A stretch of DNA of 64,000 nucleotides from Nitrospinae bacterium CG11_big_fil_rev_8_21_14_0_20_45_15 (GTDB lineage Bacteria > Nitrospinota > Nitrospinia > Nitrospinales > VA-1). The position numbers were made by a program, and so were the translations under genes. Below are positions 1-64,000 of this stretch, piece by piece. Below the pieces are notes generated by a model, which had not been told where the DNA came from, did no database searches, and worked only from the letters and a program-made list of their open reading frames with translations. How positions within the stretch are numbered: the first letter of the stretch is position 1; each line of letters opens with the position of its first letter. The stretch lies in contig PCWG01000028.1 of NCBI GenBank assembly GCA_002787235.1, positions 62,001 to 126,000 of the forward strand. The letters are read 5' to 3'.

Positions 1-35
1 TGTCCCAGCATGTAAAGATTGGACAAAAGAACAAG

Positions 36-1175
36 ATGAATCAGACCTACACTGACGTCAGCGATATGTTCGCGGCGAAAGGGGCTCCTTCTTTCTTGAC
101 CGGCAGCGAAGTTATTCGTGATGCCGTCAAAGTAGCTGGCGTGGATATTTCGGTGGCTTATCCAATCACCCCGCAAAGCGAAGCGGCGGCTTTGATTGGT
201 GAATTGTACGCCGAAGGCTATCTCCTGGATTATTTCCGCGGAGAAAGTGAATTTGCTGTAATGGGTCAATGTGCGGGTGCCGCATTCGGTGGAGCACGCG
301 TTTTCACCACCACAGCGGGTCCAGGTACCTTGCGCGCAATGGAAAACTTCCCGATGTGGGCAGGTTCCCGTTTGCCGATTCAGGTTGTTGTGACCTGTCG
401 TGGTATCAACTCACCTCTTAGTATTCAGCCCGATACTTTGGAAATGGCTTACCTTTTGGAAACGGGTATGCTCGTTTGGCATGCAGAAACGGCTCAGGAT
501 CTCTATGATTTTATTCTCGCTGGTTTCATGGTGTCCGAACAACCCGATGTTCATCTTCCTTTGGCAAACTGTTGCGATGGATTTTTCGTAACGCATACTA
601 AAGATACCGTCAACAAGGCACCAGAAGATCTTTGTCTGCCGCCTTACGATCCTTACAAATCACCCGTTCCATGTATGGATATGGAATGTCCTCCCGTACG
701 AATGATGCGTGATCCCTTCGTAATGAAATCCAACTACATCAGTTACTCGACGCATGCCTCTTGGCAACAAGAAGTGAAAGCGGCGGTTGAGCGATCTCGA
801 AAGCATACCATTGCTATTCTGGGTGGCTTGATTGAAACTGAGAATGTGGATCGGGAAATCCTGATTGTAAGCTCTGGAACCGCTGTGAGTCAGGGACGCG
901 AAGCAATTCGTTTGCTGGAAGCAGAGGGTATTAAAGTTGGATTGGTTAAAATCAAAACCATTCGCCCCTTCCCCTATCAGGAAATTCTTGAAGCGACCGC
1001 GAATGCGAAACATATTTTTGTTCCCGAGTTTAATATGGCAGGATGGATGGCTCGTGAGATCAAAGCCCTTATTCCTAATAATGAAAGAGTGTATGCAGGC
1101 CCCCACGTTGCTGGCGGCATGACCATGCCTTCTGAAGTTATTGCAGAAGAGATCAAAAAGCACATAGGGGCTTGA
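36..1175 (+). CDS. porA: 2-oxoacid:ferredoxin oxidoreductase, alpha subunit
   Basis: Alpha subunit of a pyruvate/2-oxoacid:ferredoxin oxidoreductase, which makes or breaks an acyl-CoA from a 2-oxoacid, CoA and ferredoxin, as in the reductive TCA cycle or fermentative pyruvate oxidation. The 379-residue protein has the N-terminal pyrimidine-binding fold: YPITPQSE at residues 42-49 and FTTTAGPG at 90-97. A C-terminal transketolase-like domain follows from about residue 245. It is first in an alpha-beta-gamma-delta gene order. The start is uncertain: there is no clear ribosome site before the ATG and the frame stays open to the window edge, so a few N-terminal residues may be missing. Whether the substrate is pyruvate, 2-oxoglutarate or a branched oxoacid cannot be decided from sequence alone. 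Confidence 0.88.
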   Translation: MNQTYTDVSDMFAAKGAPSFLTGSEVIRDAVKVAGVDISVAYPITPQSEAAALIGELYAEGYLLDYFRGESEFAVMGQCAGAAFGGARVFTTTAGPGTLRAMENFPMWAGSRLPIQVVVTCRGINSPLSIQPDTLEMAYLLETGMLVWHAETAQDLYDFILAGFMVSEQPDVHLPLANCCDGFFVTHTKDTVNKAPEDLCLPPYDPYKSPVPCMDMECPPVRMMRDPFVMKSNYISYSTHASWQQEVKAAVERSRKHTIAILGGLIETENVDREILIVSSGTAVSQGREAIRLLEAEGIKVGLVKIKTIRPFPYQEILEATANAKHIFVPEFNMAGWMAREIKALIPNNERVYAGPHVAGGMTMPSEVIAEEIKKHIGA

Positions 1176-1269
1176 ACCGTTTTACAGGTTGAGCGTGCGA
1201 ACGCTGCTTGGGACGGTACATGATGGAAATAAAATGAACTTTACCATTAACTCAATATAAAGGCTCGCC

Positions 1270-2166
1270 ATGAGTAAAGATAAAATAAAAATTTGCGAAG
1301 ATTTGGCAGATATCATGCCGCCGGAGTATCAGGATCTCGTTGAAGACGCAACTTACGGAGACCAAGATCGTGGCTGGAAAGATGTTGGTTCTTCCAAAGA
1401 ACTTATAGAACAGCATTCTCTTTGTGCGGGTTGTCCCGAGTCTATAGCTTTCCGCTATGTTCTGGCCAGCTTGCCCGCACCCGAAGACACGGTATTTGTA
1501 GGTTCCACCGGTTGCACCAGTCTGGTATTCCCGCATGTGGCCGTACAAAACATCCATTCGCTTTTCGGGAATCAGAATGCAATTGCTTCAGGTTTGCACC
1601 GCGCTTTGAAAGTACGCTTTCCTGACAAAGTGAAAGATGTTGTGGTTTTGGCTGGTGACGGTGCAACCGTTGATATCGGCTTGGACATGACCCTTCAATC
1701 CTGGTTCCGTCAGGAAAAATTCACGACCATTTGTTTTGACAACGAATTGTATGCAAACACAGGTGGGCAGGAGAGTGGACTCATGCAAAAAGGCTTTGTT
1801 TCCAAAATGGCTCCCGTTGGGAAGCTGTTTGATAAAGTCCGATTGGCTGAAATCGCTCGTGAGTCAGGTTGTCATTATGTGGCATGTTTGACCGTAAGCA
1901 AGCCCAATCGTGTTGAGAAAGCATTGAAAAATGCAATTCTCGTTGCGCGTGAATTCGGACCAACCTTTATCCAGCTTTATACGCCTTGTATCCTCGAAAT
2001 AGGAAAGCAGAGCATGGAAGGACTCGACGAAATGAAAGATGCCGAGTCCATTGGCGGTCGTTTTGTGTACAAAGAGTACGCGACAGATGACGTCAAAAAA
2101 TTCCTGAAGGAAAAGGATGAAGAGGCAAAAGCCAGAAAGAAAGAAAAGAAATCTGCAAAGGCATAA
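1270..2166 (+). CDS. porB: 2-oxoacid:ferredoxin oxidoreductase, beta (TPP-binding) subunit
   Basis: Beta subunit carrying thiamine pyrophosphate and probably one 4Fe-4S cluster. The TPP/Mg motif reads GDGATVDIG at residues 129-137 and is completed by an N-x-x-Y-x-NTGGQ stretch at 158-167, both diagnostic of the family. C52 and C55 (CAGC) with later cysteines fit cluster ligands. The last 20 residues are a Lys/Glu-rich tail. It lies 94 bp after the alpha gene on the same strand and is part of the same oxidoreductase. The 298-residue length is normal for the family. Confidence 0.9.
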   Translation: MSKDKIKICEDLADIMPPEYQDLVEDATYGDQDRGWKDVGSSKELIEQHSLCAGCPESIAFRYVLASLPAPEDTVFVGSTGCTSLVFPHVAVQNIHSLFGNQNAIASGLHRALKVRFPDKVKDVVVLAGDGATVDIGLDMTLQSWFRQEKFTTICFDNELYANTGGQESGLMQKGFVSKMAPVGKLFDKVRLAEIARESGCHYVACLTVSKPNRVEKALKNAILVAREFGPTFIQLYTPCILEIGKQSMEGLDEMKDAESIGGRFVYKEYATDDVKKFLKEKDEEAKARKKEKKSAKA

Positions 2167-2212
2167 TAAATCTTTCCCTTCGAGGGAACCTTTGAAAATT
2201 GCTAGGTGATGA

Positions 2213-2239
2213 GCTTACCCTTTGAATAAAAGGGTGAGC
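2213..2239 (+). other. Intercistronic hairpin between porB and porG
   Basis: A stem of about 11 pairs (GCTTACCCTTT against AAAGGGTGAGC, with one bulge and one G-T pair) lies in the 147-bp gap before the gamma gene. It has no following T-run, so mRNA processing or stability control is more likely than termination. A second hairpin of this kind sits between gamma and delta. Confidence 0.4.
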
Positions 2240-2313
2240 AAATTCCCAAATTGGAGAATTAAATTTTTAGAGATGCCCTCAATAGGGTTTTGATATTTGA
2301 TAAAGGAGTAGTT

Positions 2314-3003
2314 ATGAAAAAAAGGTTGAATATCCGGATTTCCGGTCTCGGTGGTCAAGGGGCTGTTACATCCGCGCATCTGTTGGCGATGGCCGCCAAT
2401 AATGCAGGTTTGTTTTCCATCTCAAATCCGTTTTTCGGAGCCGAAAAACGAATGGCACCTGCAGAAAGTTACGCTCGTATCGGTCCTGAAAAAATCTACG
2501 ACCGTGGCGAATTGGTTTTCCCGGACATCATCATGGTTTACCATCCTCAGGTCATCACAATGCAGAAAAGCTATACGGCTCCGTTTTATTCAGGTATCAA
2601 GGAAAACGGATTGGTTATTATCAACACAGCGACTGACCTGCTCAACAAAGAAGATCATGAGCGCTTGGACGCTTTGAATGTTGCCGTTTTTGACATCGAT
2701 GCGACAAAGCTGGCACTCGAAATCGGTGGAACCGAGCTTTCGACCAACATGGCTATGATTGGTGCCTGTATCGGTATCACCAACGTGGTTACTCTTGCCC
2801 AAATGGAGCAAGCCGTTCAAGATCGATTCGGCAAGAAATATGTCGCTTCAGGTGGAACAGCAACATTGGACGAAGCTATCAAGAAAAAATACGCCAAGAA
2901 GGAACAATTGCTTCAGAAGAACAACGACACCATTAAAGCAGCTTATGCTATGGGTAAAGAATGGGCGGAGTCTTCCAATCATCAGGCGTTAGCGGTTCAT
3001 TGA
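2314..3003 (+). CDS. porG: 2-oxoacid:ferredoxin oxidoreductase, gamma subunit
   Basis: Gamma subunit of the oxidoreductase, the domain that shapes the CoA-binding part of the complex. Residues 11-17 read GLGGQGA, the glycine-rich start typical of PorG/KorC proteins, and the protein is about 229 residues, normal for the family. The start was set at the ATG at 2314 because AAGGAG lies 7 bases upstream; an in-frame TTG at 2290 has no such site. The C-terminus is Lys-rich. It is co-oriented with alpha, beta and delta. Confidence 0.87.
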   Translation: MKKRLNIRISGLGGQGAVTSAHLLAMAANNAGLFSISNPFFGAEKRMAPAESYARIGPEKIYDRGELVFPDIIMVYHPQVITMQKSYTAPFYSGIKENGLVIINTATDLLNKEDHERLDALNVAVFDIDATKLALEIGGTELSTNMAMIGACIGITNVVTLAQMEQAVQDRFGKKYVASGGTATLDEAIKKKYAKKEQLLQKNNDTIKAAYAMGKEWAESSNHQALAVH

Positions 3004-3019
3004 TTTCAATTTTATGAAA

Positions 3020-3039
3020 CGCTTCCCCTTGGGGAAGCG
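3020..3039 (+). other. Intercistronic hairpin between porG and porD
   Basis: Near-perfect stem CGCTTCCCC / GGGGAAGCG just after the gamma stop codon. The following bases are not a clear T-run, so it may be a processing or partial attenuation site rather than a full terminator. Confidence 0.45.
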
Positions 3040-3079
3040 CGTTCGTTTTCATTAACGTTTCAATCAGGAGTAGTCCAAC

Positions 3080-3361
3080 GTGTATAATGTAGCCCATGTT
3101 GACAACGAAAAATGTACGGCCGAAAAAGGTTGTCGGCTTTGCATCATGTATTGCCCTGAAGCCGACACTATTCTCTTGGACAAAAAGACACAGAAGGCCG
3201 TCATTGTTCTGGATCGATGTAAGGGCTGTGAGTTATGTGAGATTGTCTGTACAACTGCAAAAGCCATCACCATGCATCCGGTTAATGGTGCCACTGGCGA
3301 GATTATTTGGGGTGCCGCAGAAGCGGAAACTGCAGGATTAGGACAAGCCTACGCGGGTTGA
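3080..3361 (+). CDS. porD: 2-oxoacid:ferredoxin oxidoreductase, delta (ferredoxin) subunit
   Basis: A 93-residue ferredoxin-like subunit that passes electrons from the TPP centre to soluble ferredoxin. Two 4Fe-4S motifs are visible: one near residues 12-27 with unusual first spacing (C-x5-C-x2-C-x3-CP), and a regular C-x2-C-x2-C-x3-C near 47-57 where the usual following Pro is Thr. It starts with GTG, chosen because CAGGAG lies 9 bases upstream. It ends the operon and is followed by a strong terminator. Residues after about 75 form an Ala/Gly-rich tail. Confidence 0.83.
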   Translation: MYNVAHVDNEKCTAEKGCRLCIMYCPEADTILLDKKTQKAVIVLDRCKGCELCEIVCTTAKAITMHPVNGATGEIIWGAAEAETAGLGQAYAG

Positions 3362-3384
3362 TAAGTCCCCGCCGGAAGAATTAA

Positions 3385-3421
3385 TTGCCCATGCCCCCTT
3401 GTGGGCCATGGGCTTTTTTTG
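3385..3421 (+). terminator. Rho-independent terminator of the por operon
   Basis: GCCCATGCCCC pairs with GGGCCATGGGC (one mismatch) and is followed by seven T residues, 25 bp after porD. Confidence 0.8.
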
Positions 3422-3492
3422 TTCAGAAAAAATTAAATCCTCTCCTTTTTTGCACCATCTAATCTTTATTACTCACTTGAGATAAAAATATT

Positions 3493-4248
3493 ATGACCGA
3501 TTCATTGATTCGTGAAATTGAGTGTCAGCTTTGCGAAGACAAATTTTCCCCCATTATTGAACCAGAGGAAGGCGAAGTCTATTACAGGCTTTATTGTTCT
3601 TTATGCGCCAATTGGATTTCGATCAATATCACGAACCCGGTTCGAGTCACATTGAAAGAAGTCATGGGGCTCAAGGGAGAAGCTCTGGCCCTGGCTATTC
3701 AGACCTGTCTGGCAAAATGTCAGTGTGGCAAACCTTTCAGTCACGATGCCGGTGGTCGTTGCAGTACCTGTCTGGACAAAATAGAGCAGGAAAGTCGTGC
3801 CATACGTCCTTCTGAAATGTTTCAGTGCCCCTGGAATCTCGAAGAATTGAGGAAGTTTGAAGGTCAAATTCTAGAATACCTGATGGGGAAAATTGCATCA
3901 AAAGAGGAAACCCTCGGGCAATTGATAGATAGATTTGAAAACGGCGAAATTGATGCCGAAGTATATATGGAAGGCATTGAAAGTATACAGTTTCGTGAAT
4001 CCCGGCAGATGAGTGTCGTGCAGACCTGGGCCATGATCCTGGGGCCAGAAATCGCATTCCGAGCGGCAGAAGAGCACGATCTGGTCGAACGCTATGGAAG
4101 CCGCATCCTCGTAAGCATTGCCAAGGGGCTGGAAATGAGTGCCGGCAAGTCGGTGCTGTCGACCCTGGCTGCTGAACAGGACAATTGGGACGGAGCTGTG
4201 GGTAAAGAATTGCGAGTGTTTATGAAAAAAATTGGTGGCGGATTCTAA
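3493..4248 (+). CDS. Zinc-ribbon protein of unknown function
   Basis: I do not recognise the family. The 251-residue protein has two probable zinc-binding modules: C11/C14 with C35/C38, and C76/C78 with C90/C93. The rest (100-251) is predicted soluble and helical. There is no signal peptide or membrane segment. It is a single gene between the por terminator and a convergent sigma-54 regulator. Zinc ribbons of this spacing suggest nucleic-acid or protein binding, but no function can be assigned. Confidence 0.6.
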   Translation: MTDSLIREIECQLCEDKFSPIIEPEEGEVYYRLYCSLCANWISINITNPVRVTLKEVMGLKGEALALAIQTCLAKCQCGKPFSHDAGGRCSTCLDKIEQESRAIRPSEMFQCPWNLEELRKFEGQILEYLMGKIASKEETLGQLIDRFENGEIDAEVYMEGIESIQFRESRQMSVVQTWAMILGPEIAFRAAEEHDLVERYGSRILVSIAKGLEMSAGKSVLSTLAAEQDNWDGAVGKELRVFMKKIGGGF

Positions 4249-4334
4249 AAAAATCAGTGTTTCGTAGATGAAGCACCTCTCCCCAGAAGCGTCCTGACAG
4301 TCGTTAGTCATCCCTCCAACCTGTAAAGTATAAT

Positions 4335-4355
4335 CGCTCCGCAAAATGCGGAGCG
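4335..4355. terminator. Convergent-gene hairpin (possible bidirectional terminator)
   Basis: Perfect 9-bp stem CGCTCCGCA / TGCGGAGCG with an AAA loop between the convergent zinc-ribbon gene and regulator gene. The T-runs on both sides are weak, so termination strength is uncertain. Confidence 0.5.
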
Positions 4356-4429
4356 AAAATTGCGAGTTTCAGATACTCTACTGTAGTTTGCACCTTAAAT
4401 TGATGTGAAATAATAAACGTACAAAGCGT

Positions 4430-5842
4430 TCAAACTTTGATGTTTAGCTTCTTGATGCGCGAGTAGACTGTGGTTGGATTCATTTCAAGGAGTTCTGCCG
4501 CTCCGTTGGGTCCTGTCACCTTTCCCTTGCATCGCTCAAGGGCATTGACCAAATTCTGTCTTTCCTTCTCCTTCATTGCTTTGTCGGTGTAAATCAGTCC
4601 TTCATAAAGATCAACCGCAGGAAAATGGGTTTGCCCGCGGGTAGTCGTCGGAGGTAGATTGAGCAAAAGCTTGCCCCCTTTGGATAGAATGGCAGCTCTT
4701 TCCATTACATTTTGAAGTTCCCGGATATTTCCCGGCCAATCATAATTTTGCAGATCTCTCAAGTTGGCCTGTGTGAAACGTGACTCAGGCACTTTCATTT
4801 TTTGAGACGCGCATTTGAGAAAATGCGCCGCCAGGACCGGAAGATCGTCCATGCGCTCACGAAGTGGGGGTGCTTCAATCGGGAACACGTTTAGCCGATA
4901 AAACAAGTCCAGACGAAATCGGCCTGCCAGCGCATCTTCCTTAAGGTTGCGATTGGTGGCAGCGATGACACGAACATCGACCTTACGGGTTCTATCGTCT
5001 CCGACCTTTTCAAAAGTACCTTCCTGCAGAACGCGCAGTAATTTGCTTTGCAGATCAAGAGGGATTTCCCCGATTTCATCAAGAAACAATGTTCCTCCTT
5101 CCGCCATTTCAAATCGGCCTGCCCGATCCTTGATCGCGCCGGTGAAAGCACCTTTGATGTGGCCGAAAAACTCACTTTCGTAAAGTTCTTTAGGAATGGA
5201 AGCGCAATTGACCCGGATGAGTGTTCTTCGCTTGCGCGAACTGCGATTATGAATTTCGCGGGCAATCAATTCCTTACCCGTTCCCGACTCACCCGTGATC
5301 AGAACATTTGCATCGGTTGGGGCAACGAGTTCGATTTGGCTTAAAATCGCTTGCAGTGCAGGGCTTCTGCCTATGATCTCGCCATAAGATTTTGCTTCCA
5401 GTATCTCCTGATTCAAATAAGCATTTTCCAGCTCAAGTTGCCGCCGGAGTTTGTTGATTTCCTCTTCATCTTTTTTTCGCTTGCTGATGTCGTTGAACAC
5501 GACCACAGCCCCCAAACATTTGCCATCTTGAATAATAGGCGTGCTGGTGTAGTCAACCGGAAAAGATGTTCCGTCCTTTCTCCAGAATACCTCGTTGGAA
5601 ATGTTATAGATTGCTCCCACCTTGAAAGCTGCATAAATGGGGCATTCGTGAAGCGGGTAGGTTGTTCCATCCGGCTTGGAATGATGAACCATTTTATGCT
5701 GACAGGTGCCGATCATTTCTTCTTCCGTATAACCCGTCATCCTCTGCGCGGCGGGATTGACGAAGGTGGTTAAACCCTCCGCATTGAGTCCATAAATACC
5801 TTCACCTGCCGAGTCGAGGATAAGTTGAGTGGGGTAGTTCAT
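4430..5842 (-). CDS. PAS-domain sigma-54-dependent transcriptional activator
   Basis: Bacterial enhancer-binding protein that remodels RNA polymerase-sigma54 closed complexes. Order: PAS domain (about 5-120, with C47, a histidine cluster and C67 suggesting redox or metal sensing), a short coiled coil (122-150), an AAA+ domain with Walker A GESGTGKE (184-191), the sigma54-contact loop GAFTGA (231-236) and Walker B TLFLDE (251-256), then a Fis-type helix-turn-helix at the last 40 residues. No receiver domain, so the PAS domain is the likely sensor. It is divergent from a gene set with a near-consensus sigma-54 promoter, which makes that set its probable target. The specific signal is unknown. 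Confidence 0.88.
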
Positions 5843-5883
5843 TCTATAAACTCTCTGGATGAAGGATCAATTGTGTCCTTAAG

Positions 5884-5936
5884 TAATATACTAAATATCA
5901 AATATAAATTACAATTTTTCGTAAATTACTAAATAT
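5884..5936 (+). promoter_or_regulatory. Candidate enhancer: paired 15-bp direct repeats
   Basis: TAATATACTAAATAT (5884-5898) and TAAATTACTAAATAT (5922-5936) differ at two positions and are 38 bp apart, about 70-125 bp upstream of the sigma-54 promoter. That is a normal place for activator-binding sites. The region is very AT-rich, so chance similarity is possible. Confidence 0.4.
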
Positions 5937-6006
5937 GGAATCTTGTTTATTTAAATTCTATCATTATAAATATACTTAAAAATGCATCTAATTTTATTAT
6001 CTGTGT

Positions 6007-6023
6007 TTGGCACGCTTCATGCT
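6007..6023 (+). promoter_or_regulatory. Sigma-54 (-24/-12) promoter
   Basis: TTGGCACG, four bases, ATGCT matches the sigma-54 consensus at the GG and GC elements with correct spacing. It lies 104 bp before the AhpD-like gene and points toward it; transcription should begin near 6033. The divergent gene encodes a sigma-54 activator. Confidence 0.8.
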
Positions 6024-6126
6024 CTAGAGAAGGTAAGACTCTATTGGTTGAAACATAAATGGTTCTGTGTGAGGCCTTAGGGTTTATTTTTTTTAACCAA
6101 TAATTTAATTACCAGGGAGAATTCAC

Positions 6127-6672
6127 ATGCCAAGAATCAAAATGATTGAAACCGATCAAGCCAATTGCCAAGTAAAAAATCTGTATCAGGAAGTGGAAAA
6201 TAATCTGGGGATGGTGCCGAACATGATCAAGGCGATGGCCAACTCTCCAGTGGTGGCTTCTGCCTATGTGAATTTCTGGAATTTTATGGGGAAGGGTGTT
6301 TTACCGGTAACGCTGAGAGAGCAGATCTCACTCTATGTTGCGGAATACAACGGTTGTTCTTATTGCATTTCTGCACACTGTGCTCTTAGCAAGGCCGCAG
6401 GATTGCGCGAGGAGGAGGTGCGGGACGGTCGCATCGGTCAGTCTCCGGATGTTAAAACCAATACCGCCTTGAAGTTTGTGGAGCGTATTTTGGAAACTCG
6501 CGGTGCGGTGGCAACGGAAGAAGTCACTGCCTTGACTGAGGCGGGCTTTTCGGATGAGGAAATCACCGAAATCATAGCACTGATAGCTTTTGTAACTTTC
6601 AGCAACTATTTCAATAACGCGACAGGAACGGCCAACGATTTTCCGAAAGCATCAGAGTTGGTCGCAAGTTAA
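6127..6672 (+). CDS. AhpD-like carboxymuconolactone decarboxylase family protein
   Basis: A 181-residue helical protein of the AhpD/CMD superfamily, usually peroxidase-related enzymes that use a CxxC dithiol. The core motif is C77-S-Y-C80 with H84 three residues on (CxxCxxxH), as in alkylhydroperoxidase D and the peroxidase-related YnjA/PA0269 group. GGGAG lies 8 bases before the ATG. It is the first gene behind the sigma-54 promoter and is followed by a strong hairpin terminator. Together with the next two genes it suggests a response to oxidative or electrophilic stress; the actual substrate is not known. Confidence 0.8.
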   Translation: MPRIKMIETDQANCQVKNLYQEVENNLGMVPNMIKAMANSPVVASAYVNFWNFMGKGVLPVTLREQISLYVAEYNGCSYCISAHCALSKAAGLREEEVRDGRIGQSPDVKTNTALKFVERILETRGAVATEEVTALTEAGFSDEEITEIIALIAFVTFSNYFNNATGTANDFPKASELVAS

Positions 6673-6680
6673 ATGTTTCA

Positions 6681-6709
6681 GGCCCGAAATAATTTCGGGC
6701 CTGTTTTTT
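6681..6709 (+). terminator. Terminator after the AhpD-like gene
   Basis: Perfect 9-bp stem GGCCCGAAA / TTTCGGGCC with a TAA loop and a following TGTTTTTT. It sits between the first and second genes, so expression of the downstream pair must rely on read-through or another promoter. Confidence 0.85.
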
Positions 6710-6732
6710 CGATTTTAGGAGAGAAAAATAGA

Positions 6733-7344
6733 ATGAAAAAGTCAATCGCCAGCGACATTGCATTCACACCCGCAGTCAAGTCTCAGCAGGAACGCTTTGG
6801 TTCGCGTGCGGGATATTCCGTCATGGAAGAAAAAGGGGGATGGGCGGAAAAGGTAACGCCCGATCTGAAAGGTTTCATTGCCGAGAGGGATTCTTTCTAT
6901 CTGGCGACCACAGGTTCCGAGGGTTATCCCTATATTCAGCATCGAGGAGGGGAGAAGGGATTTCTCAAAGTCCTTAATGAGATAACTTTGGCCTTTGCGG
7001 ATTTTCCGGGGAATCGCCAATACATCACACTGGGAAATTTGTCTGAAAACGATCGCGCGTTTATTTTCTTGATGGATTATGAAAATCAGCGACGGGTCAA
7101 GATATGGGGACGGGCCAGGATTGTGGAAAATGACGCGAACTTGACAGCAAAGGTGGCCCAATCAAACCAAAGGATCGAACGTGTCATAGTTTTTACTGTG
7201 GAGGTATGGGATGTGAATTGCCCGAAACATATTCCACGCCTTTATAACCACGAGAAGGTGCAGACATTGAGAGCAGAAATAGATCGGCTGAAGAATGAGA
7301 ACAGCTTGCTGAAGGAAGAAATATCGGCACAGATTACAAACTAA
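6733..7344 (+). CDS. Pyridoxamine 5'-phosphate oxidase-family flavoprotein
   Basis: A 203-residue PPOX-like FMN-binding split-barrel protein. The family region at residues 30-150 includes a Tyr-Ile-Gln-His-Arg-Gly-Gly substrate/FMN loop near residue 63 and a later Trp-Gly-Arg-Ala strand. These proteins are often general stress or flavin-reductase-like enzymes and not true PdxH. The last 30 residues form a leucine-zipper-like coiled coil, which suggests dimerisation. The ATG at 6733 was chosen because TAGGAGAG lies about 10 bases upstream. It sits between the AhpD-like and DUF1348 genes. Confidence 0.72.
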
Positions 7345-7366
7345 AAAAATCATTCTGGAGAATCAA

Positions 7367-7846
7367 ATGCCACTGGATGCAAATAGCAGACCTCCTCTTC
7401 CCCCCTTCACTCAGGAGACAGCGTCTCAAAAAGTACGAAGGGCGGAAGATGCCTGGAATACGCGTGATCCTGAGAAAGTTGCGCTGGCTTACACTCTTGA
7501 CAGTGATTGGAGAAATCGTACGGAATTTATTTTGGGTCGCGAAGCCATTGTCCAATTCCTTCAACGCAAGTGGGCGAAAGAACAAGAGTACCGACTGATC
7601 AAGGAATTGTGGGCATTTGACGATTCACGCATCGCTGTCCGATTTGCATACGAATGGAGGGATCGTCAGGGTGACTGGTTTCGTTCCTATGGCAACGAAA
7701 ATTGGGAGTTTGATGAGAACGGTCTCATGCGGAGACGAATCGCCAGCATCAATGACCTTGCGATTTCGGAGAAAGATCGCAAGTATCGGTGGCCTCTGGG
7801 GCACCGCCCGGATAATCATGCAGGCTTGTCAGAACTGGGACTCTGA
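7367..7846 (+). CDS. DUF1348 / NTF2-like (SnoaL-type) protein
   Basis: A 159-residue protein of the highly conserved DUF1348 group within the NTF2-like fold. Recognisable family signatures are the AEDAWN and DPEKVA region at 22-34, RFAYEW at 89-94, [13 protein letters not shown] at 105-117 and the WPLGHRP tail. No catalytic role is established for this group. It lies 22 bp after the PPOX-like gene and has GGAG 7 bases before its ATG, so the two are probably cotranscribed. Confidence 0.82.
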
Positions 7847-7898
7847 TTCGGAATGAAAATGTTATTTTGGGAGAATGTATTGTGGGTGTTTTTTTAAA

Positions 7899-8696
7899 TC
7901 AGTACACCATCATCCCGGCATAGCCGACGACCTGTTTCCAATCGTGACTGACTTCGCCTGAGGTTTGGTAGCGGATCAATTTGCTAAATCGGATCCCTCG
8001 TTTCTTCGCGCACAGGAGCATGATGCTTGCGGGCACAACGCCGCACATGCTGATTTTCTCACGGCTCACTGTTTGGAACAAGGCTTCAGGATCGAGTGCG
8101 AGTATTTTTTCTATCGCCATTCGATCTTTTGCTTTGGCGCGCTCGTGCGATTCGTAATGGGTCATGTCCGAGCTGGCAACGATCAGCACTTTCCGTTCAC
8201 CCATCCCGGTCAGAATCGCATCTGCGACTTGCAGACAATCCTGCCAGCTGGTTCGCATGAAACAGATCGGAACAATGCGAAAGCTGGAACTGAAATACTG
8301 CAAAAAGGGAAGCTGGGTTTCGAGCGAATGTTCTTGCTGGTGCGAGGAATCATTGGCTTGCAGAAGTGGGGAAGCGGAGCAAATCGAGTCTGCAAGCTCG
8401 CTGTCGATTTCTACATCGCCTAGAGGCGAGGTCCAGGTTCCCTCGGTCATCACCGATATTGCAGGGCCGATGCCGGTGTGATTGGGACCCAGAAGGATGA
8501 CGGTGTCGGGAATTTCGATGCGTGAATAAACCGAGCCCGCAACGTTTCCTGAATACATGTAACCGGCGTGGGGAACGATGATGCCAAAAGCGGGAATTTT
8601 TTCTGCGTCGGAATCTGTTCTCGCACGCAGGTCGCTTTGCAAAGCTGTTTTTCCGGCAGGATAAAAACGACCGGCGACTGCGGGCGGTCGGTTCAT
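7899..8696 (-). CDS. amrB: MEMO1-family (AmmeMemoRadiSam system B) protein
   Basis: A 265-residue protein of the MEMO1 family, related in fold to extradiol dioxygenases. The metal-site histidine neighbourhoods are present: PHAGYMYSG near residue 43, GPNHTG near 70, EHSLETQLP near 122, and SSDMTHYE near 176. In many bacteria MEMO proteins sit beside AmmeCR1 and a radical-SAM enzyme; neither is seen here. It overlaps the 3' end of the isoaspartyl methyltransferase gene by 4 bp (ATGA), so the two are translationally coupled. The biochemical role remains uncertain. Confidence 0.83.
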   Translation of the reverse strand: MNRPPAVAGRFYPAGKTALQSDLRARTDSDAEKIPAFGIIVPHAGYMYSGNVAGSVYSRIEIPDTVILLGPNHTGIGPAISVMTEGTWTSPLGDVEIDSELADSICSASPLLQANDSSHQQEHSLETQLPFLQYFSSSFRIVPICFMRTSWQDCLQVADAILTGMGERKVLIVASSDMTHYESHERAKAKDRMAIEKILALDPEALFQTVSREKISMCGVVPASIMLLCAKKRGIRFSKLIRYQTSGEVSHDWKQVVGYAGMMVY

Positions 8697-9463
8697 GGCA
8701 CGACTCCTTCCTCTCGCGGCTCGACTCCCGTGATGGAAATGAATGCTTTTCCGGCAATGACATTTTTATCCAGACCCTGTTCGGTTTTGGTCAATACCGT
8801 AACGCGCTGGATTCCGTGTGTGTTTTCAAGGGAAAGAACCATGCGCCCTCCCAATTTGAGTTGATCAATCCAGGCCTGCGGCGGATCGGCGATGGGGTCA
8901 GTCACGAGAATGGCATCGTAAGGGGCAAATTCGGCCCAGCCGAGCGATTCGTCACCCTGTTTGATGTGGACATTGACATAATCGAGATTCCTGAGAAGCT
9001 GGCTTGCGCTGAAAGCGAGTCCGGGTTTATTTTCGACGCTGTACACCTGTCCTGCAATGCGGCTCAATATAGCGGTCTGATAGCCTGTTCGTGACCCTAT
9101 TTCGAGTACATGGTGTTTTGGGGTCAGTTGCGCGGATTGAACCATCAACGCGACGATATAAGCTTGTGGGATGCTTTGCGTTTGATTGATGGGCAAAGGG
9201 CGGTCGGCGTAGGCAAAGGAGCGATAAACGGGGTCGACAAAGAGGTGACGGGGAACTTGTTCCATAGCGGCCAATACGGAGGGGTCACGAATATCTTTTT
9301 TAAGAAGATCGCGAGCCACCATCCGTTTGCGTTCGGCAGAATATTTGCTGTCTTCAGAACCTGCCGACCCGCTGCAACCCTCAGCCAGAAAAAAAACAAA
9401 AAAGGCTACGATCAGGATTTTAGAGTGTGAGACCGTTTTCCCGGAGCCAATCGTCGCTATCAA
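8693..9463 (-). CDS. pcm: Exported protein-L-isoaspartate O-methyltransferase (probable lipoprotein)
   Basis: Repairs isoaspartyl residues by SAM-dependent methylation. The catalytic domain (about residues 40-245) has a QTIS-like substrate loop (NQTQSIPQ) and SAM motif VLEIGSRTGYQTA. Unusually, it is preceded by a hydrophobic segment ending in LAEGC, a lipobox-like sequence, which would anchor the enzyme in the periplasm. The chosen start is TTG at 9463, with AGGAA about 8 bases upstream; an ATG at 9520 and one at 9598 are in frame but overlap the upstream gene much more. It is coupled to the MEMO gene by an ATGA overlap. Confidence 0.75.
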   Translation of the reverse strand: MIATIGSGKTVSHSKILIVAFFVFFLAEGCSGSAGSEDSKYSAERKRMVARDLLKKDIRDPSVLAAMEQVPRHLFVDPVYRSFAYADRPLPINQTQSIPQAYIVALMVQSAQLTPKHHVLEIGSRTGYQTAILSRIAGQVYSVENKPGLAFSASQLLRNLDYVNVHIKQGDESLGWAEFAPYDAILVTDPIADPPQAWIDQLKLGGRMVLSLENTHGIQRVTVLTKTEQGLDKNVIAGKAFISITGVEPREEGVVP

Positions 9464-9794
9464 AATTTTTGTTCCTGTATTCCTGAAATTTAAGCTCGTT
9501 TGGGGAAAGTTTTTGCCCATCAATGAATTGGGGTTTTTTGTTATAACTTCTCTTCTTAGGAGCTGGCGGTGGCTCGAATGATTCGGGTTCGTGTTCAAGT
9601 TCCGTGTCTAAAGCTTCGGACAAGGCTTGCATTTTGAGGACCAGAACCATGAAGCTCTGCGGGCATATTTTTTCTGTCTTTTGCATCTCAGACATGACCT
9701 TTTTCACCTTGTTGGAAGACATGACAGCTTCGGTGATGGCCTTGGATAGTTTTTCAAAATTTGGTTCTGACTCATGCTCATGGGAGTGACTCAC
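9420..9794 (-). CDS. Small hydrophilic protein of unknown function
   Basis: A 124-residue protein with a His/Glu-rich start (HSHEHESE), a helical N-terminal half and a basic, proline-containing linker (PPPAPKKRSYNKK) near residue 75. It has no signal peptide or known motif that I recognise. It overlaps the start of the methyltransferase gene by about 44 bp on the same strand, so coexpression is likely. AAGGGGGAT lies upstream of its ATG. Confidence 0.55.
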   Translation of the reverse strand: MSHSHEHESEPNFEKLSKAITEAVMSSNKVKKVMSEMQKTEKICPQSFMVLVLKMQALSEALDTELEHEPESFEPPPAPKKRSYNKKPQFIDGQKLSPNELKFQEYRNKNFDSDDWLRENGLTL

Positions 9795-9845
9795 GAGATC
9801 CCCCTTTCAAGGGTAAAGATTGATAGGTGCTGTTACCAGATTAGT

Positions 9846-9887
9846 AGCGAGCGGCGTCATTGTCAAGAAAGACTGACACCGCTCGCT
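9846..9887 (-). other. Hairpin between moeB and the small upstream gene
   Basis: AGCGAGCGG pairs perfectly with CCGCTCGCT around a 24-base loop that can pair further. It lies 50 bp past the moeB stop codon. There is no T-run, so it is only a possible terminator or processing site. Confidence 0.35.
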
Positions 9888-9936
9888 TCATTTGGTATTT
9901 CGATAATCGTTAAGTCATTTAACTTCAATGGCTTAT

Positions 9937-11097
9937 CTAATATCTCGGCATAGAGGTGTCGATTTTTATTGCCCACTCCTCGATGCCTCCACGCATACTT
10001 TTGAGATTGGTGTATCCCATGTCCTGCATGGCTTTCAGAGCTTTCATGCTTCGTACCCCGGCTTTGCAGTGGAGTACGATCTCATCATTTTTGCCCAGAC
10101 CGTTCAGATTGGCAGGATTTTTTTCCTGAATCAGACCCAAAGGGATCAATGTGGAGCCTTCGATTTTACAAATATCGTATTCCGAGGGTTCGCGCACGTC
10201 GATGAGCTTGAAGGTCTTTCCGTTGGACAGCATGTCCTTGACGGTTTGCACGTCAACTTCAAGCGCACTGTCTGCCGAATCGTCTTCCGCGCTGACAGCG
10301 GGAATGCCACAAAATTCCTGATAGTCGATGAGCTCGGTGATGCTTGGGTTTTCACCACAAATCGGGCAATTTTTGTCTTTGCGCAATTTCATTTCCCGGA
10401 ACTTCATGCCCAAAGCGTCAAAAAGCAATAATCGGCCGACCAGTGTGTCACCCTTGCCGAGTATGATTTTCAAAGTTTCCGTGGCCTGAATCAAACCCAC
10501 GAGTCCGGGCAGAACACCCAATACACCGCCTTCGGCACAACTGGGGACCAGGCCGGGCGGGGGTGGCTCGGGGAACAGACAACGGTAGCAGGGGCCTTGT
10601 TTGGCGTCAAACACCGAGGCCTGTCCGTCGAATCGCAGGATACATCCGTAAATATAGGGTTTGCCGAGCAGTACACAGGCATCGTTGGCCAGATAACGTG
10701 TGGGGAAATTGTCGGTTCCGTCCACGATGATGTCATAGTCTTTAAAAATCTCTAGGGCGTTTTCAGAAGTTAACGCGACATTGTAAGTTTTGATATCAAT
10801 GCTTGAGTTGATGTCTGAAAAACGTTGTTTGGCCGAATCGACTTTGAGTTTCCCCAGACTCGCTTCGCCGTGAGCCACTTGCCGTTGGAGATTGCTCAAA
10901 TCGACGACATCAAAGTCGATCAACCCGAGTGTCCCAACGCCTGCGGCGGCGAGGTACAAACCCAAAGGAGCCCCCAATCCGCCGGTTCCAATGCACAGTA
11001 CTTTCGAGTTGCATATTTTTTCCTGACCTTCCACACCCACTTCGGGGAGCAAGAGGTGTCTGCTGTAACGTCCGATCTGGTCTTGACTCAAACTCAT
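9937..11097 (-). CDS. moeB: MoeB/ThiF-type adenylyltransferase fused to rhodanese
   Basis: Activates the C-terminal Gly-Gly of a ubiquitin-like sulfur carrier (MoaD, ThiS or a relative) by adenylylation, then delivers sulfur from its own rhodanese domain. The E1-like domain (1-250) has the nucleotide loop GTGGLGAP (37-44), zinc cysteines C170/C173/C244/C247 and C187 at the adenylylation loop. The rhodanese domain (about 280-386) has its active cysteine C344 in the loop HCKAGVRS. The fusion matches MoeZ/MoeBR and eukaryotic MOCS3. No sulfur-carrier gene is adjacent, so the pathway (molybdopterin, thiamine or cysteine) is open. Confidence 0.88.
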   Translation of the reverse strand: MSLSQDQIGRYSRHLLLPEVGVEGQEKICNSKVLCIGTGGLGAPLGLYLAAAGVGTLGLIDFDVVDLSNLQRQVAHGEASLGKLKVDSAKQRFSDINSSIDIKTYNVALTSENALEIFKDYDIIVDGTDNFPTRYLANDACVLLGKPYIYGCILRFDGQASVFDAKQGPCYRCLFPEPPPPGLVPSCAEGGVLGVLPGLVGLIQATETLKIILGKGDTLVGRLLLFDALGMKFREMKLRKDKNCPICGENPSITELIDYQEFCGIPAVSAEDDSADSALEVDVQTVKDMLSNGKTFKLIDVREPSEYDICKIEGSTLIPLGLIQEKNPANLNGLGKNDEIVLHCKAGVRSMKALKAMQDMGYTNLKSMRGGIEEWAIKIDTSMPRY

Positions 11098-11267
11098 AGG
11101 AGATTGCCTTTGTAAAAATAAGGATTAGTGACGATATTATTGTGGGCGAGAAAAGCTTCCATTTTAAACGGCCCTTGTATAATGTATTGGATTCAATTCT
11201 AACAAAAAGGGAGCGAACCGACAAAATATTTGCGGACGCTTGCCCGGCAGATATAGAAAGGTTTTTT

Positions 11268-11591
11268 ATGGGCGTGAAAATAGCATCTTCGGATTCGATT
11301 GAAAACGGAGTTCCCGAGTCGGTCACGATTCGGATCAATGGTCAGGAGCATCAGGTCCCCTGTGTGGAAGGGCAAACGATTTTCAACGCCGCCATGCGCT
11401 CCAAACTGGAGCCCCCGGCTTCTTGCGTGGGCGGTGTCTGCGGGACCTGTATGGCAAAGCTGGTTGAAGGGCGTGTTGAAATGGAAAATTTTGATGCAAT
11501 GCATGACGAGGATTTCAAACGCAAGCACGTCCTCACCTGTCAGGCGGTTCTGCTCAGCAAAACCGCCGTGGTGGATTACGATGCGTGTTGA
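11268..11591 (+). CDS. 2Fe-2S plant-type ferredoxin
   Basis: A 107-residue electron carrier. The cluster ligands follow the plant-type pattern C-x4-C-x2-C (SCVGGVCGTC) with a fourth cysteine about 36 residues later (LTCQA). The ATG at 11268 was chosen because GAAAGG lies 7 bases upstream and the family fold begins soon after; a longer frame from 11142 would add 42 residues with no family support. It is divergent from the MoeB-rhodanese gene and convergent with the aminotransferase. The partner oxidoreductase is not obvious. Confidence 0.82.
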   Translation: MGVKIASSDSIENGVPESVTIRINGQEHQVPCVEGQTIFNAAMRSKLEPPASCVGGVCGTCMAKLVEGRVEMENFDAMHDEDFKRKHVLTCQAVLLSKTAVVDYDAC

Positions 11592-11603
11592 GTCACCTGA
11601 AAA

Positions 11604-12788
11604 TTATGCAGAGGCTTTTTCAAAGGCCGCTCTGAGTCCAATAATGGCACCTTCGATCACATCGTCGGGCAGGCAATAGGAGAGTCGGAAGTAACCGGGG
11701 GTTCCAAAACCTCTGCCAGGTACCGCGAGGGTTTTTTCCTGTGTCAACAGACGGCAAAATTCGACTTCATCTTCCAGAGGCGATTTGGGGAAGAAGTAAA
11801 ATGCACCCTGTGGTTTGACGACGGAATAGCCAATTTCGACCAGCGCAGAATACAAACGATCGCGTTTCTTCTGGTAGATCATGGGATCGATCCCCACATC
11901 CTGCGATTGGGCGATGGCCCTTTGAATCAACGCGGGAGCGTTGACGAATCCAAGCACACGATTGCAGAAGATGAGTGCGGCCATCAGCTTGTCACGATCG
12001 GAACATTCGGGGTGCACGACAACAAAACCGATGCGCTCTCCCGGTACGGCCAGATCTTTGGAGTGCGAACTGATGTAAATAGAATCCTTGTAAAATTCAA
12101 ACAAATGGGGCGTTTCAACACCGTCAAAGATGATTTTTTTGTAAGGGTCGTCCGAAATCAGGTAGATGGAACTCCCTCTCATTTCCGAGGCTTTTTTTAG
12201 AACATCGGCTACCGCTTGCAGAGATTCGCGAGAATAAACAACTCCCGTCGGATTGTTGGGCGAATTGATAATGACCGCCTTGGTCCTTGGGGTGATGGCT
12301 TGCTCAAGGGCGACGGGGTCGAGGGTGAAATCATCCTTTGTATTTACGGGTACGGCTTTGCCACCGTGATTGTCTGCATAAAACAAATATTCGACAAAAT
12401 AGGGGGCAAAGATGATGACTTCATCGCCGGGATCGAGCAGGGATTTCAGTGCGATGTTGAGACCGCCTGCGGCCCCGCAAGTCATCACCGTATCGTTTGC
12501 CGTCAATTGCACACCACTTTCGGGAGAAAGTGCGAGGGCGATGGCCATACGGGTTTCCTCCAGACCTGCATTGGGCATGTAACGGTGCAAGCCGGGGGTT
12601 TCGTCTTGTGCGGCCAGAATCAAAGCCGATCTCAACTTTGCGGGCGGCTCAATGACGGGATTACCGAGCGACAGGTCGAAGACATTTTCGTCTCCAAATT
12701 CTTTTTTCAAACGCGTGCCTTCTTCAAACATCTTGCGTATCCAGGATGCCTGTTCCAGCATTCCTCCAACTTTTTGTGAAATGGTCAT
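11604..12788 (-). CDS. PLP-dependent aminotransferase, class I/II
   Basis: A 394-residue fold-type I aminotransferase. Family signs are SPNNPTGV near residue 175, the D-D-P-Y substitution of the usual D-x-Y around 209, the PLP lysine in SSHSKDLAVPGERIG near residue 245, and a terminal RLSYC strand carrying the substrate arginine. It looks like the aspartate/aromatic aminotransferase subgroup. The amino donor and acceptor cannot be told from sequence. It stands alone, ending only 12 bp from the convergent ferredoxin gene. Confidence 0.82.
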   Translation of the reverse strand: MTISQKVGGMLEQASWIRKMFEEGTRLKKEFGDENVFDLSLGNPVIEPPAKLRSALILAAQDETPGLHRYMPNAGLEETRMAIALALSPESGVQLTANDTVMTCGAAGGLNIALKSLLDPGDEVIIFAPYFVEYLFYADNHGGKAVPVNTKDDFTLDPVALEQAITPRTKAVIINSPNNPTGVVYSRESLQAVADVLKKASEMRGSSIYLISDDPYKKIIFDGVETPHLFEFYKDSIYISSHSKDLAVPGERIGFVVVHPECSDRDKLMAALIFCNRVLGFVNAPALIQRAIAQSQDVGIDPMIYQKKRDRLYSALVEIGYSVVKPQGAFYFFPKSPLEDEVEFCRLLTQEKTLAVPGRGFGTPGYFRLSYCLPDDVIEGAIIGLRAAFEKASA

Positions 12789-12961
12789 AATTTTTTGTAT
12801 TCAACGTTTCTATTGAGCAGGTTCGCTACACTATAGTGTGACTTGGATTCAACCCGCAAGAGCAATCTTATTGGTCATTTCGGGAGTTCATAAGTGATAC
12901 AGGAATACAAATATGCGCCATGAGACCCGTTTTATTATTTCTCCCCAAAATCTTTGACGAT

Positions 12962-13420
12962 CTATTTGCCCAGATGACGAATGTGCAAAATCAGTTGCCA
13001 GATTTGATTTTCCTCCAAGGCCTTGTAAGCCATCATGCCTGTCCCTTGGGAACCGTTTTTGATGATCCAGAATAATTGACCGTCTGGAATTTGGCTCATC
13101 ATTGCGGAACAGGTGAAATCTCTGGGCTTGGGCTCCATTCCTCTTGCCATCATTCCGTGTCCATTGCCATTGATGCCATGACATTGAATGCATGCCAGTG
13201 GCTTTGCTGTGTGGTTGAACAGTTCTTGCCCCGCCGATGTATTTTCAGGCGTGGCTTGCAGAGGGTTCTCCAACTTCGCAATTGAATCGGGTGCTTTTGG
13301 CGTACTGCGTTTTTGCACACAGTCTTGAGAAAAAGCGGGTGCTGAAAATCCAAGCGTAACAAGAGTAATTAAAAAGGTCGCTGTAAGAATCGATCTGATG
13401 CCTGAATGTGACTGTTTCAT
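12962..13420 (-). CDS. Small periplasmic cytochrome c
   Basis: A 152-residue monohaem cytochrome c. A signal peptide ends near residue 31 (FSAPAFSQ), the haem motif is C77-I-Q-C-H81, and Met129 or Met130 is a likely axial ligand. Two extra cysteines, C34 near the mature N-terminus and C104 in KPRDFTC, may form a disulfide; both are conserved in the paralogue at 34144-34569. It probably shuttles electrons in the periplasm. The neighbouring gene upstream encodes a membrane protein of unknown role. Confidence 0.82.
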   Translation of the reverse strand: MKQSHSGIRSILTATFLITLVTLGFSAPAFSQDCVQKRSTPKAPDSIAKLENPLQATPENTSAGQELFNHTAKPLACIQCHGINGNGHGMMARGMEPKPRDFTCSAMMSQIPDGQLFWIIKNGSQGTGMMAYKALEENQIWQLILHIRHLGK

Positions 13421-13518
13421 TAAGAGGGGCTCCGTTCGTTTTGAGTATTATTTTTTGAAATCCGCCCTTCAAAAGGTCGGAATCGAATGGGGCGGGTAAA
13501 TGGTTGATTGAAGAAATA

Positions 13519-14088
13519 TCAGTGCATGGTACGACGGAAGCCTGCGGCCAATGCATCTTGCTCCGAACAAAACCACCTTTCACCGCGTCCCTGAGAATCG
13601 TCCACCGTGGTTTTGTCGTACCATTGATCACCGGGCATGTGGAATATTTTCTCCCCCTGCGCGTTGACATTGCCCTTGATTCTACAGAATTTCCCATCTT
13701 CAGTTGGGGATTTCGAAGAAAGCAGAATCACAAAAATGGAGGTCAAAACCATTCCGCTGATCAGTGCTACAAGGGCCAAACGTTTGCGATCGACCGTTGG
13801 TCTGGATTCCTGGGGATGGATCTCAATTTCATCGGAAGGTGAACTTTCGGAAGTCTGGGGACTCAGCAATCCAGTAGGAAAGGGGATCACTTTGCCGCTA
13901 AAAATGCCTTTTTCTTTGGATTTCATATCCGCTCTGGATTTGGGGTCATCCATCATGAAATTGTGCAATCCGCGAATGGTCTCACGAACCATTTCCTTGA
14001 GTTCGGCGTCGCCGTGTTTCATCATTTCCCGGAGCTTGACGGAAAGTTCGTTGACCAGCATTTCCTCTTTTTCATTATGATCCGTCAT
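13519..14088 (-). CDS. Single-pass membrane protein with C-terminal GEKIFHxPG/WFCSE module
   Basis: A 189-residue protein with a helical charged N-terminal half (1-60), a transmembrane segment at about 102-122 and a C-terminal module (about 133-189). The module has C-R-I-K-G-N, GEKIFHMPG, W-Y-D and RWFCSEQDALAAGFRR. The same module occurs at the ends of diverse exported or nuclease-like bacterial proteins, including some thermonuclease-family proteins; its function is not established. The topology suggests a cytoplasmic N-terminus and a periplasmic module. GGAG lies 8 bases before the ATG. Confidence 0.6.
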   Translation of the reverse strand: MTDHNEKEEMLVNELSVKLREMMKHGDAELKEMVRETIRGLHNFMMDDPKSRADMKSKEKGIFSGKVIPFPTGLLSPQTSESSPSDEIEIHPQESRPTVDRKRLALVALISGMVLTSIFVILLSSKSPTEDGKFCRIKGNVNAQGEKIFHMPGDQWYDKTTVDDSQGRGERWFCSEQDALAAGFRRTMH

Positions 14089-14230
14089 AGAAGCTCCATA
14101 AGGGGAATAATATCCATTTATTCACCACAGTATTATCCATCGTTTGACGCATTTTAACTCAGATATCGCATAAAAAAAAGATGCAGGAAGATGCGGTTTG
14201 TATTTTTAAATTTCCAGAATTAAATTTCTG

Positions 14231-14243
14231 GGGTCAAATCTTG
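14231..14243 (+). repeat. Dispersed intergenic motif GGGTCAAATCTTG, copy 1
   Basis: One of three copies in this window (others at 29464-29477 inverted and 40510-40522), each between genes and flanked by T/A-rich sequence. The copy here is directly after the UvrD-like gene stop. It resembles short motifs that accompany REP-type repeats and solitary REP-associated transposase remnants. Confidence 0.5.
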
Positions 14244-14246
14244 TTT

Positions 14247-16448
14247 TTATAGTTGTATGAGTTTGGCGATGTTGACAGCGAGGCGTTTTTTGCCATGCGG
14301 GGCTTTGAAAAAAACGTCTACTTTTAAATCGTCTTCGTTGCCTTCTCTGCGAATGATGACACCGGGTCCAAATTTGGCATGCACCACGCGGGCTCCGATA
14401 GGGTAGGGTAGGTCTTCTTTTTGCGGACGCGAGACTTGCCAGGATTGAGTTTTTTCCGGAACTGCATTTTGGGAACTTGCGGCACTTCTGCCATAGCCAC
14501 CCTGGGAATAGGAAGGTTCGCTATAGGCGGCGTTTTCCTTTTGCAGGATTTCGCCGGGGATGCTTTCGAGAAAATCGGAAGGTTGGTAGTTGAAGGTGTT
14601 GCCGTAAATTCTTCTGGTGCGGGCATTTGTCAAAAACAATTTTTCGCGCGCGCGGGTAAAACCAACATAACAGAGGCGGCGTTCTTCTTCGTACTCAGCA
14701 TTTTCTCCCATAGAGCTGGCGTGAGGAAGCAGGCCGCGTTCCATTCCGATGATGAACACACTGCGAAACTCCAGGCCTTTGCAGGAGTGAAGGGTCATCA
14801 GTAGCAGGGCTCCGCGTTCGTCGTCAAGAGAGTCGGCGTCGGCGATCAGGGAACAGGAATCGAGAAATTCCTGCAGACTGCGTCCTTCTTCTTCGGCCTG
14901 TTGAATGGCGGAGATCAATTCTTCGAGGTTCTCGAGTCGGGAACGACTTTCAATAGAGTTTTCATCGCGCAGGGCCGGTGCATAGTTGCTTTTTTCCATC
15001 ACAGCACGAAAAAAATCGGCTTCGGACTTTTCTTCACGGTAGGCGACGAGATCGTCGATCATCTCCATGAATTGTCTCATTTTGCGTGCGGCCGCGGGGG
15101 CGACAAAACGGTCGCGTTCGGCTTGCCGGAGTCCTTCGCTCATGCTGAGTCCTGTGCGGGCGCAGTATTCATCCAGTTTGTCGAGGGATGTTTTACCGAT
15201 GCCGCGTACGGGTACGTTGATGATGCGTTTCAGGGAAATGGAATCGCCGGGATTGATGATGATTTTGACGTAGGCGAGGATGTCCTTGATTTCCTTGCGT
15301 TCGTAGAATTTGAGTCCGCCGATCAATTGGTAGGGAATTTTCCATCGGCGCAAAACATCTTCCATCACCCGGGACTGGGCGTTGGTGCGGTAGAGAACGG
15401 CCATATCTCCAAAGGAGAGCGCGTCTTCCTGATTCAAGGTTTGAACTTTGCCACAAACGTATTCGGCTTCGTCCATTTCATCGCGGGCACGGTAATAAAC
15501 GATGAGATCGCCGTCTGCATTCTGAGTCCACAGGGTTTTGGGTTTTCTTGATACGTTTTCTGCTACGACGCTGGAAGCGGCTTTGAGTATGTTTTGCGTG
15601 GACCGATAATTCTCTTCTAATTTGATGGTGCGGGTTCCGACAAAATCTTTTTCAAAATTCAGGATGTTCTCGATGTTGGCACCGCGCCACCGGTAGATGC
15701 TTTGATCGTCGTCGCCGACCACGCAGATATTGTTGTGCTTTTGGGCCAATTGCTTGACGAGATTGTATTGTGTGGCGTTGGTGTCCTGAAATTCATCCAC
15801 GAGAATATAACGAAATTGATGGCTGTAGCGTTCGAGAACTTCGTTGGATTGTTGAAACAGTCGAACGCACTGGATGAGCAGGTCGTCAAAATCGAGGGCG
15901 TTGTTTTTGCGCAAGCCTTCCTGATAACGGGGGTACAGTTCTGCGGCCCGGTACTTGTTGCCGTAGGAAAAGGACTCGGGATTGACGTTTTCCGGAAACA
16001 GGAAATCGTTTTTGAATCCGCTGATGCAGGAAAGCAGGGTGCGCGGTGGAAAGGAGTCGGCGTCGATATTTGCTGTTTTCATGCACTGCTTGATCAGCGT
16101 CAACTGGTCCTGCGAATCGTAGATCGCAAAATCACAGGAATAGCCCAGTGCGTCGATGTGACGTCTGAGAATTCGCAGGCAGAAGGAGTGAAAGGTGCTG
16201 ATCCAGGACGGTGATTGCGAAAGGTCGATCATTTGTCGTATGCGCTCTTTCATCTCTCCCGCCGCTTTGTTGGTGAAGGTGATGGCGAGAACCTGATCGG
16301 ATGAGATGTTGCGTTCCAGAATCAAATGAGCAATGCGGTGGGTGATGACCCGGGTTTTGCCTGATCCGGCACCGGCGATGACGATGAGAGGACCTTCGGT
16401 GCAATGGACGGCCTCCATTTGCTGTTCGTTTAACAAGGGAGAATTCAT
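14247..16448 (-). CDS. uvrD: UvrD/PcrA-type superfamily 1 DNA helicase
   Basis: ATP-driven 3'-5' DNA helicase for excision and mismatch repair or replication restart. Walker A GAGSGKT is at residues 26-32, the DEFQDTN motif II near 222, GDDDQSIYRWRGA motif III near 245, and the late motifs LMTLHSCKGLEF and VGFTRAR are intact. The C-terminal 40 residues form the Tudor-like RNA-polymerase-binding fold typical of PcrA/UvrD (VVHAKFGPGVI). Length 733 is normal. It lies 51 bp after hemH on the same strand. Confidence 0.92.
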   Translation of the reverse strand: MNSPLLNEQQMEAVHCTEGPLIVIAGAGSGKTRVITHRIAHLILERNISSDQVLAITFTNKAAGEMKERIRQMIDLSQSPSWISTFHSFCLRILRRHIDALGYSCDFAIYDSQDQLTLIKQCMKTANIDADSFPPRTLLSCISGFKNDFLFPENVNPESFSYGNKYRAAELYPRYQEGLRKNNALDFDDLLIQCVRLFQQSNEVLERYSHQFRYILVDEFQDTNATQYNLVKQLAQKHNNICVVGDDDQSIYRWRGANIENILNFEKDFVGTRTIKLEENYRSTQNILKAASSVVAENVSRKPKTLWTQNADGDLIVYYRARDEMDEAEYVCGKVQTLNQEDALSFGDMAVLYRTNAQSRVMEDVLRRWKIPYQLIGGLKFYERKEIKDILAYVKIIINPGDSISLKRIINVPVRGIGKTSLDKLDEYCARTGLSMSEGLRQAERDRFVAPAAARKMRQFMEMIDDLVAYREEKSEADFFRAVMEKSNYAPALRDENSIESRSRLENLEELISAIQQAEEEGRSLQEFLDSCSLIADADSLDDERGALLLMTLHSCKGLEFRSVFIIGMERGLLPHASSMGENAEYEEERRLCYVGFTRAREKLFLTNARTRRIYGNTFNYQPSDFLESIPGEILQKENAAYSEPSYSQGGYGRSAASSQNAVPEKTQSWQVSRPQKEDLPYPIGARVVHAKFGPGVIIRREGNEDDLKVDVFFKAPHGKKRLAVNIAKLIQL

Positions 16449-16499
16449 AATGTATGGCTTGAATAGGGATGAAAAAATCGAGCTGTTCCGTTTGTAAAA

Positions 16500-17441
16500 C
16501 TATATCAAATGTTCCCAAACGATGGCGGCCAGAGCTTCGGTGAACAAGGGGGACAGATTGAGAGACTCGGTTCGGCGCAATTCGAGCTTGCGTGTTTCGG
16601 CGTATCGCTTGAATTCAATATCGATGTCGTACAAAACTTCGATGTGATCGGAAACAAAACCGACGGGAACCATCAGAACGGCGCGTCTTCCGTACCGGGC
16701 GACTTTGTCCAGCGTGGATTCAACGGTGGGGCCAAGCCAAGGGACAGGAATCATTCCCTGACTTTGATAAGCCTGAAACCATGTTCCGGGTGAAATTTTC
16801 TTGAGCAGTGCCGTGACGGTTTTATTGTATTCGTTCGCGTAGGGATCGCCATAGTCCAACGACTCTGCGGGAATACTGTGAACGGTGAATATGGTGTAGA
16901 TTTTTTCCCAGCCCTCGTCTTGCAGTTTTTTTTGCGCGACCTGATATCTGTCGGCGATAGCGTCGATCAACAGGGGATGGTCGGCCCAACTGCCAATGAA
17001 ACGCGCATCCATCTCAGGGGCCCCGCATTCTTTCAATGCGGTACGAAAAGCTTTGAAATAGAGTTCCGTGCTCCAGGTACTGTATTGCGGGGCCAGGCAC
17101 ATGACGCAGACTTTTTGCACGCCATCCTCGATCATCTGGCGAACGGAGTCGAGAATGTAGGGACTCCAGTTTCTCATCCCGAAATAAACCTTGAACCGGG
17201 TTTCGCCCTGATTCAGGAAATCTTCCAGTGCCTGTGCCTGCTGGGTGGTGATTTCGCGTAAAGGCGAACTGCCTCCAATCGCCGTATAGCGATCACGTAT
17301 GATCTGTACAACTTCTTCAGAAGATTCGGTTCCCCCCCGAATATTTTTCAGATATTGGGGGATATCGTCCACGCTGTTGGGTGCGCCATGCGCCATTAAA
17401 AAGACGCCTATGGGTGCTTCTGAATTCCCCGAATCACGCAT
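16500..17441 (-). CDS. hemH: Ferrochelatase
   Basis: Inserts Fe2+ into protoporphyrin (or coproporphyrin) to make haem. The 313-residue protein has the family pattern: LMAHGAP at the N-terminus, GSSPL with a following Q-A-Q helix, GMRNWSPYI, and the histidine motif TVHSIP near 183 with the later VGFVSDHIEVLYD carrying the conserved His and Glu. The start at 17441 overlaps the hemE stop codon (ATGCGTGA), pointing to translational coupling; a longer start at 17480 would overlap more. The cytochromes in this window need haem. Confidence 0.9.
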   Translation of the reverse strand: MRDSGNSEAPIGVFLMAHGAPNSVDDIPQYLKNIRGGTESSEEVVQIIRDRYTAIGGSSPLREITTQQAQALEDFLNQGETRFKVYFGMRNWSPYILDSVRQMIEDGVQKVCVMCLAPQYSTWSTELYFKAFRTALKECGAPEMDARFIGSWADHPLLIDAIADRYQVAQKKLQDEGWEKIYTIFTVHSIPAESLDYGDPYANEYNKTVTALLKKISPGTWFQAYQSQGMIPVPWLGPTVESTLDKVARYGRRAVLMVPVGFVSDHIEVLYDIDIEFKRYAETRKLELRRTESLNLSPLFTEALAAIVWEHLI

Positions 17442-18474
17442 TCCGATATTCGTGCACCATGTCCACAACGGCTTTGACATGATCGACGGGGGTGAACTGG
17501 AAAATACCGTGACCGAGATTGAATATATGCCCCGGTCGTCCTTCCGCGCGTTGCATTATATCGAAGACCCTTTCTTTGATAACGGGAATGGGGGCCATCA
17601 ATGCAGACGGGTCGAGATTTCCCTGAATGGGTTGGTCATGACCGAGCGTCTTCCATGCATCGTCGAGGTTGATTCTCCAGTCAAAACTGATGACATCACC
17701 GCCAGCTTGTTTGACAAGATTGAGCATTGGAGAGGTCCCGGTGCTGAAGTTGATGACGGGAACACCGGTTTCTTGTGCGCCTTCGATCACTCGTTTGGTG
17801 TAGGGCAGGATCAATCGTTCGTAATCATAAGGGCTGAGGCAACCGACCCAGCTGTCGAACAATTGCAGAGCTTGTGCGCCTGCATCGACCTGCATTTTCA
17901 AGTAGTCAATGAGAACAGCGCAAACCTTGTCCATCAATTTTTCCCAAAGGTCGGGGCGTTCGAGCATCATCATTTTTGTGTCTTTGAATTCCTTGGATTT
18001 TCCACCTTCAATCATATAACTGCATAAAGTGAAGGGGGCACCGGCAAAACCGATCAAGGGGATTTTACCGTTGATCTCAGACCGCACGATTTTTATGGCA
18101 TCGCCCACAAAGCCCATTTGCTCTTTGGCATTGACGGGGCGAAGGTTGTCGATGTCTTTCTCAGTCTTTACGGGTCGGGGAATGACGGGTCCGTCGCCGA
18201 CTGCAAATTCCAGCCCTGTCCCCATGGGTTCCAGAGGCAGGAGAATGTCGGCAAAAATGATTGCGGCATCGACACCGAGAACATCCAGAGGTTGCAGAGT
18301 CACTTCTGCCGCCAGTTCGGGGGTGTGACACATTTCCAGAAAAGTGTGTTTTTCTTTCAAGTCGCGATAAGCCTTCATGTAGCGACCGGCTTGTCTCATG
18401 AACCAGATGGGCGTGACATCTGTGGTCTCGCCTCGGCATGCTTTCAAAAATCGATATTCGTTATTGGTTTCCAT
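17434..18474 (-). CDS. hemE: Uroporphyrinogen decarboxylase
   Basis: Decarboxylates uroporphyrinogen III to coproporphyrinogen III in haem synthesis. Signatures: PIWFMRQAGRYM near residue 22, the LPLEPMG loop with a preceding D-I-L-L near 80, GFAGAPFTL near 143, and FDSWVG near 205. Length 346 is standard. AGGAG lies 5 bases before its ATG. It leads the hemE-hemH-uvrD run on the minus strand. Confidence 0.95.
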   Translation of the reverse strand: METNNEYRFLKACRGETTDVTPIWFMRQAGRYMKAYRDLKEKHTFLEMCHTPELAAEVTLQPLDVLGVDAAIIFADILLPLEPMGTGLEFAVGDGPVIPRPVKTEKDIDNLRPVNAKEQMGFVGDAIKIVRSEINGKIPLIGFAGAPFTLCSYMIEGGKSKEFKDTKMMMLERPDLWEKLMDKVCAVLIDYLKMQVDAGAQALQLFDSWVGCLSPYDYERLILPYTKRVIEGAQETGVPVINFSTGTSPMLNLVKQAGGDVISFDWRINLDDAWKTLGHDQPIQGNLDPSALMAPIPVIKERVFDIMQRAEGRPGHIFNLGHGIFQFTPVDHVKAVVDMVHEYRNA

Positions 18475-19013
18475 GGGCTCCTGCGGGTAAATTTAAGGAC
18501 AAATGTGAATTATAGACTTTGCCTGAGGCAATTATCAATGGCTTTATTGCGCCCAGAAATTTAGAGATTTATCAGAGTCATAAGGTGAGAAAAAATGCCG
18601 ACGGTTCCTTCTGGGAAAAGTCATACTTGGGGGTCTGAGAGCCTTCAAGTTGGCAGGATGGCTAATGATACGATAAACAAGGTTTCTCTTTCAAGCTGGA
18701 AAACAGATCGTATTCGGGTTGCTGGAGCAGGAAGAGGTCATCATTCGTAACTATTAGGAAAATATGCAGTTGTTAATAGGTTTGAAAAGCAGGTGGGATT
18801 TCTTTTTAATTATTTGAAAATCAATCGATTATTAAAATACTGTCATGCCCGTGTTGGTCAGGGCAATGATGCGGGGATTTCCAGATATCCCTGTATTCCC
18901 CTCTGTTTGTTGAAAAAAATATAGATTTCTTGTGGATTGAACCTGTTAATGTTACAGTGAGATTGCCCGCCATTAAAATAGAATGGGAGGTATATCTTAT
19001 CCATTTTAGCCCC
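18475..19013. other. Intergenic region between divergent hemE and the sphingolipid-like operon
   Basis: About 540 bp AT-rich and holding no gene I can support. It should contain the promoters for both directions. GGGAGG at 18985-18990 is a good ribosome site, but the next start codon in frame (GTG 19014) is 23 bases away, leaving the start of the next gene unsettled. Confidence 0.5.
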
Positions 19014-20351
19014 GTGAGTTTTGTGAAAGACATTCGACAAGAAATCGCCGCTGACAATGAGCTGGATGATGTGCTCCATCGCAAGCGTAACAAAATTATT
19101 TCTCTCCTAAAAACCAAGTTTGATTTTCAGAATGCTCATTTGCGTTCGACTGCAAATAACAACGAAGGTTTGTTGGAAAAATGTAAAAGCTATGACGCTC
19201 CCGATCAAGCCAAAGAATTGGGAATCTATCCTTATTTTCGTGAAATCGAAGCCGCAGAGGGTTCTAAAGTTGTTATTGATGGTAAAAAAGTCGTAACGGT
19301 TTCCACTAACAATTATCTGGGGTTAACGCAAGACCCACGAGTGGTCGAGGCCGCGAAAGATGCGCTCGATCGTTTTGGTGCGGGTTGTACGGGTAGCCGC
19401 TTTCTTAATGGCACTCTGAGTTTGCATAAAAAACTTGAAAACGAACTCGCCAACTTTCTAGGGCGCGAAGATTCGATCGTTATGTCCACGGGTTTTCAAG
19501 CCAATCAAGGAACTATCAGCTGTCTTTTGGGTCGAAAAGATGTGGCTTTTTCTGATCGGGAAAATCACGCCAGTATTTATGAAGGTTGCGCCATTTCTCC
19601 AGGCAAAACGATGCGCTACCATCATAATGATATGGAGCATCTTGAGTATTATCTGAAAAAATACCGCGACGTTCCCGGTAAACTTATTATTACAGATACC
19701 ATTTTCAGTATGAGTGGCGATATCGCCAACCTGCCGGCAATTGTCAAACTTGCAAAAGATTATGGTGCTGTTGTTCTGGTTGATGAAGCGCATGGTTTGG
19801 GTGTCATCGGTGATGGCGGGCGCGGTGTTACCAGCTATTACAATCTGGAAAAAGAAATCGATCTCTATATGGGGACGTTCTCTAAAAGCCTTGGTTCGAT
19901 CGGGGGGTTCATTTCCTCCAATAAAAAGGTCACAGAATACATTCGTCATAAAGCGTCTGCGTTTATATTCACGGCGGCATTGCCGCCCGCTTCGGTTGCG
20001 GGGGTATTGGCGGCATTGGATATTCTCATCAAAGAACCATGGCGTCAGGAAAAACTTGGAGAAAATACTTCCTATATCAAAAAAGGATTTTTCGATATGG
20101 GGTATCAGGTCAATAACAATATTGTTCCTATTGTTCCTATCAAAGTCGGAGACGAAGCACTCACGTTGTTTATGAATCAATTGTTGTTCGAGGACGGCGT
20201 ATTTGCAGGCGTGGCCGTATCTCCCGTGGTTCCATCGCAACAGGCAATGATCCGCACCAGTTTCATGTCCACTCACTCCCGTGAGGATTTGGACTATGTT
20301 TTGAATTCCTTTAAAAAGTTTGGTATCGAGTTAGGAATCATCCATCGCTGA
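19014..20351 (+). CDS. spt: Serine palmitoyltransferase-like AOS-family enzyme
   Basis: PLP-dependent alpha-oxoamine synthase that condenses an amino acid with an acyl thioester. Family signatures: STNNYLGL, GCTGSR, DEAHGLGVIG, and the PLP lysine in GTFSKSLGSIGGF. Within this family it could be serine palmitoyltransferase, glycine C-acetyltransferase or BioF. A GNAT protein, an NAD-dependent reductase, a CDP-alcohol transferase and lipid exporters follow it, which favours the sphingoid-base role (3-ketosphinganine synthesis). A helical N-terminal extension precedes the core. The start is uncertain: GTG 19014 or 19023, or a TTG at 18930 without a ribosome site. Confidence 0.75.
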   Translation: MSFVKDIRQEIAADNELDDVLHRKRNKIISLLKTKFDFQNAHLRSTANNNEGLLEKCKSYDAPDQAKELGIYPYFREIEAAEGSKVVIDGKKVVTVSTNNYLGLTQDPRVVEAAKDALDRFGAGCTGSRFLNGTLSLHKKLENELANFLGREDSIVMSTGFQANQGTISCLLGRKDVAFSDRENHASIYEGCAISPGKTMRYHHNDMEHLEYYLKKYRDVPGKLIITDTIFSMSGDIANLPAIVKLAKDYGAVVLVDEAHGLGVIGDGGRGVTSYYNLEKEIDLYMGTFSKSLGSIGGFISSNKKVTEYIRHKASAFIFTAALPPASVAGVLAALDILIKEPWRQEKLGENTSYIKKGFFDMGYQVNNNIVPIVPIKVGDEALTLFMNQLLFEDGVFAGVAVSPVVPSQQAMIRTSFMSTHSREDLDYVLNSFKKFGIELGIIHR

Positions 20352-20352
20352 T

Positions 20353-21462
20353 ATGCAGATTGAGCTTGTCAAAGTTGCGGGGCGCGACGACCTGGAGCGT
20401 TTCATTGAACTGCCTGGGTGGTTGTACCGTGACGATCCTCATTGGGTTTCTCCCTTAAAATTTGAACGCAAGATTTTTTTTGATCCTAAAAAAAATCCAT
20501 TTTTTGAAACTGCTGAGGTCGAACTTTATCTGGCAATTCAAGATGGAAAAACAGTGGGGCGGATTGCTGTGATTGAAGACCGGACGTACAACGAATTCCA
20601 TAAGGAACGTGTCGGTTTTTTCGGAATGTTCGAATGTATAGAGGACTTCAGTGTTGCGAAACTTCTTTTGAATAAGGCGCATGCCTGGAGTCGGGAACAA
20701 AAATTTGATCGTCTTCGCGGACCCATGAATCTATCAAGCAATCACGAATGTGGTTTGCTGGTCGAAGGGTTTGACAGTGACCCTACTTTTGGAATTCCCT
20801 ACAATCCTCCTTTCTATAAAGAGTTTATGGAACGCTGGGGGCTTGTAAAAGTAAAAGACTTACTCTCCTTCAAGTTGAAGCTGGACAAAATTCCGGAGTA
20901 CCTCGCCCGGGCCACAAAGAAAATACGTCTTCGCAATCACTTCAGCATACGCAGGCTGGACATGAGCCGTTTTGAAAGTGAAGTGCAAACTATTTGGGAT
21001 ATTTACAATTCTGCCTGGAGTAACAACTGGGGATTTTCCCCCATGTCAAAGGCGGAATTCTGGTTTGCAGCAAAAGAGATGAAGAAAATTGTAAATCCGA
21101 GATACTGTTTTATCGCAGAAGTGCATGGTCAGCCTGCCGGTTTTTCATTGACGATTCCAGATGTCAATCAAGCCATCAAGCCGCTCAATGGAAAAATTTT
21201 TCCTTTTGGATGGGCGCAGTTTTTATATGGCATGTGCAAAGTAGATTTTTGGCGAGTTCTGACTCTGGGTGTAAAAAAAAAATATCAAAGGCAGGGTATC
21301 GATGTGCTCATGTATCACGACACCTTTCAGGAGTTTCTTGATAATGGTGTTCCCTATTGTGAAATGTCGTGGATGCTGGAAGACAATGAACCGATGTTGA
21401 TGGCCCTTCGACGGCTGGGCGGCTGGGAATACAAGCGTCATCGAATTTATGAAATCATCTGA
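20353..21462 (+). CDS. YghO-like GNAT acyltransferase (candidate ceramide synthase)
   Basis: A 369-residue protein of the YghO-like GNAT superfamily. Bacterial ceramide synthase of Caulobacter (bCerS) belongs to this group and N-acylates the sphingoid base. Visible features are an N-terminal region with DDPHWVSPL near 25, RGPMNLSSNHECG near 124-136, and a C-terminal GNAT-like section with KKKYQRQGID near 305. It begins 1 bp after the AOS-gene stop and overlaps the next gene by 14 bp, so it is clearly in the same operon. Assignment as ceramide synthase rests on family membership plus context and needs a phylogenetic test. Confidence 0.7.
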   Translation: MQIELVKVAGRDDLERFIELPGWLYRDDPHWVSPLKFERKIFFDPKKNPFFETAEVELYLAIQDGKTVGRIAVIEDRTYNEFHKERVGFFGMFECIEDFSVAKLLLNKAHAWSREQKFDRLRGPMNLSSNHECGLLVEGFDSDPTFGIPYNPPFYKEFMERWGLVKVKDLLSFKLKLDKIPEYLARATKKIRLRNHFSIRRLDMSRFESEVQTIWDIYNSAWSNNWGFSPMSKAEFWFAAKEMKKIVNPRYCFIAEVHGQPAGFSLTIPDVNQAIKPLNGKIFPFGWAQFLYGMCKVDFWRVLTLGVKKKYQRQGIDVLMYHDTFQEFLDNGVPYCEMSWMLEDNEPMLMALRRLGGWEYKRHRIYEII

Positions 21463-22462
21463 AAAACTGGATAGATCCGTTGTCTGCGTAACGGGGGGTA
21501 CCGGATTCATTGGCGGGCACTTGGTCGACGCATTGCTGGAACGCGGTTGCGAAGTGCGGATATTGGTAAGACCCACTAGCTCCCTTCAATATTTGCAGAC
21601 CCGTGGTATTCGTGTTTTTACAGGCGATCTCAATGCAAGTGAACTGCCTGCAAAATGGTTGGATGGGGCGGACTATTTGTTTCATTGCGCCGGTCTCACC
21701 ATCGCAAAGACCCGGGCGGAATTCTTTCGTTGTAATGCGTATGCTTGCGAATCGCTCTATCGTTCTGCTGTTGATTTGGCGGGGAAAACATTGCGGGCTG
21801 TTGTACATTTGAGCAGTCTGGCCTCTGTGGGACCTGCGGAAACGGGACAGACGGTAGACGAGAGTACCGCTTGCAGACCGGTGACGCATTACGGCCAGTC
21901 GAAATTGGCAGGTGAAAAGATAGCTCTGAAATTTGCGAGCGAGCTTCCCATGGTCACTCTTCGTCCGCCGGTGGTTTATGGACCGCGAGAGAAAAATTTT
22001 TTCGAGTATCTCAAGCAATTGGCACGCGGATGGCAAATTCAAATAGGTGCAGGACAACGTTATTTGTCACTCATACATTCGACAGATCTTGTGCGGGCCA
22101 TGATTGTGGCTGCTGAAAATCCACTGGCGGGTGGGGGCCAAACTTTCTTTGTAACAGATGGTGGAAATTATTCATGGGATGATGTGGCCGGGCAAGCGTT
22201 GTCTGTTTTGAATCAAACCGCAAGAAAGATCATCATACCAGAGAGTGCAATGACAGGTTTGGCCCTGTTGCTGGAAGCTGTTCATGTATTTAGAGATTCT
22301 GCACCGCTTCTGGACCGACAGAGAATGATTGATATCCGCCAAAGTGTCTGGACAGCATCGTCAGAAAAGTTTTTTGAGACCTTCCAATTTCATCCCATGT
22401 ATGATCTGAAAGATGGTTTGGAAAACACCTTTGCCTGGCATCTTCAACAACGATGGCTGTGA
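21449..22462 (+). CDS. NAD-dependent epimerase/dehydratase (candidate 3-ketosphinganine reductase)
   Basis: Extended short-chain dehydrogenase of 337 residues. The Rossmann loop is TGGTGFIGG (15-23), the catalytic serine region is HLSSLASVG, and the active Tyr/Lys pair is Y-G-Q-S-K. In Caulobacter the ceramide reductase CerR is of this epimerase-like class and is encoded near spt and bCerS, so the same role is likely here. It could instead be a sugar or hopanoid-type epimerase. It overlaps the GNAT gene by 14 bp. Confidence 0.75.
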   Translation: MKSSEKLDRSVVCVTGGTGFIGGHLVDALLERGCEVRILVRPTSSLQYLQTRGIRVFTGDLNASELPAKWLDGADYLFHCAGLTIAKTRAEFFRCNAYACESLYRSAVDLAGKTLRAVVHLSSLASVGPAETGQTVDESTACRPVTHYGQSKLAGEKIALKFASELPMVTLRPPVVYGPREKNFFEYLKQLARGWQIQIGAGQRYLSLIHSTDLVRAMIVAAENPLAGGGQTFFVTDGGNYSWDDVAGQALSVLNQTARKIIIPESAMTGLALLLEAVHVFRDSAPLLDRQRMIDIRQSVWTASSEKFFETFQFHPMYDLKDGLENTFAWHLQQRWL

Positions 22463-22565
22463 AAAGTGTCCTTTTAATTATTGTAATTCGGCATAATTTT
22501 TTTCATGAATCCAGAGGTTTTTCTGCGTGATTCGTGAATTTTTATATATGCTCTAAAATCAAAGT

Positions 22566-23453
22566 ATGGCCATCCCTCAATCGACCGACCATGTATTGCT
22601 TGATATTGTGGAACCGGTCAATCGCTATTTCCATATTCCTATCTCTTCGAAAATTGTGGATGGATTGAAAAATACTTCGATCACTCCCAATCAGGTCACT
22701 TACATTTCTGTTGCATTGGGCATTGTTTCAGGATTGGCCTTTGCCCAAGGAACACCTGCTGGAATGTTTTTGGGCGGTGTGTGTCTGGAGCTTTCTTTGA
22801 TCTTTGATTGCGTCGATGGCCAGTTGGCTCGTGCGACCGGACAGTCGAGCGAATGGGGCCGCCTTCTGGATGGCATTGGTGGATACATTGCTTACCTTGC
22901 GGTGGTGTGGGGAGTCTGGATTGCTTTTCCTGACCATTCCCTTGCGCTCACCGTCATCACTATTTTCTCTATCCTCAAAGCGATTTCTTTTGATTATTGC
23001 AAACAGTATTTTACCGCAAAAGTTCAAGAGGGAAACGATGGCGCACGCCGAGAAATTTTCAATGCGTACGGTCGTTGGAATGAAAACAGGATTTTTATTT
23101 TGAAGGTGTACTTTTATTATTTGCAATTTCAGCAATGGATTTTTCATGGTCATTGTTCTTCATTGCAAGCTTACGATAAAGAGGCCGAACGCAGAGGGAT
23201 CGGGCATATCTTGACAGAAACGCAACGTCAAGCGTTTTGCCAAAGCATCAAACCCCTGATTTTATTGTGGCGTTGGAACGGACACGAGGTATGCCTTTTC
23301 CTACTCGCGTTGTTCGGTTTGTTTGGTTTTCTGGATTTGATTCTGGACCCACTTGCAGTGGTGATGGCAGTCCAATTTATTCTGACGTTGATTTTGCATC
23401 GCTACCTCATTCCTAAAGAGTCGGTTGATGAAAGTCCTGAGGTAGAAAATTAA
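22566..23453 (+). CDS. CDP-alcohol phosphotransferase-like membrane protein
   Basis: Integral membrane enzyme of the family that transfers a phospho-alcohol from a CDP-linked donor, here plausibly adding a polar head to ceramide or diacylglycerol. The signature D-x2-D-G-x2-A-R-x8-G-x3-D is complete (D81, D84, G85, A88, R89, G98, D102), but the fourth aspartate expected at residue 106 is Gly. That residue is the catalytic base in characterised members. Several membrane segments follow. The gene shares its stop codon (TAATG) with the RND transporter start, showing coupling. Confidence 0.78.
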   Translation: MAIPQSTDHVLLDIVEPVNRYFHIPISSKIVDGLKNTSITPNQVTYISVALGIVSGLAFAQGTPAGMFLGGVCLELSLIFDCVDGQLARATGQSSEWGRLLDGIGGYIAYLAVVWGVWIAFPDHSLALTVITIFSILKAISFDYCKQYFTAKVQEGNDGARREIFNAYGRWNENRIFILKVYFYYLQFQQWIFHGHCSSLQAYDKEAERRGIGHILTETQRQAFCQSIKPLILLWRWNGHEVCLFLLALFGLFGFLDLILDPLAVVMAVQFILTLILHRYLIPKESVDESPEVEN

Positions 23454-25879
23454 TGAAAAATATTTTGAAGTGGTGCTTCCAGAATGTCAGCAAACGTCAC
23501 CCCAAGCGCACTCTTTTGGTCGCGTGTTTGCTCAGTGGTTTTTCTCTTTGGTACGCGATGGGATTGGATTTTGATGCTCGAATGGACAAATTGCTTCCCC
23601 AGAACCTTCCTCTGGTCCAGGAGTTCAATGAAGTAACCACGAAAACAGGAGGTTCGGGGCCGCTGGTGATTGTTCTTGAAGATTTGGAACAAAAAGAAGC
23701 GGAGGTGATTGTTGAAGACCTTGCTTCACGCTTACAATCGATTCCCAAAGTACGATTCGTAGATTTCAAATTACCCAAGGATTTTTTAGAAGACCGTCAG
23801 TTGCTTTTAGTTTCGCGCAAGAATCTGAAAGAACTGTCAGGATTGATGGACGAAGCCATCGATTATGCTCGTGAACAATTTGGAGGATTATTTATATCCG
23901 GGGCAGAAGATTTTAATCCCGAGCGCCTGCAGGCGTTTTCCAGTGCATATCATCTTTTTGAACCACTGAACCCGTATTACAAGGGGAAGCGGAACGAGAA
24001 TTTTTTCGCCAAGGGGAAAAGCAAACGTAATTTTTATATCTTCGTACAACCCGAAGGCACGGTTACGGATACAGATTTCACCGAAAATTTTGTTAAGAAC
24101 ATCCAACAAGTCGTCACAGATTCGGGTTGGAGGAAAAAAATGCCCGGGCTCAAGATTCGACTCACCGGCTCCATAATTGTACGTCTCGAAGAAAATGCGA
24201 TGATTATGGAAGACCTGTCACGCTCGGCAGTCGTCGCGGGTAGTGTGGCTTTATTTGTTATTTATATCTATACCCGTTCCTTGTTTTCATTGCCGTTGAT
24301 TTTTTTCCCTCTGCTTTTATCGATGACCTACACATTTGCTCTGGCACGTTTTTTTGTGGGTGGATTGAACATTATTTCCGGGTTTTTGGTCGCAATACTA
24401 CTCGGACTGGGAATCGATTTTGGAATTCATCTGTATATCCGACTCAAACAAGAATTGCTCAAACAGCAACCCCTTGCCACTGCTCTGGAATTGGTGGTCG
24501 TGCAGGTCGGGCGATCGGGCTTGATGGCAATGCTTACGACAGCGGTAATTTTTTCAATCCTCATCTTTTCGGAATTTAGAGGATTCTCAGAGTTTGGTCT
24601 GATCGCTACGATGGGAATTGTTTCAGCGTTTGTTACTTATTTTTTCGTTTTTCCTGCGTTGGTTTTGTATTTCGATCAAATCCATTGGTTGCGGAAACCC
24701 ACACCACGGATGTTTTCTCTGAAGATATCCAATCTTTATTCCAATACGCCTTATTTCCTCACGGCGTTATTCATTTTGTTAGGAATTGCGAGCCTGTTTC
24801 TTATCCCCGACATAAAGTTTGAATACGATTTTAGAAACTTGCGCGGTGTTTCTCCAGAAGCAGACTATGAAACCAAGACGACGGAAGACTTTGGTTACGC
24901 CTTTTCTCCAACAGTGATTCTTACACCGAAAAAAGAAAACCTGTTTTATATTCATCAGGCACTGGAAAAGATCAAGAATAATAATGGTGAGCGTTCAACC
25001 ATTGGAGCCTGTCAAAGCCTGAATCTTTTCAGCCGCATGGAGTACAACAGCAAAAAAGATATTTTGGATGAAATTCGAGAGAATTTTGAATTGGATGAAG
25101 ACATCATCCTGCTTGCACTGGGTAAAAGCCGAGTCAATCGTTTGAAAGAGTTGTTGGCGGCCAATCCTTTTGATGAGAATCATATTCCTGCGATCATTCG
25201 CAAAAAATTCACGGCAGGGCCAGACTATCTGGCTCTGGTATTTTCTCCTGCAGACAGGAACTTTTTTGATATCCGCAATATCTATCAGTTGGAACGGGAA
25301 ATTACCGAACTGAAGGTAAAGATGAAGAAGGAAAATATTCAACTTTCAGTATTGAATGAAAACCTGCTCGCGGCGAAAGTTATGGACTGGGTGAAGGATA
25401 AAGGTCCGCAGGCCTTTGCGACAGCAGTTGTACTGGTGTTCATACTTTTGCTTTTGGATCTGCAAAATTTTACTCATGCTGTGAAAACGGCTTTGCCCTT
25501 ATTCATCGGTCTGGCTTTGACAGGTGCCTTGATGAGTGTTTTCCAGATCAAGCTCAACTTCATTAATTTTGTGATGTTGCCATCAATTGTCGGTATCATG
25601 GTGGACCACTGTGTTTACCTGACACACCACATCCTGGACTATAATCCAGAAGACAGCATTCGCTCTGTCAAAGAAACCGGCAGTGCTATTTTGCTATCCG
25701 CACTGACGACGCTTGCCGGTTATGCCAGCTTGAACGTGGCGAGTCATTTGGGCATTCGCTCTATCGCTACAATTGTTCAATTAGGGATCATTATATGCAC
25801 CCTGTGCGCTCTGTTTATGATACCGGCACTGTTTGAACTCGACCGTCATCCCTTCAAGCTAAAACGAAAAAATCGCTGA
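23453..25879 (+). CDS. RND/MMPL-superfamily lipid transporter (HpnN-like)
   Basis: An 808-residue inner-membrane exporter of the RND superfamily with two sets of one plus five membrane segments and two large periplasmic loops (about 45-240 and 440-640). The conserved transmembrane helix features are GLGIDFGIHLYIRL near 320 and its counterpart GIMVDHCVYLTHH near 717. The architecture and length fit hopanoid transporter HpnN and MMPL lipid exporters, which move lipids toward the outer membrane. It is coupled to the CDP-alcohol transferase gene, so its cargo is probably the lipid made by the preceding genes. Confidence 0.82.
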   Translation: MKNILKWCFQNVSKRHPKRTLLVACLLSGFSLWYAMGLDFDARMDKLLPQNLPLVQEFNEVTTKTGGSGPLVIVLEDLEQKEAEVIVEDLASRLQSIPKVRFVDFKLPKDFLEDRQLLLVSRKNLKELSGLMDEAIDYAREQFGGLFISGAEDFNPERLQAFSSAYHLFEPLNPYYKGKRNENFFAKGKSKRNFYIFVQPEGTVTDTDFTENFVKNIQQVVTDSGWRKKMPGLKIRLTGSIIVRLEENAMIMEDLSRSAVVAGSVALFVIYIYTRSLFSLPLIFFPLLLSMTYTFALARFFVGGLNIISGFLVAILLGLGIDFGIHLYIRLKQELLKQQPLATALELVVVQVGRSGLMAMLTTAVIFSILIFSEFRGFSEFGLIATMGIVSAFVTYFFVFPALVLYFDQIHWLRKPTPRMFSLKISNLYSNTPYFLTALFILLGIASLFLIPDIKFEYDFRNLRGVSPEADYETKTTEDFGYAFSPTVILTPKKENLFYIHQALEKIKNNNGERSTIGACQSLNLFSRMEYNSKKDILDEIRENFELDEDIILLALGKSRVNRLKELLAANPFDENHIPAIIRKKFTAGPDYLALVFSPADRNFFDIRNIYQLEREITELKVKMKKENIQLSVLNENLLAAKVMDWVKDKGPQAFATAVVLVFILLLLDLQNFTHAVKTALPLFIGLALTGALMSVFQIKLNFINFVMLPSIVGIMVDHCVYLTHHILDYNPEDSIRSVKETGSAILLSALTTLAGYASLNVASHLGIRSIATIVQLGIIICTLCALFMIPALFELDRHPFKLKRKNR

Positions 25880-26030
25880 TTGAATGTTTCCTGCCGTCGC
25901 GTTGGTTTGTCCAGACAGTAACGGACTTTTTGACTTTTTTTGTCAACAAGGAAAAGGTTATTCTGTTCAAGAAGTGGTGGCAGATTTTTTTCTAAAAACA
26001 TGACTCACAATTCTTTAAATTTTATTGATT

Positions 26031-26717
<687 letters not shown>

Positions 26718-26718
26718 A

Positions 26719-29292
26719 GTGAAAACTCTCCGCTATAGAGATCTATTCGTTTGTCTGGTCCTTCGCCCCTTACGTGCGGACCCTTTCCGTTTGTTCATAA
26801 CTATTTTAGGTGTGGCCGTGGGTGTGGCCGTTTTCTTAAGTATTCAATTGGCCAACCTGCAGACCATGCGCTCCTTTGAGAACAGTGTGGATCAGGCTTT
26901 GGGTAAGGCCGACGCGGTGATCCATGCAGACGGGACTACTTTCGACGAATTGGTTTTCAGCAAACTATTGCCATTGCGAGAATGGATCAAAGCCTATCCT
27001 GTGATTGAAGGTTATGGTGTCGAACAAAAATCCGGTGAAGCCGTTGAAATACTGGGGACAGACTTGTTGCGAGACAGTAGCCGACGCGATTTCTTTGTCA
27101 AAACCAAAGAAGAAAATCTCAAGGGTCTGCTCCCTTTGATACTGGACCCGAAGGGAATTGTTCTCCCTGAAAAATTCATCCCCGGAACTCATTTTCAACC
27201 CGGGGATCGTATTGAATTCCTGATCAACGGAAAAATCAAATCACTCAATGTAAACGCAGTCCTGGAAAAAAAAGGCATGGCCCGTGCCTTGAATGGAAAT
27301 TTTGCGATCATGGACATCGCGTCCGCGCAACTGGTTTTTGACCGTGTGGGCAAGCTCGATCGTATTGACATCGAGTTTGTGGGCAATGAAGATTATGAAA
27401 AAATTCGCGCGCGGGTTTTGCATGTCTTGCCCGACTACTTGCGCTTCGACCGCCCCGAACGTAAAACACAGCAGGTAGGAAAGATGTTGCGGGCGTTCCA
27501 GTATAATTTGACGGCATTGAGTTTTGTTGCTTTGCTAGTGGCACTTTATTTGATTTACAACATGGTTGCGCTTTCTGTGGTGCGCCGTCGTTCTGAAATC
27601 GGCACCCTGCGGGCTCTCGGAGCTTCGCCTTATCTTCCCGCTGGAATATTTATTTTGGAAGCCACCCTCATCGGCATTGTGGGTTCTGCATTGGGCGTGT
27701 GGCTCGGACATTACCTCGCGCAATTTTCACTGATTGCCGTATCGACAACCGTCAATAATTTATACGCACCCAATTACGCAGAAGCCGTAGAGTTTCACTG
27801 GGATCAAGCCATTGCGCATTTCATTTTTGGCATCGTGGCATCTGCGTTTTCAGCCATCATCCCCGCCTGGGATGCGGCCAGCACCGCACCCACTCTGGTT
27901 CTGAGACGCGGCAGTTACGACCTGAAAATTTTTCGCGGTAACCAGAGCCTTAATGTGATGGCATTCGTGATATTCGTACTGGCGGGGCTGTGCTCACTGG
28001 CCCCACCACTGGACGGCTTCCCTTATTTTGGATTTTTTGCTGTCTTTCTTATCATACTGGGAATCTCCCTTTCCACACCGTCAGCATTGCTTTGGACACG
28101 TGATCATTTGAGCGGATTTTGTAAAAGGAATCTGGGCGCAGAGGGGCTTCTGGCTTGTATGAATTTGTCACAAAATGTGGGGCGCAATGCGCTGGCTGTT
28201 TCTTCACTGGCCATCGCATTCATGATGGTTGTCAGTATGTCCATCATGGTGCATAGTTTTCGGCAGACGGTCATCGTCTGGCTCGAACAGACTTTGCAGG
28301 CGGACCTTTATGTGCGCCCTGCGGGTGGCCGTGATATTGATTATAACGTTTTACTGCCCGCCGGATCAGCAGAATCCGTACGATCCATTGCCGGTGTCAA
28401 ACAAGTGGATTTGTTTCGCGCGATGGACATCACTTACAACGAGAAACCTGTGGCACTCGGTTCAGGGGATTTCAATGCCCTGTCCCGTTACGGCAATCTG
28501 GTCATCAAAGAAGGACCGCCAGTCAGCGAATTGGCACAACAACTGGTCGGGCAGAATCGAGCCATTGTTTCGGAAGCCTTTGCTTTGAAACACGAGAAGC
28601 GATTGGGCGATGTATTGAAATTGAAAACCCCCGCAGGCCCGGTGGAATTTGAAATCACGGCGATCTATTTCGATTACTCGCGCGAGCGTGGATACATCAT
28701 CATCGATCGTCAGACCTTCATCAAATATTATAAAGATACAGAGATCAACAGTTTCGTTGTTTACCTCGAAGACGAAACGCAATTGGAATTCGTGCGTAAG
28801 GAAATTCTCAAACTTTTTCCAGACACACTCCTCAACCTGCGATCCAATGCCGAATTACGGAGAGATGTCATCGTTATTTTTGACAAGACCTTCGCCATCA
28901 CCTATTCACTGGAAGTGATCGCCGTGTTTGTCGCCGCATTGGGATTGTTCAACACCCTCGTAGCACTGGTTCTTGAGCGAAAGCGCGAAATGGGAATTTT
29001 GCGGATGTTGGGTGCATTCAAAAATCAGGTCAAGCGCGTCATCCTCATAGAAGCGGGATTGCTGGGAGTGACCGGGTCCGTACTCGGTTTCACCGCTGGA
29101 TTGGCAGTTTCCTATTTACTGATTTTTGTCATCAACAAACAATCCTTTGGCTGGACCATTCAGGTGCACTATCCCTATGGATTCCTCGCCTTGCTGGCCC
29201 TGTTCTTCTGGAGCGTGTCCATCGGAGCGGGCCTGCTCCCCGCACGCTTGGCGAGTCGCCTCGACCCAAAAGAAGCCGTAAGAACCGAATAA
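26719..29292 (+). CDS. FtsX/MacB-type ABC permease (LolE-like, double FtsX)
   Basis: An 857-residue inner-membrane permease with an N-terminal membrane segment (about 20-45), a periplasmic MacB-PCD-like domain (45-240), an FtsX block of three helices (255-390), further helices near 405-450, a second periplasmic domain (about 490-690) and a second FtsX block at the C-terminus (730-857, with RKREMGILRMLGA). Two FtsX units in one chain differ from the usual LolC/LolE pair. The start is GTG 26719, directly after the ATPase stop. It pairs with that ATPase as an exporter acting with or beside the RND protein. Confidence 0.83.
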   Translation: MKTLRYRDLFVCLVLRPLRADPFRLFITILGVAVGVAVFLSIQLANLQTMRSFENSVDQALGKADAVIHADGTTFDELVFSKLLPLREWIKAYPVIEGYGVEQKSGEAVEILGTDLLRDSSRRDFFVKTKEENLKGLLPLILDPKGIVLPEKFIPGTHFQPGDRIEFLINGKIKSLNVNAVLEKKGMARALNGNFAIMDIASAQLVFDRVGKLDRIDIEFVGNEDYEKIRARVLHVLPDYLRFDRPERKTQQVGKMLRAFQYNLTALSFVALLVALYLIYNMVALSVVRRRSEIGTLRALGASPYLPAGIFILEATLIGIVGSALGVWLGHYLAQFSLIAVSTTVNNLYAPNYAEAVEFHWDQAIAHFIFGIVASAFSAIIPAWDAASTAPTLVLRRGSYDLKIFRGNQSLNVMAFVIFVLAGLCSLAPPLDGFPYFGFFAVFLIILGISLSTPSALLWTRDHLSGFCKRNLGAEGLLACMNLSQNVGRNALAVSSLAIAFMMVVSMSIMVHSFRQTVIVWLEQTLQADLYVRPAGGRDIDYNVLLPAGSAESVRSIAGVKQVDLFRAMDITYNEKPVALGSGDFNALSRYGNLVIKEGPPVSELAQQLVGQNRAIVSEAFALKHEKRLGDVLKLKTPAGPVEFEITAIYFDYSRERGYIIIDRQTFIKYYKDTEINSFVVYLEDETQLEFVRKEILKLFPDTLLNLRSNAELRRDVIVIFDKTFAITYSLEVIAVFVAALGLFNTLVALVLERKREMGILRMLGAFKNQVKRVILIEAGLLGVTGSVLGFTAGLAVSYLLIFVINKQSFGWTIQVHYPYGFLALLALFFWSVSIGAGLLPARLASRLDPKEAVRTE

Positions 29293-29313
29293 CCGGCGAA
29301 CCGAATAGCCAGC
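29282..29313 (+). repeat. Short tandem repeat, two 16-bp units
   Basis: GAACCGAATAACCGGC and GAACCGAATAGCCAGC are adjacent and differ by two bases; a third partial unit follows. It covers the last codons of the permease and the bases after its stop. Confidence 0.45.
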
Positions 29314-29463
29314 AAACCGACGCGCCACCGGACGAATAACTGGACACAATCAAATTCTTGAGGCAACATTGGTTGTTGGTTTGTTTTGCGATGTCAATCG
29401 CTGGGTGGATGCGCTTGGATTTCGCTACGAGGATGATTGAAATACGTTTTAAATATATGAATA

Positions 29464-29477
29464 CAAGATTTGACCCC
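29464..29477 (-). repeat. Dispersed intergenic motif GGGGTCAAATCTTG, copy 2 (inverted)
   Basis: Reads CAAGATTTGACCCC on the plus strand. Same motif as at 14231-14243 and 40510-40522. It lies between the permease and a minus-strand membrane-protein gene. Confidence 0.5.
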
Positions 29478-29511
29478 ATAATGTTTCAAGAAAATGTTTT
29501 TGGGGAACTGT

Positions 29512-30225
29512 TTATGAAACCTGGAATTTTGCTTTGCGTACCAGCCAGAGGCAGGCACCGAGCATCCCCAGCCACGATATCCAGCGTGTGATGCTCACGA
29601 TCTGGCGATCCACTCGCCACAAATCCCAATGATTGAAAAGGTTGCGCCAGTCGTGGGCTTCCATTCCCAAGCCACCAATGAGTTCTAATTGAAGCAGGCG
29701 CGCGTCTTCCATGTAAAGGGCAACGTCGAGCAGACTTTCTCCCATCCAGAACAGGCCAAAAGCAAAGCCTGCGATATCGCGTTTCAGAAAAAACGATCCG
29801 GCCACTACTACAGGGATCAACACTTGCCCAAGACTGCCGCCGAGTATGGTCAGATTTTCATTCCCAAAAATTCCAAAAATGACATGTCCTGCTTCGTGGA
29901 ATGCAAGGTTGATGTTATGGACGATCATGAGGATAAATGAGTCGGGAGCAAAAATTCCTTTAGAGGCGATCAAAACCATGAGCAAAGCCATGAGCAGGCT
30001 CAGTGCTTCTAAAGCGTAAGGTGCTGGCGGATTCCAGCGACTTTCAAAAAAAAGAGGGGAATCTGCTTGAGAGCGGAGGTGGGAGGATGAGTTCTCCCCG
30101 CTGATTTTGGATTTTGATGGATCCTGAGAATTCTTTTGATGAGAGGAAATCTTGGCGAAAACGACTCCGCATTGAATGCAGGAATCTGAGGAGGTCTGTT
30201 CTTTTTTGCACTTGGGGCAAAACAT
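29512..30225 (-). CDS. Zinc-ribbon membrane protein with HEAGH metalloprotease motif
   Basis: A 237-residue protein. Residues 3-19 are a C-P-x-C ... C-x2-C zinc ribbon, followed by a polar linker (28-65) and several membrane segments from about 72. Within the membrane part, HEAGH near residue 110 is the HExxH zinc motif of intramembrane metalloproteases such as the M50/SREBP group, although the usual second motif (NxxPxxPLDG) is not evident. A role in regulated proteolysis or membrane protein quality control is possible but unproven. It stands alone and has a minus-strand start after a GC-poor gap. Confidence 0.6.
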   Translation of the reverse strand: MFCPKCKKEQTSSDSCIQCGVVFAKISSHQKNSQDPSKSKISGENSSSHLRSQADSPLFFESRWNPPAPYALEALSLLMALLMVLIASKGIFAPDSFILMIVHNINLAFHEAGHVIFGIFGNENLTILGGSLGQVLIPVVVAGSFFLKRDIAGFAFGLFWMGESLLDVALYMEDARLLQLELIGGLGMEAHDWRNLFNHWDLWRVDRQIVSITRWISWLGMLGACLWLVRKAKFQVS

Positions 30226-30326
30226 TATTTTGATTCCTTGATCGCTTAAGGGACTTGATGATTGTACACAAGTGCGGCTGGAATAAAAAGCAATGTCAGA
30301 TTCTGAAGAAGGGTGGACAGGGAGGG

Positions 30327-30365
30327 GTAAAAAGATCTTGCCCCTCTTTCAGAGAGGGGCAAGAT
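30327..30365 (-). terminator. Terminator of the small secreted protein gene
   Basis: Perfect 13-bp stem ATCTTGCCCCTCT / AGAGGGGCAAGAT with a 5-base loop, followed on the minus strand by CTTTTT. It is 20 bp past the stop codon. Confidence 0.8.
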
Positions 30366-30384
30366 GGGATCGTTGAGACAATGT

Positions 30385-30867
30385 TTATTTTAAGCGGCAA
30401 TCTTTCGTCAGGTTGACACGACGAACGGGACCGGGGAAGCTGGCCCATTGGGATCTAGGCATCGCATTGATCTGATTTTGCAATGCTTCAATCTTTGCAA
30501 TTGAAACGCCATCGCTGATTGCCAGTTTGTCGGCGGCCCAGCAATCGGCTTTATTTACGTTTTCCGAAGCTTCAAAATTATTTCCCGTTTGATGGAGAGT
30601 GGTTCCCAGCACGTGGCGGGCGCATTCGTAATAATAAGCGTATTGTTTTAAAACGGGGTCCCAGTCGGAACCTAGAGATTCATTATCCCAAATAACAGGT
30701 GCTCCGTTGAATTGGAAACCAGCAAAAGCAATTTTGGTTGCCGACTCGGTTTTTTTAAAATCTACTATGTCGCCGCGATAGTCGCTACAATAAAATGGGG
30801 ATGCTGTAGCGGTTCCGGCCCAAAAGATACTGACTGCTAATGCACAAAATAGAATCGTTCGTTTCAT
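30385..30867 (-). CDS. Small secreted protein with a degenerate zinc-protease-like motif
   Basis: A 160-residue exported protein. The signal peptide ends near residue 22 (GTATA-SP). The sequence YECARHVLG near 80-90 followed by ADCWAADKL near 118-126 resembles the HECAHHxxG...ADCWA pattern of small metalloprotease-like proteins, but the first histidine is Tyr, so it is probably not an active zinc protease. Cysteines in the mature protein may form disulfides. It is followed by a strong terminator and has no obvious operon partners. Confidence 0.6.
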   Translation of the reverse strand: MKRTILFCALAVSIFWAGTATASPFYCSDYRGDIVDFKKTESATKIAFAGFQFNGAPVIWDNESLGSDWDPVLKQYAYYYECARHVLGTTLHQTGNNFEASENVNKADCWAADKLAISDGVSIAKIEALQNQINAMPRSQWASFPGPVRRVNLTKDCRLK

Positions 30868-31181
30868 AAGACCTCGAAAAAATTTCCTAAAAAAGGCGGA
30901 TAGTTTATTTCTATAATTTATATGAAAATCTAATATAATCTAAAAATAGATATTATTCAACATGTTAGGGTAGTCATTCAGAAAAAATATACTTTTTGCT
31001 TTTTTTTAATAATCATTAGATAAAGCTTCTGCTTGATAACGAGGCGATGGATAGCTAATATAACTTTGTTGATTGATGATCTCCGCTAACGTAGTGAAAA
31101 GATAAGTTGTATCTAAGGTGTATTGAAAATTTTAGTCTCTGTCTTCTGGTTGGGTAATGAGGCTGTCGCTTGTTTAAGAAA
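30868..31181. other. AT-rich intergenic region
   Basis: About 310 bp, very AT-rich, between divergent genes (secreted protein and response regulator). It presumably holds both promoters; I see no clear box, repeat or RNA gene. Confidence 0.4.
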
Positions 31182-31571
31182 ATGACGGAAGAGCAACTGC
31201 ATAATAAAATTCTTTTGGTCGAAGATAATGAGATGAATCGCGATATGCTGACGCGTCGACTGAAAAGAAAGGGCTATGATGTGATTTTCGCAATCGACGG
31301 GCAGCAAGGCGTTGATTTGGCGAGGTCGGAGGCTCCCGATTTGATTTTGATGGATATGAGTCTGCCTGTGAAAGATGGATGGACCGCTACGCGTGAACTG
31401 AAGGCAGATAAGGCCACTTGCAAGATTCCCATTCTTGGTCTGTCGGCTCATGCCATGAAGGGCGATTTGGATAAGGCGTTTGAAGCGGGTTGTAACGATT
31501 ACGACACGAAGCCGGTGAACATGGAGCGATTATTGGAAAAGATGAGTGCTTTGATTGGAAAGTCGGTCTAA
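31182..31571 (+). CDS. Stand-alone response-regulator receiver domain
   Basis: A 129-residue CheY-like receiver without output domain. ED near residue 14, the phosphoacceptor Asp in LILMDMSLP near residue 58, the Ser-Ala-His switch position (LGLSAHAM) and Lys in DTKPV are intact. The SAH/DTKP pattern is common in receivers of hybrid kinases. The ATG at 31182 was preferred to a TTG four codons upstream. An HPt gene follows within 40 bp, so the two likely share a phosphorelay; no histidine kinase is encoded nearby. Confidence 0.85.
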   Translation: MTEEQLHNKILLVEDNEMNRDMLTRRLKRKGYDVIFAIDGQQGVDLARSEAPDLILMDMSLPVKDGWTATRELKADKATCKIPILGLSAHAMKGDLDKAFEAGCNDYDTKPVNMERLLEKMSALIGKSV

Positions 31572-31608
31572 TTCATAAACCCGTCATCAATGATGAGTGA
31601 AAATTTCT

Positions 31609-31986
31609 ATGACCTCTTTGCCTCCTACTTACGATGAAGCTGTGGCACTTGCAAATTGCGATGGTGATGATGAATTGTTTCGCGAGATTGTCGAAATCTA
31701 CCTCGAAGATTCGCCCACTATTGTAAAAAACTTAAAGCAAGCAGTGATGGATTCTGACGCGGCGAACATTGAGAAATTTGCTCACGCTCTCAAAGGTGCA
31801 TCTGGAAATATCTGCGCCGAACCTGTGTGTGATCTGGCCCAGATGATTGAGCGCATGGGACGAAAAAATGAATTGTCGGAGGTCCGTGATGTGTATAGAA
31901 AATTGGTAAAAGAATTCATTCGTCTTAAGGACTCTCTCGATATTATGATGATGCGTGCATCTGATCTCGATGATCAGGTTCAGTAA
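31609..31986 (+). CDS. HPt (histidine phosphotransfer) protein
   Basis: A 125-residue four-helix HPt domain. The phosphorylated histidine is in F-A-H-A-L-K-G-A-S-G-N near residue 57, the canonical HPt signature. It follows the receiver gene closely and precedes a small protein of unknown function. It would pass phosphate between a kinase's receiver and a response regulator. Start ATG 31609; a GTG at 31597 is an in-frame alternative. Confidence 0.85.
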   Translation: MTSLPPTYDEAVALANCDGDDELFREIVEIYLEDSPTIVKNLKQAVMDSDAANIEKFAHALKGASGNICAEPVCDLAQMIERMGRKNELSEVRDVYRKLVKEFIRLKDSLDIMMMRASDLDDQVQ

Positions 31987-32021
31987 CAGATTTTAGACTT
32001 GTAACATTTGTTGGAGGTTGC

Positions 32022-32543
32022 ATGGTCGATCCTATTTCAGATTTAAGCAAGATTTTATTCCAGTCTCAACGGAACCGTTTTTCTCCACCGACGGGGGAGC
32101 CCAATGCCTCCGCATCGGACTCTGAAGATACTTCTGCTTTTACGGGGGAAAGCCTGTTGACAGCGGTGCGAAATCAAGCCAATACCGTAAAAAAGGAATT
32201 GCCGGCCTTGATCTCTCAAGCATTGTTGGCTCCAACGAACAATGCTTCTGTCAGAAGCGAGCCGCTCAATTTATTGTTGTTCAAATTAGAAAATCCCTTG
32301 GATTCATTGATCGGTCGGTTGTCGGAAGAGGATTTGACACAAGGTCTGGTTGCGAATTTGCAATCCGAAGTGAGTCAACTTAAAAATGAACTTCCAAGTT
32401 TGAAAGACAATTATCTGTTGAGTGACTTTTCCTCAAATGCTGAATTCTCAGGCCCACTTCAGGATATCCTGTCTGCCTTGTCGGGGCAGTTGGATGGATT
32501 GGACTATCGGCTGGGTCAGGCGTTGGCGAACAAATTGACCTGA
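32022..32543 (+). CDS. Protein of unknown function downstream of HPt
   Basis: I do not recognise the family. The 173-residue protein has a polar Ser/Pro-rich stretch at 15-45, then leucine-rich helical segments to the end. No signal peptide, membrane segment or cysteine. GGAGG lies 7 bases before the ATG and the gene is 35 bp from the HPt gene, so coexpression with the phosphorelay pair is likely. Confidence 0.6.
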   Translation: MVDPISDLSKILFQSQRNRFSPPTGEPNASASDSEDTSAFTGESLLTAVRNQANTVKKELPALISQALLAPTNNASVRSEPLNLLLFKLENPLDSLIGRLSEEDLTQGLVANLQSEVSQLKNELPSLKDNYLLSDFSSNAEFSGPLQDILSALSGQLDGLDYRLGQALANKLT

Positions 32544-32586
32544 AGGTTTTAATTCGAATCAGTCGGATGGCAAAAGGATACCTCTC

Positions 32587-33348
32587 TTGGAAGCAAAAGA
32601 ACTTTTTGGCGGTGCCTATTTTGAGCGGCCCGAAGATTTTGAACATTATGCGTTATTGAATTCGTTCAAATACGCGTGGGAACCTTTAAAAAATCTGGGT
32701 TCTCTGCTCGAAGAACTGCTGAAGAGCAAGCGGCAGAAGTCTGCGTCTATCGAAGGGATCTCAGATTCTGAGCAGGGCTTGTTTGTGCAGGATTGGACGA
32801 CTTTGACGGCACCTTCCTATTTCGAAAGATCTCAGGTGTGGCTTGGGGAGGGTGTTATTCTGGAGCCCACGGCGATTGTCAAGGGGCCTGCTGTTATTGG
32901 AGACCATACCGCCATCCGGCAAGGTGCTTATCTGAGAGGAAATGTGCTTGTGGGACGGCATTGTGTTTTGGGGCATGCCACGGAGCTGAAGAATTCAGTG
33001 ATCATGGATCATTCTGAAGCGGGTCATTTCAACTACATCGGTGATAGCATTTTAGGTTCCTATGTCAATATGGGAGCGGGCTCGCGATTGGCCAATTTGC
33101 AATTTCGGACGTCTCAGGAAAAGGAAGAAGGGTTCATTCGCCCCATGAGTTTGGGGAATGAGGAGGGGGCACAAATGGAAAAAATGGGGGCGGTTCTTGG
33201 CGATCATGTTGAGCTGGGATGCAACGCTGTCATCTGTCCGGGTACCTTCATTGGCAAACACTCCTGGGTCTATCCCAATACCACGGTGGCTAAGGGATTT
33301 TATCCTCCCCGGCATTTTTTCAGGTTGAGAGAGAAGGCAAAAACATAA
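32587..33348 (+). CDS. Left-handed beta-helix (LbH) transferase, GlmU/UDP-sugar type
   Basis: A 253-residue protein. Residues 1-75 are helical and 76-245 contain hexapeptide repeats (isoleucine/valine at every sixth position, e.g. AIVKGPAVIGDHTAIRQG), the LbH fold of acyltransferases. The closest match in pattern is the C-terminal half of bacterial sugar-nucleotidyltransferase/acetyltransferase proteins (GlmU-like) without a nucleotidyltransferase domain. The substrate is unknown. TTG start, with AAAGGA 9 bases upstream. Confidence 0.7.
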   Translation: MEAKELFGGAYFERPEDFEHYALLNSFKYAWEPLKNLGSLLEELLKSKRQKSASIEGISDSEQGLFVQDWTTLTAPSYFERSQVWLGEGVILEPTAIVKGPAVIGDHTAIRQGAYLRGNVLVGRHCVLGHATELKNSVIMDHSEAGHFNYIGDSILGSYVNMGAGSRLANLQFRTSQEKEEGFIRPMSLGNEEGAQMEKMGAVLGDHVELGCNAVICPGTFIGKHSWVYPNTTVAKGFYPPRHFFRLREKAKT

Positions 33349-33406
33349 AAATTATAGTACAATAGACTGTATGCGATTCTATATTTTTGAGTAGAGGAAA
33401 CCCGGT

Positions 33407-33643
33407 TTGGCAAAACGGAAGAAACAGGCATTCGAACGCAAAATGGCTTACGAACGTAGCTTGGCCTACGAGCGAGATCCATTGCCGGATGAGTATAAAA
33501 TCCTTATGAAAGAAGAGACTTTTTCTGAGAAGGTTTCTTCGGGTGTGGCTCTGGTCGTGGGTGGCACTTTTTTGGTCATGCTCTTACAGGCCATTGCGCA
33601 AATTGTCATTCAGTTCTATCATTATCTAACGGGTTTGTGGTAA
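33407..33643 (+). CDS. Small single-pass membrane protein
   Basis: A 78-residue protein with a very basic N-terminus (AKRKKQAFERK) and one hydrophobic segment at about 46-70. The TTG start is supported by AGAGGAA 9 bases upstream. No family recognised. It is the last gene before tRNA-Leu. Confidence 0.55.
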   Translation: MAKRKKQAFERKMAYERSLAYERDPLPDEYKILMKEETFSEKVSSGVALVVGGTFLVMLLQAIAQIVIQFYHYLTGLW

Positions 33644-33700
33644 GCTCCCGCTCCTCAATCGAAAGATTGTCTCTCCTGATTTCCATAAAAAAACAAACAA

Positions 33701-33780
<80 letters not shown>

Positions 33781-34091
33781 TTCCGACACTTGGCCGATGG
33801 CTTTGGCTAGAGGCTTTCCCGATAGACTCCTACCTGTAAAATTTTAAACCGGTTGGATGCATTGTTTCTTTAATCTGATCCGAGCTTGAACTTTCGGTTA
33901 AGCAATTCGTTGCGAATTGTCCCTGATGGTTCTTAAAATTCTGGATCGGATAGATTTTATCTTCTGAATTGATTTTTCAAATGCGGGAGTTTATTGGCAA
34001 GTGGCAAAAGGCTCTACCGGGGGATGAATTGCAGAGCTGTGGGGTCGGGTCGCCTTTCGCAAGCATTCGAACATTGTGCAGAGTTCAAGAC

Positions 34092-34127
34092 ACAAAAAAA
34101 GGCGGGACGCCTTGGCGTCCCGCCTTT
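34092..34127 (-). terminator. Terminator of the second cytochrome c gene
   Basis: Perfect 14-bp stem (AAAGGCGGGACGCC / GGCGTCCCGCCTTT) with a 2-base loop. On the minus strand it ends in a T-run. It is 17 bp beyond the cytochrome stop codon. Confidence 0.88.
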
Positions 34128-34143
34128 CCATAAACTAAAAATC

Positions 34144-34569
34144 TTACTTCATCAAATCTTCGCGGACGTATTTAATAACATCCCAGATTTCGCTGTCTTT
34201 CAGATTTTGTTTGATCATAGGTGTACCTTTGGAACCATTTTTGATGATCCAGTACATTTGACCTGCAGAGATGTCTTTCATTGTCTCAGCACAGGTAAAG
34301 TTTCGTGGTTTTGGTTTCAGGCCTGCACCCAATTTACCATTGCCGTCACCTTTAGCACCATGACACATCGCACAAGCCATAGGCTTTGCAGTTTTTTGGA
34401 AAAGTTTTTCTCCATTGGCTTTGTTTGCTTTGCCGGTCATATCTTTGCCAGCGTCTCCACCAGGCGCAGAAGCAGTCTTCCTCGGTTGAGGACAGTCACT
34501 AGCGAAGGCGGAACCTGAAATGCTCAGGCTAAATAAAACAAGTACAAATAATACGAAAACTTTTTTCAT
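34144..34569 (-). CDS. Small periplasmic cytochrome c (paralogue of 12962-13420)
   Basis: A 141-residue monohaem cytochrome c. The signal peptide ends near residue 24 (SAFAS), the haem motif is C66-A-M-C-H70 and Met118 (GTPM) is a likely axial ligand. C26 and C93 (KPRNFTC) are the same extra cysteines seen in the paralogue at 12962-13420, so a disulfide is likely. ATG 34569 was chosen because AAGGAG lies 9 bases upstream; an in-frame start 22 codons earlier has no site. It probably carries periplasmic electrons. Confidence 0.88.
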   Translation of the reverse strand: MKKVFVLFVLVLFSLSISGSAFASDCPQPRKTASAPGGDAGKDMTGKANKANGEKLFQKTAKPMACAMCHGAKGDGNGKLGAGLKPKPRNFTCAETMKDISAGQMYWIIKNGSKGTPMIKQNLKDSEIWDVIKYVREDLMK

Positions 34570-35081
34570 CTGCTTTTCTCCTTTTTGATAATGATTGAGA
34601 TACCCTCTCAATTTGTAAAGATACTTAGACTTCAAAACTCTAACCAGCCGGCTATTGCCAACAGGAAATAAATATATTCCAATCTCTTAATCACTTTACA
34701 AATTTTCTGTAACCTTTGTAAGCGACTTCTCTCCCTCCGATACTTCTAAAAAGAAGACCGCATTATAATCAATCCAGAAGGGGTGTCAATAAAAATTATA
34801 TTTCAAATATTGCTACTTTTTGTCGAATAATTTCGCATTACCACAACGCAATGCCATGTTATATTGAGGGAAATTCAATCTTTCTGGATGCACCCACACC
34901 TCGTTGTGTCGAGTGTCGTATGTGATGGTAATAAGTACATAGGATATAATGCGTTGTCGGTATCAGGGGAACCTCTCTTGATTCTATCTGCAAACCAGAC
35001 CTCGCGTTTTATCAACATTTTTGCAAGCTGACTTTTGAGTCTATTGCAACTGAGCCAGGGGGACTTTTTAAATAATATAAT
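34570..35081. other. Intergenic region between divergent cytochrome c and glycosyltransferase genes
   Basis: About 510 bp, AT-rich, with no gene I can support. It should contain the promoters of both flanking genes. No repeat or structured RNA stands out. Confidence 0.4.
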
Positions 35082-36968
35082 ATGGGAATGAACCTCCTCC
35101 TATTCACGCTCATCCCACTGGCCCTTTTTTTTGCGGGAAACTTTGTTTACGCGAAACTTAGGGTGTCCCCTCAACGCCTATCTGAAAGAATCTTGATCAA
35201 TCTCACGCTTGGGCTCGTTCTCCTCGCTCAATGCGTTACTCTGCTGGGTTATCTGGAACTTTTTAATCCGGCCGTATTCTGGCTGATTTTGGGACTATTC
35301 CTAATCTCTGGTATCGTCTGTATTTTTAGCCCCGCAAAGTTCGGGCAAAACCTCTCAGGCCTCAGGCCATCCCTTTTCCAGAGAAGTCCTCTGGAGCAGG
35401 TGAGTGCCCTTGCCTTACTTTTTCTGCTGACATTGAGCTTGATTCAGGTTTTGCTCCCGAATTTTGCGACCGATGCGCTCGTGTACCACCTTGCTGTGCC
35501 CAAAGCCTATCTGGCGGCGGGTAAATTTGTCCCGTTACCAGACAACGTCTATTCCTTTTTCCCATTGCCGTTTGAAATGCTGTATCTGTTCGGTCTGGGA
35601 TTGGGAGGCGAAACATTGGCTCAGTTCATTTCATGGCTCAGTCTGGCGATTCTGGCCTTTGCCTTGTATGTGTATTGTCTAAACGGATCTGCGCCGCGAT
35701 ACGCCTTTTTCGCGAGTGCCGGGTTCGTTTCAATTCCCACTGTTTTTCAGTACGGAGCCGCCACTTACGTCGATGTCGCTTCGGCACTCTATGTTTTCAT
35801 GGCCTGGTACTCCTGGGAAAAATGGCAGTCGTGCCGCAAGAATGGCTGGTTCGCGCTTCTTTGCATTTATGCGGCCTTTGCCGTTGCCATCAAACTCACC
35901 CTGTTCATTATCTTTCCACTCGTGTTCCTCGCCATTGTCATCGCAAATAAGGACACTGGAAGTTTCAGGAAAATTGCATTGCAGGTGGGATTGTTTGCCC
36001 TGACGACGCTGGCATTCTTCGCTCCCTGGTGGGCGAAAAATTTCTATTTTGCAGAAGGCAATCCTTTTGCTCCCTTTTTGATGCAATATCTGGGCGGCGA
36101 AAACGGGATCAACTGGGACCTCTTGCGCTCCTCCCTCAAAAGCCAATATTATCAAATGATGGGGATGGGAACGGGATGGCTGGATTTCCTGAAACTGCCC
36201 GTCAACCTGACCTTTTTTGCCGAACCGAACAGCACCCGTTTCGATGGTTCCATTGGTATCCTTTATTTTTTATCCATTCCGGCCTTATTGGGTCTGCGGC
36301 GAAGACAGCTTCCTCTGCTAGGGGCACTATCGCTCCTGACAATTTTCTGGTTTTACAATTTTCAGTTCATACGCTTCCTCATCCCCGCTCTGGCCCTGCT
36401 GGCCCTGTTGTTCGCGCAAGGTCTCCAGAATTTGAGTGTTAAAAGACACGGTGCAAAAATTCCGTATGTTTCACAAATCCTCCTGACGACCGTACTGGCA
36501 TTGGGATTGCTCTACAATGTGTTGCAGGACCTGCAGTACTGGAGGAAAATCCAGCCCACTCCCTATTTGTTGCAGAACGAAAGCCGAGAAGAATTTCTCA
36601 GCCGGCAGATACCGCAATATTCGGCCTTCGTTGCCGTCAATGAAAACCTGGGGAAGGATGACAAGGTCCTGCTCGTTTTTATGAAAAACTACGGTTATCT
36701 GCTGGAGCGACCCTTCAAAAGCGATAGTTTTTTTGAAGCCTATACCTTGCAGAATATGTTGAAGAAAGCTCCCAGCGTCGCGGGTCTGAGCCGGGAAATG
36801 CGGAATGCAAAAATCAGCCACATCCTGTTCGACGGACGTTACGTGTTTGGCGAAGACTCCGCATTCACTCTCAATGAAAGGCAGATTCTGCAACGCTTTC
36901 TGTCAGAAAAAGCAGAGCAGGTGTACGGAAAAAACAACCATTACCTGTATCACTTTATGCTAGACTGA
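35082..36968 (+). CDS. GT-C-type membrane glycosyltransferase (family 39-like)
   Basis: A 628-residue polytopic membrane protein. About eleven hydrophobic segments span residues 1-455, then a periplasmic C-terminal domain of about 165 residues. The first large loop has T-D-A-L-V-Y-H-L-A-V-P near 130, with the acidic residue expected at the active site of GT-C enzymes, and FFPLPFEMLY near 160. Such enzymes transfer sugars from polyprenyl-phosphate donors to lipid, protein or polysaccharide acceptors. The acceptor is unknown. Confidence 0.72.
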   Translation: MGMNLLLFTLIPLALFFAGNFVYAKLRVSPQRLSERILINLTLGLVLLAQCVTLLGYLELFNPAVFWLILGLFLISGIVCIFSPAKFGQNLSGLRPSLFQRSPLEQVSALALLFLLTLSLIQVLLPNFATDALVYHLAVPKAYLAAGKFVPLPDNVYSFFPLPFEMLYLFGLGLGGETLAQFISWLSLAILAFALYVYCLNGSAPRYAFFASAGFVSIPTVFQYGAATYVDVASALYVFMAWYSWEKWQSCRKNGWFALLCIYAAFAVAIKLTLFIIFPLVFLAIVIANKDTGSFRKIALQVGLFALTTLAFFAPWWAKNFYFAEGNPFAPFLMQYLGGENGINWDLLRSSLKSQYYQMMGMGTGWLDFLKLPVNLTFFAEPNSTRFDGSIGILYFLSIPALLGLRRRQLPLLGALSLLTIFWFYNFQFIRFLIPALALLALLFAQGLQNLSVKRHGAKIPYVSQILLTTVLALGLLYNVLQDLQYWRKIQPTPYLLQNESREEFLSRQIPQYSAFVAVNENLGKDDKVLLVFMKNYGYLLERPFKSDSFFEAYTLQNMLKKAPSVAGLSREMRNAKISHILFDGRYVFGEDSAFTLNERQILQRFLSEKAEQVYGKNNHYLYHFMLD

Positions 36969-37055
36969 ACCCCTTTGGAAACTTTGTAGAAAAATCAGAA
37001 TACGGTGGGGTGAAAATTCCCCCACAGTCGAAATAATATAGAGGGAGATTAGATA

Positions 37056-37661
37056 ATGCGCCGTTTGGAAGGAAAAAATAAAAACATCCTGTTCATCATA
37101 CCCAAGGATTATTACGACGAAGAGCAATTCGAAAACACCTATTTCCCATTGAAAGAAGAAGGGGCCACCTGCATGATCGCCTCTTCCAAATTGAAAGAAG
37201 CCGTCGGCATGAAAACCGGACGCCAAATGCCCGACGTGCTGATCGTGGATGCGATGGAAGGCATCACCGGCGACAGTTACGTCACCAGCGGACGCGGCAC
37301 CCGACAGATCAAAGGCGTGTACCACGGCGTCATCCTCATCGGCGGCAGTGGAGCCCGGCAATACCTTTGGGGAGACAAACTCGTGCGCCTGCTCATCACC
37401 GATCGCTACCGATCCGGTTTCATACTGGGGTCCTTCGGTTCCGCAACCCCAACCATCACCAACGCAGGACTGGCCGATGATATAGAAATCGCTGCCGAAG
37501 ACAACAAGAAAACACGCAAAGAACTGGAAAAATCCAAAGCCGTGATTTCTAAAGAACCCTTCGTCAACGATGCGAGAATCCTGACCGCACGCGGCGGCGA
37601 AAACGCCAAAGAATTCGTAGACGCTTTCATTGAAGCAATTGCCAAAACCGCACTGAAATAA
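37056..37661 (+). CDS. DJ-1/PfpI-family protein lacking the nucleophilic cysteine
   Basis: A 201-residue DJ-1/PfpI fold protein. The acidic turn with FENTYFPL (residues 25-32) aligns with the family's conserved Glu region, and the strand GVILIGGSGA (91-100) is typical. The nucleophile elbow at 121-140 reads GFILGSFGSATPTITNAGL: no cysteine is present there, and the only cysteine (C39) is elsewhere. So it is unlikely to work as a protease or glyoxalase by the classical mechanism. GGGAG lies before its ATG. The gene stands alone after the glycosyltransferase. Confidence 0.7.
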   Translation: MRRLEGKNKNILFIIPKDYYDEEQFENTYFPLKEEGATCMIASSKLKEAVGMKTGRQMPDVLIVDAMEGITGDSYVTSGRGTRQIKGVYHGVILIGGSGARQYLWGDKLVRLLITDRYRSGFILGSFGSATPTITNAGLADDIEIAAEDNKKTRKELEKSKAVISKEPFVNDARILTARGGENAKEFVDAFIEAIAKTALK

Positions 37662-38006
37662 TCCCATCCAGCCGAGAGGCTATGAGCATCGCCTCATAGT
37701 CTCTCCAGTACCTATACGCGATTCAAGCTGAATGACGGCATGAGATGCCGCTACCAAATACCCCAAGCAACCGTACTTTTATGGCAGGGTTCACTTGCCT
37801 GAACGATCAACCGATTTTGCCCACGGAATAAGTGGAATTAGTCTACGAAAACTTTGCGGTAGCGTCAGGAGGTGAAGACAAAAGATAGAGGTTTTTGAAT
37901 ACATAGAAATGTTCTATAATTGGCCATGTCGATATTGGCACTTGGGCTACCTCGGCCCTGTGGACTTTGAGAAGCAACATGTGGCTTAGGATTAGAAAAG
38001 AAACCT
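37662..38006. other. Intergenic region holding a hairpin and a promoter
   Basis: 345 bp. A 13-bp stem (GAGAGGCTATGAG / CTCATAGTCTCTC, one G-T pair) at 37674-37705 may end the DJ-1 transcript, without a T-run. A promoter candidate is described separately. Confidence 0.5.
37892..37920 (+). promoter_or_regulatory. Candidate sigma-70 promoter for the nuclease-like gene
   Basis: TTTTTG and a perfect TATAAT (37915-37920) are separated by 17 bp, 87 bp before the start of the large AT-rich gene. The -35 box is weak. Confidence 0.45.
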
Positions 38007-40487
38007 ATGTCTGAATTGAATGGAAATATTAGACTGAGACCAACAAGAATAGGGTTTCTTGTTAAACCCTCTGACAGGAAGTCGATACGTAAGATTATGC
38101 GATTGAACTCTTGCTTATGGGGTGGCTTATACAATCCTATTATACCTGTTTTTAAAACCACCCCTAAGCGTTGGAAGGGGGATGAACATGTGAAAGGATA
38201 TGATATTGCAAAGGGGTATATTCGCTTTTTTGAACCAGATGTATATGTGGAGGCCGAAGAGGGCCTTCACATAAAAGCAGGCTTGGAATCGTTTAAAACA
38301 AACACCTCATTTCGTAATCTTGTTATTTGCTTAGACGAATTTATATCAAAGGAATATAGAGGTGTATGCCAACCAGCTTTTGGTCAAGGTGTATTCGATA
38401 TCCTTAAGTTTGTGTATAAAAATGAACGCCGCTTTAAGTTAAGACACGAGAATCCTGCCATAGATATTCCTGGAAATAGTGATGTGTTTTCTGAGGCATG
38501 TATTGGTGTCTACCCTGATGATGACCATGGCAGGTATATATCAGACGCATTCAAAAATGTCTACGAGCCAAAAGGTGTAAAGTCCACTTTCGAAACATGG
38601 TTGAATATTTATGCTGATGGATTAGTTACCCCGTTTAGCATTACCCAAATGTATGTTGAAAAGCAAAGATTCTGGCATCATGAACCAATTATATATGTAT
38701 TTGATCCTAAAAAGCCTATTGACCTAATTGATCTATGGAATCTTAGAATCGAGTCCTCTCCTGTAATTCCTGTCCCAATAGATTGGTTTGCTGAACTTTC
38801 TGATTTTTTAATCGACTTAATCAAACGAAACTACCGCCCGTTAGAAAATAATCCTAATGGTCTTATGCATTATCTAACTATTGAGACGGCAAGGTCCATA
38901 TCTGAGCCAAAAGCTCAAAGTGTGGTTTTGCCTGCTCTTGGTGAATTACCAAGTGGTTCTTGGTATTTCAAACATTGGAGGAACCCTGTATGGAATGCTC
39001 CATTTAATAATCATGGGCCACAGTATGGGCGAATGAACATAACGGCTGAAGAGCGTTGTTGTCGTTCTGCAATTAAAGTAGGGAAAAATATAACGACAGA
39101 ATTTGAAACACTCTCTCCAGACTTCGCGGAGAGATACACTGGCTCTAAACATCGTTGGGCAAATGTAATAATCCCCAGAGTATATGGCGAACATGAAATT
39201 GCTACAGTATTACCTTTTAACACATTTGATTCTAAGTGGCCACGGCTGGGAATGGGTGGGGAGCGTGTGGGTATTACTCAAGAAGGCTGGGTATTTCTTC
39301 AAGAACATAAAAATTGGAATCAACCCGTATATCTAATGAGGAATGATGAAGCGTTTAAACAATGGTTAGAAAAATATGAGATTAAGGCAAACTTATCTGA
39401 ACCTGGACGCATTGCCAAACAAATGCTTAATAGTTTAGGTGGTCTTTGGGGATTGAATTTATTAAATGACAAACCATCTTTGGAATTTATTAATAAGCTT
39501 GCTCATCAAACGAGAAGGCGAAGCGGAGAAGATACTCCTGATATTTTAGAAGAAGACTTCTCTGGCAGATCAGCTTCTATAAAGGAGTGGAAAGCTTTTT
39601 TGAATAGGCGTCTCGCAAATGTCTTTTTGCCAAATCTTAAACTATCCGATTATACAAAACGTAATGTAATGAAGCTTGGCCTTGAAACTAACTGTGGTCA
39701 CTGTGGGGCCAAAAACTGGAATGGATTAGATGCGGTAGGTTATGTATTAGAGTGCGAGCGTTGTTTAAAAAACTATGACTTTCCTCAGACTGATTTACGG
39801 AGTAACAATGAAAACTGGAAGTATAGGGTTGTTGGTCCCTTTGCAATACCTGACTATGCAAGAGGCTCCTATGCTTCATTGCTAACAATCAAAGTATTAT
39901 GTGGACTGAAAGGCTTTGATGATTCAGCCAATTTTTCCTCAGCCTTGGAACTTGTTTCAGATAAGGGAAAGTGTGAGATAGACTTTGCTATGTGGTCTGC
40001 TAGTGAAGGGAAGTTTGATTCTTGTATGGACCCACAATTGGTTATAGGTGAAGCTAAGTCGTTTGGTGTCAATACAATTAAAGCTGACGACATATCAAAG
40101 CTTAAACTGGCGGCGGAAATGTTGCCGGGTTCGGTTTTGGTTATTTCTGTTCTCAGAGAAAAGTTTTCAAATGAAGAAAAATTGCTTTTAAAAGAATTTG
40201 TGGAGTGGTCCAGAGAGTCCGAAAACAACAAACCAAAGCATAGAATAATTTTACTGACGGGTATTGAATTATTTGCATCAGGCGATATTGGCAATGCATG
40301 GAAAGAAAAAGGAGAACCTCATAGCAATTTTACTCGTTATGATTATACTCACTCATTTACAGCATTATCAGATGCCACGTTGGCAATCTATTTGGGTGTG
40401 GATAGTTACTATGGTTGGCTGGAAAAAAGAAGAAAAATTACAACAAAAGTTTCTAAAAGCAAAGTCAAACGGACGATGAAAATATAA
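38007..40487 (+). CDS. Large stand-alone protein with Zn-ribbon and PD-(D/E)XK-like nuclease (candidate defence gene)
   Basis: An 826-residue protein I do not recognise as a named family. Its base composition is clearly more AT-rich than its neighbours. Residues 8-40 hold a striking conserved-looking stretch (RIGFLVKPSD, LWGGLYNPIIPV). A four-cysteine zinc ribbon lies at C563/C566 and C583/C586. Near the C-terminus D659 (E-I-D-F) and E682-A-K684 fit the catalytic core of PD-(D/E)XK nucleases. A single large gene with nuclease signs, foreign-looking composition and no operon partners is typical of solitary anti-phage or mobile defence genes, but this is inference. The start has only a weak ribosome site (AAAAGAAA). 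Confidence 0.6.
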   Translation: MSELNGNIRLRPTRIGFLVKPSDRKSIRKIMRLNSCLWGGLYNPIIPVFKTTPKRWKGDEHVKGYDIAKGYIRFFEPDVYVEAEEGLHIKAGLESFKTNTSFRNLVICLDEFISKEYRGVCQPAFGQGVFDILKFVYKNERRFKLRHENPAIDIPGNSDVFSEACIGVYPDDDHGRYISDAFKNVYEPKGVKSTFETWLNIYADGLVTPFSITQMYVEKQRFWHHEPIIYVFDPKKPIDLIDLWNLRIESSPVIPVPIDWFAELSDFLIDLIKRNYRPLENNPNGLMHYLTIETARSISEPKAQSVVLPALGELPSGSWYFKHWRNPVWNAPFNNHGPQYGRMNITAEERCCRSAIKVGKNITTEFETLSPDFAERYTGSKHRWANVIIPRVYGEHEIATVLPFNTFDSKWPRLGMGGERVGITQEGWVFLQEHKNWNQPVYLMRNDEAFKQWLEKYEIKANLSEPGRIAKQMLNSLGGLWGLNLLNDKPSLEFINKLAHQTRRRSGEDTPDILEEDFSGRSASIKEWKAFLNRRLANVFLPNLKLSDYTKRNVMKLGLETNCGHCGAKNWNGLDAVGYVLECERCLKNYDFPQTDLRSNNENWKYRVVGPFAIPDYARGSYASLLTIKVLCGLKGFDDSANFSSALELVSDKGKCEIDFAMWSASEGKFDSCMDPQLVIGEAKSFGVNTIKADDISKLKLAAEMLPGSVLVISVLREKFSNEEKLLLKEFVEWSRESENNKPKHRIILLTGIELFASGDIGNAWKEKGEPHSNFTRYDYTHSFTALSDATLAIYLGVDSYYGWLEKRRKITTKVSKSKVKRTMKI

Positions 40488-40509
40488 ATTGATTATTCCC
40501 TGTATTAAA

Positions 40510-40522
40510 GGGTCAAATCTTG
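40510..40522 (+). repeat. Dispersed intergenic motif GGGTCAAATCTTG, copy 3
   Basis: Just downstream of the nuclease-like gene; same motif as at 14231-14243 and 29464-29477. Confidence 0.5.
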
Positions 40523-40630
40523 AATTTTTATATTATTTTTGATAACCGATGGAGGGAAATATTTTTTTCTGGGAGTATGGAAGTGAAAAGGGGGGAGAGA
40601 TATTTTTAAAGGGAAGGGCGGGATTTTCTG

Positions 40631-41392
40631 TTACGGCATTTGGGCTCCGCCGTTGATGTCGAGGGTCTGCCCAGTGATGGATGTTTGCGCGTCTGAGAAC
40701 AGAAATGAAACGTAGTGTGCGATTTCCAGCGGGGTGGACATTTTGCCGAGCGGCACGTCTTTCATTGCGAGTTGATGGGCTTCGTCGCGGCTGATGTTCA
40801 GGGCTTGCGCGAATCCTTCCAGTCCTTCTTCGGCCATTCGGGTTTCGACCCAGCCGGGACACAGTGCGTTGACGAGTATTTTATCGCGTGCGAATTCGGC
40901 GGCTTGTGACCGCATCAAACCGAGTATTCCTGCTTTGGACGCGCAGTAGGCGGAGTAGCCGGGCACGCCGAGTCGGGCGAGGATGGATGAAAGGTACAGT
41001 ACTTTTTTGTATTCGGACAGGTCGCGCTGGAGATAGGGCAGGCAGTCGCGCACGGTGTAATAGCTTCCGGTGAGGTTGGTCTGGATGATTTCATCCCATC
41101 GGTCATTGTCCCCGGCATGGTTCTCGCCGCCGATGCCGGCATTGGCGACAACGCCGTACAGGGAATAGGCCGCGCTTTCCGAGAGTGCCTGTTGAACGCT
41201 TCCGGGTTGGCTGACATCGCAGGAGTAACAGAAGTGATACTCCGGGCGCATACAAATTTGCGCGGTTGCTTCAAGCGTTTCCAGCGTTCGCCCCAGTAGG
41301 ATCAGGGAATAACCTTCCTCTGCCAATAGTTTGGCGATCGTACGACCGATGCCCGATCCGGCTCCGGTGACGACGACTTTCTTATCGACCAT
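40631..41392 (-). CDS. Short-chain dehydrogenase/reductase (FabG-like)
   Basis: A 253-residue classical SDR. The cofactor loop is TGAGSGIG near residue 10, the NAG motif is A-N-A-G, the catalytic Ser is in LYLSSILA and the Tyr/Lys pair in YSAYCASK, with a C-terminal GQTLDINGG. The gene end is typical of 3-oxoacyl reductases or sugar dehydrogenases; the substrate is unknown. AGGAAAG precedes its ATG. Confidence 0.85.
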   Translation of the reverse strand: MVDKKVVVTGAGSGIGRTIAKLLAEEGYSLILLGRTLETLEATAQICMRPEYHFCYSCDVSQPGSVQQALSESAAYSLYGVVANAGIGGENHAGDNDRWDEIIQTNLTGSYYTVRDCLPYLQRDLSEYKKVLYLSSILARLGVPGYSAYCASKAGILGLMRSQAAEFARDKILVNALCPGWVETRMAEEGLEGFAQALNISRDEAHQLAMKDVPLGKMSTPLEIAHYVSFLFSDAQTSITGQTLDINGGAQMP

Positions 41393-41505
41393 TGCTATCT
41401 TTCCTCGTCAAACAGATGGGCCGTTCTTGCGCCCATTATCAGAATTTGTGTCCCCCCTGCGGAGGGGAATAGGAACCTGCCGTTTTGTGATGTCTGCACA
41501 GATCG

Positions 41506-42384
41506 TTAAATTTTATTGGATGGGTGCGAGTCTTTGCTGGCACCCATAACGGCTTTGGCAAACCGTTTGACCTGTTGCGCTTTGTCTTCCTGCTCTGCGC
41601 GAACGTAGGCATAAACCAGATTGTTCAATATCCGTACCAGCGTTTCTTGATGGGTGGAGCGGATCAAATGATGTTCTTCAAAACTGTAGCCCGACTTTCT
41701 TGCGATCTCACAACATTCTGCGGTGCTGAGAACGGAGCCTTTATTGAAAGGATCGAAGTAGACCGGGTCGGACAGGGAATCGTATTGGATAATGTAATGC
41801 CCGGGAAGACCCACGCCCGCTACTGGCAAACTCAGCCTTTTGGCGACGAGCATGCAGAGTACGGAGAGGGTGATGGGGAGTCCCAGTTTTCTTTCCAGAA
41901 CTTTGTTCAAATAGCTGTTGTCCGGATGTGTGTAATCTTTAAAGTTTCCGATATATCCCTTTTCTACAAATAGAAATTTCACAAGGAGCCGGACCTGCTC
42001 TTCAGCGGAAACGTCTTCTTCAGGAAGTGAAGCTCGAAATTCTTCGGCAAGCGTGTCGAGAGTTTTGCGAACGGAACTGGCACTGGCCTCGGGATAGGCA
42101 AAGCCCATGACAATGAGGAGACCTTCTTCCAGATCCAATTCGCGACTGTCGTTGGGAATCAGACGCTGGAGCTTGCGCTCAATTTTTTGCGGAGCCAGAG
42201 ATTCCAGGGCGCGCGTTGCTTCAGATCGGAGCCGCAGGTTTTCAGAACGCAGGGCTATTTCCAGAAACGGTTCCGCATCTTCCCCCATGGCGACGAGTTC
42301 GTCATGGATTTTAGCGCGTATTTTGTCATCGCGGTCGTCGAGAAGGCGAATCAGAAGATGTATTTTTTGCTCAAAATTTTGCAT
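41506..42384 (-). CDS. SirB1-like transglutaminase-fold protein
   Basis: A 292-residue protein with an N-terminal helical repeat region (HEAT-like, 1-90) and a SirB1-family core (about 95-260), recognisable by GLPITLSVLCMLVAKRLSLPVAGVGLPGH near 170-198 and by DPFNKG. The group is a transglutaminase-like fold without proven enzyme activity. There is a Cys in the first core helix. No operon partners; the start lacks a clear ribosome site. Confidence 0.72.
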   Translation of the reverse strand: MQNFEQKIHLLIRLLDDRDDKIRAKIHDELVAMGEDAEPFLEIALRSENLRLRSEATRALESLAPQKIERKLQRLIPNDSRELDLEEGLLIVMGFAYPEASASSVRKTLDTLAEEFRASLPEEDVSAEEQVRLLVKFLFVEKGYIGNFKDYTHPDNSYLNKVLERKLGLPITLSVLCMLVAKRLSLPVAGVGLPGHYIIQYDSLSDPVYFDPFNKGSVLSTAECCEIARKSGYSFEEHHLIRSTHQETLVRILNNLVYAYVRAEQEDKAQQVKRFAKAVMGASKDSHPSNKI

Positions 42385-42395
42385 TAAATTGCACG

Positions 42396-42424
42396 GAAAT
42401 AAACGGGGCGCGTAAACGCCCCGT
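42396..42424 (-). terminator. Hairpin after the peroxiredoxin gene
   Basis: Stem ACGGGGCG / CGCCCCGT with a 6-base loop, followed on the minus strand by TTATTT. It lies about 90 bp past the peroxiredoxin stop. Confidence 0.5.
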
Positions 42425-42515
42425 GTGAGAAAGCTCGGGTTGGTTGATTATGAATCGACGAACCCATTTTTTGGAAATAGTTTTTAACCCGAATGATTTT
42501 TCAGAAGGTCAAAAC

Positions 42516-43154
42516 CTAGTCAATATTTGGTTGCGGCGTCATTCTCAAATAGGGTTTCACTTCCGTGAAACCTTTGGGGAACTTCGCTGGAATATCTTCC
42601 GTTTTGATCGCAGGAACGACCACACAATCCTCACCGTATTTCCAGTCCACAGGCGTTGCGACGCTGTGGTTTGCGGTGAGTTGCAGAGAGTCGATCACGC
42701 GCAGGATTTCGTCAAAATTTCTTCCTGTCGAAGCGGGATAGGTCAACATCAACTTGATGGTCTTGTCCGGTCCGATAATGAAAACCGTGCGGACCGTCAG
42801 ATTGTTCAAGGCGTTGGGATGAATCATGTCGTACAATTCAGCTACGTGTTTGTTTTCGTCAGCGATGATGGGGTAATTGACCGTGCAATGTTGCGTTTCG
42901 TTGATGTCTTTGACCCAGCCTTTATGAGATTCCAGACCGTCCACGCTGACAGCCAAAACCTTTACGCCTCTTTTATCGAATTCCGGCTTCAAATTTGCCA
43001 CTCGGCCTAATTCAGTTGTGCAGACCGGTGTGTAGTCTTTGGGATGAGAAAAAAGTACGCCCCAGCTGTTGCCCAAAAAGGTGTGAAAATTAACCGTTCC
43101 CTCTGTCGTTTCAACCGTAAAATCGGGTGCCACATCTCCTAGTCTTAAAGCCAT
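42516..43154 (-). CDS. 1-Cys peroxiredoxin (Prx6-type)
   Basis: Reduces peroxides using one active cysteine. The 212-residue protein has the catalytic motif S-H-P-K-D-Y-T-P-V-C-T-T-E near residue 38-48 and the C-terminal extension of the Prx6 group (S-L-Q-L-T near 165, then WKYGEDCVVVP). AAAGGACC precedes the ATG. Alone on the minus strand and terminated by a hairpin. Confidence 0.9.
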   Translation of the reverse strand: MALRLGDVAPDFTVETTEGTVNFHTFLGNSWGVLFSHPKDYTPVCTTELGRVANLKPEFDKRGVKVLAVSVDGLESHKGWVKDINETQHCTVNYPIIADENKHVAELYDMIHPNALNNLTVRTVFIIGPDKTIKLMLTYPASTGRNFDEILRVIDSLQLTANHSVATPVDWKYGEDCVVVPAIKTEDIPAKFPKGFTEVKPYLRMTPQPNID

Positions 43155-43363
43155 TATTTGGTCCTTTCGTTAAAGGTTTTACGTCGCTTAATAAAATTCA
43201 GCTGAAAAGCAGTCTCTCGGCAAAGATGAGAATGCCATTCAAATAGGTTGTCTGAGATTAGAGTCGATTATAGCATAGATGGATTCTTGCAAAGCACTCA
43301 ATTATATGAAAGCTCTTCCAATAAAATACGGAGTTGGAATGTATTTCGAAGACGAGTGTCCAT

Positions 43364-43969
43364 TTACTCCCCCGGTTCCATCGGATTCGGGCCACGCACC
43401 GCCCGGACCCCCCCGTGACGGCAAACAGTAAAACGGCGGATATGAGACATCCCATTGACAAAATAGAAGGTCCGACCGCAACAATCCGTCAACTTCGTTT
43501 TGCTGAAATCTGAAGACCAGTACCAGTAAGCCGCACCATCCGTAAAAATTGAGTGCAGACTCATAGGGCTTTCAGGATCGTGATCGAAGGCCATGATATT
43601 GTCGATAGCATTGTCATAGATGCTGGCCAATTCTGCGATGGAAGGAAGACGCCAATCTTCATAACCGCCTGTAGTGGAATTTTCAACGTATTGCAGAGAG
43701 TCGTAAAAATTCAGACAATGTTTCAGGTCCGCGTAGCTGTCCGTGCGCGCCCAGGTGAGACCCGTTTTCAAATCCGTTACCGTATCGTCGCCATTGTCGC
43801 GAAGTTTCAAGCGAGATTTCGGTTTATCCGGGACCTGCCATTGCGGAGCGATGTAGCCATCGCGCGGGCCAATATCGTCGATGCCCGCAGACCAGCATGG
43901 AGCAGGGCCAAACAAGCCAAGAGTCAAAACCAGAAGCAACAGCAATTTCTTTGCGAAGAAGCCGACCAT
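43364..43969 (-). CDS. DUF1566 exported protein
   Basis: A 201-residue secreted protein. The signal peptide ends near residue 28 (CWSAG). Residues 55-190 form the DUF1566 (Lcl C-terminal) domain: VTDLKTGLTWAR, Y-E-D-W-R-L-P-S-I-A-E-L, YWYWSS and the final VRAVRG. Family members are often exported, with no known activity. A GAGG site precedes the ATG. Confidence 0.85.
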   Translation of the reverse strand: MVGFFAKKLLLLLVLTLGLFGPAPCWSAGIDDIGPRDGYIAPQWQVPDKPKSRLKLRDNGDDTVTDLKTGLTWARTDSYADLKHCLNFYDSLQYVENSTTGGYEDWRLPSIAELASIYDNAIDNIMAFDHDPESPMSLHSIFTDGAAYWYWSSDFSKTKLTDCCGRTFYFVNGMSHIRRFTVCRHGGVRAVRGPNPMEPGE

Positions 43970-44251
43970 AGGAATTTGCCTCGAAAATTTGAGGATGTTA
44001 TAGGAAGTTTGATATCACGAATCATCAGAAATCCCAAGCAGATATTGTTTTCAGGCGGGTAGGCAACAAACGAAAGATGGCAAAGTGTTTCGATTTAAGA
44101 GATGATTTTGCCCCGAGATATGATAGAGCGATGCGGAGCGATGGACACAAAAGAAGCTAAAAGTAGAAAGAGATGCAAGTATTTGTATAAAAGCCAGTAA
44201 GTAGATTGACTCCAGCCCGGCAAAATGCTAACGTGCAAAAAATAAATTTCT

Positions 44252-44327
44252 GGGCCGTTAGCTCAATAGGTAGAGCAACTGACTCTTAATCAGTAGGTCC
44301 TCGGTTCGATCCCGAGACGGCCCACCA
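44252..44327 (+). tRNA. tRNA-Lys (anticodon CTT), integration target
   Basis: GGGCCGT acceptor pairs with ACGGCCC; anticodon stem around CTCTTAA with CTT; T-arm CTCGGTTCGATCCCGAG; encoded CCA at 44325-44327. Its 3' 47 bases, from 44281 on, are repeated at 52925-52971, so it is the attachment site of integrative elements and remains intact. Confidence 0.96.
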
Positions 44328-44484
44328 ATAATTCAAGGAGTTACGAGAAATCGTAGCTCCTTTTCTTTTTGAATGGTCCACTGGTGGTCCATTTCATTCC
44401 AAAAACTCACAATAAACCGCAAAACCACCCCCATAATTCGTAGTCTGTATTTAGTTTCAAGATAACTTTGAATTCTAATCGGAC
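44281..44484 (+). repeat. Element 1 left boundary: att/flank direct repeat copy 1
   Basis: From the tRNA-Lys anticodon stem through 157 bp of following DNA, this segment matches 52925-53120 with a few substitutions and an 8-bp gap in copy 2. A T-rich terminator hairpin (GGAGTTACGA/TCGTAGCTCC, 44337-44370) is in both copies. Similarity fades near 44535, just where copy 2 enters the integrase promoter. Confidence 0.88.
44337..44370 (+). terminator. tRNA-Lys terminator
   Basis: Ten-bp stem with one G-T pair, GAAA loop and a TTTTCTTTTT tail, 10 bp past the CCA. A nearly identical hairpin is in the duplicate at 52981-53014. Confidence 0.85.
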
Positions 44485-44745
44485 CCACTGCTTATAACTG
44501 TATTAATTTAAACATGTAACCACTGATTGAAACGTAGCTATTAAAGTTTCATTCAAACTTTTCCTGACAGTGCAGGCCTTAATCTTGCTTTAAATTTCAC
44601 ATCAGCACTTGGGGTGATACTACGTCGGCGGTATCGGGACCCCAATTGGATAAATCAAGAAAAAGCGGACCTCTTGATGCACAGCTGTGCCGCTACTATC
44701 CATAGCATCATACTCTATGGGGTATGTCTGGCTTACCTTGCTCTA
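44485..44745. other. Degraded element-1 flank without a gene
   Basis: Between the att flank and the pseudogene I see no supported gene. The part to about 44535 still matches the integrase promoter region of element 2 (ACCACTGATT at 44519, against CCCACTGATT at 53165). Confidence 0.5.
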
Positions 44746-45500
44746 TTAATAATTGTCTATCTGCAGGGGGTTAGACGTTACAACCGGAAGATCCCTCACA
44801 ATTATTTGATTTGTGATGTGCTGTCGACTGCATCTGACGCTGTAGCACCAGCGTCCGTGTAAACTGTCCCTATCTCTACCGCCACCTCCGACGGGACCAT
44901 TCAGGATGATCACGGGTGCCGTATTGTTAGGGATATTAGCGGCTTGCTGTAGTTCAGGAGAACATAAATGTGGGGCATTGAAATGTTTCAACCAGTTACA
45001 TGCAACTTGGCCAAAAGTCGATTGGAAGAGTTTCCATTCGGCATCTGTATAACAGTCATTCAGGGTCACGCTCGTGGAATCGGTGGGAATGGCAGGCGTT
45101 TTTGAATACTTATCCGTTTTCACGGTGACGCGGTCTTTCAACTGATCCAGGAGTTTTTCTAGAGAAGGCAAGTCTAGCGCATTCGGTGCTTCGTTACCCT
45201 GAAAAGCATCCAGTTCGCCCGCCAGAAATCGGAATAAATCCCCGGTTTTGATTTGAGGATCGGGATTACAGAGATAAGGCGGATTCAAGGTGCCATCGGG
45301 TAAGATTTCTACATTTAGAACAGGGGCGGGAGGATCAAAACAAAATGTGACAATCGGTGGAGTTCCTGCAGGTGTTTGCGCCCAGGAGTTGGAAACAAAG
45401 CCCAGCCCGCATATAAAGGAAACTCAGAAGCAAGAGGACCAGCGTTGCACGAAAATATGGCCTCAAGTCTGATGATTTATCCCAATTTCAAAAAAAACAT
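44746..45500 (-). pseudogene. Decayed inverted copy of the 45944-47473 exported-protein gene
   Basis: The frame from 45288 reads P-P-Y-L-C-N-P-D-P and LNDCYTDAEW, matching PYLCNPDPT and LTDCYTVSDL of the neighbouring gene. Upstream the similarity continues (GLGFVSNSWAQ against GLGFISNAWAQ) in the same frame until a TGA, and farther upstream (K-S-S-D-L-R against Y-S-S-G-L-R) in another frame, so at least one frameshift and small deletions break the signal peptide. The 3' end diverges after residue 150 into a scrambled tail. The copy is inverted with respect to the intact gene. Confidence 0.78.
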
Positions 45501-45943
45501 AAATACCCCCATTTAAATAAATAAGAAATAAATTTCTCTGATTGTGTGCTACTTTATGCTCAGACTTACGATATGATACCGCCAGAGCTTTAGCTTCTTG
45601 GCAAAATACCCATATATATAATATTGAAGAAACATAACAAAAAAGAAACGCTTAATAAAGCGCAAAAGGTGCACCTGTAATACGTTACGGTACTCGGCGT
45701 CTCTTCTTGCAAACTCATAAATAAACTATATAAAAGACGACGGATTCAAATACTTTGTCTGAGCTTAGTATTTGGCATAAAGTTAGAGGGCAAGTTCGTT
45801 CGACTGTGGTGGGCGGATCAAACATTCGGCCAAATAATTGACTGTGATATGAGTTGAAAAGGTGATAGACAAGCTGAAAAGTGTTTTATAAAAAGCACTT
45901 AACAGATCATCCATATCTTTAAAAAACTAAGGGTGTGAGCTTT
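45501..45943. other. AT-rich leader of the exported-protein operon
   Basis: About 440 bp between the pseudogene and the operon, both reading away from it. It contains a 22-bp imperfect palindrome and presumably the promoter; no other feature is clear. Confidence 0.45.
45879..45900 (+). promoter_or_regulatory. Imperfect palindrome (candidate operator)
   Basis: AAGTGTTTTATA then AAAAGCACTT: arms AAGTG/CACTT and TTTT/AAAA with one unpaired base. It lies 43 bp before the ATG at 45944. No factor is suggested. Confidence 0.3.
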
Positions 45944-47473
45944 ATGTCTTTATTTGAAAATGGTAATTACTCATCAGGCTTGAGGTTTTTATCTCGTTCA
46001 GCGTTGGTTCTTTCGCTGGTGTTTTCCCTCATTGCAGGGCTGGGTTTTATTTCCAACGCCTGGGCGCAATTACCTACAGGAGTGCCCAAGCCTCCGGAAT
46101 TAAAATTCCAAAATGTTCCCTCGCAAACCAAAAAGTTAGCGGGCGTGCAGTTAAATGCCGATGGCACGATAAACATGCCTTATCTCTGCAACCCCGATCC
46201 TACAGCTACAACCGGGGCTTTCTCTCGTGATATGCAGACATTGATAACCATTTTTCAGCAAAAGGCAATCACAACTAATGATGCACGCGGTCTGGCAGTC
46301 CTTTTACAGAACTTGATAATAGCAAAAAACAATAAACAGAAGAATATAAATCAAGGTTTTATAAAACCACCGGGTGCAAGAAGCCTGACTCTGACTGACT
46401 GTTATACTGTCAGTGATTTAGGAATATTTGACACTGCTTTTTCGCAAGTAGAAAGTTTGTGGGGCACTTATATTAAGAAACTAACCGCACTGACTGGCGT
46501 ACCGACCGCAACGAACCCAGTTGTTGCGCCACCGACCACGGCCCCAGCACCAACGACCGTTGCCAAAGCACCACCCGCTCCTGTCTGCGATACAACAAAA
46601 CCACCGATTCCTCGCCCCATTCGACCGGCTAATCTTCCAGCGGTTTGTCCAACGGTTAATCTTGGTACACCTCTTTCTGACAAAATAAGTGCCCAAAACT
46701 GTAATCTTGCTCTTCAAAAGTGGAATCGGGATTTGGCGGCTTGGGAGGCCCTTCCGTGTAAGTTTGCGGCCCCACCGCCTCCGCCACCGGTTGTCAAAGC
46801 ACCACCCGCTCCTGTCTGCGATACAACAGGACCACCGATTCCTCGCCCCATTCGACCGGCTAATCTTCCAGCGGTTTGCCGACCATCCACTGGTCCGGGT
46901 GCGAGTACGAATCCTTTAGCCCGTATTCAAGACTCATTCTGTAATCTTGGTCTTCAAAAGTGGAATCAGGATTTGGCGGCTTGGGAGGCTCTTCCGTGTA
47001 AGTTTTCGGCCCCACCACCGGTTGTCCAGGCACCGCCTCCACCACCGGTTGTCCAGGCACCGCCTCCACCACCTGTAGTAGTCCAGGCACCGCCACCGGT
47101 TGTCAAACCACCGCCAGGCCCTGGTCAGGTTCGCATCTGCGATCAAGCAAGTCCCACTTGTTGCTTCGATGTTGATGAAGCGGGTTTGGGTAAATTTATT
47201 CTTGGTCCAACGGCAAGAGCAACATGTGGAAATACCCTGGATGGGGCTTTCGAGAGATGCGCTATACAATTGATTGTAGATGACCAAAAAACGTCGAATC
47301 TTCCTCCGATATCATCTCCTCGACCGGCTCGACCTCTCTTCGTTCCAGCGAGTGGAATTTGCCCTACAGCAGCAGGGTTTAAACGCGGATTTTGTGTAAG
47401 CGCAAAGAAAACTTGGGATGACCAGTTGGCGGTTTGGCAAAAGGCCAATCCGTGTCATCCCAAAATACCGTAG
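45944..47473 (+). CDS. Exported proline- and cysteine-rich repeat protein
   Basis: A 509-residue exported protein; no known family recognised. A signal peptide ends near ISNAWA-Q (about residue 41). Residues 60-175 form a globular domain with NPDP and DCY motifs, shared with the inverted pseudogene. Then come two nearly equal modules of roughly 80 residues beginning PAPVCDTT and ending W-E-A-L-P-C-K-F, each with four cysteines, a proline-rich spacer (PPPPPVV repeats) and a third diverged module at the C-terminus (W-Q-K-A-N-P-C). Disulfide-linked surface modules are likely. First gene of a tight four-gene operon on element 1. ATG 45944 was preferred over an in-frame GTG three codons before. 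Confidence 0.75.
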   Translation: MSLFENGNYSSGLRFLSRSALVLSLVFSLIAGLGFISNAWAQLPTGVPKPPELKFQNVPSQTKKLAGVQLNADGTINMPYLCNPDPTATTGAFSRDMQTLITIFQQKAITTNDARGLAVLLQNLIIAKNNKQKNINQGFIKPPGARSLTLTDCYTVSDLGIFDTAFSQVESLWGTYIKKLTALTGVPTATNPVVAPPTTAPAPTTVAKAPPAPVCDTTKPPIPRPIRPANLPAVCPTVNLGTPLSDKISAQNCNLALQKWNRDLAAWEALPCKFAAPPPPPPVVKAPPAPVCDTTGPPIPRPIRPANLPAVCRPSTGPGASTNPLARIQDSFCNLGLQKWNQDLAAWEALPCKFSAPPPVVQAPPPPPVVQAPPPPPVVVQAPPPVVKPPPGPGQVRICDQASPTCCFDVDEAGLGKFILGPTARATCGNTLDGAFERCAIQLIVDDQKTSNLPPISSPRPARPLFVPASGICPTAAGFKRGFCVSAKKTWDDQLAVWQKANPCHPKIP

Positions 47474-47497
47474 TGCTGTGATGATAGAACCGGTGGA

Positions 47498-49969
47498 ATG
47501 ACAGAAAAATTAAAATCATTCAGGGGTGAACTGTTTTTTTACCGATTCTCGGTGATTGCAGTCCTGTTTTTTTCAGGGACCCTTTCATTATCTTTCGCCC
47601 AGATACCAACACCGCCGTCCATAGGCAGTGTTACGGGTCAGAGCCTGAGTTTTCCCGGTGGCATTCAGTTGGATTTGACGGATTTGGGGCAGACACCAAC
47701 CTCGTCGAACGCGCCGTTAAATAGTGTCCCTGGGGGGCAAGCACCGCCAGTGCCCACAAGCGGGACTACACCAGCGATTCCATCTACCAGCGCGCCCGCT
47801 CAACAGACGGGATTGGGACAAACAACAACCCCATCGAGCGCGCCTTTAAACAATCTACCTGGAGTGCAAGCACCGACACTGCCCACAAGCGGGACTACAC
47901 CGGCGATTCCATCTATCGGCGGGTTCTCCCAAGCCAATGGAGTGAAATCTCAGATCACCACAACTGTACAAAAGCAAACTCAAGTTGCTCCCAGCTTAAC
48001 TCCGCCGTCTGTAGGCAGTCTTACGGGTCAGAGTCTGAGTTTTCCCGGTGGCATACAGTTGGACTTGACGGAATTGGGACAGACACCAGCACCGTCGAGC
48101 GCGCCGTTAAACAATGTCCTCGGGGGAGGGCAAACACAGACACTGCCCACAAGTGGCGCAACGGTAGTGGTTCCATCTACCAGCCTGCTCGCTCAACAGG
48201 CCCAGGTTATACCCAGCCCAACACAGCAGACGCCACAGCCACAGTTGTCAGAATCGCAGATCAATCAGATTCTTGGACGTACGACACCGACGACACCAAC
48301 ACCAACAGGTGCCTCCCAAAGCAATGGAGTGCAATCTCAGATTGCCGCGCCTGTTCAACAACTGCAATCCAGTGTGCCTGCTCTACAGAAAAATCAAGTC
48401 CTTCCCAGTCCAACACTGCCAGTGCCCACAAGAGGAATTACTCCGGTGATTCCATCTACCAGCGGGTTCTCCCAAACCAATGGAGTACAATCTCAGATCA
48501 CCGCGCCCAGCTTAACACCGCCGTCCATAGGCAGTGTTACGGGTCAGGGTCTGAGTTTTCCCGGTGGCATACAGTTGGATTTGACAGAATTGGGGCAGAC
48601 GCCAAGCCCTTCGAGCGCGCCGTTAAATAATGCCCCTGGAGGGCAAGCATCGACAGTACCCACAGGTGGCGCGACGTCAGTGATTCCATCTACCAGTGCG
48701 CCTGCTCAACAGCCGACCCAAGTTACGTCCAGCCCAATACAGCCACCTGCGGGCGGAGTTACGGGTCAGAGCCTGACTTTACCGAGTGGAGTGCCCTCGG
48801 ATTTATCCAAACCGTCGGCTCCAAAGCAACTGTCGAACGCGCAGATCAATCCAACTCTCGGACAAAATACACCGACCGGAGGGGTTACGCCGACAGTGCC
48901 ATCTATCAGCGTGCCTGCTCTACAGCAAACTCAAGTCGCGCCCAGCTTAACACCGCCGTCCATAGGCAGTTTTACGGGTCAGAGCCTGAATTTCCCCGGT
49001 GGCATACAGTTGGACTTGACGGAATTGGGACAGACAACAACTCCGTCGAACGCGCCGTTAAATAATGTACTCGGGGGAGGGCAAACACAGACACTGCCCA
49101 AAAACGGCGCGACGGTAGTGATTCCATCTACCAGCCTGCTCGCTCAACAGCAGACTCAGGTTATCCCCAGCCCCACACAGCCGCCGCTGCCGCAGTTGTC
49201 GGAATCGAAGATCAATGAGATCCTTGGTCGTACCACACCGACAGCACCGACAGGTGGTGGGTCCTCCCAAACTAATGGAGTGCAATCTCCTGCGCCTGTT
49301 CAACAACTGCAACCCAGCGTCCCGGCCCAACAGCAGGCCCAAGTTGCGCCCAGTCCAACACAACCAACCGTTGGCGGAGTGACTGACCAAAAATTTCCAG
49401 GTGGCAGATCGTTGAAAGTGACACCGCCTGCCGAAGTACTTCCGCCACCTGTGGCAGAGCGAAAACTAAAACTTAAATCGCGCAAGGTAAAACTGTTGCG
49501 AGTCATCCCGCAGAGTTCAGGAACCGCCACCGCCAACCCATTTAACTTCACAGCTCTGGAATCCATAATTGGAAAGGCCTCAAAGTCAACTCCCCTGACC
49601 TTGGTGGGCACAACGTTTCCTGTGCAGGATAACGGTGCGAATACTCTTTTTCTTGCGATTGATCCGAACGGAAACGGTACAAATACTTTTCGCTGGGTTG
49701 TTTCCGCAGGTGCCGTTTCCGGTCAGGCTATGTCTGTTGCCGGGCTTGGCAACGACACCGGTAATATTTTTAATGCGGGGCAATTCACCCTCATTTCACC
49801 AACGACGGGAACTGTCATACAAGAAGGAAATAATACTGTCATCCTGAAGCGCAATGACGGTGTATTTTTTACGGTTACTTTCGACTTTGATGATGATGGG
49901 GTGGGCGAGTCGGACATCAGATCTTCAACGGGTACAAAATGCGGCGATAGCCAAACGAACTGCCCATGA
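47498..49969 (+). CDS. Exported 823-residue Pro/Thr/Gln-rich repeat protein
   Basis: No family recognised. A signal peptide ends near LSLSFA-Q (about residue 36). Residues 38-650 are low-complexity and repetitive: a module of V/F-TGQSLSFPGG-IQLDL recurs four times (DNA near 47650, 48040, 48560 and 48995), with about 120-180 residues between copies, and a second motif S-x-x-Q/K-I-N-x-I-L-G recurs three times. A globular C-terminal domain (about 690-823) has N-G-A-N-T-L-F-L-A-I-D and D-F-D-D-D-G-V-G-E-S, a possible calcium-binding Asp loop. It starts 24 bp after the first gene and overlaps the third by 4 bp. Confidence 0.75.
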   Translation: MTEKLKSFRGELFFYRFSVIAVLFFSGTLSLSFAQIPTPPSIGSVTGQSLSFPGGIQLDLTDLGQTPTSSNAPLNSVPGGQAPPVPTSGTTPAIPSTSAPAQQTGLGQTTTPSSAPLNNLPGVQAPTLPTSGTTPAIPSIGGFSQANGVKSQITTTVQKQTQVAPSLTPPSVGSLTGQSLSFPGGIQLDLTELGQTPAPSSAPLNNVLGGGQTQTLPTSGATVVVPSTSLLAQQAQVIPSPTQQTPQPQLSESQINQILGRTTPTTPTPTGASQSNGVQSQIAAPVQQLQSSVPALQKNQVLPSPTLPVPTRGITPVIPSTSGFSQTNGVQSQITAPSLTPPSIGSVTGQGLSFPGGIQLDLTELGQTPSPSSAPLNNAPGGQASTVPTGGATSVIPSTSAPAQQPTQVTSSPIQPPAGGVTGQSLTLPSGVPSDLSKPSAPKQLSNAQINPTLGQNTPTGGVTPTVPSISVPALQQTQVAPSLTPPSIGSFTGQSLNFPGGIQLDLTELGQTTTPSNAPLNNVLGGGQTQTLPKNGATVVIPSTSLLAQQQTQVIPSPTQPPLPQLSESKINEILGRTTPTAPTGGGSSQTNGVQSPAPVQQLQPSVPAQQQAQVAPSPTQPTVGGVTDQKFPGGRSLKVTPPAEVLPPPVAERKLKLKSRKVKLLRVIPQSSGTATANPFNFTALESIIGKASKSTPLTLVGTTFPVQDNGANTLFLAIDPNGNGTNTFRWVVSAGAVSGQAMSVAGLGNDTGNIFNAGQFTLISPTTGTVIQEGNNTVILKRNDGVFFTVTFDFDDDGVGESDIRSSTGTKCGDSQTNCP

Positions 49970-49977
49970 CGAATATG

Positions 49978-50469
49978 ATGAAAATAATACAAACAGGAAT
50001 TTTGTTAGCACTCTATTGCTGTGTTCTGGCGACGCCTGCTTCTGCGTTTGAGTTCCGCAGTTTTACAAGTATCAGCAAGCCGATGAAGGTCCCTGAAGGT
50101 GCCACGCGACCGGATAAACTGGAGCCACTGGATCCGCAGATCATAAAACAAGCGGTGTATGATCTGGCTAAGGCCTGGAACGGACAAGGGTTTTCGGAGT
50201 TGATCGACCCCGATTTTGCGAACGCGGAGCAGTTGCTACTGGTCATCACTAATGATGTGCCTCGGAACGCGCGGTTGGAAGTGCTGTCCGTGCAGAGTTT
50301 GAGCACTCTGGATCAATTTATCAAAAAGGTAGAGGATGGTGAGGACCGCACCAGCACGGTCACCGCGACAGTGCGTATGCAGATCGTCTTCAATGATCCG
50401 GTCAACGGATTTCAACGCCTTGAAGGAACCAATGAACTGCTATTCAGAATCGAAGAGGAATTCAGATGA
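49978..50469 (+). CDS. Small exported protein of the element-1 operon
   Basis: A 163-residue protein (167 from ATG 49966, which overlaps the previous stop by 4 bp). Signal peptide ends near ATPASA-F. The mature part is mixed helix and strand with no known motif or cysteine beyond the leader. Its position between the repeat protein and the beta-barrel, both with 4-bp overlaps, makes it a probable periplasmic partner of the barrel. Confidence 0.7.
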   Translation: MKIIQTGILLALYCCVLATPASAFEFRSFTSISKPMKVPEGATRPDKLEPLDPQIIKQAVYDLAKAWNGQGFSELIDPDFANAEQLLLVITNDVPRNARLEVLSVQSLSTLDQFIKKVEDGEDRTSTVTATVRMQIVFNDPVNGFQRLEGTNELLFRIEEEFR

Positions 50470-52691
50470 AAATCAATTCCTCTATGAAATTCTCAAAACT
50501 GAAAATTGGAGTCCTGGTATGCCTGTTGTGGTGTTTTCCAAAGACGGTGTTGGCCGAAGATAATATGCTGGTCGACGCTTACGAAAACACCTTGCCTGAA
50601 TGGTCGTTCTCTGGACAAAATACGTTAAAAATGGAGGAGTATGTAAGAAATGGAAAAAAAAGCGGGTCTCCTTACCCTTTTGTCGGTTTTCAGCTCTCCA
50701 ATGATTACAACCTGAATGCAAAGAGGAAAATTTCCCCGTACGAGGATGTTGAGATTCAAGCCTTCGGCGTGATCAATGACTCGGAGTACCGCAGTACTGA
50801 GAACGGTATGGTTCTGGAGCGCGGTAAAATTCAATGGCAGAAGGGCGACGCAAACATCCCCTTAAAGATGGAGGTTGGGGATTTCTTTGGTCAGCAAACA
50901 TCCCGGACCTTGCAACGATCCCTGAAGGGAATTCAGCTAGAGCTTCAGCCAGAATTTAATGTGGAGGGGCAAGAGCATTCGATACAGTTTTTCAGTGGGG
51001 TTTCCAAGGGGGCCTACAGGGATTTGGAAAAAAATGTTGAGTTGTTCAGTGGAGCTTCCTGGCTGATGCAGGACAAACAGTATGGCTCCTTTACGTTTAC
51101 TACAGTGCACAACTACAAGGAAAATACGCTGGCGCGTAATATTGAACGAAATCAGGTGGTCAGTTCCCTCGCCTGGGGTCGAAAATTCCAGTTGTACAAT
51201 TTGTTTCAATTCGAGGCTGAAGGAGAATTGGCTAAGTCCTTCAGTGATGCGGGAACCAATGGAACGGGGCGCGAGGATGACAAAGGGATTTTCGGACAAA
51301 TCAATGGGAAGATGATGAACCTGCCTTTGACTTACCGGATTCGATATGAATATTATGGCGATGATTTCCGCCCCGGGGGAGCAACGATCAGTTCGGACCA
51401 GGAAACCAAGGAAGCGCATTTAGGTTGGCGTTTCGATAATGGAATGCAGGTCCGTACCCGTTTGCAGAGATTCACCACAAACGTGGAATCATCAAACACA
51501 ACAGATACGGATGTCTGGGGTCTGAACGTCAACGGTCCCTTATGGGACAGAGGAGATTTGGGGGCAATTACCGGCCAGGTCGATTTTTTCACCCAGGGAG
51601 TAGAAACCCGGAGGGGCTTGTCGACCAACAATCAAACTCAAAACATTAACGCATCGTTGAATGTTCCTGTAGTCAGAGACGTCACCTTTCGTCCAGGAAT
51701 GGTTCTGACATTTGCCAAAAATCAGAACACGAATGTCTCCACAGCAAACAGGCAGTTTAGCAGTGCGGTGGATTACAGTTTTACAACGGCGGGACTCAAT
51801 GGCACCGTTTCGCCCAGTTTAACCTACCAGCGCAATGCAAGCGGAGCCGGGACCCTTGATGAAAATGTGAATCCTTCGCTGTCTCTGTTCTTGGCAAATC
51901 AAGTCCATAGTTTGCGTATGTCTTACAATGCACAAGTGCAAAACGCTTTCGGCTCAACGAGTGCTATTGATTCGACCACACAACAGTCTTCCCTTAATTA
52001 CGTATACACCTGGAAACAGCACCAATTTGGTCTGGAAGCCAACCAATTCAGCCGAGACCCACGACCGGGACTGGATTCGGATGCTTATCGAGTGGGCTTG
52101 TCCTGGACTTTTAATTTTGATCGGCTTGCTAAAGCGGCAGTTCAAACCACAGACATGGCCGTTGCACCAAGGGAGACTGGTTCAGGCCCCTTGCGTATGA
52201 TAGACTTGCCTCCGGGAGGCTCATTGAAGGAAGCTCAAGCAATCCTGCAGGCGAAAGGTTTCCGAAGCCCGGTAGAACGAGCCGGACTTTTTATCTATGA
52301 AGGACGATTCTTAAACAGCATTGAACGTCGGCAACGATTGGGCTTGCTCACTACAGGCAACCGGATCGATCAATCTGTTCTGGTTATCGACTTCCAAGCA
52401 GTGGGTGATGTAGACTCGGTTTCGCAGACCTTTGAACGCGTTCGCAAAATCATGAACCAACGTTATGGGTCTCCAAATTTCTTTATTGAAGAAGGAAATT
52501 TTTCAAACAATTTGTCAAATGACCTGACCTCAGGAAGTTTCAAGCGCATCGTTGAATGGACAACACCATACGGTCGATTGCGTTTCGGTATCCCTCGCAG
52601 AACAGACGGCCTCATACGGATTGAAATCCAGCATGCCAAAACCTTCCCGCCCGTGGCCAACTCCAACTGGTCTATAGAACAGCTAAGGTAA
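50466..52691 (+). CDS. Outer-membrane beta-barrel-like protein with periplasmic C-terminal domain
   Basis: A 741-residue protein with a signal peptide (CLLWCFPKTVLA-E, about residue 30). Residues 40-540 alternate short polar turns and amphipathic strands with aromatic residues at strand ends, as in large outer-membrane barrels. The G-D-F-F-G-Q...S-L-K-G-I-Q-L-E-L pattern near 140-160 resembles the G-D...R-G element of usher-type pores, which is a resemblance only. The last 190 residues are soluble-looking (P-P-G-G-S-L-K-E-A-Q-A-I-L-Q...). It starts by a 4-bp overlap and ends the operon. A role in export or anchoring of the first two proteins is inferred from operon position. Confidence 0.68.
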   Translation: MKINSSMKFSKLKIGVLVCLLWCFPKTVLAEDNMLVDAYENTLPEWSFSGQNTLKMEEYVRNGKKSGSPYPFVGFQLSNDYNLNAKRKISPYEDVEIQAFGVINDSEYRSTENGMVLERGKIQWQKGDANIPLKMEVGDFFGQQTSRTLQRSLKGIQLELQPEFNVEGQEHSIQFFSGVSKGAYRDLEKNVELFSGASWLMQDKQYGSFTFTTVHNYKENTLARNIERNQVVSSLAWGRKFQLYNLFQFEAEGELAKSFSDAGTNGTGREDDKGIFGQINGKMMNLPLTYRIRYEYYGDDFRPGGATISSDQETKEAHLGWRFDNGMQVRTRLQRFTTNVESSNTTDTDVWGLNVNGPLWDRGDLGAITGQVDFFTQGVETRRGLSTNNQTQNINASLNVPVVRDVTFRPGMVLTFAKNQNTNVSTANRQFSSAVDYSFTTAGLNGTVSPSLTYQRNASGAGTLDENVNPSLSLFLANQVHSLRMSYNAQVQNAFGSTSAIDSTTQQSSLNYVYTWKQHQFGLEANQFSRDPRPGLDSDAYRVGLSWTFNFDRLAKAAVQTTDMAVAPRETGSGPLRMIDLPPGGSLKEAQAILQAKGFRSPVERAGLFIYEGRFLNSIERRQRLGLLTTGNRIDQSVLVIDFQAVGDVDSVSQTFERVRKIMNQRYGSPNFFIEEGNFSNNLSNDLTSGSFKRIVEWTTPYGRLRFGIPRRTDGLIRIEIQHAKTFPPVANSNWSIEQLR

Positions 52692-53242
52692 AAATAGTAT
52701 AGCGATTGAAGCCGAATTTCATGGCGTTAAGGGTGGATTGAAAATGTACCAGCATGGCGGAGTAAAAGCACTCCAATCAGGATTTTAATCCATAATTTTT
52801 AAATGACACTTGCATCTCAAATTGAGCAATATTCCTCAATAATCAGCAAAAATAAATTTATCCAGATTGATTGAATTTGTTGTTGTAGATTGTTGTCGGG
52901 TGTTGGTAGGTGTTAAATAAGGTGGATTCTTAATCAGTAGGTCCTCGGTTCGCCCCCGAGACGATCCAGCAATAATTCAAGGAGTTACGAGAAATTGTAG
53001 CTCCTTTATTTTTTTAATGGTGGTCCATTTCATTTCCAAAACTCACAACAAACCGCAAAACCACCCCATAATTCGCAGTCTGTATTTAGCTTCAAGATAA
53101 TTTTGAACTCTTGTTGGACCATAATTGGACCAATATATTATAAATATATATATATAAGCATTTACCCACTGATTTAATATCAGGTGTTGACAGGTTTTGT
53201 CCTCTGTTGTATGCTCTAATTACGAATAGGAGAATAAAACTT
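52692..53242. other. Intergenic region with second att copy and integrase promoter
   Basis: Contains the att/flank repeat (52925-53120) and the AT-rich integrase leader. Positions 52692-52924 hold no supported gene. Confidence 0.7.
52925..53120 (+). repeat. att/flank direct repeat copy 2 (boundary of elements 1 and 2)
   Basis: Near-copy of 44281-44484: the tRNA-Lys 3' part with some changes (e.g. CGCCCCCGAG for CGATCCCGAG) and its terminator and flank. It lacks the 5' half of the tRNA, so it is not a functional tRNA gene. Confidence 0.88.
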
Positions 53243-54310
53243 ATGGCTATCATCGATGAAAGAAAAAGTAAGAGCGGAAAAGTATCCTACCGTGTTCGCA
53301 TTCGCCTAAAAGGCCACCCCACGCAATCGGCAAGTTTCAAAAGAAAAACTGATGCCCAAAGATGGGCCGCCTCTACTGAATCGGCTATTCTCGAAGGTCG
53401 GCACTTTAAACAATCTGAAGCCAAACGCCACTCTCTCGCGGATCTTATAGACCGCTATATCCGTGATGTCCTGCCGCAAAAGTCGGATTCCATGCAAAGG
53501 GATCAATACACTCAGCTTACTTGGTGGAAAGATAAAATTGGCGAAAGGTTATTGGCGGATGTGTCTCCGACGTTGATCGCCGAGCACCGGGACATTCTGT
53601 TAAATCAAAATGGCTTTCGAGGTAAGAAGCGTTCTCCTTCTTCAGTAAATCGTTATCTCGCAGCACTCTCTCATGCGTTTTCCATTGCCGTTAAGGAATG
53701 GGGGTGGATCGAGGATTCCCCTATCAGAAAAGTACAAAAACCCAAAGAGCCTAGAGGCAGGGTAAGATTCTTGGATGATGAAGAACGCGAAAACCTGCTA
53801 AAGGCCTGTCGGGAAAGCGAAAATCCTATGATTTTTCCTATCGTTGTTTTCGCGTTGTCCACGGGAGCCAGAAAAATGGAGATTCTCAACCTCACTTGGA
53901 AAGACATCGACATAAATCGAAAAGTGGCAATTATTCAGGAATCTAAAAACGATGAACGGCGTGCTCTTCCTCTCGCTGGCCAAGCCTTGGAGGAAATCAA
54001 GAAACTTGCGAATATTCGGAGAATTGGCACTAATCTCGTATTCTTGGATCAAGCCGGGGAGAAACCCGTAAATATAAGAATCGCTTGGGAAAAAGCATTG
54101 GTGGATGCAAAGATAAAAGATTTTAGATTTCATGATCTCAGGCATAGCACGGCTTCATACTTGGCCATGAATGGGGCCACGCTAGCTGAAATTGCACAGG
54201 TTCTCGGTCACAAGACTTTGCAGATGGTAAAGCGATATTCCCATCTTAGCGATCAGCACACAGCTGGGGTTATAACACGAATGAACGAAAAAATATTTGG
54301 AACAAAATAA
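53243..54310 (+). CDS. Tyrosine-recombinase integrase
   Basis: Integrates and excises an element by strand exchange at a tRNA 3' end. The 355-residue protein has an N-terminal arm/SAM-like region (1-170) and a catalytic domain with the Arg in STGARKME near 222, the H-x-x-R motif in FRFHDLRHSTASY near 297-309, and the nucleophile Tyr in KRYSHLS near 335. ATG 53243 was chosen: AGGAG lies 9 bases upstream, whereas the longer frame from 53207 has none. It lies 123 bp past att copy 2. Confidence 0.95.
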   Translation: MAIIDERKSKSGKVSYRVRIRLKGHPTQSASFKRKTDAQRWAASTESAILEGRHFKQSEAKRHSLADLIDRYIRDVLPQKSDSMQRDQYTQLTWWKDKIGERLLADVSPTLIAEHRDILLNQNGFRGKKRSPSSVNRYLAALSHAFSIAVKEWGWIEDSPIRKVQKPKEPRGRVRFLDDEERENLLKACRESENPMIFPIVVFALSTGARKMEILNLTWKDIDINRKVAIIQESKNDERRALPLAGQALEEIKKLANIRRIGTNLVFLDQAGEKPVNIRIAWEKALVDAKIKDFRFHDLRHSTASYLAMNGATLAEIAQVLGHKTLQMVKRYSHLSDQHTAGVITRMNEKIFGTK

Positions 54311-55344
54311 TGCCGGGAAAAAAATCTAATGAGATTCAAATTGAGAAAATCAAAACCTCTGGAAGTGGCTGGGATTTGTCAGTTTTCAGAGAGAAATCAC
54401 CTAAGGCAAAATTAGCATCTCTAAGCATGTTTACGTATTCGTGGTTAGATGAATATGAAGAATGGGTTAGAAAATTTAAAGACTCAACCTCGGGAGGCAA
54501 ACTTATTGAAAGGCTACAATATGAAGTAGGCTTGGAGAAGGGAAAGATTAAAGAAAGTGATGAAGACTACAAGCATAATTATCCGGTCTTAGAAAGAGAG
54601 GTGCTGAAAACTTGCTTTTTGGCCAAGCGGTATAGTGCGAAAAATAATGCGTCAATTAAAGAGGCGAATAGTGCTAGCAAACAGCTAAAGTATGACACCT
54701 CCATGGCTAAAAAGAGTATTCCTGACATTTTGAAATTTAGTGAGCGATATCCAGCGTTGATCCATTCATTGATGGAAGGTTGGAAATCCTATCAATATAT
54801 ATCTCAAGGTTTGAATAAAGGGCCATCTACAATTCCGAGCAAACTCTATGCCCCTAATTTCCCCGCTGAAAATCTGACGAAGCTCTTTGATAATTTTCTT
54901 ATGTATTTTCAATTTGAACTGAACGGATTAAGTCGTAACTCGTCTATTGGAAAAGATAGTCGCTTAGTTGGCCCTTTGATTTATTCAAGTCCTCTTCCGC
55001 GATCAGCCACTCGCGACTCAGCGTCTAATGGCTTGCTAATCAATATGTTGTATTTGCTCACCCATTACCAGAATCCTCTAGTTCCCCAAGAAGAACTTCC
55101 TCGAGATAAAATTCCCCAGCAAATTGCTCTCCCTGGGAGAGTCAGAAGGTTTCCAAAAGGCCGAAAGCGGCATCATGAACTGGCTTTGGATTTTGTACTT
55201 ACTACCCTTCCTTTTGAAAAATGTTCCATTAATATCTCTAAGTCAAAAGATCCACATAAAGAAGGGCGAAAACGGATTTCCTACCTCCTCAACAAGCAAA
55301 AAGCTCGTCTTACCTTCTGGCCAGATGAATTCCCCGCACATTAA
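54310..55344 (+). CDS. Element-2 protein of unknown function
   Basis: A 344-residue basic protein with no signal peptide and no family that I recognise. A long helical N-terminal half (1-200) is followed by a basic motif stretch (RVRRFPKGRKRHHELALDFVL near 275-295) that could bind nucleic acid. Its ATG overlaps the integrase stop by one base (TAATG), so the two are coupled. Typical of accessory genes in integrative elements. Confidence 0.55.
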   Translation: MPGKKSNEIQIEKIKTSGSGWDLSVFREKSPKAKLASLSMFTYSWLDEYEEWVRKFKDSTSGGKLIERLQYEVGLEKGKIKESDEDYKHNYPVLEREVLKTCFLAKRYSAKNNASIKEANSASKQLKYDTSMAKKSIPDILKFSERYPALIHSLMEGWKSYQYISQGLNKGPSTIPSKLYAPNFPAENLTKLFDNFLMYFQFELNGLSRNSSIGKDSRLVGPLIYSSPLPRSATRDSASNGLLINMLYLLTHYQNPLVPQEELPRDKIPQQIALPGRVRRFPKGRKRHHELALDFVLTTLPFEKCSINISKSKDPHKEGRKRISYLLNKQKARLTFWPDEFPAH

Positions 55345-55491
55345 GTTTGCCCTATTTAGGGCAAGTAAATAAGAGATCCTTTTGGGGCAACTGCACCGTA
55401 CTTTTCTTCCGTCCTTTGCTAATTTTTTTATACACGCTAAGGATGATTGTCCTTACGCATTATTAATTGGACTGTATTGAGGAGATGACCC

Positions 55492-55701
55492 ATGGATCGA
55501 GTTTTATTGACGGTAAATCAGTTTTGTAAAAAGCACCCATTTATGACCAAAGGTGGTTTGAGGTTTCAGATTTTTGATGCACACCGAAATGGGATTGAAA
55601 GAGAGAAGGCAATTGTCAGGATCGGCAGAAAAGTTCTGATTGATGAAGCAAAATATTTTTCCTGGATTGATAGTCAGCAGGGCAAATGGGGAGGGCGCTG
55701 A
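55492..55701 (+). CDS. Small DNA-binding protein (AlpA/excisionase-like)
   Basis: A 69-residue basic protein. N-terminal V-N-Q-F-C-K-K-H-P-F-M-T-K-G-G-L resembles winged-helix DNA-binding proteins of satellite elements. GAGGAG precedes its ATG, 9 bases away. It sits before the primase gene, overlapping its upstream frame, and may control excision or element transcription. Confidence 0.6.
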   Translation: MDRVLLTVNQFCKKHPFMTKGGLRFQIFDAHRNGIEREKAIVRIGRKVLIDEAKYFSWIDSQQGKWGGR

Positions 55702-55705
55702 ATCC

Positions 55706-57970
55706 ATGAAAACTTTTCTTGATTACGGTATTGATTTGGAGGGGGCGAGAACGGGAACTAAAAAAATTCCCTGCCCCCGGTGCTCCAATACACGAAAAAA
55801 ATGTAATGAACCTTGTTTATCAGTAAATATCGATGATGGGCTTTGGAAGTGTCATCATTGTGATTGGTCTGGTTCACTTGATTCGAGAAAAGACAGGGAC
55901 CATGATGGCGAGCTTCAAGGTAATATTGAAAAGGTTTATCGCTATGAAGATGAATCGGGAAATCTTCTTTGTGAAGTGGTGAGATTTCCCCCAAAATCCT
56001 TCCGTACGAGACGTCCTGATGGGAACGGTGGTTGGATATGGGACCTAAAAGATGTCCGCCGTGTACCGTATCTACTACCAGAATTGATTAACAGTACAGG
56101 CCCTGTTTATATAGCTGGTGGTGAAAAAGACGTTGAAACTCTTCGTAAGCACGATTTGACGGCAACCACGAACCTGGGGGGTGAGGGAAATTGGAAGCGG
56201 GAGTTCAATGAGTACCTCAAGGACCGCGATGTGGTGATTCTAGAGGATAATGACGAAAAAGGACAAAAGCATGGGAGGGTGGTTTCCGAATGTCTTCATG
56301 GAGTTGCCAAACAGATTAAAATCATTCGATTTTCAGAATTGCAACGAAATGGAGATGTGACAGATTTTCTTTCGCGCCATAGCCTTACAGAACTGATGCA
56401 AAAAGTAGATTCTGCTTCTGTCTTCCAAGGGGTCTACTCTGAATATTTTGGAGAGTCAGAATCGAAGCTTGACCCCAAGGGTAGCTCTTTAGGTCCAGAT
56501 GACCAAGGCGTGACCCAATCCCAAATATTGATTAACTTGGCTTTCGATTGTGAATTTTTTCATGATGATAACGGGGATGGATTTGTAACCTTTCCCCAAG
56601 GAAAGCATAGGGAAACATCTCGAATTAGGTCGAAAACATTCAAGAGATGGTTGACCGGCAAATTTTACCTTAATTTAGGAAAGCCGCCGCAGGCGCAAGC
56701 TATGACAGATGCGTTAGGTGTTTTTGAATGCAAAGCAAAGTATGAAGGCGAAGTAATAAATGTTGCTGTTCGTATTGGTGAAAAGGATGGAAACATAAAT
56801 TTGGATCTTGGTAATGAAAATTGGGAGGCGATAGAAATTGACAGAAACGGGTGGAAGGTATTGAGGGAACCTCCCATTCCTTTCATTCGTCCTCGTGGGA
56901 TGCTTCCATTGCCAACTCCGGTGAGAGGAGGAAATCTCAAAGATTTAACAAAATTTCTAAATTTGGAGGAAAAAGACTGGCCTCTAGTTGCAGGGTATTT
57001 GATAGCCTCCATGAAACCCACCGGGCCTTACCCCATATTGATTTTACAGGGGGAGCAGGGCTCCGCAAAGAGCACATTTGCTAGATTGATCCGGAGGATA
57101 ATTGATCCAAACAGTTCTCCTCTAAGGACTATTCCTAGGAATGAACGAGATTTGATGATTGCTGCCCAAAACGGCTGGATTTTAAATTTTGATAATCTGT
57201 CTGGTTTACGTAAAGAGCTTGCTGATGCATTTTGCAGACTATCAACGGGTGGTGGGTTTTCAACTAGAGAGTTGTATAGCGATGGGGAAGAGACTTTGTT
57301 TAATTCTCAACGTCCCCTGATTTTAAACGGAATCGATGATATAGCGGTCCGAGGAGATCTTAAGGACCGTGCATTTATTATCAATTTACCAGTTATATCT
57401 GAAGAAAAGCGTCGGCCTGAAAGCGAAGTGCTCGAAGAATTTGAGCAGTTCTTACCGTCTATCATCGGTGCTTTGTTGGATGCTGTGGTTTGTGCTTTGA
57501 AGAATTTAGCTTCTGTGCAACTGAACAGTCTTCCTCGCATGGCTGACACCGCAAAATGGGTTACCGCTGCCGAAGAGAGTTTAGGCTGGTCCTCGGGCAC
57601 ATTTATGAAAGTGTACGGGGCTAACCGGGTAGAAGCGAACCGAGTTGGCTTGGAGTTTGATTTGGTGGCACAGGCAATATTTAACTTGAAAGTGGAGACC
57701 TCTTGGTCGTGGGAAGGAACTTATTCTGAATTGTTGGGGCAATTAAATGAGAAGCAATCAGATAGTGTCACTAAAAATAAATTCTGGCCTAAAACTGCGA
57801 GTGCGCTTTCGCAGCAAATCCGAAGGCAGGCAGTCACATTGAGATCTGCCGGGATAGAAGTACGCACTCTTACAAGAACAGCCGACAAGCGTCCGGTTCT
57901 GATAACAAAAACCGAGCAACTCACTGTCACTCCGGTCATTGACGTCACTGAAGGGAATAATCCCAAATAA
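55706..57970 (+). CDS. Satellite-type primase-helicase
   Basis: A 754-residue replication protein. A zinc-finger region with C-P-R-C and C-H-H-C lies near residues 23-53, followed by a Toprim-like section with GPVYIAGGEKDVETL near 135-150 and E-D-N-D near 175, and an ATPase with Walker A L-Q-G-E-Q-G-S-A-K-S-T near 452 and D-N-L-S-G near 495, as in P4-like and D5-type primase-helicases. The start at 55706 follows the small gene's stop. After the TAA at 57968-57970 the frame is open for another 56 codons to a TGA that overlaps the next gene by ATGA, so this stop is probably premature. Confidence 0.85.
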   Translation: MKTFLDYGIDLEGARTGTKKIPCPRCSNTRKKCNEPCLSVNIDDGLWKCHHCDWSGSLDSRKDRDHDGELQGNIEKVYRYEDESGNLLCEVVRFPPKSFRTRRPDGNGGWIWDLKDVRRVPYLLPELINSTGPVYIAGGEKDVETLRKHDLTATTNLGGEGNWKREFNEYLKDRDVVILEDNDEKGQKHGRVVSECLHGVAKQIKIIRFSELQRNGDVTDFLSRHSLTELMQKVDSASVFQGVYSEYFGESESKLDPKGSSLGPDDQGVTQSQILINLAFDCEFFHDDNGDGFVTFPQGKHRETSRIRSKTFKRWLTGKFYLNLGKPPQAQAMTDALGVFECKAKYEGEVINVAVRIGEKDGNINLDLGNENWEAIEIDRNGWKVLREPPIPFIRPRGMLPLPTPVRGGNLKDLTKFLNLEEKDWPLVAGYLIASMKPTGPYPILILQGEQGSAKSTFARLIRRIIDPNSSPLRTIPRNERDLMIAAQNGWILNFDNLSGLRKELADAFCRLSTGGGFSTRELYSDGEETLFNSQRPLILNGIDDIAVRGDLKDRAFIINLPVISEEKRRPESEVLEEFEQFLPSIIGALLDAVVCALKNLASVQLNSLPRMADTAKWVTAAEESLGWSSGTFMKVYGANRVEANRVGLEFDLVAQAIFNLKVETSWSWEGTYSELLGQLNEKQSDSVTKNKFWPKTASALSQQIRRQAVTLRSAGIEVRTLTRTADKRPVLITKTEQLTVTPVIDVTEGNNPK

Positions 57971-58141
57971 TATAAAGAGATAGATCATGACACACTTGAA
58001 GCGAAGGATGACAGTCCTACAACCAGAGCGTCATTGGTTAATGCATTTAAAAATAATGCTTTAGATGGCAGTGACAAGCATGACATCGAATTGGCAGATT
58101 TATCTGGATCAGATAGAGAGCCTTGGGAGGTAACCATATGA
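57971..58141 (+). pseudogene. In-frame extension of the primase after an apparent premature stop
   Basis: The 56 codons after the TAA read on in the primase frame, beginning Y-K-E-I-D-H-D-T-L-E and ending E-P-W-E-V-T-I, then TGA at 58139-58141. The TGA forms ATGA with the start at 58138. The open frame and perfect coupling suggest an ancestral C-terminus cut off by a point mutation. Confidence 0.6.
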
Positions 58142-58551
58142 CGGCGGAAGATTTATATGAAGATATGATCCAACGAGGGTTTAAATTTCAAGCGTTGGGT
58201 GATCTCCTCAATTGTAGGGGCACTATGGAACCCCTATCGGAGAATCTGCTCTTTCAGTTGAAACGCTTTAAAAGGGATATTCTTTCACGCATTAATTCTT
58301 CTCCTTCAGAAAATCGGTCTATTCAGAGGGCAGAAGCTGAAAGACTATTTCGTGAGCGAGGGTGGGTGCAGGTTTACAGCACTTATTTAAAATTGGATTT
58401 TTACTTGGTTCGGGATGAGAACGTAAGAACTCCTGAACCTTCGATTGTGAAGTACACACTAATGGAGATTCAGGTTTTAAATGATTTGAGCGTGGAAGAG
58501 CTCTTGACATTGCATAAAGCGAAGGAAATTTTTAAGGGATTTATTCAATAG
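58138..58551 (+). CDS. Small element-2 protein, TubC-N-like start
   Basis: A 137-residue protein. The N-terminal 50 residues (helix, GDLLNCRG turn, helix with L-L-F-Q-L-K-R-F-K) resemble TubC-N docking domains also found in phage-like replication loci. A basic, mostly helical remainder follows. GGGAGG lies 6 bases before the ATG. It is the last gene of element 2; the chromosomal remnant begins at its end. Confidence 0.6.
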   Translation: MTAEDLYEDMIQRGFKFQALGDLLNCRGTMEPLSENLLFQLKRFKRDILSRINSSPSENRSIQRAEAERLFRERGWVQVYSTYLKLDFYLVRDENVRTPEPSIVKYTLMEIQVLNDLSVEELLTLHKAKEIFKGFIQ

Positions 58552-58707
58552 GTGAACTTCCTTATACAACCCGACCTGTTTGCCGGATTTGTCTTTGATT
58601 GGGACGACGCCGATGCCGCGTGAGGCGTGTGCGAACGACACCACCAACAGACAGGCGAGTAACGCTGTGATGAAAACCAATCGTTTGCTTTGATGCAGAA
58701 CATACAT
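58477..58707 (-). pseudogene. Truncated caspase-gene remnant at the element boundary
   Basis: The minus-strand frame carries a signal peptide and S-F-A-H-A-S-R-G-I-G-V-V-P, then K-S-G-K-Q-V-G-L-Y-K, like S-A-F-A-S-R-G-I-E-V-V and A-S-G-R-T-V-G-S-Y of the intact caspase gene at 58802-60658. After about residue 50 the frame runs into element-2 DNA. It looks like the 5' end of a second caspase gene cut by element insertion or recombination. Confidence 0.65.
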
Positions 58708-58801
58708 AACTGTTAAGTCTCTTTCAAAACACGTTAAAAAAAATCAGCCACCCTGCGGGTGGGCAGAGGGTAAGAGGGTAAAAGAGCAAAGAGTAAAACG
58801 G

Positions 58802-60658
58802 CTACTGGGAACAACGGAACCCAAAATTATTGGTGCGAATCGAGGGAACGAGCCTATAGCGGTCCGCAGAACGCATACTGTCCGGAAGAGTGATCCACGA
58901 CCCGCCGCGGAGGACGACTTTACCTCCGCCCTCATAATTACTTGATGTCCACTCCCATACGTTGCCCGCCATGTCGTACAATCCGAATCGATTCGGTTTC
59001 TTCTGCCCCACAGGATGCGTTGTATTGTCTGAATTATTACCCGTCCAGGCATAGGCTCCATCGTACTCATCGCCCCAGTAATAAGCTGTCGTTGACCCCG
59101 CTCGCGCCGCAAACTCCCACTCCCATTCCGTCGGCAAACGTTTGCCAATCTTTTCGCAATACGCTTTGGCTTCGTGCCATGTCACTTCTTCCACGGGGCG
59201 ATTCGATCCCTTGAAGTGCGATGGATTTTTACCCATCACGCGCTCGTATTGTTCCTGCGTCACCTCATACGAATCGATATTAAAAGACCGCACTGTCTCT
59301 TGATGAGGCGTCTCGTCGGTGTACCAGCTTCGTTCGCATCTAGCAAAATATTTTTTGCACTTTGCATAGCCTTGATCGGCATCAGCTCCCGCCGTATATT
59401 CGCTACCCACGATATGAACCATACCCTCGGGGGGTTTTATCTGAGGTCGCTCATCAACAGGCAAACGCGCCATCTTCTCCCAGAACTCCAGCTTCTTCTG
59501 CGCTTCTTCCAACTTGGGATTATCGGTGGAGTATTGATTAATGAACTCAGACCACACCTTCACCTTTGATTCCGAAGGGAGTGAGGACTCTTTCATCTTG
59601 TCTACGTCTTCGAGTTTGGCGTAATAGGTTTCTATCTCCGCATTACGCTCCGCTGATTTGCGCCTATCGCGTTCGGCCTGTTGTTTCTTCTCATCCGCTT
59701 CCCGCAATATTCGATCCAATTCGGATTCCTGCCGGGTTGGCACCGGAGCGGGAGATGGTGTTGGCGCGGGAGCTGGTGCCAGAACAGGAGAGGCAGGGAT
59801 ACTTGATGTTTGAGGGACTAACGATGCCATCCTTATGAATACAAACTCGCCGCCTTCATCACCCGCGTTCTTTATCGGTTGGGTGATCGGCATCTGCTCT
59901 GAGTTGTTCCGCACAACTGGTCCGATGCGCTGGTAAATATCTCTAGGCGTGAGATAGGGCTTATCGCTTTCCTTCAACTCCTTTAGAAAATGATAGGCGA
60001 ATATACTATGACCGCCGGAACCTGCATCTTCAACAGGGGTGAGGTTGCCTGAGGTCATACCCCATCTTGATCGCTCTTTGTATAGCGTGGCGTAGAATTT
60101 ATTATTGATCGGCGGCAAGGATCGGGCTTCGCCGAATAGCGATCCAGAGAAACAACTGTCGGCAACCAGAAGAACATGCCTTGCGGGAATGGCTTTGATG
60201 TATTGCTGGATGACTGCATTGTTCATGTAGGTGGAGGGGTCTCCGCCTTTGGCGTTGTGAGGGACCCAGTAGCCGCTTCCTGTAAGCGTATCTAATTCCC
60301 CGTGCCCGGCGTAATAAATCAAAACGCTGTCATCTTCTTTACTCTGTACAACCAGACTTCTTAACTCCCGAATGATACTGCTTTCGTTGGCCTGTCCATC
60401 GGTCAGGACCGCTACATTGGTGAATCCAAAAGTCGATTGCAGGACTTGTGAGAGTTCTGTTGCATCGTTCACCGCTGTTTTTAAATCCGGGATGGCACTG
60501 TCCTGATACTCGTTGATCCCAATCACCAAAGCGCGATAGGACCCTACTGTCCGGCCAGACGCAGATTCCAGCTTGGATACGACTTCAATGCCCCTGCTGG
60601 CAAATGCCGAGGCGGGAAGGATTGTCAGAATGAGTACGGTTACGATGAAGCGTTTCAT
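58802..60658 (-). CDS. Caspase-like (C14) protease fused to an FGE-sulfatase domain
   Basis: A 618-residue exported protein. Signal peptide ends near ASAFA-S (about residue 20). The caspase domain (40-275) has catalytic His in YYAGHGE near 117 and Cys in VADSCFSG near 169. A proline-rich, charged coiled linker follows (285-400), then an FGE-sulfatase/SUMF1 domain (about 405-618) with VTWHEAKAYCEKIGKRLPTEWEWE and the final F-G-F-R-C. FGE-like domains in such proteins often bind or display surfaces rather than make formylglycine. The role is unknown. The paralogue at 58477-58707 is truncated. Confidence 0.85.
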   Translation of the reverse strand: MKRFIVTVLILTILPASAFASRGIEVVSKLESASGRTVGSYRALVIGINEYQDSAIPDLKTAVNDATELSQVLQSTFGFTNVAVLTDGQANESSIIRELRSLVVQSKEDDSVLIYYAGHGELDTLTGSGYWVPHNAKGGDPSTYMNNAVIQQYIKAIPARHVLLVADSCFSGSLFGEARSLPPINNKFYATLYKERSRWGMTSGNLTPVEDAGSGGHSIFAYHFLKELKESDKPYLTPRDIYQRIGPVVRNNSEQMPITQPIKNAGDEGGEFVFIRMASLVPQTSSIPASPVLAPAPAPTPSPAPVPTRQESELDRILREADEKKQQAERDRRKSAERNAEIETYYAKLEDVDKMKESSLPSESKVKVWSEFINQYSTDNPKLEEAQKKLEFWEKMARLPVDERPQIKPPEGMVHIVGSEYTAGADADQGYAKCKKYFARCERSWYTDETPHQETVRSFNIDSYEVTQEQYERVMGKNPSHFKGSNRPVEEVTWHEAKAYCEKIGKRLPTEWEWEFAARAGSTTAYYWGDEYDGAYAWTGNNSDNTTHPVGQKKPNRFGLYDMAGNVWEWTSSNYEGGGKVVLRGGSWITLPDSMRSADRYRLVPSIRTNNFGFRCSQ

Positions 60659-60860
60659 GATCTATCTTCTCACTTTCCAAGTTACTAAAACTTTACTCGT
60701 TATGAATGCACAGCCGTGGTCGAACAAATAATAATCACAATTATGTGGCAAACCGAAGCCCTTATCAATGTGCTTTGGACCGTAAAGGACTATCTCAGCT
60801 CAGTAGACTTTGAGAAAAAAAGTGGCTAAATTAACTGTTCACTTATTCAGGGGAAGATCA

Positions 60861-60962
60861 ATGAAGGCGGAAGCCAGGAAAAAGGTCAGAAAGAATATAG
60901 TTCTGTGGTGTATAAATACTATTTTATTCCTATTGATTATTGGCCTTCTAATTTTCGAATAG
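60861..60962 (+). CDS. Very small membrane protein
   Basis: A 33-residue protein with a basic start (K-A-E-A-R-K-K-V-R-K-N) and a hydrophobic segment of about 18 residues up to L-I-F-E. GGGGAAG lies 6 bases before the ATG. It is opposite in strand to its neighbours and overlaps the last 26 bp of the lipoprotein gene. Too short for certain identification. Confidence 0.45.
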   Translation: MKAEARKKVRKNIVLWCINTILFLLIIGLLIFE

Positions 60963-61284
60963 CCACGCCTGTTGCCCATCGCATATAAGTCCCCCATCCT
61001 CCAGGAGTCAAACCTTCTTCGGTGAGAATAACTGCAGTAGCCCCCAAATCTGATGATTTTGCACGAATAGCATTATGCATTTTTGCTGTTTCTCCGCTAT
61101 CAAATCCAGTTACTGTCAGTGTACCGAGTTCTACATATTTAAAATCTGGCAATGTCTTTAGTATTTGTACTTCTGCAGGGGAAGTGGGCTCAAAAAACCC
61201 CTTGCCTGTCTTTGTTACGTTAACTGAAGCACAAGCAGTTAGTAGCAGTATCAGAGCTAATATAGCGATTGACCTAGTTCTCAT
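60937..61284 (-). CDS. Small lipoprotein
   Basis: A 115-residue lipoprotein with lipobox L-T-A-C at residues 15-18. The mature part (GFFEPTSPAEVQIL, then L-G-A-T-A-V-I-L) resembles small outer-membrane or periplasmic lipoproteins with the DUF4156/YbjQ-like pattern. It is 2 bp from the next lipoprotein gene on the same strand. Confidence 0.72.
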   Translation of the reverse strand: MRTRSIAILALILLLTACASVNVTKTGKGFFEPTSPAEVQILKTLPDFKYVELGTLTVTGFDSGETAKMHNAIRAKSSDLGATAVILTEEGLTPGGWGTYMRWATGVAIRKLEGQ

Positions 61285-61285
61285 T

Positions 61286-61699
61286 TCAATTCTCCTCTGT
61301 AAATTTGATTGCTGTACCTAAAATATGATCATGGAATTGTCCTTGGTATCTATCCTTGGATGCCCATTCTTCACTCCGGGAATATAAACCGCCAATCCTT
61401 GAAATGATCACTGCATCAGCCCCAATTTTGGCAGCTTTCTCTTGTAAATCACTGGGGGTTTCACCTCGAGACTGGAAATCTGCGATAACGATAAAAGCCT
61501 TAGTTGGCTTAGAATTTAGAATCAATACGTCCGCTTTGTTTTTTGATGGATATTGTTTAGCTGCATAATAACGATTAGCTACATCAGAAGCGCAGCCAAT
61601 AAGAGATAAACCGAATATAAAAAGAACTGCTAATTGCATCTGCGTGCATTTGTTTCTAAGTTTAAATTCTTTTGGGAACTGCCTGCGGTTCTTTTCCAT
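61286..61699 (-). CDS. Small lipoprotein, sibling of 60937-61284
   Basis: A 137-residue lipoprotein. A long basic leader, then a lipobox L-I-G-C near residue 37. The mature part has D-V-L-I-L, F-I-V-I-A-D and K-I-G-A-D-A-V-I-I, the same fold pattern as its neighbour (A-D-A-V-I against A-T-A-V-I). ATG 61699 was chosen: GGAGG lies 8 bases upstream. The two are probably one operon; partner unknown. Confidence 0.72.
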   Translation of the reverse strand: MEKNRRQFPKEFKLRNKCTQMQLAVLFIFGLSLIGCASDVANRYYAAKQYPSKNKADVLILNSKPTKAFIVIADFQSRGETPSDLQEKAAKIGADAVIISRIGGLYSRSEEWASKDRYQGQFHDHILGTAIKFTEEN

Positions 61700-61852
61700 T
61701 GGAAAACCTCCAAAAATGATTGTGCTTATGTAGAGATTAGTAATCCCAAAACTATTTTTTCATATGTGGTTAGGATGAATATAGAATTAGCCCTAATAAT
61801 AAACTTTCATGGATTCAATCCAAGTTTCCCTTACAGGTCAAGCATATTATTT

Positions 61853-64000
61853 TTAATTTCTTCCGACAAGGACAAACCCGCCCCAGTTAGCCGGATTCGG
61901 GTATTTCTCTTTTGTTTTCAGTTGAGCCATCCGCAGGGACTCACCCAGTGGATTCTTCTTCAATGCCTGATAAAACTCATTGATTAAAAATGATGTGGCT
62001 TCATCAGAAATAGGCCATAGAGTTGCTATGATAGATTTTGCCCCAGCATACATAAAAGCCCTGTAGAAACCTATTATTTCATCTCCGGCAGAGTATTTCC
62101 CCAGTCCTGTTTCACATGCGCTCAGGACAACAAGAGAAGGTTTTAATCGAAGTTGATAAATTTCTTCCACGGTTAACTTTCCATCATTACTACCATCGCT
62201 TGCTAATAAAAGTGATGAATTGAATGGTTCGTCGTTATCAAAAGTAGCGTGTGTTGCAAAATGAAGAACCTCATAATACGAGGCCTTGTTCTTCAAATTG
62301 GTTTCGCTTGCCTCATTATGTGAGAGTTTTAATGAATCAGGGAAAAAGCTGGATGCATTATCAATTTCGATTTCAGAATAAGGCAAATTCAATGCTTCGT
62401 TATCCAGTGTGGGGTTGCCGAGCAATAAAATACTTTTGGGTGGTTTAGAATCGGAACTTTCATCACTGGCTTCAGGAGTCCAGCCTGGTAAATAATCGCT
62501 GTCATAGGCAATAGACCCGATAAAACCAGATTCATCCTCTGGCTCAAGCGGCCCGATCGGAGATTTGTTAGCTAGATACCGCAATACTGTGGCACTAGGG
62601 ATATAGTTTAAAGTGTAGTCTTCGACCAGGTATTTTTCTCCATCATGCAGTAATTGAAAAGGAAGATAATGAAGAGGACCATGCGGAGAGATAATGATCC
62701 TATTTTTCGATATGCTGATGGCAATAGGTTTGATTAGTATTTTATATAATTCCTGGGACAAATTGAGAAATTCAACCTGACTTTCGCTACGTTTTGAAAT
62801 CAATTCTCTAAAACGGGAAATCTTTTTTATCAACAGCTCTTTTCCTACAGAGACCTCCTTTATCAGTTGAGTTCCTCCAGCCAGCACAATTACGGTTTTC
62901 TCAGGTAAAATAAAATACTGAATAAAGTTGCTGTCAATAGTTGGTCTTGAGAGAATGTTTTCCGTTTCATTAAGCGTAATGGGTTTAGCTTGATCCAGAT
63001 TGTTGAACTCAACCAAAGGTGTGGTCCTGAAGTTAGGGGAAACATGGATTTCTCGGTTTTCTTCAAGGTATTTGATCTGGTCCAGACTGACGGACCCGTG
63101 AGACAGAATTTCGTTCATTTCAGAATTTTTCAGCAAATATCTCTGATAAAAATCGCTTTCTTCATTTCTTGCCAACTTAAGGTCTTTGCTTTCTAGAAGA
63201 TCGGCAAAAACTCTACCCTTTGACCGTTCGATTAAATGAAAAACCTGCCCCGCATCATTTTCCTGAGAAAATATTCTTATGAGTTTTACGTAAATGGAGT
63301 TTCTATGGCCGGAAAATACGATTCGTTTGGTGTCCGAATCAATGGTGGCTCGTTGCTTTTCGATCAGACTCAATGCGTTCAGGTATAATCCTTTTGCGCC
63401 GGAGCTATCGCCTGACGCGAATAAACCATCCCCTCTTGCCACAAAAAAGTCCAACTGTTCATTCGGCCCCATGAACCGGGCATATTTTAACTGCTGAAGA
63501 GTCAGGCTGTTCTTTTGTAGAAAAAAGTTTTCTTCGATGCCCTGTCTAGTTTCAAGATATTTTGCCTGTAGTTCTACTACTTCAGTATGATGTTCATTTT
63601 CTATTTCCTCTCTTTGCTCCGTTCCACTCTCATGCATCTTGGTGCTCAGCTTTACTGTGCCTTCTGCCAAATTCTTCCAATCCTGAGCGGAAAGGGTCTT
63701 TCCTCCATACGCGGCATTATAACCATCGGCGACAGCCACCATACCCAAAAATGTGTAAAGTGCCACCTGTCCAACGCCTTCCAGCACTGTACTTCCAAAT
63801 TTTTTCGTGCCACTCCAGAATCCTAACCACTTCTCATCGGACAACTTGTCTTCATGAAGACTCACCTTAATTTGTTTTTCAATATCATCGATAAAAAATT
63901 TTTGATCTTCATGTCCCTGCTGGATCGCGTTTTCAAGTTTCTCAATAGTTTGATCAAATTTATCAAGATGAGAAATACCTGGTTGGGTTTGGCCCGTCTT
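61853..64000 (-). CDS. CHAT-domain protein, 5' end beyond window
   Basis: The 670 residues from the internal GTG at 63865 plus at least 45 more in-frame codons reach the window edge, so the true start is upstream. A mixed helical part (TPR-like, about 130-260 of the visible GTG frame) leads to the CHAT protease domain at about 370-670: H in HFATHATF near 556 and Cys in LSACETGLGKYSAGDE near 607, the caspase-like dyad. CHAT proteins act in toxin, effector or signalling pathways with TPR partners. It is not in an operon with the caspase-FGE gene but lies near it. Confidence 0.85.
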   Translation of the reverse strand, partial: KTGQTQPGISHLDKFDQTIEKLENAIQQGHEDQKFFIDDIEKQIKVSLHEDKLSDEKWLGFWSGTKKFGSTVLEGVGQVALYTFLGMVAVADGYNAAYGGKTLSAQDWKNLAEGTVKLSTKMHESGTEQREEIENEHHTEVVELQAKYLETRQGIEENFFLQKNSLTLQQLKYARFMGPNEQLDFFVARGDGLFASGDSSGAKGLYLNALSLIEKQRATIDSDTKRIVFSGHRNSIYVKLIRIFSQENDAGQVFHLIERSKGRVFADLLESKDLKLARNEESDFYQRYLLKNSEMNEILSHGSVSLDQIKYLEENREIHVSPNFRTTPLVEFNNLDQAKPITLNETENILSRPTIDSNFIQYFILPEKTVIVLAGGTQLIKEVSVGKELLIKKISRFRELISKRSESQVEFLNLSQELYKILIKPIAISISKNRIIISPHGPLHYLPFQLLHDGEKYLVEDYTLNYIPSATVLRYLANKSPIGPLEPEDESGFIGSIAYDSDYLPGWTPEASDESSDSKPPKSILLLGNPTLDNEALNLPYSEIEIDNASSFFPDSLKLSHNEASETNLKNKASYYEVLHFATHATFDNDEPFNSSLLLASDGSNDGKLTVEEIYQLRLKPSLVVLSACETGLGKYSAGDEIIGFYRAFMYAGAKSIIATLWPISDEATSFLINEFYQALKKNPLGESLRMAQLKTKEKYPNPANWGGFVLVGRN

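Follow-up and report, generated by a model that had tools for sequence, protein, structure and literature searches.

To our knowledge, few routes of protein export across the outer membrane have been described, and all of them have a recognisable barrel family. In two-partner secretion (type Vb, TpsA/TpsB), the gene for a large exported protein stands beside one for an outer-membrane barrel that has a module for receiving the protein in the periplasm (PMC5422565). In the Fap system of Pseudomonas (FapA-F), one operon encodes exported proteins rich in repeats together with their own outer-membrane barrel, FapF, which is trimeric, has 12 strands and carries an N-terminal coiled coil; secretion also requires the C39 protease FapD (PMC5557850). 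Among mobile elements, a cis-mobilizable element (CIME) in accretion has no integrase, carries att sites at both ends and abuts an integrative element at the same site (PMC5704250).

Operon structure and comparison with described systems

In the window (the whole stretch of DNA analysed, 64,000 nucleotides), we identified four co-directional ORFs, O1 to O4, which form a tight operon on the + strand at 45944-52691. O1 and O2 are separated by 24 bp, and O2/O3 and O3/O4 each overlap by 4 bp (ATGA), which is the layout already reported by an earlier sequence-only reading of this DNA.

45944 (ATG) to 47473, + strand: O1, exported Pro-rich protein of 509 aa (ORF, N terminus, composition, motif, repeats)
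45935 (GTG), + strand: alternative start of O1, giving 512 aa
47498-49969, + strand: O2, exported Pro/Thr/Ser/Gln/Gly-rich repeat protein of 823 aa with a non-repetitive C-terminal part
49966-50469, + strand: O3, small exported protein of 167 aa, presumed periplasmic adaptor, with homologues in genomes G046 and G312
50466-52691, + strand: O4, 741 aa, probable outer-membrane beta-barrel (residues ~42-560) and C-terminal soluble domain (~568-741)

The earlier reading had assigned signal peptides to all four products. By eye, each of them does have a signal-peptide-like N terminus, in which a basic or polar beginning and a hydrophobic core are followed by a likely cleavage site (AWAQ, SFAQ, ASAF and VLAE in O1 to O4). 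The first two products had also been called proline/threonine/cysteine-rich repeat proteins. A repeat search found internal repeats in both O1 and O2 (D1-D4, D6, D7 and D10 in the latter), and O1 (15.5 % Pro) contains 18 cysteines, but the term cysteine-rich is wrong for O2 (12.5 % Pro, 12.9 % Thr, 11.5 % Ser) because it has only two. In O1, the repeats follow an N-terminal domain with a spaced-cysteine motif, C-x(69-81)-C[YF]Txx[EDQ].

As the sequence-only reading had remarked, none of the four proteins is recognisable. No Pfam family was found at the cut-off for any of them, and PHROGs, NCBIfam and PADLOC returned no match. A defence or phage function was rejected, as neither PADLOC nor PHROGs gave a match. 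Among solved structures, no significant relative was found for O4 alone or for the O3 and O4 profiles. The sole lead for an NTF2-like fold of O3 was a non-significant match (E=1.2) to a chain called AclR, which we take to be NTF2-like.

With two-partner secretion the locus shares a layout of large divergent exported proteins adjoining a putative barrel and periplasmic module. It differs in the additional C-terminal domain of O4 and in the presumed adaptor O3, which is encoded separately or forms an N-terminal domain of unrelated type. Pfam searches identified no POTRA/TpsB barrel (Omp85 superfamily) in O4, its relative in G046 or the G312 fusion, and no TPS domain in O1, O2 or the scanned exported partners of G046 and G312. 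Like Fap, the operon encodes repeat-rich exported proteins and a presumed dedicated barrel, but the barrel-like region of O4 is ~520 residues long and begins at about residue 42, close behind the signal peptide. Going by the alignment, it is preceded by no Fap-type N-terminal coiled coil, and no peptidase family that could correspond to the C39 protease FapD was found in O1-O4 or the scanned members of the G046 cassette. Chaperone-usher pili are similar in having a small periplasmic protein beside a very large outer-membrane barrel and exported subunits, but in G312 the O3-type adaptor and the barrel form a single fused protein, and no Pfam family for an usher, a PapD-like chaperone or a pilin was detected in O1-O4 or their relatives. 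By these sequence comparisons, O1-O4 resembles two-partner secretion and Fap in layout and lacks the sequence features searched for in either.

Relatives in other genomes

Only three instances of O3-O4 are known, in this genome, in G046 and in G312. A relative of O4 was found in G046 only among 148 related genomes (E=7e-134, ~37-38 % identity). G046 belongs to another family of the same taxonomic order and is represented by one 3.92-Mb contig, in which the genes stand in the same order and in one direction: four small exported O1-type genes are followed by a Pro/Gly-rich repeat protein of 950 aa, an O3 homologue (34 % identity to O3) and an O4 homologue. According to profile searches, O1-type and O4 genes occur in the same two of the 77 genomes of the phylum, this one and G046, and are absent from the other 75. 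O3 was found in this genome, G046 and G312 only, among 387 genomes.

G312 comes from another phylum; seven genomes of that phylum were searched, and the other six have no O3. Here, a single ORF of 722 aa corresponds to O3 followed by the barrel region of O4. With profiles built without G312, the O3 part is recovered at E=3.3e-29 and the barrel part at E=5e-66 (for 100,000 sequences); in blastp, the latter is 25 % identical to O4 over ~520 residues (2e-34). Given the O4 match in G046 and an O3 match in a genome left outside the profile, these relatives are beyond chance. The fusion stops at the end of the barrel region and the C-terminal domain of O4 is absent. The gene directly upstream has a product of 1088 aa whose N terminus is signal-like, and in each of the three genomes a large exported protein is encoded immediately ahead of O3-O4. 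There was no support (E=4) for an O1-like domain in the exported protein of G312.

Because the two proteins occur as a natural fusion, O3 and O4 very probably function jointly. N-terminal extensions of outer-membrane barrels are normally periplasmic, and for this reason O3 is best placed in the periplasm.

The cassette is accessory in both lineages. In G059, which shares its genus with G046, the GAF-GGDEF and MreB genes that adjoin the cassette are present and the cassette itself is absent, which shows the accessory nature in the G046 lineage too; in G049, no cassette gene was found in the 0.9 kb that remain up to the contig end. No relative of O4 or of the O3-O4 fusion was found on plasmids, nor any of O4 in phages. 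GTDB and viral contigs yielded no relative of O3 or O4 in a search with short exact peptide patterns, by which distant relatives can be missed. Two further matches were taken as chance, a 20-bit barrel match in G209 and a stop-ridden match to the C-terminal domain of O4 in G264.

O1-O4 is thus a real, recurrent and undescribed gene set. The sequence-only reading had proposed looking for the four families together in other genomes, and had named homology of the barrel to a known system and independent occurrence of the four genes as observations that would speak against it; our searches found neither.

Prediction of the O4 barrel

Residues ~42-560 of O4 are free of cysteine and show an excess of beta-amphipathic segments over their own shuffles (z=5.0), and the C-terminal part (568-741) shows none (z=0.1). 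The barrel-like regions of all three O4-type proteins (509-525 residues) contain no cysteine, with an amphipathic excess of z=5.0, 2.8 and 2.9; such an excess is absent from the C-terminal domain both in O4 and in the G046 homologue. In the O4-type alignment we counted 33 amphipathic 9-mers, compared with 24.5 +/- 2.9 (maximum 32) in shuffled columns. O4 is therefore described here as a probable large outer-membrane beta-barrel. The amphipathic pattern agrees with the earlier description of a barrel-like protein with a soluble C-terminal domain, but the structure prediction suggested as a check brought no confirmation of the barrel: single-sequence AlphaFold models had a mean pLDDT of 30 for O4 and 42 for O3, too poor for fold searches.

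Divergence of the exported proteins

The large exported proteins cannot be aligned between the three genomes. Outside the repeats, too, no similarity was seen between the C-terminal parts of O2, the repeat protein of G046 and the G312 protein. A conserved platform with divergent cargo is what would be expected of an exporter or display system, but unrelated neighbours could give the same picture.

Upstream of the operon, we identified a decayed relative of O1:

44860-45463 (ends approximate), - strand: O1', decayed divergent paralogue of the N-terminal domain of O1

O1' is ~33 % identical to O1 and is picked up by the O1-type profile with one TGA inside; its reading frame is broken by stops and frame changes. 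A fragment in another frame, YTDAGATASDAVDS, suggests a lost Ig-like tail. The spaced-cysteine motif is common to O1, O1' and the four head genes of the G046 cassette, and among the ORFs of seven loci (107,521 residues) no others contain it. Shuffling the N terminus of O1 reproduced it in 8 of 200,000 cases. As the pattern was drawn from these same sequences, the link that it makes between O1 and the G046 head genes is suggestive and no clean test. Homology between the N terminus of O1 and the head genes was not supported by profile, since with O1 left out the match did not exceed shuffled decoys, and the claim is accordingly limited to the motif.

Mobile setting

The operon lies next to an intact tRNA-Lys gene, with the following features around it:

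44252-44327, + strand: tRNA-Lys (CTT), integration site, intact (ARAGORN)
44281-44485, + strand: attL, consisting of the 3' end of tRNA-Lys with terminator hairpin and flank; the first of the ~200-bp direct repeats (D8, D12, D13; alignment)
52925-53120, + strand: attM, second copy, partly degenerate, where element A ends on its right and element B starts on its left (repeats D8, D12, D13; alignment)
44281-52924, no strand: element A, operon-bearing, 8.6 kb between two att copies
53207-54310, + strand: tyrosine integrase of element B (Pfam PF00589, E=6e-30)

A third copy of the tRNA-Lys att sequence, 50 bp and 100 % identical, lies outside the window at C15:145879-145928 of the contig. The stretch C15:145879-146115 (L035:179-416) holds this copy and, to the right of it, the end of an ORF that, by inspection, seems to encode the C terminus of a further tyrosine recombinase. 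From these repeats, the tRNA-Lys site reads as a tandem array of elements.

Element B bears the integrase and is ~31 kb long; a primase/VapE-like gene also lies to the right of attM. No integrase was found among the ORFs of element A. The att copies at both ends place the operon on an 8.6-kb integrase-less segment in tandem with element B. The earlier statement that the operon is on a mobile element holds in that it lies between two tRNA-Lys att copies, but it adjoins the integrase-bearing element and is not inside it. The arrangement corresponds to that of a CIME, with att copies at both ends, no integrase and an adjacent integrase-bearing element at the same tRNA gene. By its sequence features, element A fits a decayed element, and more specifically a CIME, in tandem accretion. 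A genome of the same genus (G002) has the same tRNA-Lys gene and left flank (76 %), and its contig ends ~130 bp past the tRNA-Lys gene, in differing sequence.

Proposed function and alternatives

Beside the directly observed gene order, signal-like N termini, co-occurrence, O3-O4 fusion and att repeats, we infer a barrel fold, the locations of the products, transport and a cargo role of O1 and O2. O4 would be a large barrel seated in the outer membrane, with O3 as an adaptor on its periplasmic side; in G312, O3 forms the N-terminal domain of the barrel protein itself. Crossing the inner membrane by Sec, O1 and O2 would be taken over in the periplasm by O3 together with the C-terminal domain of O4, and pass through the barrel or stay displayed at it as extended, repeat-rich surface or matrix material. 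The O3-O4 platform would be conserved and the cargo would diverge, and the cassette would be carried at the tRNA-Lys gene by a decayed element that has no integrase and stands in tandem with one that does. That O1-O4 is an accessory surface-protein cassette of this kind, with an O3-O4 platform exporting or displaying O1/O2 cargo, seems to us about evenly balanced between right and wrong. A broader proposal is tentative and on the doubtful side: an undescribed outer-membrane export or display system in at least two phyla, built of an O3-type adaptor and a very large barrel, encoded by two genes or fused, which serves rapidly evolving surface proteins rich in repeats and is borne on an accessory mobile cassette. 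The sequence-only reading had seen a candidate new secretion or surface system here; the conserved unit, the exported proteins, the probable barrel and the lack of a known family agree with it, but secretion or fibre formation stays presumptive.

O4 may instead be an outer-membrane anchor or receptor with no cargo channel, in which case O1/O2 would form a surface or periplasmic lattice held via O3 and the C-terminal domain of O4, contributing to adhesion or envelope strength, and any export would take another route. The gene order and the O3-O4 fusion fit this equally, and the partners are repeat-rich and under little sequence constraint, with additional soluble domains where the barrel is presumed to face the periplasm. 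However, the barrel region is large (~520 residues), and a barrel that is retained although the cargo differs wholly from genome to genome is somewhat more in line with a general exporter than with a specific anchor; we regard an anchor as rather unlikely. It is quite improbable that O3-O4 moves polysaccharide, lipid or solute across the outer membrane and that O1/O2 are separately acting secreted proteins which share the operon. Barrels of the size of O4 are known in other transport roles, and no sequence link exists among the large exported proteins of the three genomes, but such a protein keeps its place directly upstream of O3-O4 in each, and no polysaccharide or lipid genes were found in element A or among the genes listed around the G046 cassette.

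It is also conceivable that the operon is decaying, a passenger that serves no function in this strain today, as would fit the broken neighbouring paralogue O1', the lack of an integrase in element A and the promoter-like sites, which were no more numerous than chance. A scan for terminators likewise gave numbers at chance level. Against the decay reading, the four ORFs are full-length with intact overlaps, O3 and O4 align to their homologues nearly end to end, and differences between the closest copies of the O2 repeats lean to third codon positions (35 of the 68 in three pairs), so that we consider decay very unlikely.

The recurrent pair of presumed barrel and adaptor lies outside every family searched. 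If the export or display reading is true and O2-like proteins are exported, there would be one more outer-membrane export route, and the accessory, mobile distribution would make cell-surface properties swappable as a cassette. The O3-O4 pair offers a small, testable two-gene handle.

Other genes near the integration site

A 344-aa ORF at 54310-55344 (+ strand) touches the stop codon of the integrase and has no match in Pfam, PHROGs, NCBIfam or PADLOC. Element B also encodes a 618-aa protein (58802-60658, - strand) in which caspase-like (Peptidase C14) and FGE-sulfatase domains are joined, and near it lies a gene for a 670-aa protein (61853-63865, - strand) with a CHAT protease domain (Pfam E=1e-62). 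The part of element B outside the window (contig C15, L004:11935-19407) carries type I restriction-modification-like M, S and R genes, named by eye. Just left of the tRNA-Lys gene, at 43364-43969 (- strand), is a gene whose product is exported and contains the Lcl C-terminal domain of Pfam (PF07603, E=1e-16).
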